Source: Olivibacter jilunii
GTDB lineage: Bacteria; Bacteroidota; Bacteroidia; Sphingobacteriales; Sphingobacteriaceae
Direction: 5' to 3'
Length of the DNA stretch: 64,000 nucleotides
Assembly (NCBI RefSeq): GCF_900607235.1
Contig: NZ_LR027849.1
Location: 806,001-870,000 of the forward strand
Shown: positions 1-64,000 of the stretch, one piece after another
Numbering within the stretch: the first letter of the stretch is position 1
Layout: every line of letters starts with the position of its first letter
The notes under the pieces: model-generated
What the model saw: the letters and a program-made list of their open reading frames with translations, nothing else
What the model was told of the DNA's origin: nothing
Database searches by the model: none
Made by a program: the position numbers and the translations under genes

Positions 1-779
1 TGTTGATTACCTGTGGTGATTAATAGGTGCTTAGAGAACTCATTTACGTTGCTTAAAATAAAATGTATAGGAAGACCGCTTTCGTGAACTGTCCGAATTT
101 TATTTTCCTGATAATCAAATTGGATAAGTCGCTTATCTTTTTCAATATATATCAATATTTCCTCGGCACTGGCAGTTGTAATCAATTCGACCGATGATAG
201 TAATTCCAATTTGCGCCTGAAATCACCTGTATAACTCAAGAGATGTTGGTCGGAAAGCATCTCTTTGAGTGTATCAAAAATTGAACTGGCTAACTTCTCT
301 GCCTGGGAATACAAAAATAAACCTTGACTGGCCATATTAAACTCAATGGCCATCTTGATTTCTTCTTGTGTTTTTAGCCCGAACCCCTTTGCTTCGATCA
401 GTCGATTTTCGTTACACGCATAGTAAAGCTCTCCTAACGTTTCGATTGCAAGCGTATTCCATATGATCAAGATTTTTTTTGGCCCCAAACCTTTTATTGT
501 TAGCATCTCTAAAATGCCTTCAGGTGTTTTAGCGAGTAATGCCTCTAGATCCTCTATACAGCCCGTATGGATAAGCTCCCAAACTTTTGACGCTATGCTT
601 TTGCCGATACCTTGCTCTGTACTTAATTCTTGTTCCGTTTTATCAATAATTTTAAAAGGTAGCTTATCTAGCTTAAAAGCTGCATTAGCTATCGCTTTAG
701 TTTTGAAGGAATTCTCGCCATGTAATTCCATCAATTGCGAAAGCAATCTAAATTTGCGGGATATAATTTTATTTTCCAT
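1..779 (-). CDS. polX: PolX-family DNA polymerase/3'-5' exonuclease, N-terminal part (truncated by window edge)
   Basis: Reading the minus strand from the ATG at 777-779 gives 259 residues that stay open to base 1. Three helix-hairpin-helix-like motifs are visible (GIGKSIASKV near 57, IKGLGPKKI near 95, KGFGLKTQEEI near 131), then a family X palm region with FRR at 187-189. This order matches bacterial PolX, which normally continues into a C-terminal PHP phosphoesterase domain; that part lies outside the window. PolX enzymes act in DNA gap and base-excision repair. The positions of the three palm aspartates are occupied by Ser196, Glu198 and His239 in my alignment by eye, so the polymerase half is probably inactive here. 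The gene is separated from the upstream minus-strand sppA by a strong hairpin. Confidence 0.82.
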   Translation of the reverse strand, partial: MENKIISRKFRLLSQLMELHGENSFKTKAIANAAFKLDKLPFKIIDKTEQELSTEQGIGKSIASKVWELIHTGCIEDLEALLAKTPEGILEMLTIKGLGPKKILIIWNTLAIETLGELYYACNENRLIEAKGFGLKTQEEIKMAIEFNMASQGLFLYSQAEKLASSIFDTLKEMLSDQHLLSYTGDFRRKLELLSSVELITTASAEEILIYIEKDKRLIQFDYQENKIRTVHESGLPIHFILSNVNEFSKHLLITTGNQ

Positions 780-859
780 TTCGATGTATTGTTAAGGGGC
801 TTCGAAGCTTTGCCAATATAACGGGCAAACTTACGTATATAGACGATATATAACAAAAT

Positions 860-913
860 GTGCGCAACCAAAAAAGGGCACTCCGAAAGGAGTGCCCTTT
901 TTTGGTTGCGCAC
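860..913 (-). terminator. 25-bp perfect stem, GAAA loop, terminator downstream of sppA
   Basis: Bases 860-884 and 889-913 are perfect reverse complements around a GAAA tetraloop. The stem contains a run of six A on one side and six T on the other, so it can work as an intrinsic terminator in either direction. It starts 9 nt after the sppA stop codon and ends transcription of sppA before polX. Confidence 0.85.
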
Positions 914-921
914 GGTAAGAT

Positions 922-2688
922 TTAATGAATATTAATCATATACGGTAATCTTGCCTGTATACCGCTTTGTTGCATAACCTGCTTTGCTTGTTCGTAAAGA
1001 AGGTAGCCTTCATTCATTTCTTTCTTCATTATCCAAGTCTTCAGCTTATCGCTGGAAGAACCGAGAAAAGCTTCTAAAGGATCTTTCATGGCAGGGTAGC
1101 TCACCAGTTTATAGTCTTTCAATTTGGCTTTACGAGCTGCAGCTGTAATAGCTTCATTGAAACTGGCTAAACGATCAACTAAACCAATTTTTGCCGCTTG
1201 TGCACCCGTCCATACCCGTCCTTGACCGATACTATCTACTTGGCTTTGACTTATTTTTCTACCGTTAGCTACTTTTTTTGTAAAGGTATCGTACGTCTTG
1301 TTTACTTCTTGTTGAATAAGGTCGCGCTCGTCCGCTGTAAGTGGTCTATTAACACTCATTAGGTCAGCATATTTTCCTGTTTTTACTTCATCAAACGTAA
1401 TTCCCAATTTGTTGTTGAAAAAGTTCTGTAAATTTGGAATAATACCAAACACACCGATTGAACCTGTAATGGTATTCGGTTGAGCAAAAATGGAATCGGC
1501 GGCGCAGGCAATATAGTAACCACCCGAAGCTGCAACGTCGCCCATTGATACGATAATAGGTTTTACCTTTTTTGTCAGTTCAACTTCTTTCCAAATAACA
1601 TCAGAAGCCAACGAGCTTCCACCCGGAGAGTTGATACGAAGCACAACTGCTTTAACTTTATCATCTTCACGTACTGTTCTAATCGCTCTCGAAATTCTTT
1701 CCGAACCAATTTGCTCATCAGAACCCTCACCGGAAACGATATCACCTACTGCGTAGACTACAGCTAGCCGATTTTGCGAACCGTTTTCTTCTGTTTTTGG
1801 AGAAGTATAATCTTCAATATTTATTGACTTGATCTTCTTCTTTTTATCAATGCACAACTTAACTTTTAGTTCATCTATTATTTCATTTTTATATTTCAAC
1901 CCGTCAACTAATTTTGCGTTCAGCGCCTTCTCGGCATCTCTTCCACTGTAGTTGTCGGCAATGTTCCGCAAGGAATCCATAGGTATATTCCGTGATTTGG
2001 ACACATTGCCAAGGTAATAGTCGTATAAAGAATTAAGATAGGAGTTGACCTGTTCTTTGTTTGCCGGGCTCATTTTATCTAATATAAAAGGCTCTACCGC
2101 ACTCTTGTAAGTACCTACTTTCACTACCTGTGCTTCAATGCCCAGTTTTTCAAGTGTGCCTTTAAAGAATGGAAGCTGCGCTGCCATTCCGCGGAAGTCG
2201 ACCGACCCTTCCGGGTTCAAATAAACCTTATCAGCTGTTGAAGCAAGGTAGTATCCCTTCATTGAATACCCCTCACTGTAAGCTAATATGAATTTTTTTG
2301 ATTCTTTAAATTTGAGCAATGCATCTCTAATCTCTTGAAGTGTGGCAAAACTTGCACCGATACCGTCCATATCGAGTACAATACCTTTTATTCGATTGTC
2401 ATTTTTTGCTGCATCAATTCGAAGCAATATCTCATCTAAACCAATATATTTTTCCGAATTCATAGACGGAAGGCTAACATTGTTAAAGGGACTTCTGTCT
2501 GTACGTTCTTTAATGGCGTAATTTAAAGACACGCGTAGAATGGAGTTTTCACTTATTTCTACTGCCTTGTCTGAACTGGCAGCACTTATTATCGCGGCCA
2601 TAATGGCAATAGCAACGAAGAAAAAGATGATCGTTGATAAAAATACTCCAAGCATGGAGGCAAATACAAATTTGAAAAATTGCTTCAT
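922..2688 (-). CDS. sppA: signal peptide peptidase SppA, 67K type
   Basis: A 588-residue membrane serine peptidase that degrades cleaved signal peptides. One N-terminal membrane segment (about residues 8-36) is followed by two tandem ClpP-fold S49 domains, as in the long E. coli-type enzyme. The catalytic dyad is split across the domains: Lys195 in VGTYKSAVEP and Ser388 in AASGGYYIA. The start is the ATG at 2686-2688, directly before a hydrophobic segment. The gene stands alone; folK diverges from it across about 170 bp, and a very strong hairpin follows it. Length is typical of the family and nothing is missing. Confidence 0.95.
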   Translation of the reverse strand: MKQFFKFVFASMLGVFLSTIIFFFVAIAIMAAIISAASSDKAVEISENSILRVSLNYAIKERTDRSPFNNVSLPSMNSEKYIGLDEILLRIDAAKNDNRIKGIVLDMDGIGASFATLQEIRDALLKFKESKKFILAYSEGYSMKGYYLASTADKVYLNPEGSVDFRGMAAQLPFFKGTLEKLGIEAQVVKVGTYKSAVEPFILDKMSPANKEQVNSYLNSLYDYYLGNVSKSRNIPMDSLRNIADNYSGRDAEKALNAKLVDGLKYKNEIIDELKVKLCIDKKKKIKSINIEDYTSPKTEENGSQNRLAVVYAVGDIVSGEGSDEQIGSERISRAIRTVREDDKVKAVVLRINSPGGSSLASDVIWKEVELTKKVKPIIVSMGDVAASGGYYIACAADSIFAQPNTITGSIGVFGIIPNLQNFFNNKLGITFDEVKTGKYADLMSVNRPLTADERDLIQQEVNKTYDTFTKKVANGRKISQSQVDSIGQGRVWTGAQAAKIGLVDRLASFNEAITAAARKAKLKDYKLVSYPAMKDPLEAFLGSSSDKLKTWIMKKEMNEGYLLYEQAKQVMQQSGIQARLPYMINIH

Positions 2689-2827
2689 GTATGTTTTCTA
2701 TGTCTGAAATTTAAATGTTTACACTGCTATAAGACAAATAAGGTGCTGTATTGTTACATGAAATGCAAAATAAGTAATCATTGGTATAGAAGCTCAATCG
2801 ATCATCGGAGTACCGTCAAAACCATAA

Positions 2828-2858
2828 TTGGATATCAATGTCATTTTGATTAAGTTTG
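2828..2858 (+). promoter_or_regulatory. folK promoter, TTG-N20-TAAGTTTG, leaderless arrangement
   Basis: TTG at 2828-2830, a 20-bp spacer, then TAAGTTTG at 2851-2858, matching the Bacteroidota -33/-7 consensus. Only three bases separate the -7 box from the ATG at 2862, so the transcript probably begins at or next to the start codon. The in-frame TTG at 2856 lies inside the -7 box and cannot be the start. Confidence 0.7.
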
Positions 2859-2861
2859 TTT

Positions 2862-3347
2862 ATGCACACAGTTTATCTGATATTGGGTTCAAATTTAGGA
2901 GACAGCAGACAGCAATTAACTAAAGCCATTCAATTAATTGAAAGTAGAGTAGGAAACGTTATTGATCAATCCGCAATTTATGAGACAGTTGCTTGGGGGG
3001 TAAACAACCAACCGAATTACCTAAATCAGGCGCTCAAAGTCAATACGATTTTAACCCCTGAACAAACGCTAAAAGAAATCCTCGCGATTGAGGAGACGCT
3101 TGGAAGGAAAAGAAATACAAAGTGGGAGGCTCGACTAATCGATATTGACATTTTATTTTATGATGCAATCATCTTAGATACCCTTAATTTGAAAATCCCT
3201 CATCCGTTGCTTCATTTACGGAGGTTTGTACTAACTCCCCTTGTTGAAATAGCGCCTGGGCTAATGCACCCTTCCTACAGAATGGGGATAGCTGATTTAT
3301 ATGAAAAATTAGATGATAACCTGTCGGTAAGGCGGCTTGAAAAATGA
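2862..3347 (+). CDS. folK: 2-amino-4-hydroxy-6-hydroxymethyldihydropteridine diphosphokinase (HPPK)
   Basis: A 161-residue cytoplasmic enzyme of folate synthesis that transfers pyrophosphate from ATP to 6-hydroxymethyl-dihydropterin. Family landmarks are LILGSNLGD at the N-terminus, NQPNYLNQA, the signature RKRNTKWEARLIDIDILFYD region with the magnesium-binding acidic pair, and IPHPLLHLRRFVLTPL. I chose the ATG at 2862 rather than the in-frame TTG at 2856 because the latter sits in the -7 promoter box. It is convergent with pssA and shares a hairpin with it. It is monocistronic here, without folB or folP beside it. Confidence 0.93.
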   Translation: MHTVYLILGSNLGDSRQQLTKAIQLIESRVGNVIDQSAIYETVAWGVNNQPNYLNQALKVNTILTPEQTLKEILAIEETLGRKRNTKWEARLIDIDILFYDAIILDTLNLKIPHPLLHLRRFVLTPLVEIAPGLMHPSYRMGIADLYEKLDDNLSVRRLEK

Positions 3348-3381
3348 CTTTACGATTAAACTTCATCAAATCTGAGCAAAG

Positions 3382-3414
3382 ATAAATTGAAAATCGAGTC
3401 GTTTTTCAATTTAT
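3382..3414. terminator. AT-rich hairpin between convergent folK and pssA
   Basis: ATAAATTGAAAA at 3382-3393 pairs with TTTTCAATTTAT at 3103+ (bases 3403-3414) around a 9-nt loop. The downstream arm overlaps the pssA stop codon. Low GC content makes the stem weak, but the position between two convergent genes and the flanking A/T runs fit a bidirectional terminator. Confidence 0.5.
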
Positions 3415-4118
3415 AACTCTTGAGTAAGCTTATTATATTGCATAAGTGACAATACCAAGTAGAAAATAATGATGAACGGAATGGCCGTTAGTTGAAATAA
3501 AAAAAGCAATATTACACTGACCAAAAGAAGGATATAGCGATGAAGGTTGGTGCGCAATTGTAAATCTTTAAATTTTAGCGACATGAGCGGGATTTCCGCC
3601 ACCAATAAAAAACTTAAAGCAAGTATTAAAGCAAGCAAAATAACCGGATGCTGCACATAGGCACTGATTATCGGATCTTTGCTTAAGGCGATATGTGGAA
3701 GCGATAGGATGAACAATGCACAGGCAGGAGTAGGAAGACCTATGAAAATAGAAGTTTGCCTGCTATCTAAATTGAATTTCGCTAAACGTAGCGCAGAAAA
3801 AACGGCTAACAAAAAAGCCGAATATTTGATCCACGAACCGCCGTATTCTATCGCCGGGTTTGTCTCCAGCATCATAAAGACAATAACAGACGGTAAAAAA
3901 CCGAAGCTAATCATATCAGCAAGTGAATCCAACTCTTTACCTACCGGAGAGTTTACTTTCAATAGACGAGCCGCCATGCCATCGAGGAAATCAAAAATTG
4001 CGGCTATGATAATAGCGTACCCCGCATTTATCAACTGTCCTTCAAAAGCTAGTACGACACCTATGCACCCACTGAACAGATTAAAACTTGTAATCGTATT
4101 AGGTATATGTTGTTTCAT
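3411..4118 (-). CDS. pssA: CDP-diacylglycerol--serine O-phosphatidyltransferase
   Basis: A 235-residue integral membrane enzyme that makes phosphatidylserine from CDP-diacylglycerol and serine, the precursor of phosphatidylethanolamine. The CDP-alcohol phosphatidyltransferase signature is complete: Asp43, Asp46-Gly47, Ala50-Arg51, Gly60, Asp64 and Asp68 with exact family spacing. Six or so hydrophobic segments follow. The type II (Gram-positive/Bacteroidota) membrane form is indicated, not the peripheral E. coli form. No psd decarboxylase gene is adjacent. Confidence 0.92.
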   Translation of the reverse strand: MKQHIPNTITSFNLFSGCIGVVLAFEGQLINAGYAIIIAAIFDFLDGMAARLLKVNSPVGKELDSLADMISFGFLPSVIVFMMLETNPAIEYGGSWIKYSAFLLAVFSALRLAKFNLDSRQTSIFIGLPTPACALFILSLPHIALSKDPIISAYVQHPVILLALILALSFLLVAEIPLMSLKFKDLQLRTNLHRYILLLVSVILLFLFQLTAIPFIIIFYLVLSLMQYNKLTQEL

Positions 4119-4193
4119 GCGTCATTTCTTTCACTCCCGTCAAATGCTTAGAAAAAATATGATTTTGGCAGTGTCTTCATAAAGTGTTACAAA

Positions 4194-4229
4194 AAAGCTT
4201 TCCTACCTATTATAAAGTAAGAAAGCTTT
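4194..4229 (-). terminator. hairpin terminator downstream of rho
   Basis: AAAGCTTTC at 4194-4202 pairs with GAAAGCTTT at 4221-4229; on the minus strand the stem is followed by a T-rich run (complement of the A run at 4191-4196). It lies 32 nt beyond the rho stop codon. Confidence 0.6.
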
Positions 4230-4260
4230 GTTTATCAATTAATTGTACGATTATCCGTTT

Positions 4261-5820
4261 CTAGCCGTTCATGCTGATAAGAAACTCTTCATTTGATCTT
4301 GTTCCACGCATTTGAGCTAGCAAGAATTCCATAGCTTCTGTGGAGTTCATATCCGCTAAGTGATTTCTAAGCACCCATATACGTTGAAGTGTTTCCTTGT
4401 CGTTTAACAAATCGTCTCTACGTGTACTCGATGCAGTAATATCAATAGCCGGGAATATACGCTTATTAGCCAACTTCCGATCGAGTTGTAATTCCATGTT
4501 ACCTGTACCCTTGAACTCTTCAAAAATCACTTCGTCCATTTTGGAGCCGGTATCGGTCAAGGCAGTAGCTAAGATAGTAAGCGAGCCGCCATGCTCAATA
4601 TTACGAGCTGCTCCAAAGAACCTTTTCGGTTTATGCAAGGCATTAGCGTCCACACCTCCCGATAAAATTTTTCCGGAAGCAGGAGCAACTGTGTTATAAG
4701 CGCGAGCCAGCCTGGTAATCGAATCTAACAGAATGACAACATCATGACCGCATTCGACCATACGCTTTGCTTTTTCGAGCACGATATTGGCGATTTTAAC
4801 ATGTCGTTCAGCCGGTTCGTCAAAAGTAGAAGACACCACCTCTGCCCGAACACTTCTAGCCATGTCAGTCACCTCTTCCGGACGTTCGTCGATTAATAAA
4901 ATGATCAAATAAACCTCTGGGTGATTTTTTGCTATGGCATTTGCCACCTCTTTCAATAAAACTGTCTTACCGGTTTTTGGTTGCGCTACAATTAAGCCGC
5001 GTTGCCCTTTTCCAATAGGCGTAAACAAATCCATGATGCGGGTCGAATTGTTTCCTGCATCGGTATAGAGCTTCAAACGCTCAGTAGGGAATAGCGGTGT
5101 CAAATAATCAAACGGAACCCGATCCCTTACCTCTGCGGGAATTTGGCCATTAATGGCTTCTACACGCACCAAAGGAAAATATTTTTCGCCTTCCTTCGGA
5201 GGGCGAATACTTCCTCTGACAGTATCGCCTGTTTTAAGCCCGAAAAGCTTTATCTGTGATTGTGAGACATAAATGTCGTCGGGTGATGTCAGGTAGTTAT
5301 AGTCAGACGAGCGTAAAAAGCCATAGCCATCAGGCATGATTTCTAATACGCCTTCGTTGACGATCACATTGTCAAAATCAAGATTAGAAGCGGGTGTCGA
5401 TGCCGGAGCAGTTTCCGTTTTTGTTTGAGGTGGGGTTGTAGAGGAGGGAGTTGAGCTGCTCGCTCTGCGATCAGTGCGCTGTGGACGGTTTTCAGATGAA
5501 GCAAGTTTTTCTTTGCTAGGTTCATCTTTTATAGCCGTAGCCAAGACAGGCTCTTTCTCTACTTTTTTTCTTATCTCTATAGGCTCGGCCTGTTTTACAG
5601 AGGTCCTGACCCGTTTACGATGTTTCGTTTCACCGGATTCTTCCTCTTTTTCAAGAATGTCCGCCATCGCTTCTTCTTCTGCAGGCTTTTCATTGTCTGT
5701 AGCAATAATTTTGTTGATCAACTCTTGTTTTCTCAACTTTTCAGCATCTGCAATACCGATTAATTTTGCAATTTCACGTAGCTCAGACACGAGCTTAGCG
5801 TTCAATTCATTAATATTCAT
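4261..5820 (-). CDS. rho: transcription termination factor Rho
   Basis: A 519-residue hexameric RNA helicase that ends transcription. The N-terminal Rho-N helical domain (residues 1-40) is followed by an approximately 100-residue low-complexity insert rich in Lys/Glu and then Ser/Thr/Pro (about 45-148), then the RNA-binding cold-shock-like domain ([12 protein letters not shown]) and the RecA-type ATPase core with Walker A QPKTGKT near 281-287 and Walker [15 protein letters not shown]. The extra insert makes it about 100 residues longer than the E. coli protein, as is common in Bacteroidota. I chose the ATG at 5818-5820 over the adjoining TTG. It is transcribed alone. Confidence 0.96.
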
Positions 5821-6186
5821 CAAATGTCGTTATGTGTAATAAGGATTTTTATGCTTGTGTTTAACAGAAATTTACCCATATAAAAACTCGATTGATAAGT
5901 TTAAATTTTTCGCTGAAGGACTAATGATTCTCCTTTAACGGATAGGTAAATTTTGAGATTCCGCTGCAATTGTATGCATAAGAATTGAAAATTCAAAAAA
6001 AAAACGAAAAAAAATAAAAATAGAGATCAATATGTCTTGTTAAAATTGTTCAATTTAGTGCCCTTTTATATTGAACACCATTAAAAAAGTGATAAGGTCT
6101 CAATTGCAAAGTCTTTTGTATATGCCGACAAATATAGCTAAATTTGTCGTGTTTTTTTACATGTTCCTAATAATTTTTCCCCTTAT
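5821..6186. other. 366-bp AT-rich divergent intergenic region rho/pyrF
   Basis: No gene was found. The region is strongly A/T rich, with an A-run around 5997-6023. It holds the pyrF promoter at 6116-6146 and must hold the rho leader and promoter on the other strand. The long leader in front of rho would fit autogenous control, which is known for rho in other bacteria, but no structure was recognised. Confidence 0.6.
6116..6146 (+). promoter_or_regulatory. pyrF promoter, TTG-N20-TAAATTTG
   Basis: TTG at 6116-6118 (within TTTTG), a 20-bp spacer and TAAATTTG at 6139-6146 match the Bacteroidota consensus. The predicted start site near 6152 would leave a leader of about 35 nt. Confidence 0.65.
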
Positions 6187-7023
6187 ATGACTCGTAAGCA
6201 ATTAATAGAGCAGATTAAACTGAAACGCTCTTTTTTGTGTGTTGGCTTAGATACGGATATCGAGAAAATACCAAGTTGCCTATTGGACTTGGAAGATCCC
6301 ATTTTTGAATTTAATAAGCGTATTATTGAGGCAACTGCTGATCTATGTGTCGCTTATAAACCCAATATTGCTTTTTATGAGAGCAGGGGCGCTCAGGGTT
6401 GGCGGAGCCTACAGCGTACGTGTGAGATCATTCCGAAAAGTTGCTTAAATATTGCAGATGCCAAACGTGGCGATATAGGAAACACAGCAGATATGTATGC
6501 TAAGACGTTCTTTTCAAAGGAGGTGTCCGGTCTGGAATTCGATGCGGTAACTGTTGCACCTTATATGGGAGAAGATTCGATTAGCCCTTTTTTGGAGTAT
6601 CCGGGTAAATGGTCGGTCGTGCTGGCCTTAACATCAAATAAAGGAAGCTTGGACTTCCAGTTTTTGGCTGATTTAAGTGGTAAAAGGTTGTTTGAACATG
6701 TTATTGAAAAGGTTAATGCTCTGGGAAGCAGTGAACAGGTAATGTATGTCGTAGGAGCCACCAGAGGGGAATATTTTAAGGATATACGACGGATAGCACC
6801 CGATCATTTTCTGCTAGTGCCGGGGATCGGTGCTCAAGGTGGCAGTTTGCAAGAAGTGTGTGCGTTTGGAATGAATAAGGAATGTGGTTTGTTGGTAAAT
6901 GCTACCAGATCAATTATTTACGCGAGCAATGGTAGTGATTTCGCTGAAAGGGCAAGAGAGGAGGCCCAAAAATTGCAAATTGAAATGGAACAGGAATTAC
7001 AAAAAATCGGTATACTAATTTAA
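6187..7023 (+). CDS. pyrF: orotidine-5'-phosphate decarboxylase
   Basis: A 278-residue enzyme that converts OMP to UMP in the last step of de novo pyrimidine synthesis. It belongs to the longer type 2 subfamily (about 270 residues) rather than the 230-residue E. coli type. The catalytic array Asp91-x-Lys93-x-x-Asp96 is intact in [14 protein letters not shown], and the phosphate-binding region [11 protein letters not shown] is present near 209. It has its own promoter and no other pyr genes nearby. A small inverted repeat (7049-7064) follows it. Confidence 0.95.
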
Positions 7024-7048
7024 AGAAAGTAAAAAGCTGCGAAGGGAA

Positions 7049-7064
7049 AATGACGACCGTCATT
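7049..7064. repeat. AATGACG-AC-CGTCATT inverted repeat between pyrF and sufB
   Basis: Seven-base arms (7049-7055 and 7058-7064) separated by two bases. It lies about 70 bp upstream of the suf -7 box. It is too short and lacks a T-run for a good terminator; a protein-binding site is an alternative. Function unknown. Confidence 0.35.
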
Positions 7065-7134
7065 AATTTACATTGAGATTATTTATTTGCCGTAAAAGAG
7101 CCGGTAAATGCTCGAATAATTGCTCTTCAAATTG

Positions 7135-7142
7135 TAACTTTG
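7135..7142 (+). promoter_or_regulatory. -7 box TAACTTTG of the suf operon
   Basis: Perfect TAnnTTTG match 64 bp before sufB. No TTG lies at the ideal upstream spacing (the nearest TTG, 7120-7122, is only 12 bp away), so the -33 element is weak, which would suit an activated or regulated promoter. This is inference from sequence only. Confidence 0.5.
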
Positions 7143-7206
7143 CAAATTAATTAATGGCAATCGCTTCTAAAGGAGAAGAGAAGTACGAAGCGAAATCGAT
7201 AATGAA

Positions 7207-8658
7207 ATGAGTACGAAAGACGATAATATATTGCAAGAACTCGCGGTAGAGGAGTACAAATATGGTTTTACTACCAATATCGAGATGGATATCGCTAAAA
7301 AGGGTCTATCCGAAGAAACAGTACGCTTCATTTCTGCAAAAAAAGGTGAGCCTGCTTGGCTTCTTGACTGGAGGTTAAAGGCCTTAAGGCATTTTGAAAA
7401 AATGACAATGCCTAAGTGGCAAAACTTTGAGCATCCCAAAGTTGATTTTCAGGATATATCTTACTATGCTGCGCCAAAGGAAAAACCGAAGGTAAACAGC
7501 ATGGATGAGGTTGACCCCGAATTGTTGGATACTTTCGCAAAATTGGGAATTCCCCTAGATGAACAGAAGGTGTTGGCAGGTGTCGTTGCTGTAGATGCTG
7601 TTTTTGATAGTGTATCAGTAAAGACAACCTTTAGGGAAAAATTGAAAGAATATGGCGTCATATTCTGTTCTTTTGGAGAGGCGGTAAAAGAACATCCCGA
7701 TTTGGTAAAGCAGTACCTGGGAACAGTAGTGCCACAAACCGATAATATTTATGCGGCTTTAAACGCCGCTGTATTTTCCGACGGATCTTTTGTCTATATA
7801 CCAAAGGGCGTAAATTGTCCAATGGAGCTTTCCACCTACTTTAGGATTAATGCGCAGAACACAGGGCAATTTGAACGTACGCTAATAATTGCCGATGAAG
7901 GAAGTTATGTGAGTTACCTGGAAGGATGTACCGCCCCAATGCGGGATGAAAACCAGTTGCACGCTGCCGTTGTAGAATTAATTGCACTTGAAAACGCAGA
8001 GATAAAATATAGCACTGTACAAAACTGGTATCCCGGAGATAAAGAAGGCCGGGGAGGTATCTACAACTTTGTAACCAAGAGAGGAATTTGTAAAGGTGAT
8101 AATAGCAAGATCTCTTGGACACAGGTTGAGACTGGTTCATCGATTACATGGAAATATCCAAGTGTAATTTTGAAGGGCGATAATTCTGTAGGAGAATTTT
8201 ATTCCGTTGCTTTGACAAGAAACCATCAGATAGCAGATACCGGAAGTAAAATGTATCATATCGGTAAAAACACACGCAGTAAAATTGTTTCTAAAGGCAT
8301 TTCCGCCGGTGTTAGTCAAAATAGTTACCGAGGCCTGGTTCAAATAGGTAAAGGTGCCGAAAAAGCTCGAAACTTTACGCAGTGTGATTCTTTATTAATT
8401 GGCGATAAATGTGGAGCTCATACGTTTCCTTACATTGAAGCAAAGAATAAAACAGCGAAATTGGAACACGAGGCTACTACCTCAAAAATTGGGGAAGATC
8501 AGATATTCTATCTTACACAACGAGGTATTGATCCGGAAAAAGCCGTTGGACTGATTGTTAATGGTTATGCTAAGGAGGTTCTTAACCAATTACCAATGGA
8601 ATTTGCCGTGGAGGCGCAAAAGCTGCTGGCAATTTCACTGGAGGGTAGTGTTGGATAA
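7207..8658 (+). CDS. sufB: Fe-S cluster assembly scaffold SufB
   Basis: A 483-residue SufB with the conserved mid and C-terminal regions of the family ([62 protein letters not shown]-like stretch, [23 protein letters not shown]). With SufC and SufD it forms the SufBC2D scaffold on which Fe-S clusters are built from sulfur delivered by SufS-SufE. It is the first gene of sufBCDSE. The ATG at 7207 was chosen; the ATG at 7202 is out of frame and stops at once (ATGAAATGA), forming a two-codon overlapping mini-ORF. Confidence 0.97.
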
Positions 8659-8725
8659 AGAGTATTGTAAATATTGTTAATATAAAAAACAAATAGCAAA
8701 TCGCGAGATTTGAATTGATGAAGAT

Positions 8726-9496
8726 ATGTTAAGTATAAAGAACCTACAGGCATCTGTAGATGATAAAGAGATTTTAAAAGGATTAAATTTAGAAGTTAAA
8801 GCGGGTGAAGTGCATGCTATTATGGGGCCGAATGGCTCGGGTAAAAGCACGTTGGCTTCGGTTTTAGCCGGTAAGGAAGCTTATGAGGTAACCGGCGGGG
8901 AAGTTAGGTTAGATAACAAGGATTTACTGGAGCTATCTCCCGAGGATCGAGCACGGGAAGGGCTTTTTCTGGCTTTTCAGTATCCGGTTGAGATTCCAGG
9001 TGTCTCTAATATCAACTTTTTAAAAACGGCCGTTAACGAAATCAGGGCCTATAAGGGACTAGCCCCAATGGAAGCGAAAGAATTTTTAAAGTTGGTTAAA
9101 GAAAAGCAAAAGCTTGTTGAATTTGATGCTAAATTGGCTAACCGGTCGTTAAATGAAGGATTTTCAGGTGGAGAGAAAAAGCGTAACGAAATTTTTCAAC
9201 TTGCCATGCTGGAACCAAAGCTGGCTATTTTGGACGAAACAGATTCAGGCTTAGACATCGACGCGCTTCGCATTGTGGCGAACGGTGTTAATCATTTGCG
9301 TTCAGAGAATAATGCTTTTATTGTTATTACGCACTATCAACGCCTTTTGGACTATATAGTGCCTGATTTTGTACATGTACTATATAAAGGAAAAATCGTA
9401 AAATCCGGAACGAAAGAACTAGCACTCGAGCTGGAGGAGAAGGGTTACGACTGGTTAAAAGAAAGTGTGGATGCAGAAGAGAATGCTGCCATTTAG
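8726..9496 (+). CDS. sufC: Fe-S cluster assembly ATPase SufC
   Basis: A 256-residue ABC-type ATPase without membrane domain. Walker A GPNGSGKST (34-42), the SufC-specific signature NEGFSGGEKKRNEI, and Walker B LAILDETDSGLD are all intact. It powers conformational change in the SufBC2D complex. It lies 67 bp after sufB and 42 bp before sufD. Confidence 0.97.
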   Translation: MLSIKNLQASVDDKEILKGLNLEVKAGEVHAIMGPNGSGKSTLASVLAGKEAYEVTGGEVRLDNKDLLELSPEDRAREGLFLAFQYPVEIPGVSNINFLKTAVNEIRAYKGLAPMEAKEFLKLVKEKQKLVEFDAKLANRSLNEGFSGGEKKRNEIFQLAMLEPKLAILDETDSGLDIDALRIVANGVNHLRSENNAFIVITHYQRLLDYIVPDFVHVLYKGKIVKSGTKELALELEEKGYDWLKESVDAEENAAI

Positions 9497-9538
9497 GTTA
9501 TAGCGATTATTTTCTCATCCTTTTATGATAATTAACAA

Positions 9539-10846
9539 ATGATTACACAAGTTTCAAGTTCATTATATCATCAATTAGTTACTTTTTTTGAAGAGAGGCT
9601 AACCTTAAAGGGATACCAGGAGCCGCAAGTCTCTCTACGTAAGGAGGCTTTTGCCCGTTTTAAGGATTGGGGCTTTCCTACGCTGAAGGCGGAAGATTGG
9701 AAGTACACGAATCTGCAACCTTTAATCAATCAGCATTATCTATTAAATGACGCCATTCCGGGAAAAAATGTAGATACGAGTCAAGCGATTATAAAAGGTT
9801 TGGACGCTTATCGACTCATATTAGTGAATGGGCGCTATCGCAAAGACCTTTCTGATGTTATTACAGAACCAGGCATATTTGTGAGTGCTATTGAAGATGT
9901 AGCGAATAATGAATTATTCGCTGCGCATTTTGCAAAATACGCAGATAAAACAGATAATCCACTAGTTGCGCTCAATACAGCTCTTCATGAGGGGGGACTC
10001 TATATCCACATAGGTCAAAATATTGCTTTAAAAAAGAGCATTCAAATTATTCATGTTGCATCTTCAAGTGAAGCTATTTTTAACCAAACAAGGAATTTAT
10101 TTGTTTTAGACCCAAACGCTGAAGCAGAGATTATCGAATCCTTTATTGCAAATGGTAGCACGATAAGTCTGAACAATACAGTATCCGAACTTGTTTTGAA
10201 CGAGAATGCTCATCTCCAACATTATTATTTACAGACTTCCGGCGAAAAGTCTCGATACCTTAACCATACAGAGGTTAAACAAGCTAAGCATAGCTTGTAC
10301 AACAACTATAATTGTTCATTTCCTGGATCTTCATTCGTTCGAAACAATATTAATGTCCGTTTAGACGATACATCGGTAGAAAGTCATTTATACGGGGTAA
10401 CGCTTACCGCTAAAGATCAACTGGTGGATAATCATACTATTGTTGACCATCGAATGCCTCATTGTGAAAGCTATGAATGGTACAAGAATATTGCACAAGA
10501 TACCTCAACGGCAGTATTCAATGGCAAGATTTTTGTACAACCCGACGCTCAGAAAACCAATGCTTTTCAACAGAATAACAACATGTTAATTGGTGATAAA
10601 GCAAGTATTCTGACCAAACCGCAATTAGAAATATTTGCAGATGATGTAAAATGTAGTCACGGTTGTACCATGGGACAATTCGATGATGAAGCTTTATTTT
10701 ACCTTAAAGCAAGAGGTATTGGCGAAGCGAGTGCAAGAGTGCTCTTGGTTCATGCTTTTGCCTTTGATGTAACGGAAAAGTTCAGCAATGATAATGTAAG
10801 AGCTTACGTTGATCATCTAATCGAACAGGGCCTAATTATTGAGTAA
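9539..10846 (+). CDS. sufD: Fe-S cluster assembly protein SufD
   Basis: A 435-residue SufB paralogue that partners SufB in the SufBC2D scaffold. Recognisable regions are FPTLKAEDWKYTNLQPL near the N-terminus, YNNYNCSFPGSSFVRNNI, and the C-terminal AQKTNAFQQNNNMLIGD and CSHGCTMGQFDDEALFYLKARGI stretches that are characteristic of the family. It sits between sufC and sufS in the operon. Confidence 0.96.
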   Translation: MITQVSSSLYHQLVTFFEERLTLKGYQEPQVSLRKEAFARFKDWGFPTLKAEDWKYTNLQPLINQHYLLNDAIPGKNVDTSQAIIKGLDAYRLILVNGRYRKDLSDVITEPGIFVSAIEDVANNELFAAHFAKYADKTDNPLVALNTALHEGGLYIHIGQNIALKKSIQIIHVASSSEAIFNQTRNLFVLDPNAEAEIIESFIANGSTISLNNTVSELVLNENAHLQHYYLQTSGEKSRYLNHTEVKQAKHSLYNNYNCSFPGSSFVRNNINVRLDDTSVESHLYGVTLTAKDQLVDNHTIVDHRMPHCESYEWYKNIAQDTSTAVFNGKIFVQPDAQKTNAFQQNNNMLIGDKASILTKPQLEIFADDVKCSHGCTMGQFDDEALFYLKARGIGEASARVLLVHAFAFDVTEKFSNDNVRAYVDHLIEQGLIIE

Positions 10847-10878
10847 TAAGTTTTCGGTCTTACTTTAAATTTCTGATT

Positions 10879-12102
10879 TTGACACATTACGATATTCATA
10901 GTATAAGAGCTGATTTTCCTATATTAAAAACGAAGGTAAATGGGTACCCCTTGGTTTATCTGGATAACGGAGCGACTACGCAGAAGCCACAATCGGTAAT
11001 TAATGCTATTACTGATTATTATACACAAATCAATAGTAATGTGCACCGGGGTGTTCATCACTTAAGTCAGCTGGCAACAGATGCTTATGAGGTCACACGG
11101 AGAAAGCTTTCTGAATTTATAAATGCAGCGCAAGATTATGAGGTTATTTTAACCAATGGGACTACGCACAGCATCAACTTGGTTGCGCATTGTTATGGAA
11201 AGCAATTTGTAAAAGAAGGGGACGAGATTATTATTTCGGCCATGGAACACCATAGCAATATTGTGCCTTGGCAAATGTTATGCGAAGAGCAGGGCGCGAA
11301 GCTACGTGTAGTTCCCATAAATGATGAAGGAGAATTGGATATGGGCGCTTATCAGGCTATGCTCAACGAAAGAGTAAAGCTTGTTTCCATAACCTACGTA
11401 TCAAATACGCTCGGAACTTTAAACCCAATAAAAGAGATTACAAAGCTGGCGCATGATCATGGCATTCCCGTGCTGGTTGATGGTGCGCAGGCCATACAAC
11501 ATTTACATGTGGATGTACAAGCTTTAGATGTTGATTTTTTCGCTTTTTCAGGACACAAGATGTACGGTCCAACCGGCGTGGGGGTCTTGTACGGAAAGGA
11601 AAAATGGTTGGATCAGATGCCGCCTTATCAAGGAGGGGGTGATATGATTAAAGAGGTTAGGTTTGAAAAGACGATTTATAACGAACTACCATTTAAATTT
11701 GAGGCGGGTACACCCAATATCGAAGCGGGAATATGTTTGGGGGCAGCCGTAGATTATATAAAGACGATTGGCTTGAGTCAGATTGCGCTTTATGAAACGG
11801 AACTGCTTAAATATGCGACTAAAGCTTTGTCGGAAATTGATCAAATCCGGTTTATAGGTACGGCGAAAGAGAAATCCAGCGTGATATCTTTTCTGGTGAA
11901 TGGTGCGCATCCGTACGATGTGGGCGTTATCTTAGACAAGTTGGGCATTGCTGTTCGTACTGGTCATCATTGCACACAACCTTTAATGGAGCGGTTTGGG
12001 ATTCCTGGCACGGTGCGTGCCTCCATTGCAATGTACAATACAAAGGAAGAAATAGATCTGTTGGTAAGCGCTGTAAAAAGAGCCGCTTCTATGTTGCTAT
12101 AA
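10879..12102 (+). CDS. sufS: cysteine desulfurase SufS (type II), TTG start
   Basis: A 407-residue PLP enzyme that removes sulfur from cysteine and passes it to SufE. The PLP lysine is Lys227 in FSGHKMYGPTG and the active-site cysteine is Cys365 in RTGHHCTQPLMERF, the type II (SufS) arrangement. The start must be the TTG at 10879, since no ATG or GTG gives the conserved N-terminus (IRADFPIL...VYLDNGATTQKP); the distance to sufD is 32 bp. It is followed two bases later by sufE. Confidence 0.96.
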   Translation: MTHYDIHSIRADFPILKTKVNGYPLVYLDNGATTQKPQSVINAITDYYTQINSNVHRGVHHLSQLATDAYEVTRRKLSEFINAAQDYEVILTNGTTHSINLVAHCYGKQFVKEGDEIIISAMEHHSNIVPWQMLCEEQGAKLRVVPINDEGELDMGAYQAMLNERVKLVSITYVSNTLGTLNPIKEITKLAHDHGIPVLVDGAQAIQHLHVDVQALDVDFFAFSGHKMYGPTGVGVLYGKEKWLDQMPPYQGGGDMIKEVRFEKTIYNELPFKFEAGTPNIEAGICLGAAVDYIKTIGLSQIALYETELLKYATKALSEIDQIRFIGTAKEKSSVISFLVNGAHPYDVGVILDKLGIAVRTGHHCTQPLMERFGIPGTVRASIAMYNTKEEIDLLVSAVKRAASMLL

Positions 12103-12104
12103 CG

Positions 12105-12533
12105 ATGGTTGATATGACAATTAAGGAAATACAGGACGAATTGATAGAAGATTTCTCTTTTTTCGAGGATTGGATGGCTAAATATGAATATATTATTCAA
12201 TTGGGGAAGGAGCTGCCTTTAATCGACGAGTCCCATAAAGTTGACGATTTATTGATTAAAGGATGCCAGTCTCGCGTTTGGTTGCATGCACAGTATGTAG
12301 ACGACAAAGTCTTTTTTACGGCCGATAGTGATGCAATCATTACTAAGGGACTTGTTAGCTTAATGATCAAAGTTTTATCCGGACAGCGTGCAGAAGATAT
12401 TGTGAGTGCCGATCTTTATTTTATAGATGAAATCGGATTAAAAGAACATTTGTCACCTACTCGTGCTAACGGGTTGGTGGCGATGGTAAAGCAAATGAAA
12501 TTGTACGCGCTTGCCCTAAATGCTAAACGTTAA
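12105..12533 (+). CDS. sufE: sulfur acceptor protein SufE
   Basis: A 142-residue protein that accepts persulfide sulfur from SufS and stimulates it. The acceptor cysteine is Cys54 in IKGCQSRVWL, as in the SufE/CsdE family. The ATG at 12105 begins two bases after the sufS stop; the ATG at 12114 is an equally possible start. An in-frame extension into sufS exists but is not coding. It closes the operon. Confidence 0.95.
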   Translation: MVDMTIKEIQDELIEDFSFFEDWMAKYEYIIQLGKELPLIDESHKVDDLLIKGCQSRVWLHAQYVDDKVFFTADSDAIITKGLVSLMIKVLSGQRAEDIVSADLYFIDEIGLKEHLSPTRANGLVAMVKQMKLYALALNAKR

Positions 12534-12653
12534 TTGGCACTCATTTTCCATCGTATTAAATGTACTATTGAATACCTAATCTTTGAAATTAAAAAATCAA
12601 TATTGTAAAATTTTATTTGGTTATTTGTTAACTTTACGCTAAAACTGTTAGCC

Positions 12654-13124
12654 ATGGCTTTTGAACCAGATAGAATTGATTTAAAGATTATTAAATTACT
12701 CCAAGAAAACGGTAGAATAACCAACTTACAACTTTCTTCCAATATCGGTTTGTCACCGGCACCAACACTGGAAAGGGTTCGAAAACTTGAAAATGCGGGC
12801 TATATCAAAAGCTACCATGCCTTGGTGGATGAAGAGCTTCTAGGCTTGGGCATTAAATCCTTTATACAAATACAATTGGATTTTCATACACACAATTCAA
12901 TCCCTGAATTTGTTGAAGCGATCAAAAGTATACCTGAAGTGACCGAATGCCATCACGTCACCGGGCAATGTGATTTTATTTTAAAGGTTTATGTCAAGGA
13001 CATTAAATCTTACGAGCGGTTGATTATGGAAAAGATTAGTCGGATACCATGTGTGAAAACCTTTCAAACGATGATGATTATGTCAACGTCTAAAAAAGAA
13101 CCGATCGTACCAATGGAATACTAA
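12654..13124 (+). CDS. Lrp/AsnC family transcriptional regulator
   Basis: A 156-residue regulator with an N-terminal winged helix-turn-helix (DLKIIKLLQENGRITNLQLSSNIGLSPAPTLERVRKLENAGYI, residues 9-50) and a C-terminal RAM/AsnC ligand-binding domain (EVTECHHVTGQCDFILKVYV). Such proteins sense amino acids and regulate nearby or global targets. It follows the suf operon after 120 bp and likely has its own promoter (TAACTTTA at 12629-12636, 17 nt before the ATG). Its targets are unknown. Confidence 0.9.
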   Translation: MAFEPDRIDLKIIKLLQENGRITNLQLSSNIGLSPAPTLERVRKLENAGYIKSYHALVDEELLGLGIKSFIQIQLDFHTHNSIPEFVEAIKSIPEVTECHHVTGQCDFILKVYVKDIKSYERLIMEKISRIPCVKTFQTMMIMSTSKKEPIVPMEY

Positions 13125-13155
13125 GATCGATTTTTTGCATAACAATCTACTAGGT

Positions 13156-13827
13156 CTACACCTGCCAGTCAATTGGCGTTTTTCCGTGTTTTTCTAAATA
13201 GTCATTGGTTTTTGAGAAGGGTTTACTGCCAAAAAATCCATTGTGTGCAGATAGCGGCGAAGGGTGGGCTGATGTTATAATCAAATGTTTGGAGGAATCG
13301 ATCAGTTTCACTTTCTGTTTAGCGTAATTTCCCCATAATATAAAAACAATTCCTTCTCTTCGTTGTGCGAGTTCCTTAATTACGGTATCCGTAAAAACTT
13401 CCCATCCTTTTTTTTGATGAGATGCTGCCATGTGTGCTCGCACCGTCATTACCGCATTAAGGAGCAGTACACCCTGATCAGCCCATTTGGTCAGTGTACC
13501 GTGATTGGGAATCTTAAAACCTGGAATATCATTACTTAATTCGATATACATATTCCGTAGCGATGGAGGGATTGCAATGCCTGGTTGAACCGAAAAAGAC
13601 AATCCATGTGCTTGTCCGATATTATGATAAGGATCTTGCCCCAAGATAACGGCTTTCACTTCATAAAAGGGTGTGTGTTCAAAGGCATTGAATATAAGTT
13701 TATTGGGCGGAAATACCTGATATTGTGCTTGCTCTGTCCTCAAAAAATTTCGTAACTCGCTCATATAGGTTTTGGAAAATTCCGGTTCTAAAATTTCTTT
13801 CCAGCTTTTTTCAAGGGCTATACTCAT
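13156..13827 (-). CDS. ung: uracil-DNA glycosylase, family 1
   Basis: A 223-residue base-excision repair enzyme that removes uracil from DNA. The water-activating Asp65 in GQDPYHN and the catalytic His188 in HPSPLSAHNGFFGSKPFS are present, with the family's usual length. I chose the ATG at 13825-13827; the in-frame TTG at 13831-13833 lies in the -7 promoter box. The gene is monocistronic. Confidence 0.96.
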   Translation of the reverse strand: MSIALEKSWKEILEPEFSKTYMSELRNFLRTEQAQYQVFPPNKLIFNAFEHTPFYEVKAVILGQDPYHNIGQAHGLSFSVQPGIAIPPSLRNMYIELSNDIPGFKIPNHGTLTKWADQGVLLLNAVMTVRAHMAASHQKKGWEVFTDTVIKELAQRREGIVFILWGNYAKQKVKLIDSSKHLIITSAHPSPLSAHNGFFGSKPFSKTNDYLEKHGKTPIDWQV

Positions 13828-13830
13828 GCT

Positions 13831-13861
13831 CAAACTTAGCTAAAATTGACATTATATACAA
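13831..13861 (-). promoter_or_regulatory. ung promoter, TTG-N20-TAAGTTTG, leaderless arrangement
   Basis: On the minus strand TTG (13859-13861), a 20-bp spacer and TAAGTTTG (13831-13838) form a full consensus promoter. The -7 box ends three bases before the ATG, exactly as at folK, so the mRNA probably starts at the start codon. Confidence 0.7.
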
Positions 13862-13989
13862 TACAATAGTCGTTTGCACGTCCTATAGACCGGATTTAAC
13901 AACAGATTTTAACGGATAATTTTTTGTTAAAACCCATAAATTAACGGATATTTGCAGCATTATAATGAATACATTCATAAAGTAAAGAT

Positions 13990-14526
13990 ATGCCAAATTT
14001 CATTCGTATTATTATAGCTTTCCTTTTGTTGGGAGCAGCTGTCAGTCTATTTGTATTTGGCCACTGGCCGTGGGGAGTATTAGCACTTCTTTTGGCTATA
14101 GTTGTTTTTGTCACTTTCTTTTTTAACGAAAATATGCTGATTGCGCAATTTTACTTACGAAAGGAAAATATGGACAAAGCAAAAACTTGGCTAAATAAAA
14201 TCACTAATTATGAGAAACAGTTGATTCGTGCTCAGCATGGGTATTATCATTTACTCATTGGACTAATTGAGTCGCGATCCGCTCCATTACAGTCAGAAAA
14301 ATATTTCAAGAAGGCACTTAGCTTAGGCATGCAGATGGATCATAACGTAGCATTGGCTAAATTAAGCCTGGCGGGCATCGCCATGGCCAAGCGAAATAAG
14401 CGGGAAGCTACACAATTACTTCAAGAGGCTAAAAAAGCTGATAAAAATAAATTGCTAGCCGATCAGATTAAAATGATGAAAGATCAAATGGGTATGCTTG
14501 ACAAGCAGCAGATGCGATTCCGTTAG
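13990..14526 (+). CDS. small membrane protein with TPR-like helical C-terminal domain
   Basis: A 178-residue protein with two membrane segments (about 4-25 and 28-47) separated by a tight HWPWG turn, followed by a soluble helical region whose repeats (WLNKITNYEKQLIRAQHGYYHLLIGL, AEKYFKKAL-like SEKYFKKALSLGM, ALAKLSLAGIAMAKRNKREATQLLQEAKK) resemble tetratricopeptide repeats. TPR domains hold protein partners; the partner is unknown. The N-terminus makes it an inner-membrane protein. No recognised gene name. Upstream there are two direct copies of TTAACGGATA (13909-13918 and 13941-13950). Confidence 0.75.
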   Translation: MPNFIRIIIAFLLLGAAVSLFVFGHWPWGVLALLLAIVVFVTFFFNENMLIAQFYLRKENMDKAKTWLNKITNYEKQLIRAQHGYYHLLIGLIESRSAPLQSEKYFKKALSLGMQMDHNVALAKLSLAGIAMAKRNKREATQLLQEAKKADKNKLLADQIKMMKDQMGMLDKQQMRFR

Positions 14527-14561
14527 TAAACAAGACGCCAGATACCCAAGCGAATTAAGAG

Positions 14562-14603
14562 CAGCTACTGTTGGTTAAACTTCTTCCTCCAGTAGCTGTT
14601 TTT
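14562..14603 (+). terminator. terminator of the TPR gene, embedded in the end of the convergent ABC gene
   Basis: CAGCTACTG (14562-14570) pairs with CAGTAGCTG (14590-14598), followed by TTTTT (14599-14603). The right arm and T-run lie inside the last codons of the minus-strand ABC transporter gene, whose stop is at 14575-14577. Confidence 0.65.
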
Positions 14604-16356
14604 CGTATAGCTCAAAGTAACTGCCTTTAGCAGCCAGAAGTTCTGTGTGTTTACCTTCTTCTATTATCTGACCGTTTTCCATTACCAAGATATGATCTGC
14701 GTTCTTGATGGTAGAAACACGATGCGCAATAAATATGGCGCTTCTGTCACGCATAACCGTACCTAAATTCTGAAGAATTTTTTCCTCTGTTTTGGTGTCT
14801 ACCGCTGATAGGCAGTCATCAAAAATTAGTATTTTAGGGTTTATTGTAATTGCTCTTGCTATCGAAACACGCTGTTTCTGTCCTCCCGAAAGGGTGATTC
14901 CTCTTTCTCCGATAGCTGTCTCAAAACCTTTTTCGAACTCCATGATATTGTCATACACGGCTGCTTTTTTTGTTGCCTCCTCTACCTTCGCCATATCCAG
15001 TTGATCCAGCCCAAAAGCGACGTTCTTTGCTATCGTATCTGAAAAAAGGAAAACGTCTTGCGGAACAAAACCTATTGTGCTCCGATAGCTGTTTAGGTTT
15101 AAGTCCTGTATGGGTATCCCATCGACAAGAATAGTACCGGAAGAAGTATCATACATACGCATTAAAAGTCGTGCAATGGTGGATTTTCCCGATCCTGTTT
15201 TGCCAATGATCGCTAAAATTTTTCCTGGATTAACCTTAAAAGATACTTCTTTTAGTGCAGTAATTCCTGTATCCGGATAGGTGAAAGATACGTTTCTAAA
15301 TTCAATATCTCCTCTAAACTCCTCTTTCCCGCCGGTTTGCGATTTTATACGAGGAGAAGTATCTAAAAATTCATTGATCCGTTTTTGCGAAGCTGCCGCT
15401 CGCTGCACCAATGAAGTCACCCAGGCAAGTGACATTGCAGGAAATGTTAATTGATTAACATAAACAATAAATTCTGCAATGTTTCCGGATGATATGCTAC
15501 CACGCATGACCTCGATACCTCCAATATAAATAGTTATAATCGTACTTAAACCAATGAGAAGTAAGATAAGCGGAAAAAATACAGCCTGAACTTTCACTAA
15601 TGATAAGGAGACAGTTTTGTAATCGTTGCTTTCTTTTGCAAAGCTGTTTTTCTTATCCTGCTCACGACTGTATGTTTTAATAACACGGATCCCTGAGAAA
15701 GTCTCTTGTACAAAAGAGCTCAACGCGGATAGCTGCTCCTGTATTTTTTCACTTCTTTTATTGATGAGCTTATTAATAAAAAGTATGACCGCTGATAGAA
15801 CGGGTATAGGAGCTAATGCGTAAATAGCTAGCTTGGCGTTCACGGTAAACATAGAACTAATGACCATTATTGACAGCACAACCGTGTTAATAGAGTACAT
15901 AATGGCCGGACCCAAGTAAGCTCGGACACGACTTACATCTTCGGTTACACGATTCATTAAATCTCCCGTGTTGTTTCGTTTAAAGAAAGCCATATCCAAT
16001 TGTTGGTAGTGATCATAAATTTCATTCTTTAGATCATATTCGATATGACGTGAAGTCAGGATGATTGTTTGTCTCATAAGAAAGAGGAACAGTCCCCTTA
16101 TCAGTGCTAAGACCAAAACAAGCGTACCAAATAAAAGAAGACTATGTCCAAATATCTCATAAATCAACGACTGACGTTCAAAGCCATCGAATAGCTGAAA
16201 AAGAGCTATATTATCTTTAACCAGATCAAAGGCAATACGAATTACTTGAGCCGGTATAATGCCGAAGTAGTTTGATACTACCACGAATATAAAACCGGGA
16301 ATCATTCGCCAACGATATTTATAGAAAAATTTATTAAGATAAGCTAAGTGCTTCAT
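14575..16356 (-). CDS. ABC exporter, fused membrane and ATPase domains (MdlA/YheI-like half-transporter)
   Basis: A 593-residue half-transporter: six membrane helices (about 15-310) then the nucleotide-binding domain with Walker A GKTGSGKST (385-393), Q-loop VPQD, signature LSGGQ (489-493), Walker B ILIFDD (509-514) and H-loop FIAHRVS. The residue after the Walker B aspartate is Asp514 instead of the catalytic Glu, and DDCLSAVD resembles the degenerate subunit of heterodimeric exporters such as MdlA or YheI. No second subunit is adjacent. Substrate is unknown; drug, peptide or lipid export is possible. A -7-like TACTTTTG lies upstream at 16382-16389. Confidence 0.88.
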   Translation of the reverse strand: MKHLAYLNKFFYKYRWRMIPGFIFVVVSNYFGIIPAQVIRIAFDLVKDNIALFQLFDGFERQSLIYEIFGHSLLLFGTLVLVLALIRGLFLFLMRQTIILTSRHIEYDLKNEIYDHYQQLDMAFFKRNNTGDLMNRVTEDVSRVRAYLGPAIMYSINTVVLSIMVISSMFTVNAKLAIYALAPIPVLSAVILFINKLINKRSEKIQEQLSALSSFVQETFSGIRVIKTYSREQDKKNSFAKESNDYKTVSLSLVKVQAVFFPLILLLIGLSTIITIYIGGIEVMRGSISSGNIAEFIVYVNQLTFPAMSLAWVTSLVQRAAASQKRINEFLDTSPRIKSQTGGKEEFRGDIEFRNVSFTYPDTGITALKEVSFKVNPGKILAIIGKTGSGKSTIARLLMRMYDTSSGTILVDGIPIQDLNLNSYRSTIGFVPQDVFLFSDTIAKNVAFGLDQLDMAKVEEATKKAAVYDNIMEFEKGFETAIGERGITLSGGQKQRVSIARAITINPKILIFDDCLSAVDTKTEEKILQNLGTVMRDRSAIFIAHRVSTIKNADHILVMENGQIIEEGKHTELLAAKGSYFELYEKQLLEEEV

Positions 16357-16381
16357 GAAGACTAAAATTAAACCTATCGTA

Positions 16382-16389
16382 CAAAAGTA
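16382..16389 (-). promoter_or_regulatory. -7 box TACTTTTG of the ABC exporter gene
   Basis: TAnnTTTG match on the minus strand, 25 bp before the ABC gene's ATG. No TTG was found at the ideal upstream distance. Confidence 0.4.
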
Positions 16390-16515
16390 CGTATCCTGAT
16401 AAAACTATTGCTATACTGAGTGCATTTAACTAATATTAAAATTAAATGGCAATGCAAACAATTATTTACTGAATGAAATGATTTTAAATTCGTAAAAAGA
16501 TACCGATAAAATTAG

Positions 16516-16523
16516 TACTTTTG
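16516..16523 (+). promoter_or_regulatory. -7 box TACTTTTG of the leucine dehydrogenase-like gene
   Basis: TAnnTTTG match 34 bp before the ATG at 16558. A TTG at -33 is not evident. Confidence 0.45.
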
Positions 16524-16557
16524 CGCAGAATTGCCGATACTAAAATAATAGTAAAAT

Positions 16558-17640
16558 ATGTCTTCCGAAACGCCATACCCCCAAATGTTTGATTTGTTAC
16601 GACAATTTGAACATCAAAAGATTGTATTTTGCCAAGATCATACAATAGGATTAAAGGCTATCATCGCTATTCATGACACTACACTTGGTCCCGCTATCGG
16701 TGGAGTACGTATGTTGCCATATAAAACCGAATTGGAAGCGATAGACGACGTCTTAAGATTGTCTCGGGCGATGACATATAAATCGGCAATAAGTGGTGTC
16801 AATTTAGGGGGTGGAACTGCGGTAATTATTGGCGATCACCGTACCCAGAAATCGGAAGTTATCTTAAGGAGGCTCGGGCAGTTTGTAGAAGAGATGAATG
16901 GTTCATTTATCGCTTCATTGGATATGGGAACTACTTCCAAGGATATGGAATTTATCCACATGGAAACCAACCATGTGGTTGGCTTGCCGAAATCTTTGGG
17001 TGGAAGCGGCGATACGGCTCCCTTCACCGCGAAAGGCGTGTTTTATGGTATAAAGGCAGCCGTCAAAGAACTTTATGGTACAGATAGTATGGCTGGGCGG
17101 ACGGTGGCCGTGCAGGGAACGGGAAAAGTGGGGGAACATCTTGTTTCATTACTTCGGGAAGAGAATGCGAAGGTATATGTAAGTGATATTGTTGAAGATC
17201 GAATGATTCAGGTTTCTAACAAATACGGTGCAGAAGCCATCGCGCATAATAACCTCTTCGATATGGATTTGGATGTTTATGCGCCTTGTGCATTAGGAGG
17301 GACAGTTAATAATTACACGATTGAGCGTATGAAATGCAAAATTATTGCGGGTTCTGCTAACAATCAGTTGGCCAACGATCGTGAACATGGCGCTAAGCTT
17401 CTGGAAAAAGGCATTATTTACGCGCCTGATTTTTTAATAAATGCTGGAGGCCTTTTGAGCTGCTATGCTGAAATTGCTGGATATAATGTCTTAAGAAGTG
17501 CCGCATTAACCGAAAATATCTATGAAGCAACGCGCTCGGTGATTCAAAAATCGTTGAAAGAAAAAATTCCAACGCATCAGGCTGCTATGCAAATTGCTGA
17601 AGACCGGATTGCGCTTATAAAAAAAATAAAACAAAACTAG
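16558..17640 (+). CDS. Glu/Leu/Phe/Val dehydrogenase family protein, leucine dehydrogenase-like
   Basis: A 360-residue protein aligned with leucine dehydrogenases, which deaminate branched-chain amino acids using NAD. The substrate-binding segment contains GPAIGGVRM (44-52) and MTYK with Lys75 conserved, and the Rossmann part has the dinucleotide motif GTGKVGE. In the glycine-rich NLGGGKxVIIGD motif the catalytic lysine is replaced by Thr87 (GGGTAVIIGD; codon ACT), so normal oxidative deamination is doubtful. It has its own -7 box and is followed by nusB after 43 bp. Family assignment is firm, activity is not. Confidence 0.85.
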   Translation: MSSETPYPQMFDLLRQFEHQKIVFCQDHTIGLKAIIAIHDTTLGPAIGGVRMLPYKTELEAIDDVLRLSRAMTYKSAISGVNLGGGTAVIIGDHRTQKSEVILRRLGQFVEEMNGSFIASLDMGTTSKDMEFIHMETNHVVGLPKSLGGSGDTAPFTAKGVFYGIKAAVKELYGTDSMAGRTVAVQGTGKVGEHLVSLLREENAKVYVSDIVEDRMIQVSNKYGAEAIAHNNLFDMDLDVYAPCALGGTVNNYTIERMKCKIIAGSANNQLANDREHGAKLLEKGIIYAPDFLINAGGLLSCYAEIAGYNVLRSAALTENIYEATRSVIQKSLKEKIPTHQAAMQIAEDRIALIKKIKQN

Positions 17641-17683
17641 TCATAGGGCTAGCATGACTATATAATCGTTCTTTATAAATAAT

Positions 17684-18631
17684 ATGTTAAATAGAAGGCA
17701 CCTGAGGGTTAAAGTATTACAAACAATCTATGCATTCCAGCAATCGGATGATAAGAATATAAACAATTTTGAAAAGGCATTGCTGAAAAGTGTTGATCAG
17801 GTTTATGAGATGTATATTTGGGTGCTCGCACTCGCGTCAGAGGTGGCTGAATATGCGTTGGTAGATGCGGAAGACCGGGCAAATAAATTTTTACCTACTG
17901 AACACGATCTCAATGCCAATACACGATTGGCGAATAACACCTTTATTGAACTGCTACAACAAAATGAGGAGTTTGTGGATCTGTGTAAAAAATATAAGGT
18001 AGATGCCGTTTTTGATATGGAAACGGTGAAAAGTATTTTCCACATTTTAAAACAATCTCCCGAGTATGTTGCTTATTTAGAGAATGAAGATCGATCGCTC
18101 AAGGCTGAGAAGGATATTATAAAGTTTATCTTTAAAAAAATTATATTGAAATCACCGGCTATTGAACAGATATTCGATGAGCATTTTATTAATTGGACGA
18201 CTGATAAAGATGTGTTACAAGCGCTGTTAGCTAAAACTTTGAAAAATTTCAACAGCGAAGATCCGGAGAAAAATAAGTTAGCGCAATTGTGTCCAAATTG
18301 GGTTGATGATAAAGAATTTATTGTTGACTTGTTTCGATTGACAACTCGGCATGGAGAGGATTATCAGATATATATTTCGGGGAAAACAAAAAACTGGGAA
18401 GCTGACAGAATAGCGTTAATTGATACCTTACTGATGAGAATGGCGATCACCGAATTATTGAATTTTTCTTCTATACCTGTTAAGGTTACAATTAATGAGT
18501 ATATTGAAATTTCTAAGGAATTTAGTACACCGAAGAGCAATTCGTTTATCAATGGCATCCTCGATAAAATTTTGATCGAACTTCAAAAGGAGGGCAAAAT
18601 CAGAAAATTCGGAAGGGGACTTATTGGATGA
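17684..18631 (+). CDS. nusB: transcription antitermination protein NusB
   Basis: A 315-residue NusB. The N-terminus (LNRRHLRVKVLQTIYAFQQSDD) is the conserved RNA-binding start of the family, and the C-terminal third (AITELLNFSSIPVKVTINEYIEISKEFSTPKSNSFINGILDKIL) carries the rest of the NusB fold. It is about twice the E. coli length because of a central insert, the usual state in Bacteroidota. It acts with NusE (S10, gene at 47186) in rRNA antitermination. The next gene begins 75 bp later. Confidence 0.93.
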   Translation: MLNRRHLRVKVLQTIYAFQQSDDKNINNFEKALLKSVDQVYEMYIWVLALASEVAEYALVDAEDRANKFLPTEHDLNANTRLANNTFIELLQQNEEFVDLCKKYKVDAVFDMETVKSIFHILKQSPEYVAYLENEDRSLKAEKDIIKFIFKKIILKSPAIEQIFDEHFINWTTDKDVLQALLAKTLKNFNSEDPEKNKLAQLCPNWVDDKEFIVDLFRLTTRHGEDYQIYISGKTKNWEADRIALIDTLLMRMAITELLNFSSIPVKVTINEYIEISKEFSTPKSNSFINGILDKILIELQKEGKIRKFGRGLIG

Positions 18632-18706
18632 GATGTTTCTATAAACCCTTAGTCGATAAGCTAGTGCATGGCTGATCTACATCAAATAACCAACAATTAT
18701 AAGTAT

Positions 18707-19183
18707 ATGAAAAATAAAATTTTGTTACTATCATTAGCAGTTTTGGCGCTAAGCGCTTGCAATGGATCTAAACAAAAGGAGAAAAGTGCTGGAGAGGATA
18801 TTATCGAAAGTGTAAATACGACTGATAATACCGGGGTGAATAAGCAGATTCCGGATTCCGCCGATGTAGCGGATGCTCCCGTGCTAAAATTTAAGAATGA
18901 TACATATGACTTCTCCAAGATCAAAGAAGGGGAGAAGGTAAATCACGTTTTTGAATTTACTAATACAGGGAAATCACCTTTAATAATAAGCGACGTGCAG
19001 GCAGGATGTGGCTGTACTACTCCCAAATTTGATAAAAAACCGATTAAACCCGGAGAGCAAGGCAGCATTGAAGTTGGTTTTAATAGTGCAGGACAACGCG
19101 GTGCACAGCATAAAATTATTACCGTATATAGTAACGCGCAACCCGCACAATTAATGCTACACTTAAAAGGTGAAGTACAATAG
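18707..19183 (+). CDS. DUF1573 lipoprotein
   Basis: A 158-residue predicted lipoprotein. The signal peptide ends in the lipobox LSAC with Cys18 as lipidation site; that fixes the ATG at 18707 in preference to the ATG at 18668. The mature part has the DUF1573 immunoglobulin-like fold (YDFSKIKEGEKVNHVFEFTNTGKSPLIISDVQAGCGCTTPKF). The domain is abundant in Bacteroidota and of unknown function. It appears co-transcribed with yajC, 28 bp downstream. Confidence 0.88.
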   Translation: MKNKILLLSLAVLALSACNGSKQKEKSAGEDIIESVNTTDNTGVNKQIPDSADVADAPVLKFKNDTYDFSKIKEGEKVNHVFEFTNTGKSPLIISDVQAGCGCTTPKFDKKPIKPGEQGSIEVGFNSAGQRGAQHKIITVYSNAQPAQLMLHLKGEVQ

Positions 19184-19211
19184 TTAACAATTTTAAATCA
19201 CAGTAATTTAC

Positions 19212-19559
19212 ATGACAACAGCAGCAATTTTATTACAAGCAGGATCAGGCGGAATGTCATCCCTCATTATGATGGGATTAATTGTGGTAGTATTCTATTT
19301 TTTCATGATACGCCCACAGATGAAGAAACAGAAAGATCATAAAAAATATATAGAAGATTTAAAGGTGAATGATAAAGTGGTAACTACCGCAGGCATTCAC
19401 GGTCGTATCGTTGAGATAGGCGAAAGCACATTTATCATTGACGTAGGTTCCGGTACACGTATCAAATTCGATAAAGCTGCGATTTCATTGGATGCTTCCA
19501 AACTTGCCAATACACCAAAGCAAGGGACAGTAACTACAACAACGGACGAAAAGAAATAG
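19212..19559 (+). CDS. yajC: preprotein translocase subunit YajC
   Basis: A 115-residue protein with one N-terminal membrane helix (about 17-36, ending FFMIRPQMKKQKDHKKY, the family hallmark) and a cytoplasmic domain with VVTTAGIHGRIVEI. YajC associates with SecDF in the Sec translocon; secDF is not in the window. The gene is the second of the DUF1573-yajC-YbbR-coaE-exonuclease run. Its stop codon is directly followed by two interlocked inverted repeats. Confidence 0.95.
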   Translation: MTTAAILLQAGSGGMSSLIMMGLIVVVFYFFMIRPQMKKQKDHKKYIEDLKVNDKVVTTAGIHGRIVEIGESTFIIDVGSGTRIKFDKAAISLDASKLANTPKQGTVTTTTDEKK

Positions 19560-19560
19560 A

Positions 19561-19643
19561 CTTTGTCGGCTAGACGAGGTGCTATAAAACGCCTGACAAA
19601 ATTGATTTGACCGACAAAGGTTGTTATTTTTGTTAGGCGTTTT
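19561..19643 (+). repeat. two interlocked inverted repeats (pseudoknot-like) between yajC and the YbbR-like gene
   Basis: Arm A CTTTGTCGG (19561-19569) is complementary to A' CCGACAAAG (19611-19619). Arm B AAAACGCCTGACAAAA (19586-19601) is complementary to B' TTTTGTTAGGCGTTTT (19628-19643) with one G-T pair. The order A-B-A'-B' means the stems either form an H-type pseudoknot or exclude each other. B-B' resembles a terminator stem with a 26-nt loop and T-rich end. Confidence 0.65.
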
Positions 19644-19664
19644 GTTCGTTTATAAAGGGTAGGT

Positions 19665-20606
19665 ATGTTTAATCTCAATAAGAAGCAACAAAAGAAACTA
19701 AGCTTATTTGCTATTTGTCTCTTTATCTCCTTTCTGGTGTGGAGCCTCTTTGCTTTATCAAACCGTTACATTTATACGGTAAAGGCCTCTCTAAATTATG
19801 TAAATGTTCCGCCGAAAAGGGCATTTCACCCACTTCAGTCAGATACCGTCGCTATGCAGGTCGAAGGAACGGGCTGGCAGGTGTTATTTTCTAATCTTCG
19901 ACTTAAACCTCAAGATATACATGTTGACTTAAGCGGTTTAAAAACACGTGATTGGATACTATTTTCCAATCAAATGGGATATATAAATCGGCAATTTAGT
20001 GCAAATCAACGTATTGTTTCCATTTCTCCCGATACACTTTTCTTTAATTTTTCTAAGCAAGATGTTAAAAAAGTAACCGTTAATTTGTCCAAAGACATTA
20101 AGTTTAGAAAGCAATATGATATCACAGGCGATATTCAGATTGAACCGAAGTTTGTGACGGTTACAGGGCCTTTGGAAGACCTGGTATTGATTGATGGCTG
20201 GGCGACAGATACATTAAGGAGAAATAATGTTGACAATACCATTACTGCCAAAGTTACTTTATCAAAAAGTCAGAAAGCAAATATTAATGTACACCCCTCA
20301 TCGGTTGATGTTACCATACCGGTAGGTGAAGTGACGGAAAAGATTATAGAGGTACCTATTAGGGCAGAGAATAGTAGAGCCTTTAGAACGGTGAAAGTGC
20401 TACCTGAGAAAGTAAGATTAACAACCATTGTGTCTTTAGAAAAATACGAAGATATAGATCGGGATATGTTCGAAGCAGTTATTAATTTGAACGACTGGCG
20501 AAGTAATCACATCAAGAATTTGCCGGTTATTATCACGAAGCAGCCGGATTTCGTGAAAATTATTAAGGCAGAACCGCAAAATGTAGAATTTTTATTGTGG
20601 AAATAA
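19665..20606 (+). CDS. YbbR-like domain protein
   Basis: A 313-residue protein with one N-terminal membrane helix (about 12-31) and an extracytoplasmic region made of YbbR-like beta repeats (e.g. VTVNLSKDIKFRKQYDITGDIQIEPKFVTVTGP and the following EKIIEVPIRAEN stretch). The domain is that of CdaR, a regulator of cyclic-di-AMP synthase in Firmicutes, but no cdaA is adjacent, so this role is not implied. Its stop codon overlaps the coaE start by 10 bp. Confidence 0.82.
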   Translation: MFNLNKKQQKKLSLFAICLFISFLVWSLFALSNRYIYTVKASLNYVNVPPKRAFHPLQSDTVAMQVEGTGWQVLFSNLRLKPQDIHVDLSGLKTRDWILFSNQMGYINRQFSANQRIVSISPDTLFFNFSKQDVKKVTVNLSKDIKFRKQYDITGDIQIEPKFVTVTGPLEDLVLIDGWATDTLRRNNVDNTITAKVTLSKSQKANINVHPSSVDVTIPVGEVTEKIIEVPIRAENSRAFRTVKVLPEKVRLTTIVSLEKYEDIDRDMFEAVINLNDWRSNHIKNLPVIITKQPDFVKIIKAEPQNVEFLLWK

Positions 20607-21211
20607 ATAAAGATAAACTACGCATTGGCGTAACTGGAGGAATTGGTACTGGTAAAACCACCGTTTGTAAAATATTTGAAGCTATGGGATATCCGGTGTT
20701 TTATGCGGATACCGAAGCTAAGAATGTGATGGTAGACAATAAGGATTTAGTGGAAGATATCAAAGGAATATTCGGAGCGGAAGTCTATTCAAAAGAAGGT
20801 AAACTTGACCGGGTCTATCTCTCGAGGATTGTTTTCCAAGACCGTGATAAATTAGATAAGCTTAACGCCCTGGTTCATCCAGCTACAATAAAAGCCTATG
20901 AAAACTGGGAAAGGCAACAACAAGCAGAGCTAACATTTAAAGAGGCTGCGTTACTTTTCGAAACAGGAACCTATAAATTATCAGACTATAATATTTTAAT
21001 AGTTGCCCCGCAGGAACTTCGAATCAAGCGCGTGATGGAAAGGGACCAGCTAACAAGAGAGGCGGTGTTAGCAAGAATAGATAAACAAATGATTGATGAA
21101 GAAAAACGCAAGCTCGCTGATTTTGTGATAGATAATGACGAGATTCACGCTCTTATTCCGCAAGTTTTAAAAGTCAGGGCTCGCTTGCTAGCGCAGCTGA
21201 AAGCAAGATGA
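20597..21211 (+). CDS. coaE: dephospho-CoA kinase
   Basis: A 204-residue P-loop kinase catalysing the last step of coenzyme A synthesis. The ATP-binding loop is GGIGTGKTTV; the DTEAKNVM region, VVHPAT-like LNALVHPAT and EAALLFETG are family landmarks. The start is GTG at 20597, giving the family N-terminus, and it overlaps the preceding YbbR-like gene. It overlaps the following gene by four bases (ATGA). Confidence 0.94.
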   Translation: MEINKDKLRIGVTGGIGTGKTTVCKIFEAMGYPVFYADTEAKNVMVDNKDLVEDIKGIFGAEVYSKEGKLDRVYLSRIVFQDRDKLDKLNALVHPATIKAYENWERQQQAELTFKEAALLFETGTYKLSDYNILIVAPQELRIKRVMERDQLTREAVLARIDKQMIDEEKRKLADFVIDNDEIHALIPQVLKVRARLLAQLKAR

Positions 21212-22146
21212 TTTTAGATGATTTTTTGACAGTCAATTCCAAGGGTATTTATTGTGCTTATGGCGACTTTTTTATAGATGCCCGGGAAGCGGTGAGAGTT
21301 TCGGTGGTGTCTCACGGCCACGGTGATCACATAACATCAGGCTGCTTTACTGTATTCTGTACGGCTCCAACAAAGTCATTTATGGAGCTGCGTTATAACA
21401 AGGGCGCTGCACGCGACTTCCAAGTTTATGATTATGGCGTGCCTTTTACGTTAGGAGGTGTGACGGTTACGTTTCTTTCTGCAGGTCATATTTTGGGTTC
21501 GTCTTTAATATTGATGGAATTCAAAGGAGTACGTTATTTATATACCGGCGATTATAAGTTGCAAGCAGATCCAACCTGTACTCCCATCTCGCTTGTTAAG
21601 GCGGACGTTTTGATTACAGAAAGCACTTTTGCGAATCCGATTGTAAAACATCCGGACCCTTCGGTGGAACTTGATAAGCTAAATAGTACAACCTATCCGA
21701 TTATGCTTGGTGCTTATGCGTTAGGCAAAGCACAACGTTTGACGGCGATGATCAATCAATATTGCCCGGAAAAAAAAGTACTTCTCCATCATGCAGTGCT
21801 TCCTTTTCATCGGATTTATGAACAATATGGCTATGCTGGTTGGCACTATATACCTTATGGTCGTAAAATTATTAAAGAGCAGCCTGAGAATATCATTTAC
21901 CTTGTGCCACCATTAACTTTTAATAGCTATTTTAGAGCTAAAAACCTTATAAAGGTCTTTGCCTCCGGTTGGAAATATCTGCAAAACAGAAATGATATGG
22001 AATTGTTTATTTCAGATCATGTTGATTGGGGGGATATTTTAAAGACAATTGATGTTGTTGATCCCCGGGAGATATGGACACTTCATGGTGATGGCAGTTT
22101 TCTTGTAGATCATTATAGAGGCAGTCGTTATGTGAAAATTTTATAA
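21208..22146 (+). CDS. metallo-beta-lactamase-fold nuclease (DNA ligase-associated exonuclease-like)
   Basis: A 312-residue protein with the metal motif HGHGDH (His36, His38, Asp40, His41), a second histidine in AGHILGSS, and Asp in YTGDYKLQ: the layout of RNase J/CPSF73-type nucleases and of the putative ligase-associated DNA exonucleases (TIGR04122 family as I recall it). Its start overlaps coaE by four bases, so translation is probably coupled. No ligase or Lhr-type helicase gene is next to it in this window, so the name is a homology guess only. Confidence 0.75.
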   Translation: MILDDFLTVNSKGIYCAYGDFFIDAREAVRVSVVSHGHGDHITSGCFTVFCTAPTKSFMELRYNKGAARDFQVYDYGVPFTLGGVTVTFLSAGHILGSSLILMEFKGVRYLYTGDYKLQADPTCTPISLVKADVLITESTFANPIVKHPDPSVELDKLNSTTYPIMLGAYALGKAQRLTAMINQYCPEKKVLLHHAVLPFHRIYEQYGYAGWHYIPYGRKIIKEQPENIIYLVPPLTFNSYFRAKNLIKVFASGWKYLQNRNDMELFISDHVDWGDILKTIDVVDPREIWTLHGDGSFLVDHYRGSRYVKIL

Positions 22147-22249
22147 TCGTCGATTACACGATATTATACAGAATGTAGTTGCAAGACATCTTTATTTTTT
22201 AGATCAGATTTTAAGCTATATATTAGTGCTCCAATTCTAAATTAGGTAT

Positions 22250-22699
22250 ATGAAGATAGAAGAAGTACTCGTCACTAATAAATTCGAAAACGAATACCAT
22301 AAGGCTGCTCTAAACGTCATATATACAAGCAACTTCATTCAAAGTCTTTTAAAAGAGCGGACCGACAAAGAGAAAATAACGCTTCAACAATACAATGTGT
22401 TGAGAATTTTGCGGGGTCAAAACGCAAAACCGGCTACCGTTAACATGTTAAAGGAGCGTTTGTTGGATAGAATGTCGGATGTGAGTAGAATTATCGATCG
22501 TTTGGTGCAAAAGGGACTGGTTTCGCGGTGTATGAGCCATAAAGATAGACGTGCTGTTGATATTTTCATTACCCATGATGGTATGACAATTTTGGAACGT
22601 TTAGATAAAAAAATGTCTATCTTGAGCGTCTTGGATGAAAACCTTTCTGAAGAAGAATGCAAGCAACTTAATTACCTTCTTGATAAGTTGCGTGGTTAA
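22250..22699 (+). CDS. MarR-family transcriptional regulator
   Basis: A 149-residue winged-helix regulator. The DNA-binding region is YNVLRILRGQNAKPATVNMLKERLLDRMSDVSRIIDRLVQKGLVSRCMSHKDRRAVDIFIT with the MarR wing motif DRRAVDIFIT. These dimeric repressors respond to small ligands. It is convergent with the ZIP transporter gene and has no obvious structural gene of its own. Confidence 0.88.
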   Translation: MKIEEVLVTNKFENEYHKAALNVIYTSNFIQSLLKERTDKEKITLQQYNVLRILRGQNAKPATVNMLKERLLDRMSDVSRIIDRLVQKGLVSRCMSHKDRRAVDIFITHDGMTILERLDKKMSILSVLDENLSEEECKQLNYLLDKLRG

Positions 22700-22721
22700 A
22701 TTTATTAGACAAACCAGTAGC

Positions 22722-23441
22722 TTAATGCACCAGAAAATTAAATAGGGAAAGAGTGACCCCGGTAATCACTGCTAAGAGCTTTCTTTTATTAAAGTGATGA
22801 TGATCTGCTGAAGAAGATTCAAACAGAATCGTTGTAGAGATGTGAAGAAATATACCGATGACAATCGCCATCATTTTATCAAAGTATTGGTTGATTTCGC
22901 CAATACCTCCTAAACTAATCATATTACTCAATGTAAAACCTATTGGCGACATTAAAGCAAAAATAAAAAGAGATAGGATAATGGTGCGTTGCCTAACAGT
23001 TGACTGAATGAGTAAACTGCCTAAAGCGAAGGCAGCAGGAATATGATGAATGGCAATGCCGAATAACAGCTCTCTCTGATGTCCCTTTGCTAGTGGCATC
23101 CCTTCTAAAAAAGCATGTAAGCATAAGCTGGTCATAACGCCTATCGGGAAATGTCCGTGGTGGCCATGCTTATGAATGTGACCATGTTCTATACCTTCTG
23201 AAAATCTCTCTAATAATAACTGAAATAAAAAACCGCCAAGTACATATAAGCCTAAATAATGATCGTCGTTATGCGCGTAGATCTCAGGGATAAGATGCAA
23301 TACAGTGATCGAAAATAAATACGCACCGCTAAAAGAAAGTACGAGCCTTAATAAATCGGTATTATCTCTTTTTACAAAGAATACAGCCAAACCGCCCAAG
23401 AGAGCCGAAAGAAATAAAGTAACTATTATAAGAAGTGTCAT
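22722..23441 (-). CDS. ZIP-family divalent metal transporter
   Basis: A 239-residue protein with about eight hydrophobic helices. A histidine-rich loop, HGHIHKHGHHGHFP (about 86-99), lies between helices 3 and 4, and helices 4-5 carry HAFLEGMPLA and HHIPAAFALG, the ZIP metal-binding positions. It probably moves zinc or iron into the cytoplasm. The start codon overlaps the end of the upstream PAP2 gene by four bases, so the two are a transcriptional unit. A zinc-type regulator is not seen. Confidence 0.85.
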   Translation of the reverse strand: MTLLIIVTLFLSALLGGLAVFFVKRDNTDLLRLVLSFSGAYLFSITVLHLIPEIYAHNDDHYLGLYVLGGFLFQLLLERFSEGIEHGHIHKHGHHGHFPIGVMTSLCLHAFLEGMPLAKGHQRELLFGIAIHHIPAAFALGSLLIQSTVRQRTIILSLFIFALMSPIGFTLSNMISLGGIGEINQYFDKMMAIVIGIFLHISTTILFESSSADHHHFNKRKLLAVITGVTLSLFNFLVH

Positions 23442-24022
23442 GGTTGTGCTATCTGCCGAGTTGTTTCGGGCTGAATATAAAGAAATAACGTTGCCATAGA
23501 ATAGCCAATGATACTACCAAATAGGGCGCCGGCAGTTACGTCAAGAGGATAGTGCACGCCTACATAGACTTGAGCAAAACTAATAGCGAAAGCCCATAAC
23601 AAAGCAAACCATAATATGGCGCTCCAACGCTTCCTATAGACCATAATAAGAAATAGAGCCATGGCAAAATGATTACTTGCATGGGACGACGGAAAACTGT
23701 ATCCGCTGCCGCATCGTACCCGGCTTACCATTTCCCCCTGTAGGGTAAGTTCATTACAGGGTCTTATCCTTTTTACTATGGGTTTAATAACCGAGGCAGA
23801 TAAAAAGTCAGCTATTCCAAAGCTAAGCACCAGAAATAACATCATGATTACTCCTCGTTTTTTATAAGTACGTATCGAAAAAATTAAGATGAACAAGTAT
23901 AAGGGGGCCCACGTATATGGATTCCGTAAGTAAGGCATTAGCCAATCAAAGACAACATTGGCCATATCCTGATTTATTATCAGGAAAAGATCTATATCAA
24001 ATTGTATGATAGAAGCAAACAT
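23438..24022 (-). CDS. PAP2-family membrane phosphatase
   Basis: A 194-residue protein with about five membrane helices and the three lipid phosphatase motifs: KPIVKRIRP, FPSSHASNHF, and YVGVHYPLDVTAG. It probably dephosphorylates a lipid or prenyl diphosphate such as undecaprenyl diphosphate in the periplasm. The second motif has SSH in place of SGH, common in this family. It is the first gene of a two-gene unit with the ZIP transporter. A TATATTTG -7 box lies on the minus strand at 24133-24140. Confidence 0.85.
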   Translation of the reverse strand: MFASIIQFDIDLFLIINQDMANVVFDWLMPYLRNPYTWAPLYLFILIFSIRTYKKRGVIMMLFLVLSFGIADFLSASVIKPIVKRIRPCNELTLQGEMVSRVRCGSGYSFPSSHASNHFAMALFLIMVYRKRWSAILWFALLWAFAISFAQVYVGVHYPLDVTAGALFGSIIGYSMATLFLYIQPETTRQIAQP

Positions 24023-24295
24023 GTGTTTTTATGAAATAAGATTTTAATCTTTTTTACCCCCAAAGCGATCTGTATATAAATTACCATTGAAATGTAATAT
24101 GCCTTTCTGTGTCGCTAAATTCAATAAGGTTGCAAATATACAGTTTACAAACGTATCCGGATTTATAATTGCGTCATAAAAATAAAAAATTATTTTATTA
24201 AGCAATCGGTTGCTTCTACAGATGGTGACAGAAGCGTTAGAATATTCTAATGAAAATGCTATTTTTACCACCTACTTAATAAATTCGAGTATAAA

Positions 24296-25678
24296 ATGAC
24301 ATTGATAAAATCTATTTCGGGTATTCGCGGAACCATAGGTGGAAAACCTGGCGAAGGCCTGACTCCTATTGACATTGTAAAATTTACCGCTGCTTTTGGA
24401 AAATACATTACCGAAAAAGCCGGCAATAAAAAAATAGTAATAGGTCGAGATGCACGGCTTTCAGGAGAAATGGTAAGTAATATTGTAACAGGTACACTCC
24501 AAAGTCTCGGCATTGAGGTGATAGATCTCGGTCTGTCTACTACGCCTACCGTTGAAATAGCCGTGCCCGAGGAGGATGCGGCAGGTGGTATCATCTTGAC
24601 AGCTAGCCATAATCCGACAGAATGGAATGCATTGAAGTTGCTTAATCAGCAAGGAGAGTTTATTAATGATTACGAGGGAAAAGAAGTATTGGCTTTAGCC
24701 GATGAATTGAGTTTTGATTTTTCTGAAGTACACGCACTTGGACGGGTCATAAAAAAGGACACCTACCTGGAAAGGCATATTGAGAAGATCTTAGCGCTGG
24801 AAACAGTTGATAGAGACGCAATTGCACAGGCTAATTTTTCAATTGCTGTAGATGCTGTTAACTCAACGGGGGGACGCTTTGTACCAGCTTTATTGAAAGC
24901 ACTAGGGGTATCAACCGTATATGAATTGTATTGTGAGCCAAATGGCCTCTTTCCGCATAATCCTGAGCCCTTGGCCGAAAATCTAAAGGATTTATCTGCC
25001 CTTGTAAAAGAAAAGCAAGCCGATCTCGGAATTGCGGTTGATCCAGATGTCGATCGGTTGTGTTTCGTCATGGAAAATGGAGAAATGTTTGGAGAGGAAT
25101 ATACATTAGTAGCCGTTGCAGATTATATCCTCCGGCAAAAGAAAGGGAATACGGTATCTAACTTATCCTCCACACGGGCCCTTAAGGATATAACAGAGAA
25201 ACACGGCGGTACTTATTACGCAGCAGCGGTTGGGGAGGTGAATGTAGTGACCAAAATGAAAGAGGTAAATGCAGTGATAGGAGGCGAGGGGAACGGAGGT
25301 GTAATTTACCCGGCTACCCATTATGGTAGGGACGCTTTGGCAGGTATCGGTATTTTCTTGACACATCTTGCTAAAAGCGGTCAAAAAGTGTCCGCTTTGC
25401 GCAACAGTTATCCTTCCTATTTTATGGCGAAGAAAAAGATCACGCTCACTCCTGGATTGGATATTGATCAGCTTTTAAAATCGATGGAGGAAAAATATAA
25501 GGATACCCCCCATAGCACCATTGATGGTTTGAAAATAGATTTTGAGGAAGAATGGGTTCATCTACGGAAGTCGAACACCGAACCGATCATCCGTATTTAC
25601 ACAGAATCGCCAACACAGAATCGCGCCGACTTATTGGCTGATAAGATTATTGGCGAAATAGAAGCCATTTTATCTTGA
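24296..25678 (+). CDS. glmM: phosphoglucosamine mutase
   Basis: A 460-residue alpha-phosphohexomutase: phosphoserine Ser104 in TASHNPTEW, metal loop DPDVDRL, sugar-binding GEGNGG and phosphate-binding RKSNTEPIIRIYTE. It converts glucosamine-6-phosphate to glucosamine-1-phosphate for peptidoglycan and lipid A precursors. TASHNPTEWNALK resembles the GlmM rather than the phosphomannomutase branch, but a related phosphoglucomutase/phosphomannomutase function cannot be excluded. The next gene starts 65 bp downstream. Confidence 0.87.
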   Translation: MTLIKSISGIRGTIGGKPGEGLTPIDIVKFTAAFGKYITEKAGNKKIVIGRDARLSGEMVSNIVTGTLQSLGIEVIDLGLSTTPTVEIAVPEEDAAGGIILTASHNPTEWNALKLLNQQGEFINDYEGKEVLALADELSFDFSEVHALGRVIKKDTYLERHIEKILALETVDRDAIAQANFSIAVDAVNSTGGRFVPALLKALGVSTVYELYCEPNGLFPHNPEPLAENLKDLSALVKEKQADLGIAVDPDVDRLCFVMENGEMFGEEYTLVAVADYILRQKKGNTVSNLSSTRALKDITEKHGGTYYAAAVGEVNVVTKMKEVNAVIGGEGNGGVIYPATHYGRDALAGIGIFLTHLAKSGQKVSALRNSYPSYFMAKKKITLTPGLDIDQLLKSMEEKYKDTPHSTIDGLKIDFEEEWVHLRKSNTEPIIRIYTESPTQNRADLLADKIIGEIEAILS

Positions 25679-25731
25679 TCACCTAGAAGTAAAAGTATAA
25701 AAGAATAAAATTCTGTTAATGGATTACTTAG

Positions 25732-25739
25732 TAGATTTG
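25732..25739 (+). promoter_or_regulatory. -7 box TAGATTTG four bases before the NifS-like start
   Basis: Perfect TAnnTTTG at 25732-25739; the ATG follows at 25744. No TTG at ideal distance is seen. If used, the transcript would be leaderless. Confidence 0.5.
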
Positions 25740-25743
25740 TAGC

Positions 25744-26880
25744 ATGCGCGTATATTTAGATAATGCGGCAACCACTGCAATAGATGAACAAGTATTGCAA
25801 GAGATGATGGTTGTTATGCGAGACGATTATGGGAACCCTTCATCCATTCATGCGGATGGTAGAAAGGTTAGAACAATTATCGAAAAAGCCCGAAAAAAAG
25901 TCGCTGCTTTATTAAATACTTCTCCAGCGGAGATTTTTTTTACATCAGGAGGAACAGAAGCCGACAATACGGCAATTCGAAGGGGAATTTTAGATCATCA
26001 ATTAAGTCACGCAATCAGTTCACCGCTCGAACACCATGCGGTTTTGCATACCTTACAAGAACTGGAAAAAGAAGGGAGCATTAAGCTAACACTGCTTGAC
26101 GTTGATGCGAAGGGACATGTGGATTTATCGCAACTGGAAAGAGTTTTGCAAAATAGTCCACCTAGTTTCGTCTCATTGATGCATGCAAATAATGAAATAG
26201 GCACAATAACCGATATACAAAGGGTATCCGATATCTGTCAGACCTATAACGCATTATTTCATACCGACACGGTCCAGACAATGGGACACTTTGTGCATGA
26301 CCTAAGTGCTCTGAAAGTAAGCTTTTTGGCGGGAGCAGCGCACAAATTCCACGGCCCGAAAGGAGCAGGCTTCCTATATGTTAATCATGAAGTAAAAATA
26401 AAGCCGTTCATCCATGGCGGTGCGCAAGAACGAAATATGCGAGGGGGCACGGAGAATGTCTATGGCATTGTTGGCTTGGCCAAGGCACTCGAGATTGCTT
26501 ATGAACATATGGCCGAACATAGGGCTTATATACAGGGGCTGAAAGATTACATGAGAGCGCAACTTATTCAGCATATTCCCGGTGTAAGCTTTAACGGCGA
26601 GTTGGAAGCCGATCAAAGCTTGTATACGGTATTAAATGTGTCGTTTCCACCTACAGATTTAGCTGACATGTTACTCTTTAACTTAGATATTGCGGGTATT
26701 TCCGCTTCGGGCGGCAGTGCATGCAGTTCGGGATCAAATATCGGATCTCATGTTTTAACCGCGATTGGCGTGGATGCCAAACGGCCGTCTGTTCGATTTT
26801 CTTTTAGTAAATTCAATACGAAAGAAGAAATCGATTTCGTTGTTTCTAAATTGAAGGAAGTATGTCCGGAGAACGTATAA
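25744..26880 (+). CDS. cysteine desulfurase, NifS/IscS type (type I)
   Basis: A 378-residue PLP enzyme with PLP lysine Lys201 (AAHKFHGPKG) and a flexible-loop active-site cysteine Cys327 in GGSACSSGS, the type I arrangement distinct from SufS at 10879. It supplies sulfur, perhaps for tRNA thiolation or other cofactors, since no iscU or iscA follows. Having two desulfurases of different type in 15 kb suggests divided roles. A terminator follows at 26907-26949. Confidence 0.92.
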   Translation: MRVYLDNAATTAIDEQVLQEMMVVMRDDYGNPSSIHADGRKVRTIIEKARKKVAALLNTSPAEIFFTSGGTEADNTAIRRGILDHQLSHAISSPLEHHAVLHTLQELEKEGSIKLTLLDVDAKGHVDLSQLERVLQNSPPSFVSLMHANNEIGTITDIQRVSDICQTYNALFHTDTVQTMGHFVHDLSALKVSFLAGAAHKFHGPKGAGFLYVNHEVKIKPFIHGGAQERNMRGGTENVYGIVGLAKALEIAYEHMAEHRAYIQGLKDYMRAQLIQHIPGVSFNGELEADQSLYTVLNVSFPPTDLADMLLFNLDIAGISASGGSACSSGSNIGSHVLTAIGVDAKRPSVRFSFSKFNTKEEIDFVVSKLKEVCPENV

Positions 26881-26906
26881 CGTAACTTTCGTGATATTTA
26901 TCCAAC

Positions 26907-26949
26907 AAAATGGGTTTGGACTTGTTAATCAATTACCAACCCGTTTTTT
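26907..26949 (+). terminator. terminator downstream of the NifS-like gene
   Basis: AAAATGGGTTTGG (26907-26919) pairs with CCAACCCGTTTT (26936-26947) with one bulge and one G-T pair, followed by T6 (26944-26949). Confidence 0.65.
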
Positions 26950-26962
26950 GTTTATTTAATTA

Positions 26963-26970
26963 AGAGGAGG
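26963..26970 (+). promoter_or_regulatory. strong Shine-Dalgarno AGAGGAGG
   Basis: AGAGGAGG ends five bases before the ATG at 26976. Such an extended match to the 16S tail is rare in this window, where most genes lack any SD, and it supports the short ORF that follows as a real gene. Confidence 0.7.
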
Positions 26971-26975
26971 TTATT

Positions 26976-27149
26976 ATGCGTGATGAATTGAAAGATAGAA
27001 AAAGTGACAAAGAAATCATAAAGGAAAAAGATGGAAAGAAAAAAGTCGTTGAGGTGAATCAAGGCAGTTTTTCCGAGAGAGACCATCATAGAAAAAACGA
27101 AGGTCCTGCTTTTACTGCAGACTCACCTACCACAAGAGAACGGAAATAG
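26976..27149 (+). CDS. hypothetical 57-residue hydrophilic protein
   Basis: Reading from the ATG at 26976 gives 57 residues ending at TAG 27147-27149. It begins MRDELKDRKSDKE and ends in SPTTRERK; about half of the residues are charged, with no cysteine, no tryptophan and no membrane segment, so it is likely disordered. Support comes from the strong Shine-Dalgarno, a terminator just upstream that isolates it from the NifS-like gene, and a perfect terminator just after it. A promoter for it would have to lie in the short 26950-26962 stretch or it depends on read-through. Function unknown; small charged proteins of this type are often stress-related, which is only a guess. Confidence 0.6.
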   Translation: MRDELKDRKSDKEIIKEKDGKKKVVEVNQGSFSERDHHRKNEGPAFTADSPTTRERK

Positions 27150-27192
27150 TGTAAAAAAAGCCTGATTTTAAATCAGGCTTTTTTTACACTAT
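27146..27192. terminator. bidirectional terminator shared by the 57-residue ORF and accD
   Basis: Perfect 23-bp arms (27146-27168 and 27170-27192) around a single central base, with A7 and T7 runs in the stem. The TAG of the plus-strand ORF (27147-27149) and the TAG of accD on the minus strand (27189-27191) both lie in the outermost base pairs. Confidence 0.85.
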
Positions 27193-28031
27193 AAAATATT
27201 TCTTAGGAATGTTGCTATTTTATGCTTCATTTCCCTTCGATCAACAATAAAATCTAAAAAGCCATGTTCAAGCACAAATTCAGCTGTTTGAAATCCCTTT
27301 GGCAAATCTTTTTTGATCGTTTCTTTAATGACACGAGGCCCTGCAAATCCGATCAATGCACCCGGCTCCGCAATGTTGATATCACCGAGCATGGCATATG
27401 AGGCTGTTACGCCTCCTGTCGTAGGGTCTGTTAAAAGGGATATATAGGGAAGCTTCGCCTGACTGAGAAGCGCTAGCTTAGCCGATGTCTTGGCCATTTG
27501 CATAAGCGAAAACGCTGCTTCCATCATCCTGGCACCACCCGATTTTGAGATAAGTAAAAAAGGTAGACGGTGCTGTATGCAATAGTCGATCGATCTTGCA
27601 ATTTTCTCTCCCACTACGGAGCCCATTGAACCACCGATAAAAGTAAAATCCATGCAGGCTATGACTAGATCAAGCCCTTCGATCTTGCCGTGCCCGGCAC
27701 GTATTGCATCGTTTAAACCCGTTTTAGCATGGCTTTCCGCAATTCGTTCCGTGTATTTTTTTGTGTCTTCGAAGTTAAGGGGGTCTGCTGAACGTAGACT
27801 GCCAAACAGCTCAGTGAATTGATTGTCGTCAAATAGTACTGAAAAGTATTCTGCTGAGCCTATCCTCAAATGATAGCCGCAATATTGACATACATATTTG
27901 TTTTCAACTTGCTCTGATTTCAAGAGTGGTTTTTTACAGGACGGACATTTATTCCATAACCCGTCGGGAGCTTCTTTTTTATTTTCTGTTGCCGTGTTAA
28001 TACCGGCACGATCTCGTTTAAACCAAGCCAT
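27189..28031 (-). CDS. accD: acetyl-CoA carboxylase carboxyltransferase subunit beta
   Basis: A 280-residue subunit of the carboxyltransferase that makes malonyl-CoA for fatty acid synthesis, partner of AccA. An N-terminal zinc ribbon has Cys29, Cys32, Cys48 and Cys51 (CPSC...CQYC). The carboxyltransferase core follows with [25 protein letters not shown] and [19 protein letters not shown]. Size is typical. It is divergent from fba and alone on its strand. Confidence 0.96.
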
Positions 28032-28232
28032 TCAAAAAAATATTAGAGGTACAAAGAAACAAAAAAAATGTATAAAACGTGACCTTTTGTGTAACCTTAT
28101 CACTTTATATCCTATTTTACTAAAAACTACCCTAAACGGCTCCTGCTGTTGAAAGAAAAATGAAAGGGAAAGTAGCTTATTTTAAATAAAATACCTACTT
28201 TCGGGAATCAAAAATTAAACAACGTATTACAA

Positions 28233-29312
28233 ATGAGTTTAAAAGGTTATAAAGGTGTTCTGCATGGAGATGCTGTACAAGAATTATTTGAGATCGCTAA
28301 AAAACATCGATTTGCTCTCCCCGCAGTAAATACCATTGGAACAAATTCTATCAACGCAGTGATGGAAACTGCAAAAGCAGTTAATTCACCGGTAATCATT
28401 CAATTGTCAAATGGCGGTGCGCAATTCTATGCTGGTAAAACGCTGGATAATAATAAATTGCAAGCATGTATACTAGGTGCTGTATCTGCTGCAAAACACG
28501 TGCATTTACTGGCCGAACATTATGGTGTAGCGGTTATCCTACATACAGATCATGCAGCTAAAAAATTACTACCTTGGATAGACGGTTTGTTAGATCACGG
28601 CGAAGCGTTTTTTGCCCAACATGGTAAGCCTTTATTTTCTTCTCATATGCTTGATTTATCAGAAGAACCTATTGAAGAAAATATAGAAATCTCTAAAAAG
28701 TATTTAGAGCGCATGAAGCCGCTTGGAATGACTGTTGAAATTGAATTGGGAGTAACTGGCGGAGAAGAAGATGGAGTGGATAATAGCGATGTTGATAGCT
28801 CAAAACTTTATACACAACCGGCCGAAGTAGCTTATGCTTTTGAAGAACTCAGTAAAGTAAGCGATAAGTTCACCGTAGCGGCAGCATTTGGAAATGTGCA
28901 TGGCGTTTACAAACCGGGAAATGTTAAACTTCAACCGGTTATCCTCAAGAATTCTCAAGACTATATTAAAGAAAAGTTTGGACTAAGCGCTGAAAAACCC
29001 GTGAATTTTGTTTTTCATGGTGGATCAGGTTCGTCTCCGGCCGAAATTGAGGAAGCGATCTCTTATGGAGCCATTAAAATGAATATTGATACCGATATGC
29101 AATGGGCGTTTTGGGAGGGGATAAAAGATTACTACAAAGCAAATGAAGGCTATCTTCAGAGTCAAATTGGTAACCCTGACGGAGAGGATGCTCCTAATAA
29201 GAAGTATTATGACCCTCGCGTTTGGTTAAGGAAGGGAGAAGAGAGCTTTGTGAAACGTTTAAAACAGGCTTTCGAAGAACTTAATTGCGTTGATGTGAAC
29301 GATAAATTATAA
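28233..29312 (+). CDS. fbaA: fructose-bisphosphate aldolase, class II
   Basis: A 359-residue zinc-dependent aldolase of glycolysis and gluconeogenesis. Metal and substrate residues are visible in ILHTDHAAKK, IELGVTGGEEDGVDNS, KPGNVKLQP and FVFHGGSGSSP; AFGNVHGVYKPG is a class IIA landmark. It cleaves fructose-1,6-bisphosphate to glyceraldehyde-3-phosphate and dihydroxyacetone phosphate. It is transcribed alone, ending at the strong terminator 29334-29361. Confidence 0.96.
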   Translation: MSLKGYKGVLHGDAVQELFEIAKKHRFALPAVNTIGTNSINAVMETAKAVNSPVIIQLSNGGAQFYAGKTLDNNKLQACILGAVSAAKHVHLLAEHYGVAVILHTDHAAKKLLPWIDGLLDHGEAFFAQHGKPLFSSHMLDLSEEPIEENIEISKKYLERMKPLGMTVEIELGVTGGEEDGVDNSDVDSSKLYTQPAEVAYAFEELSKVSDKFTVAAAFGNVHGVYKPGNVKLQPVILKNSQDYIKEKFGLSAEKPVNFVFHGGSGSSPAEIEEAISYGAIKMNIDTDMQWAFWEGIKDYYKANEGYLQSQIGNPDGEDAPNKKYYDPRVWLRKGEESFVKRLKQAFEELNCVDVNDKL

Positions 29313-29333
29313 AAAAGGTGTTTTTGCCATAGT

Positions 29334-29361
29334 AAAGGGAAACAAGTTGTTTCCCTTTTTT
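29334..29361 (+). terminator. intrinsic terminator of fbaA
   Basis: AAAGGGAAAC (29334-29343), 5-nt loop AAGTT, GTTTCCCTTT (29349-29358), then T-run to 29361. Confidence 0.85.
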
Positions 29362-29535
29362 TATGTTCAAAATTTTCTAAACATCCTCTCGTAGTCTTCC
29401 GATTCCCTTTCTTTTGACTAATATAAAAAATGTAAAACAAAATAGCTTTTAAAAGCTTTATTATGGCAAGAAATAAATAGGCAGTTACAGCGCAATGAAA
29501 TGTGCCTGCCTGAACTAATTATTAATCGAATTGTT

Positions 29536-29688
29536 ATGGGAAATCTATTGTATTTAATCGCTGTTGTTCTGGTAATTATCTGGGCCATCAGTTTTTTCGG
29601 GGGATACACCAGTAGCGGTATTATCCATGTTCTGTTGGTAATTGCAATCATTGCGGTATTGCTTAGAATTATCAGAGGAGCTGCCTAG
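29536..29688 (+). CDS. lmo0937-family small membrane protein
   Basis: A 50-residue protein (MGNLLYLIAVVLVIIWAISF at the start) with two hydrophobic stretches around a FFGGYTSSGIIH turn, matching the small lmo0937-type family seen in many Bacteroidota and Firmicutes; function unknown, in some species stress-linked. The start is the ATG at 29536, not the earlier ATG at 29500. Its stop TAG overlaps the stop of the convergent ispD in the palindrome CTAG (29685-29688). Confidence 0.8.
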   Translation: MGNLLYLIAVVLVIIWAISFFGGYTSSGIIHVLLVIAIIAVLLRIIRGAA

Positions 29689-30386
29689 TCGTTGGCTAAC
29701 GACTTCATTATGACCTCTGCAAAGAGTAAATCTTCCGAAAAAGTGATTTTAATATTACGGGTATCCCCAGGTAGAATCTGAATCGGATACCCTTTTTTTT
29801 CCACAACAGAAGCGTCGTCTGTAAATGTATCACTATAGGTTTGCTCATAAGCTTCAAATAAAATCTCCGCGGAGAAAAATTGAGGCGTTTGAACGAGGAA
29901 AACGGTGCTTCTATCAACCGCTCTAGAGGTATCTCCCGACTCTTTAATGCGTACAGAGTCCTTGCTGCTGACAGCTGTTATTAGTGCTCGGTGCCGACCT
30001 ATTTGTTGAAAGCCGTAATCAATGATTTCTTTAGATACAAGTGGGCGTACCCCGTCGTGAACCGCGATGTAAGTTGGCTTTATTGGTTCACTTAACTGCT
30101 TTATGTGGCTTAATCCATTCTGTACGGAGTGAAATCTGGTATCTCCACCTTCAACAATTATATGGGGTACATCAAAACTATACTTAATACAAAGCTGTTC
30201 CCATTCTGATTTCAGTCGGTTATTCAATACTAATATAATCGTTGGTCTGGTGTTACTTTGTGAGAAAGCAGTCAGCGTGTGCATTAGTACCGGAAGTCCA
30301 TTTAATAGCATAAATTGTTTCGGAATTGCGCTTTGCATGCGTGTTCCCGATCCGCCACCAACAATAATTACGTAGTTTTTCCTCAT
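29685..30386 (-). CDS. ispD: 2-C-methyl-D-erythritol 4-phosphate cytidylyltransferase
   Basis: A 233-residue enzyme of the non-mevalonate isoprenoid pathway, joining MEP to CTP. N-terminal nucleotide-binding IIVGGGSGTRMQSAIPKQF (with the Lys in PKQF), VHDGVRPLVSKE, TVFLVQTPQFF and DDASVVEKKG are family landmarks. Its coding end overlaps by four bases with the convergent membrane-protein gene. It lies downstream of queA on the same strand, separated by a hairpin terminator. Confidence 0.94.
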   Translation of the reverse strand: MRKNYVIIVGGGSGTRMQSAIPKQFMLLNGLPVLMHTLTAFSQSNTRPTIILVLNNRLKSEWEQLCIKYSFDVPHIIVEGGDTRFHSVQNGLSHIKQLSEPIKPTYIAVHDGVRPLVSKEIIDYGFQQIGRHRALITAVSSKDSVRIKESGDTSRAVDRSTVFLVQTPQFFSAEILFEAYEQTYSDTFTDDASVVEKKGYPIQILPGDTRNIKITFSEDLLFAEVIMKSLAND

Positions 30387-30401
30387 TCCAATACCAAGAA
30401 A

Positions 30402-30430
30402 AATAGGCTACCTTTATTAGATAGCCTATT
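30402..30430 (-). terminator. terminator between queA and ispD
   Basis: AATAGGCTA (30402-30410) pairs with TAGCCTATT (30422-30430); on the minus strand the stem is followed by TTTTTC. It would separate ispD from queA transcription. Confidence 0.65.
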
Positions 30431-30448
30431 CGTTAAGAGTATTCCTCC

Positions 30449-31498
30449 TTATATGATTAACATCGCGTCACCGTAGCTATAAAAACGGTATTTCTCTTTT
30501 ACGGCGATCTCGTAAGCATTCATCACATGTTCATAACCGCCAAAAGCACAAATCATCATTAAAAGTGTGGATTCCGGTGTATGGAAATTAGTGATCATAC
30601 TATTTGCAATACTGAAATCATAAGGCGGGAATATAAACTTGCTGGTCCAATCGTTTGCCGCTTTCAAGGTCCGGTTGGCCGAAACCGCTGACTCGATAGA
30701 ACGCATGCTTGTTGTACCAACTGCGCATACTCTTCGCTTTTCAGCAATCGCTTTATTGACAATATCAGCATCTTTTTGTTCAATAATAAATTGCTCCGAA
30801 TCCATTTTATGTTTCGTTAGGTCTTCTACCTCTACCTGACGGAATGTTCCAAGACCAACATGTAAAGTAACCTCTGCAAACTCAACACCCTTTAATTCCA
30901 AGCGCTTCATCAATTCTCTGCTAAAGTGTAAACCAGCTGTAGGTGCCGCTACAGCGCCTTCGTTCTTAGCAAAAATAGTTTGATATCTAAACTTATCTTC
31001 CGGCGTAGGCTTTCTTTTGATATACTTGGGAAGTGGTGTTTCTCCTAAGATTTCAATGTTCCTCCTAAACTCTTCATCAGACCCATCAAACAGGAAGCGA
31101 ATGGTTCTACCACGCGATGTCGTATTGTCTACAACTTCAGCAACCAGTAAGTCGTTGTCGCCAAAATATAATTTATTCCCGACCCGGATTTTTCTGGCGG
31201 GATCAACCAGTACATCCCAAAGACGCAATTCCTTATTCAATTCACGGAGTAAGAAGACTTCTATCGTGGCGCCTGTTTTTTCCTTATTGCCATATAAACG
31301 AGCGGGGAAAACTTTTGTGTTATTGAGGATCATCACATCATGTTCTTCAAAATAGTTCAATACATCCTTGAAAATTTTGTGTTCAATTGCACCGGTTTTG
31401 CGATCAAGCACCATTAAACGCGCCTCGTCCCTCGTTTCTGCGGGTTCATGAGCAATTAACGAATCAGGTAGATTAAACTTAAATTGAGATAACTTCAT
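30449..31498 (-). CDS. queA: S-adenosylmethionine:tRNA ribosyltransferase-isomerase
   Basis: A 349-residue QueA, which transfers the ribosyl part of SAM to preQ1 on tRNA to make epoxyqueuosine. Landmarks: [23 protein letters not shown] at the start, [41 protein letters not shown], and [18 protein letters not shown] near the end. The family size (about 350) fits. It is probably a single-gene unit. Confidence 0.96.
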
Positions 31499-31754
31499 GT
31501 TTTGTGAATTTTATATATCTTATTTCTTAATAATAAATAGGTCAGTCAACCTAAATATGGTAATAACAAAAACGGGGCATAATTTGTTCCCCTCTTTTAT
31601 TAGCTGATAAATTAGCGCGCAAATTTACAAAAAAAAGTTTTAAAAACGTAAGCCTTAAAGGCTATATATTAGGTGATTGTTGGATAAAAACATCCGCCTA
31701 TAAAAAAGTACCGAAACTTGTAACCTTTCCCTGTTTTACGTGTCTTAAGAGCGT

Positions 31755-32999
31755 ATGATTTTTATCAAGCTATTTTTTGAGAGTTTCCGGTTTGCATTTT
31801 CAGCGTTAAGGGAAAATAAGACGCGTACTTTCCTTTCACTATTAGGTGTAACGATCGGTATTATGACGATTATTGGTATTTTCTCTGCCGTTAATACACT
31901 CCGAGCGAATTTAGAAAGTAGCGTTGAAAAATTGGGAAGTCGATCAATTTACATTCAAAAGTGGCCCTGGGGTGGTGGAGGTGATTACCCTTGGTGGAAA
32001 TATGTGAACAGACCCGAGCCTACTGTCCGTGATTTTGATCAATTAAAACAACGGGCAACACTTGCTGATGGTATCGCACTTGAAGTCGGGATGTCGGACA
32101 AAACGCTCAAATTTTTGAATAACAATGTGGAGAAGGTGTACATCAGTGCAGTTTCAAATGATTACTATAAAATACGAAATCTCGAATTTCAGGCAGGACG
32201 ATATTTTACCGAAAGTGAATCAGAGAGAGGTACCGCTGTTGTCATTATTGGATCAACGATAGCTAAAGGTTTATTTCCGCATACGGATCCCATAGGAAAG
32301 ACTATACAGGCGCTCGGGCGCCGATTAAAAGTAATAGGTGTTTTCAAGGAAGAGGGGGAAGGCATGTTAATTGATGTTTCGCTGGATAATATTGCAGTGG
32401 TACCGTTGAATTTTGCCAGAAACGTAATTAATGTGAGAAATTTCGGACCGTCGATTATTGTTAACGCAAAAAATGGTGTTTCCTTGGATGAAGCGGAAAG
32501 CGAATTGAGAGGGCTCATGCGTTCCATTCATCGGCTTAGCCCTAAACAGGAGGACGATTTTGCACTTAATCAAACAACCATTATTACCGCGCAGCTCGAT
32601 ACCATGTTCCAAATTGTAAATACAGCAGGCTTTTGTATAGGCATTCTTTCTGTATTAGTTGGGGGATTTGGAATTGCCAATATTATGTTTGTATCCGTTA
32701 AAGAGCGTACCCATATTATTGGCATTCAAAAATCGCTTGGTGCAAAGAACTACTTTATACTTTGGCAATTTTTGATCGAATCAGTCGCTTTATGCATTTT
32801 TGGCGGTTTAATGGGTTTATTTGTGGTATACACCTTGGCGTTTTTATTAAAAATCATCGCTGGTATAGGCGTTGTCGTACACCTTGATGAAGTGTTGTTG
32901 GCTATTTTTATTTCCACTACTATTGGGCTCATTTCCGGAATTATACCCGCTATAATTGCTGGTAAACTGGATCCTGTTGAGGCTATAAGAAGCAAATAA
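31755..32999 (+). CDS. ABC transporter permease, MacB/FtsX type
   Basis: A 414-residue permease. It has an N-terminal membrane helix (about 25-47) with SALRENKTRTFLSLLGVTIGI, a large periplasmic MacB-PCD domain (about 50-270) and three C-terminal helices forming the FtsX domain (GFGIANIMFVSVKERTHIIGIQKSLGAKNYFIL). It acts in MacB-like mechanotransmission, lipoprotein or drug export. No ATPase gene of the pair is adjacent, so the partner lies elsewhere. Confidence 0.88.
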   Translation: MIFIKLFFESFRFAFSALRENKTRTFLSLLGVTIGIMTIIGIFSAVNTLRANLESSVEKLGSRSIYIQKWPWGGGGDYPWWKYVNRPEPTVRDFDQLKQRATLADGIALEVGMSDKTLKFLNNNVEKVYISAVSNDYYKIRNLEFQAGRYFTESESERGTAVVIIGSTIAKGLFPHTDPIGKTIQALGRRLKVIGVFKEEGEGMLIDVSLDNIAVVPLNFARNVINVRNFGPSIIVNAKNGVSLDEAESELRGLMRSIHRLSPKQEDDFALNQTTIITAQLDTMFQIVNTAGFCIGILSVLVGGFGIANIMFVSVKERTHIIGIQKSLGAKNYFILWQFLIESVALCIFGGLMGLFVVYTLAFLLKIIAGIGVVVHLDEVLLAIFISTTIGLISGIIPAIIAGKLDPVEAIRSK

Positions 33000-33302
33000 T
33001 CTGCCCACCGTCGCGAAAAAATTACGATATCGTTTTCGTAAATAATACATCCTTTCCAACCTTAGTATTGGGAATATTTACTAATATTGAACGTTGGGAC
33101 AAAGATCCGATTGTAGGCTGTTAAATGATAGATAGCCTGCAAGGGGTGCAGTCTACAGCGTTTCAATTGATAAATATCCAATGATAACCGACTCGCTAGC
33201 AATGTTAAATTTTGTCCCGCTTAAAAATCACTCGCACATATTGAAGAAGCTTCGCTAGCCATTAAAATGTATATTATTAAACCAATATAGGGATACTAAA
33301 AC
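33000..33302. other. 303-bp intergenic region before the DUF1080 gene
   Basis: No ORF was supported. A weak stem (TTACGA / TCGTAA near 33021-33041) may end the permease transcript. GGGACAAA near 33097 and TTTGTCCC near 33217 are complementary over a long distance, of uncertain meaning. No clear TAnnTTTG box precedes the DUF1080 gene. Confidence 0.4.
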
Positions 33303-34673
33303 ATGAGAAAAATAAGTTTAATTGCTTTGAGCGCCATTGGGATCTGTGTTTTTTCAGCCTTTTATACTCAGAAAAGCACTTGGCAGGATTTATTCGACGG
33401 AAAGTCGTTAAAAGGCTGGAAACAAGTTGCAGGGGATGCCCCTTATACCGTAGAAAACGGAATGATTGTTGGAACTACCGTTAAAAATACCGGGAATACC
33501 TTTCTGGTAACGGAAAAGGAATATGGGGATTTTATTTTGGAACTGGATGCGAAAATAGAAGGAGATCACAATAATTCAGGCATTCAAACGAGAAGTCATA
33601 TCGATCAACAGGCAAATAATGGTAAAGGGCGGGTATATGGAAGACAGGTTGAAATCGATCCGACTCCACGTAGTTGGACAGGTGGCATTTATGACGAGGC
33701 GAGAAGAAATTGGCTTTATCCTTTAGATCTCAATCCGACAAGTAAATCAGCATTCAAAAAAGGAGAATTTAATCATTTTCGGATTGAATGCATTGGCAAC
33801 ACAACCAAAACTTGGATTAATGACATCCCTGTCTCTTATGTCGTTGATACCCTAGACAAGACCGGGTTTATCGGTTTACAGGTTCATAGCGTCGGCAAAA
33901 ATGGCGAGGAGGGCAAAAAAGTCTATTTCAAAAATATTAAAATACAAACAAATAATTTACAGCCCAAAAGGATAGGAAAGGAAATTTATGTTGTGAATTT
34001 AGAGCCCAACACACTTTCGTCCCATGAACGCGAGAGCGGATATAAACTGCTTTATGATGGTAAAACAACAAATAATTGGGTCAGCTCAAATAAAAATGTC
34101 TTTCCTGAAAAGGGATGGTCGTACGATCAAGGAGAATTGCGCGTGCATGCTACTGAAGGAACAGATATACCCCGTGCCGGTGATATTGTAACTAAAGAGC
34201 TTTTTAGTGCTTTCGACTTATCCTTTGAATTTAAGCTAACACCCGGTGCTAATAGTGGACTTAAATATTTCGTCGTAATCGATGACAAAAACAAAGATTG
34301 GCCTTTGGGTCTAGAATACCAGGTACTTGATGATGTAAAACATCCGGACGCAAAAATGGGACGTGATGGCAATCGGACGCTCGCTTCGCTATACGATCTA
34401 TTGACTGCCGAAAAGCAGCCAAGGTTTTTAAGGCCAATAGGTTCCTGGAATAATGCACGAATCGTTGTGTATCCGGATAATAAGGTAGAGCATTACTTAA
34501 ATGGTGTAAAGGTTCTTGAGTATGTAAGGGGCTCTGATGAATTCAAAAAAATGGTATCTTTAAGTAAATTTAAAGATAAACCTGGATTTGGTGAGGCAAA
34601 AGAGGGTCGTATTTTACTACAAGATCACGGGAATGAGGTGAGCTTTAGAAGCATTAAAATAAGGGAATTGTAA
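33303..34673 (+). CDS. secreted protein with two DUF1080 (3-keto-disaccharide hydrolase) domains
   Basis: A 456-residue protein with a signal peptide (residues 1-22, SAIGICVFSAFYTQ) and two tandem DUF1080 concanavalin-like domains, first opening LFDGKSLKGWK (about 29-205), second YDGKTTNNW (about 243-455). DUF1080 proteins were recently shown to act as 3-keto-glycoside hydrolases in Bacteroidota. Each domain ends with the typical Q-D-HGN-V-FRSI region (LLQDHGNEVSFRSIKIREL). The following oxidoreductase starts 4 bp after its stop. Confidence 0.85.
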   Translation: MRKISLIALSAIGICVFSAFYTQKSTWQDLFDGKSLKGWKQVAGDAPYTVENGMIVGTTVKNTGNTFLVTEKEYGDFILELDAKIEGDHNNSGIQTRSHIDQQANNGKGRVYGRQVEIDPTPRSWTGGIYDEARRNWLYPLDLNPTSKSAFKKGEFNHFRIECIGNTTKTWINDIPVSYVVDTLDKTGFIGLQVHSVGKNGEEGKKVYFKNIKIQTNNLQPKRIGKEIYVVNLEPNTLSSHERESGYKLLYDGKTTNNWVSSNKNVFPEKGWSYDQGELRVHATEGTDIPRAGDIVTKELFSAFDLSFEFKLTPGANSGLKYFVVIDDKNKDWPLGLEYQVLDDVKHPDAKMGRDGNRTLASLYDLLTAEKQPRFLRPIGSWNNARIVVYPDNKVEHYLNGVKVLEYVRGSDEFKKMVSLSKFKDKPGFGEAKEGRILLQDHGNEVSFRSIKIREL

Positions 34674-34677
34674 AAGA

Positions 34678-35880
34678 ATGGACAGAAGAAGTTTTTTACA
34701 ACAAGGCAGTTTGTTAGGGGGGAGTCTACTTATGTTTGATGAGCTGTTGGCAAAAACGAGCTGGCTGAATGATAAGCCAATTAACATTGGGATGATTGGT
34801 TGTGGTGATCGGGGAAAGGGCGTGTTATCTGTCATAAAGTCGTTGCCCCAGTTATTCAGAATCAGAAGTTACTGTGATGTTTTGGACTTTAGATTAGATG
34901 AGGCGAATCATCTTCTGAAAGACGATAAGATTATTAAATTCAAATCGCATCAGTCAATGCTTGACGACAAGGATCTCGATGCTGTCTTTATTGCAGTGCC
35001 CTTGAGTGCGCATTTTAGTATTGCTAAAGACGCAATTGAAGCAGGTAAACACGTTTACGTAGAGAAAACGATGACCTACTCGATTGATGAAGCAAAGCAA
35101 TTAGTGAGGTTAGCTGATCAACACCCTAAACAAACGGTTCAAGTAGGTTATCAATACCGGTATTCACCCCTATATTTCAAAGTGAAAGATATGATTAGTA
35201 GCGGCTTCCTTGGCAAAGTTAGTCAGGTTGACTGCAGGTGGGATAGAAATGGCACTTGGAGAAGGGCAGTACCCGAACCTGGGCTGGAAAGGCAAATTAA
35301 TTGGCGCATGTATAAAGAATTTTCCGGTGGCTTAGCAGCAGAATTGTTGTCACATCAGATCGATTTTATAAACTGGGCCTTTGATACGCACCCGGATGAA
35401 GTTTATGGTACCGGCGGTATTGATATTTATCCTGATGGCAGGGAAACGTTTGATAATATCCAAGTCATGTTTAGGTACAAAAAGGAGGGGATGATCGGTA
35501 ATTTTGGTGCCACTTGCGGAAATGCGCGAGATGGTTATCTATTTAAGATCAAGGGTACCAAAGGAACTGTTTCCTTGTTGACAAACACAGGGCTGTTTTA
35601 TCCTGAAAAAGAAGCAAAGGAGGCTTTAAGTACAGTAGATGGGGTAAGTGGTGCAACGAAAATTGTTTGGAACAAAGATGGCGGAACACCGATTTTAGAT
35701 GAACCGACTAAAGATGGTACTTGGTATGCACTACAGGAGTTTTACAAAGCCATAAAGACCAATACGATGCCTTCGTCAAACGTAAAACGTGGTGCTAGCG
35801 CTGCTATTTGTGTCGCCATGGCTAATAACGCCATTTATAACAATCGGCCTGAGTATTGGAAGGCGGACTATGATATATAA
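34678..35880 (+). CDS. Tat-exported Gfo/Idh/MocA family oxidoreductase
   Basis: A 400-residue NAD(P)-dependent oxidoreductase. The N-terminus MDRRSFLQQGSLLGG is a twin-arginine signal, so it is exported folded. The Rossmann motif is IGMIGCGDRGKG (37-48), with EKTMTYSIDEA replacing the usual EKP lysine motif. It follows the DUF1080 gene by 4 bp, so both are probably an operon acting on exported glycosides: oxidation at C3 and beta-elimination of the 3-keto sugar is the inferred pairing. Substrate unknown. Confidence 0.87.
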   Translation: MDRRSFLQQGSLLGGSLLMFDELLAKTSWLNDKPINIGMIGCGDRGKGVLSVIKSLPQLFRIRSYCDVLDFRLDEANHLLKDDKIIKFKSHQSMLDDKDLDAVFIAVPLSAHFSIAKDAIEAGKHVYVEKTMTYSIDEAKQLVRLADQHPKQTVQVGYQYRYSPLYFKVKDMISSGFLGKVSQVDCRWDRNGTWRRAVPEPGLERQINWRMYKEFSGGLAAELLSHQIDFINWAFDTHPDEVYGTGGIDIYPDGRETFDNIQVMFRYKKEGMIGNFGATCGNARDGYLFKIKGTKGTVSLLTNTGLFYPEKEAKEALSTVDGVSGATKIVWNKDGGTPILDEPTKDGTWYALQEFYKAIKTNTMPSSNVKRGASAAICVAMANNAIYNNRPEYWKADYDI

Positions 35881-35883
35881 AAA

Positions 35884-35917
35884 ATACCCGTATTTGCTCC
35901 GGAGCAAATACGGGTAT
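35884..35917 (-). terminator. 34-bp perfect palindrome, terminator of convergent genes
   Basis: Arms 35884-35900 and 35901-35917 are perfect reverse complements with no spacer; the centre is GCTCCGGAGC. On the minus strand it is followed by T6, so it mainly terminates the aminotransferase gene; on the plus strand no T-run follows. Confidence 0.75.
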
Positions 35918-35928
35918 ACGGAATACGT

Positions 35929-37134
35929 TTAAACTAATTTTTCAAGCGCAATTTTAATGCGTCGCAATGCTTCCGTTAGTTGCTCGTCCGAAGCAGCGTA
36001 GGACAAACGGATGCAGTCATTGTTGCCAAATGAATCTCCTCCTACAGTTGCCACATGCGCTTCATTCAATAGGTAAAGTGCCAGATCCGATGAATTAGCA
36101 ATCGTGTTACCATTTCCATCCTTTCGTCCGAAGAAGGCACTTACATCAGGGAAGAAGTAAAAAGCTCCTTCGGGTAGGTTAACCTTTACGTCATTAATTT
36201 CTTTCAGCGCGTTATATACCAACTCTCGCCGACGCTCAAAGGCCTTTTTCATTTCATTTACCGATTCTAGTCCCCCTTCATAGGCCGCAATTCCTGCCCG
36301 TTGCGCAATTGAGCAAGTTCCGGACGTGGTTTGTCCTTGAAGTTTGTCATTTGCGGCTGCTATTTCTTTACTAGCTGCAAGATAACCCAAACGCCAACCT
36401 GTCATAGCATAAGATTTGGAGAATCCGTTGATCAATATCACACGGTCCTTTACGCTTTCAAATTGGGCAATTGATTCGTGTTGACTTTTAAAATTAATAT
36501 GCTCATAAATCTCATCAGATATAATATAGATCTGAGGATGCTTTTCAAACACTTCCACTAAAGCAGCGAGTTCATCCTTGCTATAAACGCTACCTGTTGG
36601 ATTGCAAGGAGAAGAGAACATGAATAATTTCGTTTTATCTGTTATCGCAGCTTCTAATTCTTTTGGAGTGATTTTGAAGTCACTTTCAATGCTGGTATTA
36701 ATGAAAACCGATTTTCCTTCCGCCAAATTAACCATTTCTGAATAAGACACCCAGTAAGGAGTCGGAATGATAACCTCATCTCCCGGATTAATCACACAAA
36801 GTATAGCGTTAGATAGTGATTGCTTGGCACCGGTTGAAACGACAATCTGCGAAATATCATAATCTAAACCGTTTTCTTCCTTTAACTTCTTTACAATGGC
36901 TTTTCTTAGTTCGGGATATCCGGGAACGGGAGAATAACGCGTATAGTTTTCGTCCAACGCCTTCTTCGCCGCTTCCTTTATATGATCCGGTGTATTAAAA
37001 TCAGGTTCACCTACACTAAGGCTAATAATGTTGGCGCCCTGGGCTGCCAACTCCCTACCTAATTTGGTCATTTTTAGTGTGGCCGATTCAGATAGGTTAT
37101 TGATTCTTTCAGATAATATTGATAGTGTTTCCAT
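35929..37134 (-). CDS. pyridoxal-phosphate-dependent aminotransferase, class I/II (aspartate aminotransferase-like)
   Basis: A 401-residue fold-type I aminotransferase. PLP lysine in NGFSKSYAMTGWRLGYL (about 239), SSPCNPTGSVYSKDEL, and C-terminal RLSYA are typical of the AspB/AspC subgroup 1gamma. Probable reaction: aspartate + 2-oxoglutarate to oxaloacetate + glutamate, though the exact substrate cannot be told. A TAGGTTTG -7 box lies 7 nt before its ATG. It is monocistronic. Confidence 0.88.
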   Translation of the reverse strand: METLSILSERINNLSESATLKMTKLGRELAAQGANIISLSVGEPDFNTPDHIKEAAKKALDENYTRYSPVPGYPELRKAIVKKLKEENGLDYDISQIVVSTGAKQSLSNAILCVINPGDEVIIPTPYWVSYSEMVNLAEGKSVFINTSIESDFKITPKELEAAITDKTKLFMFSSPCNPTGSVYSKDELAALVEVFEKHPQIYIISDEIYEHINFKSQHESIAQFESVKDRVILINGFSKSYAMTGWRLGYLAASKEIAAANDKLQGQTTSGTCSIAQRAGIAAYEGGLESVNEMKKAFERRRELVYNALKEINDVKVNLPEGAFYFFPDVSAFFGRKDGNGNTIANSSDLALYLLNEAHVATVGGDSFGNNDCIRLSYAASDEQLTEALRRIKIALEKLV

Positions 37135-37141
37135 TAGATTA

Positions 37142-37149
37142 CAAACCTA
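37142..37149 (-). promoter_or_regulatory. -7 box TAGGTTTG seven bases before the aminotransferase start
   Basis: Perfect TAnnTTTG on the minus strand (CAAACCTA on plus). The box ends 7 nt upstream of the ATG at 37132-37134. No TTG was found at the expected distance. Confidence 0.5.
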
Positions 37150-37294
37150 AGCAAAATTCTACTATTTTAAATTTTATAACAATCTTTTTGATAAAAAAGT
37201 TATGAACTGTGATTTAGGATAGCATATTCGCAACAAAGTGCAATTAAGTCGACTAATTCTTTCAATATGCCTTGAGGCCTTCATTCAATTCACA

Positions 37295-37323
37295 TTGTTA
37301 TGATTTTTTAATTTTTACCTTTG
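37295..37323 (+). promoter_or_regulatory. CDF transporter promoter, TTG-N18-TACCTTTG
   Basis: TTG at 37295-37297, 18-bp spacer, TACCTTTG at 37316-37323; the GTG start is 20 bases further, leaving a leader of about 13 nt. Confidence 0.55.
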
Positions 37324-37342
37324 CACTTTAAGCAGTCTGCGC

Positions 37343-38320
37343 GTGCAAGAACAGAAAAGGATTATATTATACTCGCTGAGTACCGGTATCATTTTAATGC
37401 TGTTTAAATTCACAGCTTACCTCATAACGCACTCTAATGCGATTCTGACTGATGCTGTTGAAAGCATCGTTAACGTAATAGCGAGCGGCTTTGCGTTCTA
37501 TAGCATTCACCTTTCTTCGCAGCCCAAGGATGAAAATCACCCTTATGGTCACGGCAAGGTAGAGTTCTTTTCGGTCTTTCTGGAAGGCGGTTTGATATTT
37601 ATCGCCGGACTTTTAATTGTCGGCAAGGCTGTTTATAATATTTTCTTTCCAGAGCAAATTAGTAATTTGCTAGAGGGAATGGGCATGCTGGCTTTTACGG
37701 GTTTGGTTAATTTCGCGTTGGGCACTTACATGATAAAAAAAGGTAAGAGCTTGTATTCGCTCACTATTATGGCCGACGGCAAGCATCTACAAGTTGACTC
37801 ATACAGCACCTTAGGCTTATTGGTAGGATTACTTCTGCTCTATATGACAGGTGTACAGCAAATTGACATAGTGCTTTCCTTAGGATTAGGCTTTTACATT
37901 TTATTTAGTGGTTACAAATTATTAAGGAAGTCGGTCGGTGGCTTAATGGATGAGTCCGACTTCGAATTAATAAACCAGGTTGTGCAAATATTGGAAGAAA
38001 ATCGGAAGGACAGCTGGATCGATGTTCATAATTTACGGGTTCAACGCTACGGACACGAACTCCATATCGATTGCCATATGACTTTACCCAACTATTTTGA
38101 TTTGATAAAAGTGCACGAGGAAGTGTCTCAAGTTGACGCCCTTATCAATAAGAAAGTACATATAGATACCGAACTCTTTATTCACGCAGACCCATGTTTG
38201 CCCGCATGCTGTCACTATTGTAATATGAAGAATTGCCCTATTAGGAGTGAGGAAAAAAAAGTGGATATCGTTTGGGATGCGCCACTTGTTATGAGAAATA
38301 AAAAGCATTTTGATGTCTAG
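37343..38320 (+). CDS. cation diffusion facilitator (CDF) transporter with cysteine-rich tail
   Basis: A 325-residue CDF exporter of divalent metals (zinc, iron or manganese). About six membrane helices (residues 8-190) with metal-site acidic residues in LTDAVESI (Asp37) and ADGKHLQVDSYS (Asp145, His148/Asp152 region), then a cytoplasmic dimerisation domain. The tail has Cys285, Cys289, Cys290, Cys293 and Cys298 in a short HADPC...NCPIR segment, which could bind an extra metal. The start GTG at 37343 sets the N-terminus MQEQKR. It is transcribed alone. Confidence 0.88.
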   Translation: MQEQKRIILYSLSTGIILMLFKFTAYLITHSNAILTDAVESIVNVIASGFAFYSIHLSSQPKDENHPYGHGKVEFFSVFLEGGLIFIAGLLIVGKAVYNIFFPEQISNLLEGMGMLAFTGLVNFALGTYMIKKGKSLYSLTIMADGKHLQVDSYSTLGLLVGLLLLYMTGVQQIDIVLSLGLGFYILFSGYKLLRKSVGGLMDESDFELINQVVQILEENRKDSWIDVHNLRVQRYGHELHIDCHMTLPNYFDLIKVHEEVSQVDALINKKVHIDTELFIHADPCLPACCHYCNMKNCPIRSEEKKVDIVWDAPLVMRNKKHFDV

Positions 38321-38379
38321 CGCTCTTACGAAAAACAAATTGAATGGTTAAGGAGTTTACCTAATAAAGCACCTTAACG

Positions 38380-38499
38380 ATGAATAAGTTTTTTAGAGCA
38401 CTAATTGCAGGATTTACCGCCAAAAAATTGGGAGGTGGATGTTTATCGACTATAATAATTTTTATAATCGTTTATTACGCGCTTGGACATTGCAATTGA
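38380..38499 (+). CDS. hypothetical 39-residue membrane protein
   Basis: ATG at 38380 to TGA at 38497-38499 gives 39 residues: MNKFFRALIAGFTAKKLGGGC, then a hydrophobic stretch LSTIIIFIIVYYALGH and a short tail ending HCN. A single transmembrane helix is likely, preceded by a glycine-rich KKLGGGC motif I recall from short Bacteroidota membrane proteins, though I cannot confirm it. It lies 59 bp after the CDF transporter. Function unknown. Confidence 0.6.
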   Translation: MNKFFRALIAGFTAKKLGGGCLSTIIIFIIVYYALGHCN

Positions 38500-38830
38500 T
38501 AACGAAATAGTGTCTGTTAACTCTATTTTGAATATCCTAAAATCACGCCATTTTCTTTGTGTCTATGTGAGTGGATTTTTCTTTCTATTGAAAAATATTT
38601 CAAAATTCTAATTTATCCTTCAAAATTCTTTAAAATTAGGCCTCAATTCCCGACCTAGGCGAGCACCATTTTATGATTCCCATTTGTGTATTTTAACAAC
38701 ATATTCAGATAATATTTACTTTGTTGATATTTTTTTTGAAGAAATATTAGGAAATTTCGAAAAAATATGATGATTTTTACGGCATAATCTCTAAACAAAG
38801 ACAAAAAAATAATAAAATCAACACAAAAGC
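38500..38830. other. 331-bp leader/promoter region upstream of glnN
   Basis: No gene seen. The region is A/T rich. TTCAAAATTCT occurs twice, at 38599-38609 and 38619-38629, exactly 20 bp apart, suggesting tandem binding on one face of the helix. No clear TAnnTTTG box precedes glnN. Confidence 0.45.
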
Positions 38831-41020
38831 ATGTCAAATCTCAGGTTTAGCGCAGTTGAAGCTGCAATTTCTCGTGACAAAAGACCAGCAGTGATAGCCG
38901 CTGGAGAAAAAGCTTCCTCATACTTTGGTAAAAATGTTTTTACCGTGAAGAAGATGAAAGAGTATTTGCCGAAAAATGTATTCGCGAAATTAACAAGTGT
39001 AATCGAAGCCGGCGAGGCGATCGATTTTGATTTAGCGGAGCATATCTCTCAGGCTATGAAAAGTTGGGCGATCAGCAATGGGGTAAGCCATTACACTCAC
39101 TGGTTCCAGCCTTTAACGGGCGCAACTGCAGAAAAGCATGATGCCTTTTTTGAGCCTGGCGGTGATGGTGTAGCCATTGAGAAATTTACAGCTGATGCGT
39201 TAGTGCAACAGGAGCCGGATGCGTCCAGCTTTCCGAATGGTGGTATTCGTAATACCTTCGAAGCAAGAGGCTATACCGGCTGGGACCCCTCTTCACCTGC
39301 ATTTATTTATGAAACAGGAGGCAGCAAGACACTTTGTATTCCAACAGTCTTCTTGTCATATACAGGTGAAGCATTAGACTATAAAGCTCCTTTGTTAAAA
39401 ACCCTAAACGCGTTAGATAAGGCGGCTGTTGATGTTGCACAATATTTTGATAAAGGCGTTGAAAAAGTTTTTGCTTCTTTAGGTATCGAACAAGAATATT
39501 TCTTGGTTGATTTAGCCTTATTTAACGGTCGCCCTGATTTGCAATTAACGGGAAGGACTTTATTTGGTCATATGTCTGCTAAAGGTCAACAATTGGAAGA
39601 TCATTACTTCGGTGCTATTCCTGAGCGGGTACTAGCTTTTATGGTTGACCTGGAGCAAGAAGCGTTGAAACTGGGTATTCCATTGAAGACACGCCACAAC
39701 GAGGTAGCCCCTTCACAGTTCGAATGCGCTCCGATGTTTGAGGAAATCAATTTAGCAATTGATCACAACCAATTGTTAATGAACTTGATGGATCAAGTGG
39801 CTTTGCGTCATAACTTCAAAGTTCTTTTACACGAAAAACCGTATGCTGATATTAACGGATCGGGCAAACACAACAACTGGTCGTTGATTACCAATACCGG
39901 CATCAATTTGCTGTCTCCGGGGAAAACCCCTAAAAATAACCTGATGTTTTTGACATTCTTCGTGAATGTTATTCGTGCGGTATATGAGCATTCCGATTTG
40001 TTAAGAGCTTCTATCGCTACAGCCAGCAACGATCACCGTTTAGGAGCGAACGAAGCTCCTCCTGCTATTATCTCTATTTTCTTGGGCAGCCAATTAAATG
40101 CTGTGTTGGACGAAGTTGAAACGGCACGTGTTGCGAAGAAAGTGAAAGCGGATAGTCAATTGTGGCATGGAATTCCTAAAATCCCTACCTTACAATTAGA
40201 TAATACAGACCGTAATCGGACTTCTCCTTTTGCATTTACAGGAAATAAGTTTGAGTTCCGTGCTGTAGGTTCTTCTGCAAACTCAGCCAGTCCGATGACG
40301 GTATTAAATGCGATCGTTGCAGAGCAGTTGATTAAGTTCAAGGTTGAAGTAGACAAACAAATAAAGAAGGGAACGAAGAAAGATCTAGCGATCTTAAACG
40401 TTGTTCGTAAGTATATTAAAGAATCAAAGGCTATCCGCTTCGAAGGTAATGGATATAGCAAAGAGTGGGAAGACGAGGCAGCGAAACGCGGATTGTCTAA
40501 TATCAAAACAACACCAAGAGCTTTAGATGTTTACGTGAGCGAAAAAACCGAAAAGATGTTCGAATCTTTAGGGATCATGACTAAGCGTGAAGGTGAAGCT
40601 CGCCATGAGATCTTATTGGAAAACTACTTCAAAAAGATTCAAATTGAAGCCCGTGTAATAGGCGAAATCGTTAACAGTTCACTTGTTCCTGCGGCTATTA
40701 CCTATCAGAATGAGCTGATAGAAAACGTTAAAGGCTTAAAAGACCTCGGTGTAAAAGCTTCTGCTTATAAATCGCAATCTGAATTATTGGAGCGTATCGG
40801 TGAGCATATCAATATAATACTTGAAGAAGCTGAAGCTATGAGACAAGAGCGTAAGAAAGCCAATGTTTTGGAAGACGTTCGTGACAAAGCTATCGCTTAT
40901 GACGAAAATGTGAAGCCGTATTTTGATAAGATTCGTTATCATCTCAATAAACTTGAGCAGATTGTTGACGATCGCAAATGGCCTCTTCCAAAATTGAGAG
41001 AACTTCTGTTTGTAAGATAA
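38831..41020 (+). CDS. glnN: glutamine synthetase, type III
   Basis: A 729-residue GSIII, the large dodecameric form typical of Bacteroidota. It makes glutamine from glutamate, ammonia and ATP, the main ammonia assimilation route. Family landmarks: HYTHWFQPLTGATAEKHDAF, PNGGIRNTFEARGYTGWDPSSPAF, EQEYFLVD and HNEVAPSQFECAPMFEE, HEKPYADINGSGKHNNWS, RLGANEAPPAIIS. The ATG at 38831 gives the conserved N-terminus. A terminator follows at 41041-41071. Confidence 0.97.
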   Translation: MSNLRFSAVEAAISRDKRPAVIAAGEKASSYFGKNVFTVKKMKEYLPKNVFAKLTSVIEAGEAIDFDLAEHISQAMKSWAISNGVSHYTHWFQPLTGATAEKHDAFFEPGGDGVAIEKFTADALVQQEPDASSFPNGGIRNTFEARGYTGWDPSSPAFIYETGGSKTLCIPTVFLSYTGEALDYKAPLLKTLNALDKAAVDVAQYFDKGVEKVFASLGIEQEYFLVDLALFNGRPDLQLTGRTLFGHMSAKGQQLEDHYFGAIPERVLAFMVDLEQEALKLGIPLKTRHNEVAPSQFECAPMFEEINLAIDHNQLLMNLMDQVALRHNFKVLLHEKPYADINGSGKHNNWSLITNTGINLLSPGKTPKNNLMFLTFFVNVIRAVYEHSDLLRASIATASNDHRLGANEAPPAIISIFLGSQLNAVLDEVETARVAKKVKADSQLWHGIPKIPTLQLDNTDRNRTSPFAFTGNKFEFRAVGSSANSASPMTVLNAIVAEQLIKFKVEVDKQIKKGTKKDLAILNVVRKYIKESKAIRFEGNGYSKEWEDEAAKRGLSNIKTTPRALDVYVSEKTEKMFESLGIMTKREGEARHEILLENYFKKIQIEARVIGEIVNSSLVPAAITYQNELIENVKGLKDLGVKASAYKSQSELLERIGEHINIILEEAEAMRQERKKANVLEDVRDKAIAYDENVKPYFDKIRYHLNKLEQIVDDRKWPLPKLRELLFVR

Positions 41021-41040
41021 AAGAGGCGGCCAAAAAATAC

Positions 41041-41071
41041 ATCCTCAAGGGTTTCCCTTGGGGATTTTTTA
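41041..41071 (+). terminator. intrinsic terminator of glnN
   Basis: ATCCTCAAGGG (41041-41051), loop TTT, CCCTTGGGGAT (41055-41065) with one G-T pair, then T6. Confidence 0.85.
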
Positions 41072-41129
41072 TTTTTACCCCATCGTATTATATTTATATT
41101 AAGGTGTCTAAAATATCATTAGGATTAGT

Positions 41130-41137
41130 TACTTTTG
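41130..41137 (+). promoter_or_regulatory. -7 box TACTTTTG seven bases before purM
   Basis: Perfect TAnnTTTG; the ATG follows at 41145, so the transcript start would fall at or within a few bases of the start codon. The -33 element is not clear. Confidence 0.55.
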
Positions 41138-41144
41138 CAGCCGT

Positions 41145-42320
41145 ATGTCAGATTTAAAGTACAACCAACGCGGTGTTTCGGCCGGTAAAGAAGATGTGCA
41201 TAATGCCATTAAAAACATTGACAAGGGCTTATTTCCAAAAGCGTTTTGTAAGATAATACCGGATATTTTAGGCGGGGCGGATGATTGGTGTAACATTATG
41301 CATGCCGATGGTGCAGGCACCAAGTCCTCATTGGCCTATGTTTACTGGAAAGAAACCGGTGATTTATCGGTATGGAGAGGTATTGCACAAGATGCAATCG
41401 TCATGAACATCGATGATCTGCTTTGTGTTGGAGCCTTAGATAATATATTAATTTCGTCCACCATAGGAAGAAATAAGAGTCTAATCCCCGGAGAAGTAAT
41501 CGCAGAAATCATTAATGGAACGGAAGAAATCCTTCAAGAACTGAGAGATCTGGGGATAGGCATCTATTCGACCGGGGGAGAAACGGCGGATGTCGGCGAT
41601 TTGGTTAGAACAATTATCGTCGACAGTACAGTTACCTGCCGCATGAAGAGAGCTGACGTGATTTCAAATCATAAGATAGAGGCAGGAGATGTTATTGTAG
41701 GGCTTTCCTCTTACGGAAAAGCTGTGTATGAGTCTGAATACAATGGCGGAATGGGATCAAACGGCTTGACATCCGCCCGTCACGATGTGTTCAATAAGTC
41801 AGTCGCTGAAAAATATAAAGAAAGTTACGACCCCGCAATTCCTCATGAGCTTGTTTTTTCGGGAAGCAAAGCGCTTACCGATACGATTACTATTGACGGC
41901 GAGGAGATTACAATCGGAAAATTGGTCCTTTCGCCAACCCGTACTTATGCGCCCGTTATGAAGGAAGTGCTCGATCATTATCGCCAAGATATACACGGGA
42001 TGGTTCATTGCAGTGGTGGAGCACAAACAAAGGTTCTGCATTTTATTGATCGTTTCCATATTATTAAAGATAACCTTTTTCCGATCCCTCCCTTGTTCAG
42101 ACTGATACAAACGGAGTCAAAGACTGATTGGCAGGAGATGTATAAAGTCTTTAATATGGGACATAGAATGGAGTTATACGTTCCGGAGGCGAGAGCAGTC
42201 GATATCATTCGCATCGCAGAAAAATTTGGCATTGAGGCTAAAATAGTAGGAAGAGTTGAAGATAGTGAACAAAAGAAGGTAACCGTCCATTCCGAAGTTG
42301 GGGAATTTGTTTACTATTAA
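41145..42320 (+). CDS. purM: phosphoribosylformylglycinamidine cyclo-ligase (AIR synthetase)
   Basis: A 391-residue enzyme of purine synthesis converting FGAM to AIR. The AIR synthase fold is seen as MHADGAGTKSS, DAIVMNIDDLLCVGA, IGIYSTGGETADVGD, and GGMGSNGLTSARHDVF. The 391-residue form with N-terminal YNQRGVSAGKEDVHNAI is the Bacteroidota type, longer than the 345-residue E. coli enzyme. It is upstream of rimB but 42 bp separates them; co-transcription is possible. Confidence 0.93.
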   Translation: MSDLKYNQRGVSAGKEDVHNAIKNIDKGLFPKAFCKIIPDILGGADDWCNIMHADGAGTKSSLAYVYWKETGDLSVWRGIAQDAIVMNIDDLLCVGALDNILISSTIGRNKSLIPGEVIAEIINGTEEILQELRDLGIGIYSTGGETADVGDLVRTIIVDSTVTCRMKRADVISNHKIEAGDVIVGLSSYGKAVYESEYNGGMGSNGLTSARHDVFNKSVAEKYKESYDPAIPHELVFSGSKALTDTITIDGEEITIGKLVLSPTRTYAPVMKEVLDHYRQDIHGMVHCSGGAQTKVLHFIDRFHIIKDNLFPIPPLFRLIQTESKTDWQEMYKVFNMGHRMELYVPEARAVDIIRIAEKFGIEAKIVGRVEDSEQKKVTVHSEVGEFVYY

Positions 42321-42362
42321 TTATCTTACGCATACATTATAGTTGAGAAATTAGTTAATATT

Positions 42363-42794
42363 ATGAAGATTATCGGCTGGAAGGAGACTGTCGATTTTAT
42401 AGATTTTAAACTTTATAATGTTCCAGCCAAAATAGATACGGGAGCCAAAACATCCGTATTACATTGTAAGTTCATCGAACTGGTTAAAGTAAAGCGAAAA
42501 AATTTTGTTCGTTTCATCCCCTTGGACGACAATTTTGGGGGAAATGGAACAGTTTATATGCTTCCATACCATAAAGAGCGAAAGGTTAAAAACTCGTTTG
42601 GGAGTGAAGAAAATAGATTCATAGTAAAAACAGCAATCTCTATATTTAATGAAAATCACGAGATTGAAATTTCGCTTCGTGATCGGTCGGGTATGGAATT
42701 TCCGATGTTACTTGGAAGAAGTTTTATCCGGAAGAAATTTCTGGTCGACGTCTCCAAGTCAAATTTATCAAAAAAAGAAAGCAAAACCAAATAG
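42363..42794 (+). CDS. RimB-like retropepsin-fold protease (ATP-dependent zinc protease domain)
   Basis: A 143-residue protein with the retropepsin-like motif AKIDTGAKTSVLHC (about 20-33) and C-terminal RSGMEFPMLLGRSFIRKKFLVDVS. It matches the small domain found with RimK; in Pseudomonas RimB works on poly-glutamylated S6 together with RimK. Here it is 104 bp upstream of rimK. The name ATP-dependent zinc protease is historical; the DTG motif suggests an aspartic protease. Lysine-rich tail of about 15 residues. Confidence 0.82.
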   Translation: MKIIGWKETVDFIDFKLYNVPAKIDTGAKTSVLHCKFIELVKVKRKNFVRFIPLDDNFGGNGTVYMLPYHKERKVKNSFGSEENRFIVKTAISIFNENHEIEISLRDRSGMEFPMLLGRSFIRKKFLVDVSKSNLSKKESKTK

Positions 42795-42898
42795 AAACCT
42801 AATAACGAAAGAATCACAACTGACCTCTCGAAACAAAACATGATCAGCTGCTGTTGAAACACATGTTTATCGTTGCGTTCAATTTATTTATACATATT

Positions 42899-43828
42899 GT
42901 GAAGATTGCAGTACTGTCAACCAATAAAAATTTGTATTCTACCAAGCGTTTGGTAGAGGCGGCCCTAAAAAGAGGGCATGAATGTGTTGTGCTAGATCAT
43001 AGGCAGTGTTATGTAGGCATAAAACAGGGGGAGCCCAGTATACATTACAAAGGGCAGGATGTGTCCAATATCGATGCAATCATCCCCAGAATAGGTGCTT
43101 CGGTAACCTTTTACGGCTCGGCTATAGTGAGGCAATTTGAAATTATGGGAGTAGCGTCCGCTAATCCAAGTCAGGCTATTACGCGATCCAGAGATAAATT
43201 ACGATGTATGCAGATTTTATCCGGTGCCGGTATTGGTATGCCGATAACGGGATTTGCACGACAAACAAATGATGTCGATGATTTAATAAAGATGGTAGGA
43301 GGGGCGCCTCTTGTGATCAAACTATTAGAAGGAACACAGGGTATTGGCGTTGTTCTTGCCGAAACCAGAAAGGCTGCCAGCTCGGTGATCGAAGCATTCT
43401 ATGGGCTTGGAAACAACATTTTGATACAGGAATATATTAAAGAGTCGAGAGGCGCAGACATCAGGGTGTTGGTAGTAGATGGTAAAGTGGTAGGCGCAAT
43501 GAAGCGCACTGCTAAAGAAGGCGAATTCCGATCGAATCTTCACCGAGGTGGATCTGCTACCGTCATCAAGTTAACGAAAGCCGAAAAAGAAACCGCTTTA
43601 CGAGCTTCCGCTGAGCTTGGCCTAACCGTTTGTGGAGTAGATATGTTGCAATCTGATAGAGGTCCGCTTGTTTTGGAAGTGAACTCTTCACCGGGTTTAG
43701 AAGGTATAGAAAAGGTTACCGGAAAGGACATTGCTACCCACATTATCGAATTTTTGGAAAAGAAACACCAGCTAAAGAAAGAGCCAAAGGAAAGGAAAAA
43801 GAAGAGTAAGGTGGGGCAGACACTTTAG
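42899..43828 (+). CDS. rimK: ribosomal S6 modification glutamate ligase RimK
   Basis: A 309-residue ATP-grasp ligase that adds glutamates to ribosomal protein S6 in E. coli. I chose the GTG at 42899 ([27 protein letters not shown]), which matches the family N-terminus; the in-frame TTG at 42854 would add 15 residues of uncharacteristic sequence. ATP-grasp landmarks: [44 protein letters not shown], and metal loop [17 protein letters not shown]. The C-terminus ends in a lysine-rich extension. It sits just before the S12/S7/EF-G genes. Confidence 0.9.
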
Positions 43829-43864
43829 TGTCCCGGTCAATCTTTCTTTTACAATCGATTATGC

Positions 43865-43895
43865 TTTGATTATCAAATTCTTTTTCATATTTTTG
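43865..43895 (+). promoter_or_regulatory. rpsL promoter, TTTG-N19-TATTTTTG
   Basis: TTTG at 43865-43868, a 19-bp spacer and TATTTTTG at 43888-43895 make the best match to the Bacteroidota consensus in the window, as expected for a strong ribosomal promoter. Predicted start near 43902, leader about 40 nt. Confidence 0.8.
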
Positions 43896-43941
43896 CGGAC
43901 TTTAATAGAAATAGGACAAAAAGCAAATTAAAAAACAGTAA

Positions 43942-44355
43942 ATGCCTACTATTCAACAATTAGTTAGAAAAGGTAGAGTAGCTCTGGTTGATAAGAGTAA
44001 ATCACCAGCGTTGGACAGCTGTCCACAGCGAAGAGGTGTGTGTACACGTGTATACACCACTACCCCTAAAAAACCAAACTCAGCCATGCGTAAAGTTGCT
44101 CGTGTACGTTTAACCAATGGAAAAGAGGTGAACGCCTATATCCCTGGTGAAGGACACAATTTACAAGAGCACTCGATTGTATTGATCCGCGGAGGTCGTG
44201 TAAAAGACTTACCAGGTGTGCGTTATCACATCATTCGCGGTGCCTTAGATACTTCCGGTGTTGCCGGTCGTAATCAACGTCGCTCTAAGTATGGAACAAA
44301 ACGTCCAAAACCAGGACAAGCTGCTGCAGCTCCTGCAAAAGGTAAAAAGAAATAG
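43942..44355 (+). CDS. rpsL: 30S ribosomal protein S12
   Basis: A 137-residue S12 with [32 protein letters not shown], and the streptomycin-site region [20 protein letters not shown]. Decoding-centre protein of the 30S subunit. The two conserved lysines at streptomycin-resistance positions (PKKPNS and VKDLPG) are wild type. The start has no Shine-Dalgarno but an A-rich leader. First gene of the str cluster. Confidence 0.98.
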
Positions 44356-44374
44356 TTAAACGGAGGAAATTAAG

Positions 44375-44842
44375 ATGAGAAAGTCAAAACCAAAGAAAAG
44401 AATCATTTTACCTGATCCAAAGTTTAACGATATTCAGGTTACACGTTTTGTAAATAACATGATGTACGATGGAAAGAAATCCATTGCATACTCAATTTTC
44501 TACAATGCTGTTGATTTGGTTGAACAAAAAACCAATGAAAATGGCTTGGAAACATGGAAAAAAGCACTAAACAATGTGATGCCTTCAGTTGAAGTAAAAT
44601 CACGTCGTGTAGGCGGTGCTAACTTTCAAGTACCAACAGAGGTTCGTCCGGAACGTAAGATTGCCTTGGGAATGAAGTGGCTGATCAGCTATGCTCGTAA
44701 ACGTGGTGAAAAAACTATGTACGAGAAATTAGCCGGTGAGATAATTTCAGCTTCTAAAGGTGAAGGTGCTGCTGTTAAGAAAAAAGAAGATACCCATAAG
44801 ATGGCGGAAGCTAACAAAGCTTTCTCTCACTTTAGGTTCTAA
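44375..44842 (+). CDS. rpsG: 30S ribosomal protein S7
   Basis: A 155-residue S7 that binds 16S rRNA and starts 30S head assembly. [36 protein letters not shown], and [17 protein letters not shown] are conserved. Unlike most genes here it has a good Shine-Dalgarno (GGAGG, 44362-44366, nine bases before ATG). A strong hairpin follows it before fusA. Confidence 0.98.
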
Positions 44843-44854
44843 TCCAATTACAAT

Positions 44855-44928
44855 GACACAGATTAAATTGAATAACACAATAGCATGTAACAAACTAGTG
44901 TGTGTCAATTTAATCTGTGTCGTTTTTT
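44855..44928 (+). terminator. 17-bp stem with T-run between rpsG and fusA
   Basis: GACACAGATTAAATTGA (44855-44871) and TCAATTTAATCTGTGTC (44905-44921) are perfect complements around a 33-nt loop, followed by GTTTTTT to 44928. It has the form of an intrinsic terminator or attenuator inside the str operon. Confidence 0.65.
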
Positions 44929-45015
44929 GCCGAAGTATAAAGCAAAGTGGATTTACCAATAGTAGATTCACATTTATATAAGAGTTTAAATACACCTTTA
45001 GGGAATATAAAAAAG

Positions 45016-47124
45016 ATGTCAAGAGACTTAAAATTCACAAGGAATATCGGTATTGCCGCACACATCGATGCTGGTAAAACCACTACTACCGAGCGTATCT
45101 TATACTACGCCGGAGTTAACCACAAAATTGGGGAAGTGCATGAGGGAGCTTCAACCATGGACTGGATGGTCCAGGAAGCTGAGCGCGGTATTACCATTAC
45201 TTCCGCTGCTACCACTGTATTCTGGAACTATCGAGGAAGTAAATATCAGGTAAATATTATAGATACACCGGGACACGTTGACTTTACCGTTGAGGTAAAT
45301 CGTTCTTTACGTGTACTGGACGGATTGGTATTTTTGTTCTCTGCAGTTGACGGTGTAGAACCTCAATCCGAAACTAACTGGCGCTTGGCAGATAACTATA
45401 AAGTTTCACGTATCGGCTTCGTTAATAAGATGGACCGTTCAGGTGCTGACTTTTTAAAGGTAGTTAAGCAAGTAAAAGATATGTTAGGTGCTGATGCAAT
45501 TCCTTTGCAATTACCAATCGGTGCTGAGGATAACTTCAAAGGAGTTGTTGATTTGATCAATAACCGTGGGATCGTTTGGAATGAAGAAGATAAGGGTATG
45601 ACCTTTACTGAAGTGCCTATCCCTGAGGATATGGTTGACGAAGTTGCCGAGTGGAGAGAGAAGCTATTGGAATCGGTAGCGGGTTACGATGAATCGTTGA
45701 TGGAGAAATTCTTTGAAGATCCTAACTCGATCTCAGAACGTGAAATCTTAACAGCACTTCGTAAAGCGGTAATTGACAATGCTATTGTGCCAATGGTTTG
45801 TGGATCGTCCTTTAAAAATAAAGGGGTTCAAACCATGTTGGATTTAGTAATGGAGTTGTTACCGTCCCCGCTAGATCAAGAAGCGGTAAAAGGAACAGAT
45901 CCTCGGACTGATGCAGAAATTATTCGTAAACCTTCTGTTGACGAACCATTTGCTGCACTAGGTTTCAAAATTGCAACGGATCCATTTGTGGGCCGCTTAT
46001 GCTTCATTCGTGTTTATTCGGGCATATTGGAAGCAGGTTCCTATGTTTATAATACACGCTCAGGCAATAAGGAGCGTATATCTCGTATCTTCCAAATGCA
46101 CGCGAATAAGCAAAATCCTATTCCAAATATCGGAGCAGGTGATATCGGTGCAGTTGTTGGTTTCAAAGATATCAAAACCGGGGATACCCTTTGCGATGAA
46201 AAACATCCAATTGTTTTAGAATCCATGACTTTCCCCGAACCGGTAATTGGTTTGGCGATTGAGCCTAAGACGCAAGCCGATGTTGACAAGCTGGGTGTTG
46301 CTTTGGGTAAATTAGCTGAAGAAGATCCTACCTTCGTGGTACAAAGTGATGAAGAAACAGGCCAAACGGTTATCAAAGGTATGGGTGAGCTACACTTAGA
46401 TATCTTAATTGATCGTTTGAAGCGCGAATTTAAAGTAGAAGTAAATCAAGGCGCTCCGCAAGTGGCTTATAAAGAGGCGATTACAGCAGAAGCTGCGCAC
46501 CGCGAAGTATACAAAAAGCAAACCGGTGGTCGTGGTAAGTTTGCGGATATACAAGTAGTTATTTCTCCAATCGATAAAGATTACGAGAAAGGCGGCTTAC
46601 AATTTGTGAATGAAATCGTAGGTGGAGCAATTCCACGTGAATTTATTCCTTCAGTACAGAAAGGTTTTGAAGCAGCCATGGTAAATGGTGTGTTAGCGGG
46701 CTTCCCGGTAACGGATATGAAAGTTCGATTGGTAGATGGATCTTTCCACGCGGTCGACTCCGATGCACTGTCTTTCGAGATTGCCGCCCGTACTGCCTTC
46801 CGTGAAGCACTACCGAAATGTCGCCCCGTGTTAATGGAGCCGATCATGAAAATTGAGGTGCTTACACCGGAAGAAAACATGGGAGATGTAATGGGTGACT
46901 TAAACCGTCGCCGCGGACAGCTTCAAGGTATGGATACACGTAACGGATCTCAAGTAATTAAAGCACTTGTGCCACTTTCTGAAATGTTCGGTTATGTGAC
47001 TCAATTGAGAACAATTACATCCGGTCGCGCTACTTCTACCATGGAGTTTGATCACTATGCAGAAGCACCTAAAAACGTTCAGGACGAGGTGATTGCAAAA
47101 GCAAAGGGTAAAGTTAAAGCCTAA
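45016..47124 (+). CDS. fusA: translation elongation factor G
   Basis: A 702-residue GTPase that drives ribosomal translocation. G1 [18 protein letters not shown] (about 15), G3 [18 protein letters not shown]4 NKMDRSGA, then domains II-V with [11 protein letters not shown] and [23 protein letters not shown]. The ATG at 45016 ([10 protein letters not shown]) fits the family; an upstream in-frame extension to 44947 lies in the intergenic hairpin region and is not coding. Full length. Confidence 0.98.
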
Positions 47125-47134
47125 TTTTTAAATC

Positions 47135-47170
47135 TGATGTTCCGTTATAAATAGCTCTAACGGAACATCA
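47135..47170 (+). repeat. 13-bp inverted repeat between fusA and rpsJ
   Basis: TGATGTTCCGTTA (47135-47147) and TAACGGAACATCA (47158-47170) are perfect complements around a 10-nt loop. There is no T-run after it, so it is more likely an RNA-processing or regulatory hairpin than a terminator; it ends 15 bp before rpsJ. Confidence 0.55.
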
Positions 47171-47185
47171 TTAATATAACATATA

Positions 47186-47491
47186 ATGAGCCAAAGAATC
47201 AGAATTAAATTAAAATCGTACGATTACAATTTGGTTGACAAATCAGCCGAAAAGATTGTAAAAACTGTAAAACCTACAGGAGCTGTAGTAAGCGGTCCAA
47301 TTCCACTTCCTACTGAAAAGAAAATTTACACCGTTTTACGTTCACCACACGTGAATAAAAAAGCGCGTGAACAATTTCAGTTATGCTCTTATAAAAGATT
47401 GTTAGATATTTACAGCTCTAACTCAAAAACAGTTGACGCTCTGATGAAACTTGAATTGCCTAGTGGTGTAGAAGTTGAAATCAAAGTTTAA
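47186..47491 (+). CDS. rpsJ: 30S ribosomal protein S10 (NusE)
   Basis: A 101-residue S10, typical length, with [49 protein letters not shown] and a C-terminal [11 protein letters not shown]. It is a 30S protein and, with NusB, an antitermination factor. It is followed by a strong terminator, not by rplC as in the usual S10 operon. Confidence 0.97.
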
Positions 47492-47516
47492 TGATTTTAG
47501 TTTTCTTTAGAACAAG

Positions 47517-47545
47517 AAGCGAGGGCCAAACCCCTCGCTTTTTTT
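47517..47545 (+). terminator. intrinsic terminator downstream of rpsJ
   Basis: AAGCGAGGG (47517-47525), loop CCAAAC, CCCTCGCTT (47532-47540), T7. Confidence 0.85.
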
Positions 47546-47612
47546 GTTTAGGGACATGATATAAGCCATAAAATGTGTATTTTAGCAATTAACGCTTTTT
47601 TATTTAATAAGT

Positions 47613-48308
47613 ATGGCCAATAAAATCTTAGTTATCGAGGATCAGTCGAAATTAGCATCGTTAATTCAAAGGGGACTCAGCGCAGATGGTTATGACGTTC
47701 GGATTGCTTCCGATGGAGAATTGGGCTTGGACATGATATACCACAACGCATTTGACCTTATTGTTTTGGATGTCATGTTGCCTGGAATTAGTGGAATTGA
47801 AGTTTGCCAACTGTTGCGTAAAGAAAATAACCCCGTTCCTATTCTAATGCTAACCGCATTAAGTGCAACAAACAATGTTGTAACCGGATTGGATTCAGGA
47901 GCGGACGATTACATGGTTAAACCTTTTAAATTCGAGGAACTGAAAGCTCGCATTCGCACATTGGTGAGAAGGGCAAATGGCACTAACGGTCAGCAGAATC
48001 CAGCTTCGTCTACTATTCGAATTATGGACTTAGTATTAGATATGGATGCGCGGATCGCTACTCGAGGTGGTAAAGAAATTGCCTTAACGGCAACCGAATA
48101 CCGTTTGCTGGAATTTATGATGAAAAACAAAAATAAAGTACTAACGAGAATCGAGATTTTAGAACATGTCTGGGACATCAATTTTAATATGGGAACCAAC
48201 GTGGTAGACGTTTACGTAAACTATCTTAGGAAGAAGGTAGACAAAGGTTTTGACGTAAAATTGATTCATACGATGATAGGAGTCGGTTACTCGATCAAAG
48301 AAGCTTAA
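47613..48308 (+). CDS. OmpR-family response regulator
   Basis: A 231-residue two-component response regulator: receiver domain with phospho-acceptor Asp53 (VLDVMLPG) and Lys103 (MVKPFKFEEL), then a C-terminal winged-helix DNA-binding domain (ALTATEYRLLEFMMKNKNKVLTR-type sequence). The paired kinase starts 65 bp downstream. Signal unknown. Confidence 0.95.
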   Translation: MANKILVIEDQSKLASLIQRGLSADGYDVRIASDGELGLDMIYHNAFDLIVLDVMLPGISGIEVCQLLRKENNPVPILMLTALSATNNVVTGLDSGADDYMVKPFKFEELKARIRTLVRRANGTNGQQNPASSTIRIMDLVLDMDARIATRGGKEIALTATEYRLLEFMMKNKNKVLTRIEILEHVWDINFNMGTNVVDVYVNYLRKKVDKGFDVKLIHTMIGVGYSIKEA

Positions 48309-48373
48309 ATATTGAGACTGTCGAAACAAGTGCGGTATAAGCTTCTCTGATGATAAAGAATATGTTGACTTAG

Positions 48374-49747
48374 ATGAAAATCCAAAGTAAGTTTGTCCTT
48401 CTTTTCTTCTGTGTTGCGCTCGGATTAATTTCCATTTTAATGGGAGCTATCTTCTTTTTTACGCAGCAGTATGCTTTTGAAGATTTCTATAAGCGCTTGG
48501 AGGCAAGGGTGAATATCGGTGCTGAGGTATATATGCAGGAAGACGAACTGACCATCTACTATTACCGACGGATACGAAATCGTTATCTCGAAAGATTACC
48601 GGCAGAAAGCGATTTCTTCTTTCGTGTTGAACATGGAAAGGTAATTCCAAAAAAGGGAGCGCCGCAACTGCCGAAGAGCTTTTTTACGGAAATACTAAAA
48701 AAAGGCCGTAGTCGATATAATAACCGGAACGATTTTTTTGCCGGTCGATTTTTTAAGTCGGAGAAAGGCGATTTCATTGTAGTGGTTTACGCCAAAGACC
48801 CTTCCGGTTTCCGTGAACTGGCCATGCTTCAAAAAATATTGATCATCGGTTTTTTTATATCTATTCTGGTTGTTTATTTCATCGGCAAGGTTTTTTCTCA
48901 ACAAATTTTCAAACCTTTTTCGCAAATTATTAAAAAAGTGCAGGAAATAACGGCTGATAACCTACATCTACGCTTGCCTGGACGTAAAGGAACGGATGAG
49001 CTGGCTGAAATTACCACAACATTTAATGATATGCTGGATCGATTGGAAACTGCATTTGATACACAGAGTAATTTCATCAGTAATGCTTCTCACGAGCTAC
49101 GAACTCCCATTAGCATTATATCCGGGGAAGCAGAATTGGCTATGGGTAGCGGTGAATTGCCAGAATCACATAAACAATCCTTGTCGGTCATTATTAGCGA
49201 AGCTGATAAATTACAGGAGATTATCAGTGGCTTACTTTACCTTGCCAAAACGTCTGCAGATAAAAGTAAGCAACCAAAAGAGCGGGTGCGCATGGATCAG
49301 CTTTTAATGAATATTAAAAAGATCACCGATCAGGTGAATCCCGGTTGTGAATTGAGGTTAACCTTTGAAGACTTGCCGGAGGAGGAAGATGAACTTACGG
49401 TGATGGGATATGAACATTTGTTACAGCTGGCTTTATCTAATATTGTGACAAATGCCTGCAAATACTCCGACAACAAGCCAGTACGAATTCATTTAAAAAC
49501 TTCTAATAAACATATTCTCATTAATGTTTTAGACGAAGGGATAGGTATCCCCGAACAAGAAAAGAAATACATCTTCGAACCATTTTTCAGGGCATCCAAT
49601 ACTCATTTTTATGAAGGACATGGTGTAGGGTTACCTTTAGCCTTAAAAATAATTCGCTTACACAGAGGCACAATCGATATTAGAACCCAAGTAAATTCCG
49701 GAACAGATATCACTGTTTTACTGCCAAGCGTTGCCAATCATAAATAA
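48374..49747 (+). CDS. sensor histidine kinase
   Basis: A 457-residue membrane kinase: helix 1 (about 8-31), periplasmic sensor region (about 32-152), helix 2 (about 153-173), HAMP domain (about 174-225), HisKA with phosphorylated His240 in NASHELRTP, and HATPase_c (NIVTNACKYSDN, DEGIGIPEQEK, GHGVGLPLALKI). It pairs with the response regulator upstream in one operon. Confidence 0.95.
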   Translation: MKIQSKFVLLFFCVALGLISILMGAIFFFTQQYAFEDFYKRLEARVNIGAEVYMQEDELTIYYYRRIRNRYLERLPAESDFFFRVEHGKVIPKKGAPQLPKSFFTEILKKGRSRYNNRNDFFAGRFFKSEKGDFIVVVYAKDPSGFRELAMLQKILIIGFFISILVVYFIGKVFSQQIFKPFSQIIKKVQEITADNLHLRLPGRKGTDELAEITTTFNDMLDRLETAFDTQSNFISNASHELRTPISIISGEAELAMGSGELPESHKQSLSVIISEADKLQEIISGLLYLAKTSADKSKQPKERVRMDQLLMNIKKITDQVNPGCELRLTFEDLPEEEDELTVMGYEHLLQLALSNIVTNACKYSDNKPVRIHLKTSNKHILINVLDEGIGIPEQEKKYIFEPFFRASNTHFYEGHGVGLPLALKIIRLHRGTIDIRTQVNSGTDITVLLPSVANHK

Positions 49748-49915
49748 GGTCATAGCTTGATTTTGCCTAAAACTCTAATCCTATTTTAATTTTATCCTTA
49801 ATCTTCTTTAATGAGTTTCTTATTTCTTTGTAAAGTTAGGTAAAATGAGCAATTGTTTGTGGGAGCTTTAGCAATGTTCTTTTTTATTGATTTTTAAGCT
49901 AAAAGGAGACATTTT

Positions 49916-50410
49916 ATGAAGAAAATTCTTATTCCGACTGATTTTTCAGGCCAATCATTGGATATTCTGACCGATTATCTTTTGTCTTGCAATGAAAAAG
50001 AGGTATCTGTTTTATTCTTTAGCGTAGTGAAACTTTCTGATTCTATAACTGATTTGTTGCTTTTGTCGAAAAGGACTAAAGAAATAGAATTGATCCCAAG
50101 ATCGTTCGAAAATTATTGTAGATGTATACAGGATGAGTTCGAAAGGATTAAAGATGTAAGATTTGAATACTTTTACGGGAATACAATTGCACTTTTTAGA
50201 AACTTTTTGGATGCAAACCGTATCGATGAAATTGTTTACGATCCTTCTATTGAATTACAGATGATTACCAAGGAGAGTTCCGATCCCATTGATCTAATTG
50301 AAAGGTGTAAATGGAATAAATGGGTTCCATCAAGAAAGCAGATGGGCAGTAAATTAACCGAGGAGGAGAAAGCAATTTATGCTCGGGAATTAGAAAGAGC
50401 GCTCCTATAA
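49916..50410 (+). CDS. universal stress protein-like, divergent C-terminus
   Basis: A 164-residue protein beginning with a UspA-like strand and turn (KKILIPTDFSGQSLDI) and having a second-domain-like EIVYDPS. The usual C-terminal ATP-binding Gly motif (GxxGxxxGxS) is missing; the last 30 residues (SKLTEEEKAIYARELERALL) are charged and helical. An AAGGAG Shine-Dalgarno lies nine bases before the ATG. It is followed by the bestrophin gene after 25 bp. Confidence 0.62.
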   Translation: MKKILIPTDFSGQSLDILTDYLLSCNEKEVSVLFFSVVKLSDSITDLLLLSKRTKEIELIPRSFENYCRCIQDEFERIKDVRFEYFYGNTIALFRNFLDANRIDEIVYDPSIELQMITKESSDPIDLIERCKWNKWVPSRKQMGSKLTEEEKAIYARELERALL

Positions 50411-50435
50411 ATCAAAAAACTTAAAGAATTTACTT

Positions 50436-51362
50436 ATGCTACTGAAAAACAATATACCCATAGGATACGTGCTTGGTAAAGTAAAATACGACAGCGCGCT
50501 GGTTGCCATATATGCCATTGTTGTGACGGTTTCACACCAACTGAACATATTTAATTTTGACATTCCAATAGGAGGAGTGCCTGCGATTCTTGGAACGGTT
50601 ATTTCCTTATTACTGGCTTTTCGTTCAAATCAAGCTTATGATCGTTGGTGGGAGGCCCGCATTGTTTGGGGAGCTATCGTAAATGATTCAAGAAGTTTCG
50701 CAAGGCAGGTTATTACATTTATTGGAAATCTTTACGATTCAGGAAGCACCGGCGAATTGAAAGAAAGACTGATTAAACGTCAAATCGCATGGAATTATGC
50801 GTTAACGAAGTCGTTGCGGAAACAAGATCCGTATAAAGATATCAAAAGGTTATTATCCGAATCTGATTTTGAGTTTGTCAAGGCTTATGACAATGTACCT
50901 AATGCTTTACTTAAGTTGCAAGGCATGGACATTAATAGGGCGACAAATGAGGGGCTTTTAAACCAATTTCAACAGATTGAATTAGAGAGAACCTTAATGA
51001 AGCTGACCGATTCGATGGGGAAATGCGAACGCATAAAAAGTACGGTATTTCCTGAAACGTATACACTATATATACGTTTGGCAATTTATCTATTCATTAC
51101 GGTGCTGCCATTCAGCCTTTTCGGTTTGTTCGGATATATATCTATTCCTTTGGTTATCGCCATCGGTACGTTGTTCCTTTTAATAGAAAAGATGGCTGTA
51201 CATTTGCAAGATCCATTTGAGAATAAGCCGACGGATACGCCTATGTCTACCATTTCCGCAAAAATCGAGCGGGATTTAATGCAAATGTGGCTTGATGATC
51301 GAATGGAAGATCAGCGAGATGAAGCGAAAAATGCAGATCGAAAAATGTTCTATATACTTTAA
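50436..51362 (+). CDS. bestrophin family anion channel
   Basis: A 308-residue membrane protein with the bestrophin core RSNQAYDRWWEARIVWGAIVNDSR (about 67-91) and two-plus-two membrane helices near 25-60 and 210-250. Bestrophins conduct chloride or other anions. It lies 25 bp after the Usp-like gene, so the two are probably co-transcribed. A strong shared terminator follows. Confidence 0.85.
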   Translation: MLLKNNIPIGYVLGKVKYDSALVAIYAIVVTVSHQLNIFNFDIPIGGVPAILGTVISLLLAFRSNQAYDRWWEARIVWGAIVNDSRSFARQVITFIGNLYDSGSTGELKERLIKRQIAWNYALTKSLRKQDPYKDIKRLLSESDFEFVKAYDNVPNALLKLQGMDINRATNEGLLNQFQQIELERTLMKLTDSMGKCERIKSTVFPETYTLYIRLAIYLFITVLPFSLFGLFGYISIPLVIAIGTLFLLIEKMAVHLQDPFENKPTDTPMSTISAKIERDLMQMWLDDRMEDQRDEAKNADRKMFYIL

Positions 51363-51384
51363 TTAACCTAACTTTTATCCGTTA

Positions 51385-51419
51385 AAAAAGCCGGTAGAGA
51401 TTATCTCTACCGGCTTTTT
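51385..51419. terminator. bidirectional terminator between bestrophin and carbonic anhydrase genes
   Basis: AAAAAGCCGGTAGAGA (51385-51400) pairs with TCTCTACCGGCTTTTT (51404-51419) around a 3-nt loop; A-run on one side and T-run on the other serve both convergent genes. Confidence 0.88.
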
Positions 51420-51440
51420 AACTATAATCGCCATAGCCTA

Positions 51441-52103
51441 TTATTTATAAGCGAAGACATCATCCAATTGGGTGCTTTCTGTAAAAGTTAAGTCAAGGTC
51501 AATCAACCTGCCTGTTTCCAGTTCAATAACCATACCGTGAACAGCTAAATCGTCCCTTTCCTTCCAGGCGTTTTGGATGATGGTTGAGGTGCAGAGATTA
51601 AATACCTGTTCTGCAACATTCAGTTCAACCAAGCGATTCACCTTAGCAGTAGAGTCGGTAATAGCATCGATTTCGCCTTTATGTAAGCGATAAACGTCTT
51701 TAATATGGCAAAGCCAGTTGTCAATTAAGCCAAACTGCTTTTGACTAAGAGCAGCAGCCACGCCGCCGCAACCATAGTGCCCTGCAACGATAACATGTTT
51801 AACCTTTAATACATTTACTGCATAGTCCAATACACTCAACATATTCATATCCGAATGAATACACATATTTGCAATATTTCTATGCACAAAAACGTCTCCC
51901 GGTCTTGTATGCGTGATTTGATTTGCCGGTACACGACTATCTGCGCAGCCGATCCAAAGAATCTCAGGACGTTGTCCCTTGGCTAATTCTTTAAATAAGC
52001 CCGTTGTATCGCTTGCTACTTCATTAACCCATGCGTCATTTCCTGCCTTAATTCTATTAAATGTTTCTTCTAAAATGGGATTCTTAAAAGCTTTGTTCGA
52101 CAT
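51441..52103 (-). CDS. can: beta-class carbonic anhydrase
   Basis: A 220-residue zinc enzyme interconverting CO2 and bicarbonate. Zinc ligands are in WIGCADSRVP and VAGHYGCGGV, with the Asp-Arg pair after the first Cys, as in bacterial beta carbonic anhydrases. It begins two bases after the SulP gene's stop, so they form one operon. Confidence 0.93.
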   Translation of the reverse strand: MSNKAFKNPILEETFNRIKAGNDAWVNEVASDTTGLFKELAKGQRPEILWIGCADSRVPANQITHTRPGDVFVHRNIANMCIHSDMNMLSVLDYAVNVLKVKHVIVAGHYGCGGVAAALSQKQFGLIDNWLCHIKDVYRLHKGEIDAITDSTAKVNRLVELNVAEQVFNLCTSTIIQNAWKERDDLAVHGMVIELETGRLIDLDLTFTESTQLDDVFAYK

Positions 52104-52104
52104 A

Positions 52105-53733
52105 TTAAATTTGTTTTATTGGTTTAATCTTTTTTTTTCTTGTTCTTGGTTGTATTTTCTTAAATAAATGATGGATATTCGGCGCTTCTCGTTTATCATA
52201 CACATCGATCAATTCGACGCGTTTTCCCGAACTGAGCGCATTTTGTTCAAAGTCTTTGATTACTTGAACAACATCTTTGTCTATGAAACGGCTACCGGTT
52301 CCGTCCACGATAATATGCGTTACATCTTTCGGCAAATTATATAATGATTGTTGAATAGCTGCCTTATTTAGAAAGGACACTTCTTCAGATAAGTATACTT
52401 TTATTTTTTTATTTCCATTGCTTTCCTCCAGGTCATATCCAAAAGGATTGCGCATATTGTTACGTAAGATATAGAATATAGCCACTACCATGCCAATACC
52501 GACCCCTTTTAATAAATCAGTAAAAACAATTGCTAATATCGTAACAACGAACGGAATAAATTGATCGAGCCCTCTTCGGTACATGCGGGTAAATAGGGGG
52601 ATTTTGGCTAATTTGTATCCGGTAACCAATAGTATGGCCGCTAAGCAGGCGAGCGGTATCATATTAATAATGGCAGGAATAATTAATAGTGCCAATAGCA
52701 ACCAGAAGCCATGAAACATCGCGCTTTGCCTGGTCTTTCCGCCGGCATTAACATTTGCGGAAGACCTCACAATTACGGAAGTCATTGGAAGGCCACCTAA
52801 CATACCGGTTGTCATATTTCCAATTCCTTGCGCAACCAACTCCCGATTAGTAGGAGATACACGCTTATAGGGATCTAGTTTATCAACCGCTTCAATGCAG
52901 AGAAGTGTTTCCAAACTCGCAACAATAGCAATTGTAAATGCAACTATCCAAACATCATAGTTTACGATCGCAGTGAAATCAGGGAACTGAAATAAGCCTA
53001 AAAATTCATTAAAAGAGTTAACAACCGGTATCTCAACTAAATGTTTTGGGTCAATTTCGAGCTTGCTGCCCTTAAAGGCGATATTAAGCAATACGGCGAA
53101 AACAACGACCATAAGAGGCGCCGGCACTATACTCAGCTTTTTAAGTTTTGGCCAGTAGATTAATACTAGGAGGGATAAAGCCGTTATAATAGTAGCACCT
53201 AAATGGATCGCTCCGAAAGCGGCTTTAATAGCTAATAACGTGTTGTCTCCGTCTAATTGCTTGAAGCTTTCATCTCCAAAAAAATCAGCGTCATATCCCA
53301 ATGCATGGGGTAACTGTTTAAGGATAATGGTTATACCGATGGCAGCTAACATACCTTCGATAACTGCTGAAGGGAAATAGTTGCCGATGGTTCCTGCTTT
53401 AATCATACCAAGAACTAGTTGTATCATGCCCGCCAAGACTACAGCTAATAAAAAAACATGATACGAACCTAACGACTGAATAGCACCGAAAACAATAACC
53501 GTTAAGCCGGCGGCAGGGCCACTTACACTTAATTGCGAACCACTAATAGAGGCTACTACGAGTCCTCCGACAATTCCTGTCAATAGACCTGCAAATAAAG
53601 GTGCTCCCGATGCCATTGCTATCCCCAAACAAAGGGGTAAGGCAACTAGGAAGACGACCACACTTGCGGGTAAGTCGTACTTTAAGTCTCTTTTGGCAAC
53701 TTTAAAAAATGCTGAAAAACGTGTGCCTAGCAT
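52105..53733 (-). CDS. SulP-family anion transporter with STAS domain
   Basis: A 542-residue SulP permease: about eleven membrane helices (residues 20-430), SulP signature regions (SGPAAGLTVIVFGAI and LPMTSVIVRSSANVNAGGKT), then a cytoplasmic STAS domain (about 450-530). Downstream pairing with carbonic anhydrase suggests sodium-linked bicarbonate uptake, like BicA, rather than sulfate. Substrate is an inference. Confidence 0.85.
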   Translation of the reverse strand: MLGTRFSAFFKVAKRDLKYDLPASVVVFLVALPLCLGIAMASGAPLFAGLLTGIVGGLVVASISGSQLSVSGPAAGLTVIVFGAIQSLGSYHVFLLAVVLAGMIQLVLGMIKAGTIGNYFPSAVIEGMLAAIGITIILKQLPHALGYDADFFGDESFKQLDGDNTLLAIKAAFGAIHLGATIITALSLLVLIYWPKLKKLSIVPAPLMVVVFAVLLNIAFKGSKLEIDPKHLVEIPVVNSFNEFLGLFQFPDFTAIVNYDVWIVAFTIAIVASLETLLCIEAVDKLDPYKRVSPTNRELVAQGIGNMTTGMLGGLPMTSVIVRSSANVNAGGKTRQSAMFHGFWLLLALLIIPAIINMIPLACLAAILLVTGYKLAKIPLFTRMYRRGLDQFIPFVVTILAIVFTDLLKGVGIGMVVAIFYILRNNMRNPFGYDLEESNGNKKIKVYLSEEVSFLNKAAIQQSLYNLPKDVTHIIVDGTGSRFIDKDVVQVIKDFEQNALSSGKRVELIDVYDKREAPNIHHLFKKIQPRTRKKKIKPIKQI

Positions 53734-53942
53734 AAAATTTTAATGTGTTAGATAAATGATAATTATTTGTTGTTTTAAGCAAGTATATGTTATCCCTACA
53801 ATACAGCACCGAATCTTTATTATTGGTTATACGATTATAAAGAGCTGATTGTGGGAGTATATCAGTCCTTTACTAGCTCGCATAACCAATAAGGTATGTG
53901 GGTGCTATAGCTTTAGGAAAAATTAATTTGGGAATTACTTGT

Positions 53943-54281
53943 TTAACAATTTGGAGGCGGCGTTGGGACAGAAGGGTAGAATGACTTTACGCTGATGTCA
54001 TCATCTGTAACATATTGCTTGATAGCTAAATAACGTAAAGGAGTCATGAAAATGTCCCAATTAATTACCGTTGCGAATTCTTTGCTGAAATTTTCAATAT
54101 TGGTGTCGCCACAATTAGATTTACCGGAGTGGTTTTCAATCTCTAATTGCAAGATAACTGCCATTACATGTTTGCTATCGTATAAAGAAGCATATATAGG
54201 TGCGATTGAAATAGCCATCTTCAAAAAGAAGATAGAAAGAAAAAGAGCGCTATATACTTTTCTGATCCTTTTCGTTCTCAT
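53943..54281 (-). CDS. small secreted hypothetical protein ending in PPPNC
   Basis: A 112-residue protein with an N-terminal signal or membrane anchor (about 12-30) and a mature part with a Cys-Gly-Asp-Thr-Asn segment and a C-terminal SVPTPPPNC tail. It resembles short secreted Bacteroidota proteins I cannot name. It lies upstream of and on the opposite strand to mgtE, with no operon partner. Function unknown. The plus-strand ORF across it is a shadow. Confidence 0.5.
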   Translation of the reverse strand: MRTKRIRKVYSALFLSIFFLKMAISIAPIYASLYDSKHVMAVILQLEIENHSGKSNCGDTNIENFSKEFATVINWDIFMTPLRYLAIKQYVTDDDISVKSFYPSVPTPPPNC

Positions 54282-54688
54282 GCTATTTTAAGTTGGTAAT
54301 TTCATATTATACCTGTCGCTAAAATAAACAAAAAACATTTATATATGATTTTAATGAATAAAAAAATTACGAAAGTCAGACAAAGTTAGGGAGTTTAAAA
54401 ACTAAACCAGACAGGCTTTGTTTTTCAGTCGTGATCTTCATATGATCGATATTAATAAGACACGAGAATCATCGGCCAAAGCAAAATAGCTGGATGATAA
54501 AGGCTTTTGAACGCAAGCTCCTATGTCAGTACTTAAAGCGAGGGCAATGAAAATGAGCTTTATGAAGCATTAAGGGTAAATTTATTTTTAGGTGAAATGT
54601 ATAAATTACCTTGAGATTATTCAATAAAAAAGGCGACTTTTGCAGCAAATAGAATTTTTATGTAAAAACTTTACTTGAGGGCTTTTGT
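54282..54688. other. 407-bp region between the small secreted gene and mgtE
   Basis: No gene seen: short stretches of open frame end quickly. It holds the likely mgtE promoter at 54611-54642. Nothing else recognised. Confidence 0.4.
54611..54642 (+). promoter_or_regulatory. mgtE promoter candidate, TTG-N21-GACTTTTG
   Basis: TTG (54611-54613), 21-bp spacer and GACTTTTG (54635-54642), a one-base variant of TAnnTTTG, 46 bp before the ATG. Confidence 0.4.
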
Positions 54689-56068
54689 ATGGAGAATAAC
54701 CTGGACACTCTGGTAGAACAAATAGAATTATTGATTGCCGAAGGTGATAAGGAACAGCTACAAGAATATCTGGATAGCCTAAATATATCCGAGGTAGAAG
54801 ATCTCATCGACGAACTGCCCGAATATGGTTCTACATTTATTGAGACGCTCAGTATCAATAGAGCGGTTAATGTCTTTAGGATTTTAGATTTCCCTACGCA
54901 AGAGCGAATTATAAAGAAACTATCCGGTGCAAAAATAACTGAACTGATCAACGAGTTGCCCCCGGATGATCGAACAGCTTTCTTTAGCGAACTTCACGGC
55001 GACGCCGTGAAGAAGATGATTATATTAATGCCGCCTGAGGATAGAAAGGAGGCTCTGACATTATTGGGTTATCCCGAGGATAGTGTAGGTCGATTGATGA
55101 CACCGGACTACGTAACGGTGAAACAAGACTTTACCGTGGCGCAAGCACTGGAACACATACGTAAATATGGGAAAGACTCCGAAACCATTGACGTCATTTA
55201 CGTGATAGACGATAAAGGCGTGTTACTTGACGATATCCGAATCCGCGAAATACTTTTGTCCGCTCCCGATGTAAAGGTTGCCGATCTAATGGATAATCGA
55301 TTAATCGCCCTTAATGCTTTCGATCCACAAGAAGAAGCTATCAATATATTTAGGATGAACAACCGGGTGGCTCTACCCGTAACTGATAAGCAGGGAATTA
55401 TGTTGGGGATCGTGACGGTGGACGATGTGTTGTGGATAGCTAATGAAGAGTATACTGAGGACATACAACGGATGGGGGGGTCCGAAGCGCTGGACGAGCC
55501 TTATTTGGACGTATCAATTTGGCATCTGGTAAAAAAACGGGCTCCATGGTTAATGGTGTTGTTTATCGGTCAGCTATTTACAGCTACCGTTATTGAAAAA
55601 TATGAGGTACAATTGGCGACAGCCGTTGTATTGATGACCTTTGTTCCTTTGATTACTTCAAGTGGAGGGAATACCGGTTCGCAAGCTTCTGCTCTTATTA
55701 TCCAGGCGATGGCTATGGGAGAGGTTAATCTATCTGATTGGTTTAGAGTCTTTAAAAGGGAATTGATATCCGGTGTCATATTAGGCGTTATCTTAGGTGT
55801 GCTTGGCTTATTGCGGATATTCGGTTATCATCTTTTCGGCGAATATGGGCAAGACTGGTTTTTAATCAGTATGGTCGTAGGCCTATCCCTGGTAGGAGTG
55901 ATATTATGGGGTTCTTTGGTTGGCTCCATGCTTCCCTTTATTTTAAGAAAATTGGGAGCCGATCCCGCCACGTCATCGGCTCCTTTTGTTGCTACTTTAG
56001 TGGATGTTACGGGGTTGGTCATCTATTTCACCGTGGCGACATCGATTCTAAAGGGTACGCTGCTTTAA
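54689..56068 (+). CDS. mgtE: magnesium transporter MgtE
   Basis: A 459-residue channel-type Mg2+ importer: cytoplasmic N-domain (about 20-130), two CBS domains (about 135-255; GRLMTPDYVTVKQDFTV, VALPVTDKQGIMLGIVTVDDV), and five C-terminal membrane helices with the pore region SGGNTGSQASALIIQAMAMGEV. The CBS domains act as an Mg2+ sensor gate in known homologues. It is convergent with the CusA-like gene 7 bp later. Confidence 0.94.
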   Translation: MENNLDTLVEQIELLIAEGDKEQLQEYLDSLNISEVEDLIDELPEYGSTFIETLSINRAVNVFRILDFPTQERIIKKLSGAKITELINELPPDDRTAFFSELHGDAVKKMIILMPPEDRKEALTLLGYPEDSVGRLMTPDYVTVKQDFTVAQALEHIRKYGKDSETIDVIYVIDDKGVLLDDIRIREILLSAPDVKVADLMDNRLIALNAFDPQEEAINIFRMNNRVALPVTDKQGIMLGIVTVDDVLWIANEEYTEDIQRMGGSEALDEPYLDVSIWHLVKKRAPWLMVLFIGQLFTATVIEKYEVQLATAVVLMTFVPLITSSGGNTGSQASALIIQAMAMGEVNLSDWFRVFKRELISGVILGVILGVLGLLRIFGYHLFGEYGQDWFLISMVVGLSLVGVILWGSLVGSMLPFILRKLGADPATSSAPFVATLVDVTGLVIYFTVATSILKGTLL

Positions 56069-56075
56069 TCGATTA

Positions 56076-59000
56076 TTACTTTTTCTTTTTATAGGCCAGG
56101 TAAAATACCTGTGGTAAAACAACAAGGCTCAGTATCATGCAGATTAAGAGCCCCCCAACGATCATGATGGCTAAGGGTTTCTGTATTTCAGAACCCATTC
56201 CCTGAGAAAGGGCAGCTGGTAATAAACCTAATGATCCCATAATAGCAATCATAAACACCGGTCTAATTCGGTCATATACTCCTTCCGAAATAGCATTTGA
56301 TAGATCTTTGCCTTTGATTAAATTGCTTTTCATAACTGAAATAAGAATAATTCCATCAATTGTTCCTACACCGAACAAAATAATGAAACCAATACCGGCA
56401 GAAATACCAAAAATGGTTCCTGTTAACCATAAAGATATGAAGCCACCAATAAAGGCAAAAGGAATGGTTATTAACGAAATGAGTGTATCCTTTAAGTTGC
56501 CAAAGTTTAAGTACAAAAGAAAGGCTATTAGCAGCAGAGACACAGGCACTATAACGGCCAGTCTACTTAAAGCGCGTTGTTGGTTTTCAAAATCACCCGC
56601 CCACTCTAATCTGTAGGATGAGGGGAGAGACACTTGTTTCGTTACCTTATCCTGTGCTTCTTTAATTGCGCTGCCCAGGTCACGTCCCCTGACTGAAAAG
56701 CCGACGGCAATATAGCGCGAGTTCCCTTGCCGATAAATAAAGGCAGGGCCTGAATGATACCCGATGTCAGCAATTTCGTAGAGCGGAATTTTAGCATTGT
56801 CGATTGAGGGAACTAAAATATTTTTAATCTGTTCTTCTGTATCCCGAAAGGGCTTATCATAGCGTACGCGAATATCAAACATCTTTTCTCCGTCATAAAA
56901 GGTAGACGCCGCCTTTCCTCCAATAGCCATTTCAACAACGGCTTGTGCGTCACGCATGGAAACACCGTATCGTGCCATTCTGGCCTCACTCAAGCGTATT
57001 CTTAATTCCGGTAAGCCAATATTTCTAAAAACTAATAGATCTTCAATCCCCTTTACCTGATTCAGGCTTTTGGCGATACTATCCGCAATTTGTTCTAATT
57101 TGTATAGATCATCACCGTATACTTTTGCCACTAAAGAACTCTTAACACCGGCAACATACTCCTCCACATTATCCATAATGGGTTGGCTAAAGCCGAAATT
57201 AATCCCCGGATAAACATTAAGCGTTGCTTCCATCTCTTCCAGGAGGTCTTCTTTCGTTATGTTTTTTCGCCATTCGTTGTCGTCCTTTAGCTGCACGTGA
57301 AATTCTATATTGAAGAAACCCGTTGGGTCCGTTCCATCGTTAGGTCGTCCTGTTTGTGTCAGTATAAACTTCACTTCCTGAAATCTTCTCAATTTTTCTT
57401 TCATTTCTTTGGTTAAACGTACCGATTCGTCGAGATTTACGCTATTTGGTAGGGTTGCTCGTATATAGATGGCACCCTCATTCAATTCAGGTATGAATTC
57501 TGTACCAATTTTGGTAAAGCCGATGCTGCAAATTGTTAAAAGCAAAGCAAATAAGAACAAGGTTGTTTTGATATGCCTGTGGGCAAATTGATAGCAATTG
57601 AAAATGAGCCGACGAAAGAACTCGGCAACGGGATTGTGCCGATCCACCACATGGGTATTCAATAAGAGCTTGCACATGGCCGGAACGTAGGTGAGCGATA
57701 ATAAAAGCGATCCTAAAAGTGCATAACCCAAAGTGAAAGCTAAGGGTGCAAACATCTTGCCTTCAACTTTCTGGAAAGTGAAAATCGGCATCAGTGCGAT
57801 GATCAATATAATTTGGGCAAAAAGGATAGATTTTGCGACGCCCTTTGCGTTTTTTCTTATAATGCCTCCTTTAGCAATTTTGTTGAAGCGTTCCATTCCC
57901 AATAGCTTCGCCTTTTTGTCGAGACTTACATATACGTGCTCTACAATAACCATCGTACCTTCCAAAAGTAATCCGAAATCAATAGCACCAATTGAAATTA
58001 AATTGGCGGGTAAACCCTGGATCCTCAGCATCAAAATTGCGAACAGAAACGCCAGTGGGATGACGGAAGCAACGATTACGGTTGTACGCCAGTTAAATAG
58101 AAATAAGAATATGACAACGGATACCAGTACAATACCTTCAATCAAGTTATGCGTTACAGTATCTACCGTTTTCTCCACAAGATGCGTGCGATCGTGAAAA
58201 GCTTCAATTTTAACACCTTTCGGCAGTATACGATCGTTTAAATCCTGTATACGTTCTTTCAATCGTTCAATAACTTCACTTGGGTTTTCGCCCCGTAACA
58301 TCACGACGATGCCTTCGATCAGGTCGTCTTGTTCATTTAATCCGGCCTGACCTAATCTTGGTTTGCTGCTAATCTGGACGTCGGCCACATTTTTTACCAG
58401 TACGGGGACCCCGTTTACATTTTTTATCAATATACTGGCGATATCACTTACCTTGTCAAGTAAACCAACGCCCCGAACCACATAGGCTTGATCGCCCCTT
58501 TGAATGACATCGCCTCCCACATTAATATTGCTCTTTTCTACCGCATCATATACATCAAGAGCCGTCAAATTATAGTTTGCTAACTCAGCGGGATTAACTC
58601 TTATTTCAAATATCTTTTCCTCACCACCGAAACTAACAATGTCTGCCACGCCATCTACGGATAAAAGTTCTCTTTCAATAACCCAGTTTTGCAATGCAGA
58701 TAACTCTCTAATCGGAATCTTTTTTTCACTTTTAATTACATACCTAAAAATCTCGCCGGTTGCCCCATAGGGCGGCTCTATTTCTGCTTCAGCCCCTTCG
58801 GGTAGATCAACAGCACGCAACCGGTTGGCTGTATACTGTTGGGCGTAAAAGTCTTCTATATGATCTTTGAAATTGACAGTGATCACAGATAGGCCAAAAA
58901 GTGATATGGAGCGGACTTCTGTTTTACCGGGAATGGTGTTCATTTCCTTGCTTATCGGCAAAGTAATGAACTTTTCTATTTCTTCGGCGCTTCTCCCGGG

Positions 59001-59168
59001 CCATTGCGTGATGATCCGTGCACGTGTATTGGTAACATCAGGAAAGGCCTCTATAGGAGTATGTTTATACGCATAGACGCCGGCGGCTATCAAGAGGGCC
59101 ACAAAAAAGAAAACAATCAGTTGATTCTTCAGTGAAAAACCAACAATCTTCTCTACAAGTTTAATCAT
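56076..59168 (-). CDS. heavy-metal efflux RND pump, CusA/CzcA family
   Basis: A 1030-residue inner-membrane RND transporter with twelve helices and two large periplasmic loops. N-terminal FPDVTNTRARIITQWPGRSAEEIEKFITLPISKEMNTIPG and the TM4 motif with Asp397, Glu403 and Glu410 mark it as HME-type, exporting Cu(I)/Ag(I) or Co/Zn/Cd. It shares an operon with an adaptor (54 bp upstream) and a TolC-type porin. The middle acidic residue of the motif is Glu instead of Asp. Confidence 0.92.
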   Translation of the reverse strand: MIKLVEKIVGFSLKNQLIVFFFVALLIAAGVYAYKHTPIEAFPDVTNTRARIITQWPGRSAEEIEKFITLPISKEMNTIPGKTEVRSISLFGLSVITVNFKDHIEDFYAQQYTANRLRAVDLPEGAEAEIEPPYGATGEIFRYVIKSEKKIPIRELSALQNWVIERELLSVDGVADIVSFGGEEKIFEIRVNPAELANYNLTALDVYDAVEKSNINVGGDVIQRGDQAYVVRGVGLLDKVSDIASILIKNVNGVPVLVKNVADVQISSKPRLGQAGLNEQDDLIEGIVVMLRGENPSEVIERLKERIQDLNDRILPKGVKIEAFHDRTHLVEKTVDTVTHNLIEGIVLVSVVIFLFLFNWRTTVIVASVIPLAFLFAILMLRIQGLPANLISIGAIDFGLLLEGTMVIVEHVYVSLDKKAKLLGMERFNKIAKGGIIRKNAKGVAKSILFAQIILIIALMPIFTFQKVEGKMFAPLAFTLGYALLGSLLLSLTYVPAMCKLLLNTHVVDRHNPVAEFFRRLIFNCYQFAHRHIKTTLFLFALLLTICSIGFTKIGTEFIPELNEGAIYIRATLPNSVNLDESVRLTKEMKEKLRRFQEVKFILTQTGRPNDGTDPTGFFNIEFHVQLKDDNEWRKNITKEDLLEEMEATLNVYPGINFGFSQPIMDNVEEYVAGVKSSLVAKVYGDDLYKLEQIADSIAKSLNQVKGIEDLLVFRNIGLPELRIRLSEARMARYGVSMRDAQAVVEMAIGGKAASTFYDGEKMFDIRVRYDKPFRDTEEQIKNILVPSIDNAKIPLYEIADIGYHSGPAFIYRQGNSRYIAVGFSVRGRDLGSAIKEAQDKVTKQVSLPSSYRLEWAGDFENQQRALSRLAVIVPVSLLLIAFLLYLNFGNLKDTLISLITIPFAFIGGFISLWLTGTIFGISAGIGFIILFGVGTIDGIILISVMKSNLIKGKDLSNAISEGVYDRIRPVFMIAIMGSLGLLPAALSQGMGSEIQKPLAIMIVGGLLICMILSLVVLPQVFYLAYKKKK

Positions 59169-59221
59169 TTGAAATAAAGTATGAGTAGGGGATAGCGCTT
59201 AAAATAACTTAGAACAAATTG

Positions 59222-60331
59222 TTATCTTCCGATCAATCGGTTATAGATTAATAAACTGTTTTTACCAATAATACGATCACCGTCATGAAGGTGGTCATCA
59301 GACACATAATAATAATGATTGTCTTCATAGCTAGGTGTAAAATCCACCACCTCTAAATCACAATCGTTATTGTATTTAATAAGATGATACGCTTCATTAT
59401 CAAAAATAACGGCGTTATGTGGAATGGCCATGCTGTGAACTTGATGATCTAAGTAAACATCAATGGTAGCCATCATTTCCGGTCTTAATAGTAAGTCTTG
59501 ATTGTCTAGCTCAATAATGGCTTTCAGAACACGTTCGTTTGGGTCCACTACATTGGAAATACGATTAATAACCCCATTAAAATGCTTGTTTGGATAGGCT
59601 GTTGTTTCTATATTGACAGATTGTCCCCTTCGTACACTACTAATATTGCCGGTATACACGTTAGCTTTTACCCAAACCCTACTCAAATCGCCAATTACAA
59701 ACAGCGGTTCTCCTCCCGCTTCTATCTGCTGACCATTTACAATATTTTTCTCCACGATGTACCCATCATTCTTTGAGCGGATAACCAGTACTCCTTTTTC
59801 AATATTGCCACCAAAGATATCTAAGCTTGCTTTGGTCTTTTTAATTTCGAATTGTGCATTACTTACATCAGCCTGTGCCTCTAAAATTTCTTTATCCGAA
59901 GCTACGCCATCGGCATATAAATTTTGGGTTGCGCTTAATTGTCTTTGTGCAATTTTTAATTTTAGTTCGGCTTCATTCAAACCGGCAACCATATCATTCA
60001 GGTCTGTGCTGCTTATTTCAAGTAATATCTGACCTTTCTTCACATAGTCGCCAAGGCTGAATCCCACATGTTGCACCACACCGCTTAATAGCGGTACAAA
60101 TTTGTAAACTTTATCTTCGTCATAGCTAACACTTCCGGTAAGTTTGAGAATTTCCTTGTTTTCAACGCTTGTTCGGATCGTCTCGGTTGATATTATTTTT
60201 TTAAGATCATCGTTCAAACAGGTTTTTTTTATGTTTTCTTCTTCTTGACCTCCATTGCTTTCTTTACTTGAATTACAAGAGCTTACACCTAAGGCTATAA
60301 TGAACGAAATAAATATTATACTTTTTCTCAT
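59222..60331 (-). CDS. RND efflux periplasmic adaptor (CusB/CzcB-like) lipoprotein
   Basis: A 369-residue membrane fusion protein. Signal peptide with lipobox VSSC (Cys19) marks it as a lipoprotein. Next come barrel-sandwich and alpha-hairpin regions (about 80-190) with GDYVKKGQILLEISSTDLND and KKTKASLDIFGG, then beta-barrel parts (AKVNVYTG- and NPNERVLKAIIELDNQ-like stretches). It links the RND pump to the TolC porin across the periplasm. It lacks the His/Met-rich metal segments of some CzcB proteins. Confidence 0.9.
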   Translation of the reverse strand: MRKSIIFISFIIALGVSSCNSSKESNGGQEEENIKKTCLNDDLKKIISTETIRTSVENKEILKLTGSVSYDEDKVYKFVPLLSGVVQHVGFSLGDYVKKGQILLEISSTDLNDMVAGLNEAELKLKIAQRQLSATQNLYADGVASDKEILEAQADVSNAQFEIKKTKASLDIFGGNIEKGVLVIRSKNDGYIVEKNIVNGQQIEAGGEPLFVIGDLSRVWVKANVYTGNISSVRRGQSVNIETTAYPNKHFNGVINRISNVVDPNERVLKAIIELDNQDLLLRPEMMATIDVYLDHQVHSMAIPHNAVIFDNEAYHLIKYNNDCDLEVVDFTPSYEDNHYYYVSDDHLHDGDRIIGKNSLLIYNRLIGR

Positions 60332-60473
60332 TAGAATGAATTTGTTTATGTATCACCTGTTTAAGGTACTTATCTATAAATGCTATTTTCAGCGCCGAAG
60401 CGCTTTGAATAAACTTGGTTAATATGTTAGTTGAAGCTTACTTTCTCATACCTATTCAATTTTTCCTATCCAG

Positions 60474-61775
60474 CTACAGATCCTTGCCAATTATATAGGT
60501 CAGTTCGCAAGCCTGTAATTGAATATCCCTTTTCGTTTTGTAGTACAATTGTTTATTGCTTTTAAATGAATCGAAGAGATCAAGAAATTCAAGCAGGCTC
60601 AGGTTGCGGCTGAGTAGATTATTGGCGATAGATGATTGCATTTTTTCTAACTGAACAAGGTAATTGGCATCGAAACTTCTATAAAGCTGAATCCGCTGGC
60701 GGATGTTTTTGTAGGTCTCGTCCAGCTGATTGCGAATGGCGTTTCTCTTTTCCTCCGTCAACTGCTCCTGCTTTTTCATCTCAATTGTGGCATACTTAAT
60801 ATTGCCTTTGTTTCTATCAAACAAGGGTAAATCGAACGAAATACCGGCACCGAAAAAATTGAACATCGTAGAACCATTGCGATCATAGTTTAAATTAACA
60901 GTCAGGTCTGGAATCCTTTTTGCTTTTTCAACAGCCAATGTAGATGATGAAACTTCTTTTAGACTATTGGCAATCTTAAGTTGACTGTTATGATGATCAG
61001 CCATTTCAAGCAATGCCGTATAGGGCATATCGGACCATTTATTAATCGTCTTTTCGTTAAGTTTATTGTCATTTAGTACAATGAAGGTAGAACCACTAAT
61101 GGCCATAAGCGTTTTTAGATTTGATTGCAACTTATTGCGTTCTTCGCTAGTTTCATTAAGTTCACTGAGCAGCTCAATTCCAAGCGCCTTGAGGCGTAGA
61201 TAGCTGGCTTGCGATATATTTCCTTCCTGCAGTTGCACCTCCTGTGCCTTTACTAGCTTGTTAACGAGCTGTGCTTGTCGTTCCAGATCCGAAAAAGTTT
61301 CCTGATTAAATAATAAATTAGCCAGAAGCGCCCTAAACTCTACTTTTAATGATTGTAAAAAATCGATGAACGTATTTTCCGCTAATTGTTTATTGCTGAC
61401 TTCAAGGCTTATGTTTTTCTTTCTTTTCCTAGCCGTTAAGATCAATTGTTCGAGTTGTACGGTAAATTGTTGATTGCGCGCAAAGCTTCCGAATAGAGGC
61501 GGAATGGATTCGGATGTAGAATTGCGATTCAAGTTGATTTCATCAATACTCAAGTTTGGGTTTGGCCAAACTTTCGCTTGCAGTATCAAAGCATTTGCCT
61601 GATCGATATTTAATCGTTCGGCTATCAATGATAAGTTATTGCGAAGAAATAGCTGTTCCGCTTCTTCGGGATATATGCGGAGCGTATCCGGTTTTATCTG
61701 TCCGTAAGAGACGCTACAAATGGAAGAAAGAAAAAATATAACCAATAGAATAGGTGTCTTTGCCGTCATTATCAT
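60474..61775 (-). CDS. TolC-family outer membrane efflux protein
   Basis: A 433-residue protein with a signal peptide (about 1-25) and two long coiled-coil repeats typical of TolC/OEP (e.g. AEQLFLRNNLSLIAERLNIDQANALILQAKVWPNPNLSI and the later NRNKGNIKYATIEMKKQEQLTEEKRNAIRNQLDETYKN). First gene of the operon TolC-adaptor-pump. The ATG at 61773-61775 was chosen; the ATG two codons later is an alternative. Confidence 0.9.
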   Translation of the reverse strand: MIMTAKTPILLVIFFLSSICSVSYGQIKPDTLRIYPEEAEQLFLRNNLSLIAERLNIDQANALILQAKVWPNPNLSIDEINLNRNSTSESIPPLFGSFARNQQFTVQLEQLILTARKRKKNISLEVSNKQLAENTFIDFLQSLKVEFRALLANLLFNQETFSDLERQAQLVNKLVKAQEVQLQEGNISQASYLRLKALGIELLSELNETSEERNKLQSNLKTLMAISGSTFIVLNDNKLNEKTINKWSDMPYTALLEMADHHNSQLKIANSLKEVSSSTLAVEKAKRIPDLTVNLNYDRNGSTMFNFFGAGISFDLPLFDRNKGNIKYATIEMKKQEQLTEEKRNAIRNQLDETYKNIRQRIQLYRSFDANYLVQLEKMQSSIANNLLSRNLSLLEFLDLFDSFKSNKQLYYKTKRDIQLQACELTYIIGKDL

Positions 61776-61842
61776 TCATTATAATGCAGCAAAGATGAGG
61801 CACGCCTTATTAGGAATACTTTATAAGTATATTAGAGTTAGA

Positions 61843-62868
61843 TTAAAGTTGTGGGCCTTTTGAACTTTCCCTTACGATTAGTAAGGGGTCAAGCTTGATT
61901 CTTTGCGGGGCCATTTTATAAAAACTTCCCTCTTTTAACATCGTCAAAAATAACTGTGCTGTCTCTTGTCCCATCAAATGCGTTTGTTGATCAATGGTTG
62001 AAAGAGATGGCGTAACCAGACTGCCGAAAGCTTCGTTGGCAAAGCCTATTACACCTACTTCTTCCGGTATTCTGATCTGTTGTGATTTTAACTGCTGTAT
62101 AACTCCCATAGCAGTAAAGTCTTCTAGTGTAAAAATAGCATCAAAGTCGATGCCTCTGCTTGTCAACTCCTTTACACAGTCTTTACCGAAATTAAGCGAT
62201 AAGTTGCCCTTAAGAATTAAATCCTCGTTAACGGGAATATTATAGGCTTTCAAAGCATCTAAATAACCTTTTAGACGTTCCTTAAAAATGGATAGATCCC
62301 TTGTTTCTGTAATGTGGATGATCTTTTTATACCCAGATTGGATGAGGTGTTCTGTTGCCATATAGCCACCTTTGTAATCGTCTATAGTAACGGACGGTGC
62401 ATTCAATTGATATAACGCACGATCGAAAAACGTAAGCGGAATATTTTTCGAGATAATTTCCTCAAAGATGGTACTATCTTCACGGTCGATAGCAAATGAG
62501 GTAATGATGCCATCAACACGCGAATTAAGCAGCGTTTCAATACCTTTGTCCTCTTTTTTATAGGATTCCTGCGATTGGTATAAAAGTATCGAATATCCAT
62601 GTTGGTTCATAATAGATTCAATACCATGTACCACTGAGCTGAAGAAACTAACGTCCAACGAAGGGACGAGGACACCGATGATATTACTTTTGCCCGAACG
62701 TAGCGAAGAGGCAATCTTGTTTTTACTATACCCTAGTTTCTCGGCTGTCTTCTTTACAGCTTCTTTTGTTGATTTACTAATAGCAGGATGATCATTTAAG
62801 GCCCTTGCAACAGTTGAAAATGTGATGTTCAGTTCTTTGGCAATATCCAGTATAGTGACTTTCTTCAT
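61843..62868 (-). CDS. LacI-family transcriptional regulator, probable xylose regulator
   Basis: A 341-residue repressor: N-terminal helix-turn-helix (VTILDIAKELNITFSTVARALNDHPAISKSTKEAVKKTAEKLGY), then a periplasmic-binding-protein-like sugar domain. It diverges from xylB, 257 bp away, and a LacI-type operator lies in front of xylB, which suggests it controls xylose genes. The ligand is inferred from context. Confidence 0.87.
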   Translation of the reverse strand: MKKVTILDIAKELNITFSTVARALNDHPAISKSTKEAVKKTAEKLGYSKNKIASSLRSGKSNIIGVLVPSLDVSFFSSVVHGIESIMNQHGYSILLYQSQESYKKEDKGIETLLNSRVDGIITSFAIDREDSTIFEEIISKNIPLTFFDRALYQLNAPSVTIDDYKGGYMATEHLIQSGYKKIIHITETRDLSIFKERLKGYLDALKAYNIPVNEDLILKGNLSLNFGKDCVKELTSRGIDFDAIFTLEDFTAMGVIQQLKSQQIRIPEEVGVIGFANEAFGSLVTPSLSTIDQQTHLMGQETAQLFLTMLKEGSFYKMAPQRIKLDPLLIVRESSKGPQL

Positions 62869-62994
62869 TCGGTAATATAATATTTAAACTTGGGTTGCCG
62901 GAACTAGACCACCAAAGCAAAGATCCACGGCTATTATAGAAAATATACGAAATAATTTATCAAACATAGAAAAAATGAAGGTGATATGCAATTT

Positions 62995-63006
62995 TGCTAT
63001 ATAGCA
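62995..63006. repeat. 12-bp palindrome TGCTATATAGCA in the lacI/xylB intergenic region
   Basis: Perfect 12-bp palindrome about 130 bp upstream of xylB and 127 bp upstream of the LacI gene start. It could be a regulator site but does not have the central CG of a LacI-type operator. Confidence 0.35.
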
Positions 63007-63056
63007 GCGGGCGATATCATTGTGAAGCCAAAAACAATAAAATAATACGCTGCCTA

Positions 63057-63087
63057 TTGCAATTTTCATTCTTTAGTTCTATTTTTA
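63057..63087 (+). promoter_or_regulatory. xylB promoter, TTG-N20-TATTTTTA
   Basis: TTG (63057-63059), 20-bp spacer, TATTTTTA (63080-63087), one base off the TAnnTTTG consensus. The LacI-type operator begins at the next base, covering the start site. Confidence 0.5.
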
Positions 63088-63101
63088 TGCCAACGTTAGC
63101 A
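63088..63101 (+). promoter_or_regulatory. LacI-type operator TGCCAACGTTAGCA
   Basis: A 14-bp near-palindrome with central CG matching the general LacI/CcpA operator layout TGnnAnCGnTnnCA; only one pair of positions is non-symmetric. It lies immediately after the -7 box and 24 bp before the xylB ATG, where a repressor would block initiation. Confidence 0.6.
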
Positions 63102-63125
63102 TTAACCTAAGTAAACTGGAGATCT

Positions 63126-64000
63126 ATGTTATTATTAGGAATAGATATTGGAACATCTGCTATTAAGATATCAGTGGTAGACGCTGACAAGCAAAGCTGT
63201 GTCGCCTCGTTAAGATATCCCGAAGAAGAGGAGACAGCGATTTTAACTCCCGAGGCAGGCTGGGCGGAGCAATCACCCGATATGTGGTGGGAGCATGTTC
63301 AACAAGCGATCCGCTCATTAAACAATCAAAAATGTTATAACCCGCAAGATATTAAGGCTATTGGTATTGCTTATCAAATGCATGGATTGGTCATGGTTGA
63401 CAAAGCGTTAAATAATCTTCGTAACGCGATTATCTGGTGTGACAGTCGGGCTGTTTCAATAGGAGAGAAGGCTTTTCGTGCATTAGGAGAAGAAGCCGCT
63501 CTTGCTAGCTTGCTCAATTCTCCCGGAAATTTCACCGCTGCTAAATTGGGATGGATAAAAGAATATGAACCAGTTCTATATGATAGCGTATATAAAGTAA
63601 TGCTTCCAGGCGATTATATTGCCATGAAATTAACAGGAACCATTACGACAAGTATTTCAGCTCTTTCTGAAGGGATATTTTGGGATTTTCGGAACAAGCG
63701 ATTATCCAAAGAACTTATGGACTATTTTGGCTTTAGAGAAGATCTAATACCAACAGTGGCACCCCTTTTCGGGGAACACGGCAGGCTTAGCAAGGAGATA
63801 GCCGATAAATTGGGTCTTGCTGCCGGTATTCCTATAAGTTATAAGGCAGGAGACCAGCCTAATAATGCATTATCCTTAAATGTTTTAAATCCGGGAGAGG
63901 TGGCCGCAACGGCAGGCACATCCGGCGTTATTTATGGTGTAAGTGACCAACTTGTTTATGATCGCCTCTCGCGTGTGAATACATTTGCTCACGTCAATTA
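63126..64000 (+). CDS. xylB: xylulokinase, N-terminal part (truncated by window edge)
   Basis: Opens at the ATG 63126 and continues through base 64000 (291 codons). An FGGY-family sugar kinase: LLLGIDIGTSAIKISVVD ATP-binding start, AGWAEQSPDMWWEHV, GIGIAYQMHGLV-like region, and IIWCDSRA with the catalytic Asp in YKAGDQPNNAL further on. It phosphorylates D-xylulose; xylose isomerase often lies next to it but would be beyond the window. The divergent LacI regulator and operator indicate sugar-induced expression. Confidence 0.9.
   Translation, partial: MLLLGIDIGTSAIKISVVDADKQSCVASLRYPEEEETAILTPEAGWAEQSPDMWWEHVQQAIRSLNNQKCYNPQDIKAIGIAYQMHGLVMVDKALNNLRNAIIWCDSRAVSIGEKAFRALGEEAALASLLNSPGNFTAAKLGWIKEYEPVLYDSVYKVMLPGDYIAMKLTGTITTSISALSEGIFWDFRNKRLSKELMDYFGFREDLIPTVAPLFGEHGRLSKEIADKLGLAAGIPISYKAGDQPNNALSLNVLNPGEVAATAGTSGVIYGVSDQLVYDRLSRVNTFAHVN

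Follow-up and report, generated by a model that had tools for sequence, protein, structure and literature searches.

Promoter boxes next to start codons suggest a leaderless folK mRNA in Olivibacter jilunii and a variable leaderless share across Bacteroidia

Near-start promoter boxes at folK and four other genes

The window analysed here is a 64,000-nucleotide stretch of the genome of Olivibacter jilunii, a member of the Sphingobacteriaceae. It contains five genes, all starting with ATG, in which a match to TAnnTTTG ends 3 to 7 nt before the start codon; this distance is called the gap below. The features are as follows (strand given after the coordinates; G003 is a genome of the same genus and G002 a further relative):

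2828..2830, +, TTG, -33-like element of the putative folK promoter, 20 nt 5' of the -7 box
2851..2858, +, folK -7 box TAAGTTTG, the sole exact TAnnTTTG on the folK strand of the intergenic region
2859..2861, +, TTT (sequence letters), the 3-nt gap between the folK box and the start codon
2862..3347, +, folK (HPPK; Pfam PF01288, E 1.3e-37), predicted leaderless, predicted +1 at A2862
13156..13827, -, uracil-DNA glycosylase family gene (ung-like; PF03167), predicted leaderless
13831..13838, -, ung-like -7 box TAAGTTTG, gap 3; gap 3 also in G002
25732..25739, +, -7 box TAGATTTG of the NifS-like gene, gap 4; gap 4 in G003, gap 3 in G002
25744..26880, +, class-V aminotransferase gene (Aminotran_5, NifS-like; PF00266), predicted leaderless
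35929..37134, -, class I/II aminotransferase gene (Aminotran_1_2; PF00155), predicted near-leaderless
37142..37149, -, class I/II aminotransferase -7 box TAGGTTTG, gap 7; gap 7 also in G002
41130..41137, +, AIRS/purM-like -7 box TACTTTTG, gap 7; gap 6 in G003, gap 7 in G002
41145..42320, +, AIR synthase-related (purM-like) gene (PF00586 and PF02769), predicted near-leaderless

Positions 2828-2864, directly before and including the folK start codon, read TTG / N20 / TAAGTTTG / TTT / ATG, letter for letter as in the original prediction. The gene upstream of folK encodes an S49 peptidase and is oriented away from it, so that folK requires its own promoter. On the folK strand, the 173-nt divergent intergenic region between the two genes contains the one exact box, with 6 of the 6 fixed letters of TAnnTTTG, and three boxes with one mismatch, at 2690, 2699 and 2841; a scan for sigma-70 promoters found no site upstream of folK. 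The arrangement TTG-N20-TAAGTTTG is intact at folK in O. jilunii, G003 and G002, in which the spacer letters differ. The HPPK domain match begins at residue 5 of the folK product.

The original prediction described a complete promoter at folK and the same layout at the other four genes. The boxes and their gaps are present at all five genes, but among the other four only ung has TTG at the 20-nt spacing, so this element is absent in three of the five. The TTG inside the folK box itself (position 2856; 2856-2861 precede the ATG) is an in-frame alternative start for folK, and a plain listing of open reading frames picks it.

Enrichment of boxes next to start codons in the Olivibacter genome

Genes were called with a simple hexamer model that is blind to upstream sequence, and all starts are predicted ones. 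Two samples were used, the first 1.264 Mb (808 ATG genes) and an enlarged sample of 1.494 Mb (981 ATG genes; 22% of the genome). Called genes lacking 300 nt of upstream sequence (16 of 886 in the smaller sample, and likewise in the enlarged one) were left out before counting, and genes with other start codons were tallied separately. A near box was defined as TAnnTTTG ending 3-9 nt before the ATG.

The count against shuffled upstream sequence that the original prediction had proposed gave a clear excess with called genes: near boxes precede 37 of the 808 ATG genes, about 8-fold the mean of 4.7 in 200 dinucleotide shuffles (maximum, 11). Within gaps 0-9 of the same sample, TAnnTTTG has 40 matches, compared with 1 to 9 for each of 29 permutations of its letters; 26 of these 40 also fit TAHHTTTG, and the other 14 have a G among the two n letters. 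In the enlarged sample, near boxes precede 40 of 981 ATG genes, and a further 113 have a box only at 10-60 nt. The position is sharp: matches at gaps 0 to 14 number 0, 1, 2, 6, 10, 4, 7, 5, 4, 4, 2, 2, 2, 2 and 0, the highest count being that of gap 4. Farther out, a second rise spans 15-30 nt, with 10 matches at gap 19, and fits ordinary leaders. When only genes with unambiguous starts are kept, the remainder likewise tops at gap 4 (9 of 612 genes); this filter drops gaps 3, 6 and 9 by construction, because the TTG of the box is then an in-frame start. No near box was found before 81 non-ATG starts, a contrast with the 40 of 981 ATG starts that is not significant (P 0.067). The near-start boxes are thus due to more than chance.

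The claim that five such boxes in the window exceed chance also held, with 5 of 46 ATG genes against 0.24 predicted from the far-upstream background rate. The share itself, presented as appreciable, proved smaller outside the window, 35 of 935 ATG genes (3.7%); the difference between the window and the remainder (P 0.035) indicates a selection effect, in that the first reading had looked at a rich patch. Pattern counts made without gene calls went the other way: over the whole genome, box-N4-ATG occurs 154 times and box-N12-ATG 155 times, with no excess at gap 4, and raw box-N(g)-ATG counts for g from 0 to 59 have no clear peak in the 1.26-Mb sample. We keep the raw count as a result against our reading and not as the main test because ATGs within genes swamp the signal and the expected excess is small.

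The pattern TTTG-N19-TANNTTTG occurs 105 times genome-wide and its reversed version 53 times, too few for placing start sites. At three places (G000:C5:532358-532524, C10:76-243 and C12:164308-164475, G000 being O. jilunii), a pair of TTTG-N19-TACCTTTG promoters with a spacing of about 137 bp recurs; two of these places are no more than 250 bp from a contig end, and the pairs may lie upstream of rRNA operons.

Conservation of the boxes in relatives

Each of the 50 called genes of the window has a match of more than 60% identity in G003, in the same order. The identity of folK is 77% both in G003 and in Olivibacter sp. XZL3 (contig NZ_SBJH01000067.1), and 61% in G002. Among 140 ortholog pairs with the same start in O. 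jilunii and G003, a set that took in three of the five window genes (folK, the NifS-like gene and AIRS), 6 have a near box in O. jilunii; the exact gap is kept in 4 of these and shifts by at most 1 nt in 5. The sole near box lost precedes a 186-nt open reading frame (block position 237725) that may not be a gene. A far box has a counterpart no more than 3 nt displaced in 2 of 17 cases and a leader-type box (15-60 nt) in 18 of 20, and of the 134 pairs without a near box in O. jilunii 1 has one in G003. With G002, 43 same-start pairs were compared: all five near boxes of the window are kept, four exactly and one shifted by 1 nt, whereas far boxes are kept within 3 nt in 0 of 5 cases and a near box is present in 0 of the 38 pairs without one in O. 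jilunii.

A search for folK in 60 genomes yielded matches in 59 relatives, and the upstream region was read at the best 30 loci. Among these, the loci of O. jilunii and 29 relatives, a box lies at gap 3-6 in 9 (O. jilunii and 8 relatives) and at 10-60 nt in 6. Within the genus, four of five genomes, O. jilunii included, have the box at gap 3; the fifth, G001, has no such box. The near-start layout thus recurs at the folK locus, the remaining relatives having a leader-type box or none that was found. In five relatives (L006, L016, L018, L019 and L023), TATATTTG or TATCTTTG lies 23-34 nt upstream of folK with GTTACA close after, in four of these five loci as AAACGTTACA; they may have a leadered folK arrangement with an extra conserved element.

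In 10 pooled ortholog comparisons of near-box genes, folK included and the open reading frame at block position 237725 excluded, 40 of the 54 mismatches in codons 2-11 fall at third positions. This bias from codon 2 onward indicates that coding starts at the ATG beside the box.

A probable leaderless mRNA from the folK promoter

The reading that we consider quite probable is that TAAGTTTG at 2851-2858 acts as the -7 element in a housekeeping promoter of the sigma-ABfr type, that a leaderless folK mRNA starts at A2862, and that the same arrangement would hold for about 3-4% of the ATG genes in the sampled part of the Olivibacter genome and for a higher proportion of first genes. The analysis shows the layout, the enrichment of the boxes and their narrow placement, their conservation in relatives and coding that begins at the ATG; the +1 nucleotide and translation from a 5'-terminal AUG are inferred. 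Purines are usually favoured as +1, and this preference together with the published box-to-start spacing of 4-5 nt would make A2862 the most likely start for RNA polymerase; the folK mRNA would then begin 5'-AUG, and ribosomes would initiate without Shine-Dalgarno pairing. In Flavobacterium johnsoniae the box lies at -12 to -5, with 4 or 5 nt from box to start reported for many candidate promoters (PMC6847099), and in F. psychrophilum a report likewise places it at -12 to -5 (PMC9723704). The rise at gap 3 and the top at gap 4 in our sample fit the F. johnsoniae spacing. With this spacing, gaps of 4-5 predict an mRNA start at or next to the A of the AUG, and a gap of 7 predicts a leader of 2-3 nt, as would be expected for the class I/II aminotransferase gene.

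Several points count against a leaderless folK mRNA: the G at -9 of the box, the lack of TTG enrichment at near boxes (see below), the G001 folK locus without a box, the flat raw counts over the genome and in the sample, the contrast between ATG and non-ATG starts that falls short of significance, and the use of a simple gene caller. The first of these concerns the second n of the folK box, which differs from the refinement TAHHTTTG described for F. johnsoniae promoters, where G at -9 is reported virtually never to occur (PMC6847099); that refinement comes from one Flavobacterium and is not a family-defining rule. In its box sequence, its spacer of about 20 nt to TTG and its upstream T-rich stretch, the folK region resembles the sigma-ABfr promoter (-33 TTTG / -7 TAnnTTTG).

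The gap of 3 at folK leaves room for a different outcome. With a spacing of 4-5 nt, transcription would start at U2863 or G2864, and only a 3-nt spacing would keep the AUG whole. The promoter could therefore be real and yet yield transcripts that start inside or after the folK ATG, a truncated or non-productive RNA, with another start or another promoter serving folK, for which the three one-mismatch boxes upstream would be candidates. We consider this unlikely, given that the gap-3 box is kept in four of the five genomes of the genus, that conservation of coding from codon 2 and a domain match from residue 5 leave scant space for a downstream start, and that gap 3, with 6 matches against 0, 1 and 2 at gaps 0-2, behaves as a permitted distance.

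Gene context and accompanying elements

In the 1.264-Mb sample, near boxes were found at 18 of 208 divergent genes, 6 of 237 genes at least 100 nt from a neighbour upstream on the same strand, 8 of 151 at 30-100 nt, 1 of 171 at less than 30 nt, and 4 of 41 at the edges of stretches. This bias is the behaviour expected of a promoter and not of a translation signal. In the enlarged count, a near box precedes 22 of the 268 divergent ATG genes, a larger share than among ATG genes overall, and another 55 carry a box only at 10-60 nt. In a descriptive comparison, near boxes resemble leader-type boxes (gap 15-45) more than far boxes (100-260 nt upstream) do in the T-rich stretch at positions 4-7 nt upstream of the box, where T makes up 48-70% at near, 36-57% at leader-type and 37-43% at far boxes.

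Among 40 near boxes, 6 have TTG at a spacing of 18-21 (3 and 5 at two shifted spacings); the counts are 32 among 94 boxes of the leader type (8 and 8) and 19 among 125 far-upstream ones (13 and 11). The TTG element thus marks promoters of the leader type and not the near-start class, and in this respect the near-start boxes of Olivibacter differ from the sigma-ABfr promoter; the description of a complete promoter is to that extent weakened. Across the 981 ATG genes taken together, Shine-Dalgarno-like motifs number 44, and 45.8 in shuffled sequence, so that the pooled genes have no Shine-Dalgarno signal, in line with the original prediction.

TAnnTTTG next to the ATG might instead be an unstructured, A/T-rich sequence that promotes initiation of translation on a leadered mRNA, with no promoter involved. 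Signals of this kind, A/T-rich and unlike the Shine-Dalgarno sequence, are reported before Bacteroidota starts (PMC6847099, PMC9581028), and in G101, a genome of another Bacteroidia family discussed below, 17 of 109 ATG genes less than 30 nt from a same-strand neighbour do have near boxes, unlike in Olivibacter. We regard this explanation as improbable for O. jilunii, where permuted motifs of equal composition are not enriched, genes closely following a same-strand neighbour almost never have the box, and TTG at N20 is retained at folK in three genomes. Least credible is chance, the occurrence of boxes by some starts in an A/T-rich genome, for which the flat raw count at gap 4 and the richness of the window speak, but against which stand 37 gene-anchored matches, more than in any of the 200 shuffles or for any permuted motif, and the near boxes kept in orthologs.

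Comparison with known leaderless systems

Leaderless mRNAs are already on record in the phylum. The reported leaderless share is 5.5% in F. psychrophilum (PMC9723704); in Bacteroides thetaiotaomicron about 3.7% of 5' UTRs are shorter than 10 nt (PMC7366714), and in F. johnsoniae 13% of leaders have at most 10 nt (PMC6847099). What Olivibacter has in common with these organisms is the phylum and a promoter abutting the start codon; their leaderless mRNAs come from RNA data, whereas those of Olivibacter are predicted from promoter position. The ratio at divergent ATG genes of Olivibacter with a box within 60 nt, 22 near to 55 only at 10-60 nt, looks higher than the published shares, although the measures differ. 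Zheng et al. (2011), whose procedure modelled only Pribnow-like boxes, list 1 of 37 Bacteroidetes/Chlorobi genomes as having leaderless genes and mention Bacteroidetes as a group that may be underestimated (PMC3160421). The leaderless genes with a TA-like signal described there for Actinobacteria and Deinococcus-Thermus are similar in that their promoter element precedes the start codon by a short, constant distance (PMC3160421). According to a 2024 study, initiation independent of the SD sequence is linked in some Flavobacteriia to leaderless mRNA (PMC10783764); the StartLink authors describe AT-rich non-canonical RBSs for the FCB group, and Omotajo and co-authors report Bacteroidetes genes lacking an RBS rather than mapped leaderless mRNAs. 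Low-frequency leaderless mRNA in Bacteroidota is therefore already published, and folK would add another case.

Survey of near-start boxes across Bacteroidia

Gene-anchored near boxes were also counted in four other genomes: 8 of 225 ATG genes in G003, 6 of 99 in G002, 18 of 262 in G122, which belongs to another family, and 59 of 232 in G101, of family f38. In G101, 25 matches fall at gap 4 alone, and only 19 more genes have a box at 10-60 nt; of its 64 divergent ATG genes, 31 have a near box and 10 a box only at 10-60 nt. Of the 27 G101 genes in which TTTG stands at gap 4, 25 have the TA of the box as well. A near box precedes 8 of 59 non-ATG starts of G101. At two divergent pairs of G101 genes (within L131-L150), with 29 and 38 nt between the start codons, both genes have a near box in between. 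The G101 proteome is Trp-rich and has an IVYWREL fraction of 0.428, which suggests a thermophile.

To extend the comparison, box-N4-ATG and box-N12-ATG were counted in 396 Bacteroidia genomes of 76 families, with totals of 38,045 and 31,896; gap 12 is no neutral control, as it may be influenced by reading frame and short leaders. Gap 4 is in excess by more than 3 sigma (Poisson) in 97 of the 396 genomes and short by as much in 8, and 27 of the 76 families have fewer matches at gap 4 than at gap 12. The family of the window, f1, is slightly raised (2,471 against 2,155, 19 genomes); families f11 and f36 have no gap-4 excess (ratios, 0.85 and 0.87). Family f38 has 1,400 matches at gap 4 against 230 at gap 12, with an excess in 8 of 8 genomes (lowest, 133 against 33). 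The three genomes of family f35 (G070, G149 and G155; 913 against 434) and the three of family f17 (G052, G225 and G300; 357 against 99) suggest further leaderless-rich lineages.

When only surveyed genomes with a completeness of 85% or more are considered, the order to which G101 belongs comprises 8 genomes of 1.8-2.3 Mb, all of family f38 and of the single genus g62. We think it fairly likely that in this deep lineage of Bacteroidia most promoter-bearing genes are leaderless, transcribed from TAnnTTTG promoters, and that leaderless use ranges from none to dominant across the class. For f38, the gene-by-gene basis is G101 (the 59 genes with a near box and 19 with a box only at 10-60 nt, of 232), and the other seven genomes enter by pattern counts. 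A Bacteroidota lineage with mostly leaderless mRNA was not reported among the matches listed in our literature search (titles and abstract openings; subscription journals lie mostly outside its coverage). We found no published account of how widely the leaderless share differs between lineages, and it is this range that should surprise specialists.

Implications

To our knowledge, Bacteroidota retain the anti-Shine-Dalgarno sequence yet leave it unused, and how their start codons are chosen is still debated. The leaderless route is often discounted for this phylum, since RNA data from three species put its share of transcripts at only about 4-13%. For annotation, near-start boxes matter in that gaps divisible by three, that of folK among them, turn the TTG of the -7 box into an in-frame decoy start for gene callers. 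If promoter position can be read from sequence this sharply, the leaderless share could be surveyed phylum-wide, gene starts could be checked, and lineages in which it dominates could be picked for experiments. Should the reading of f38 be true, a phylum known for its unused anti-Shine-Dalgarno sequence would have switched at least once to leaderless translation.
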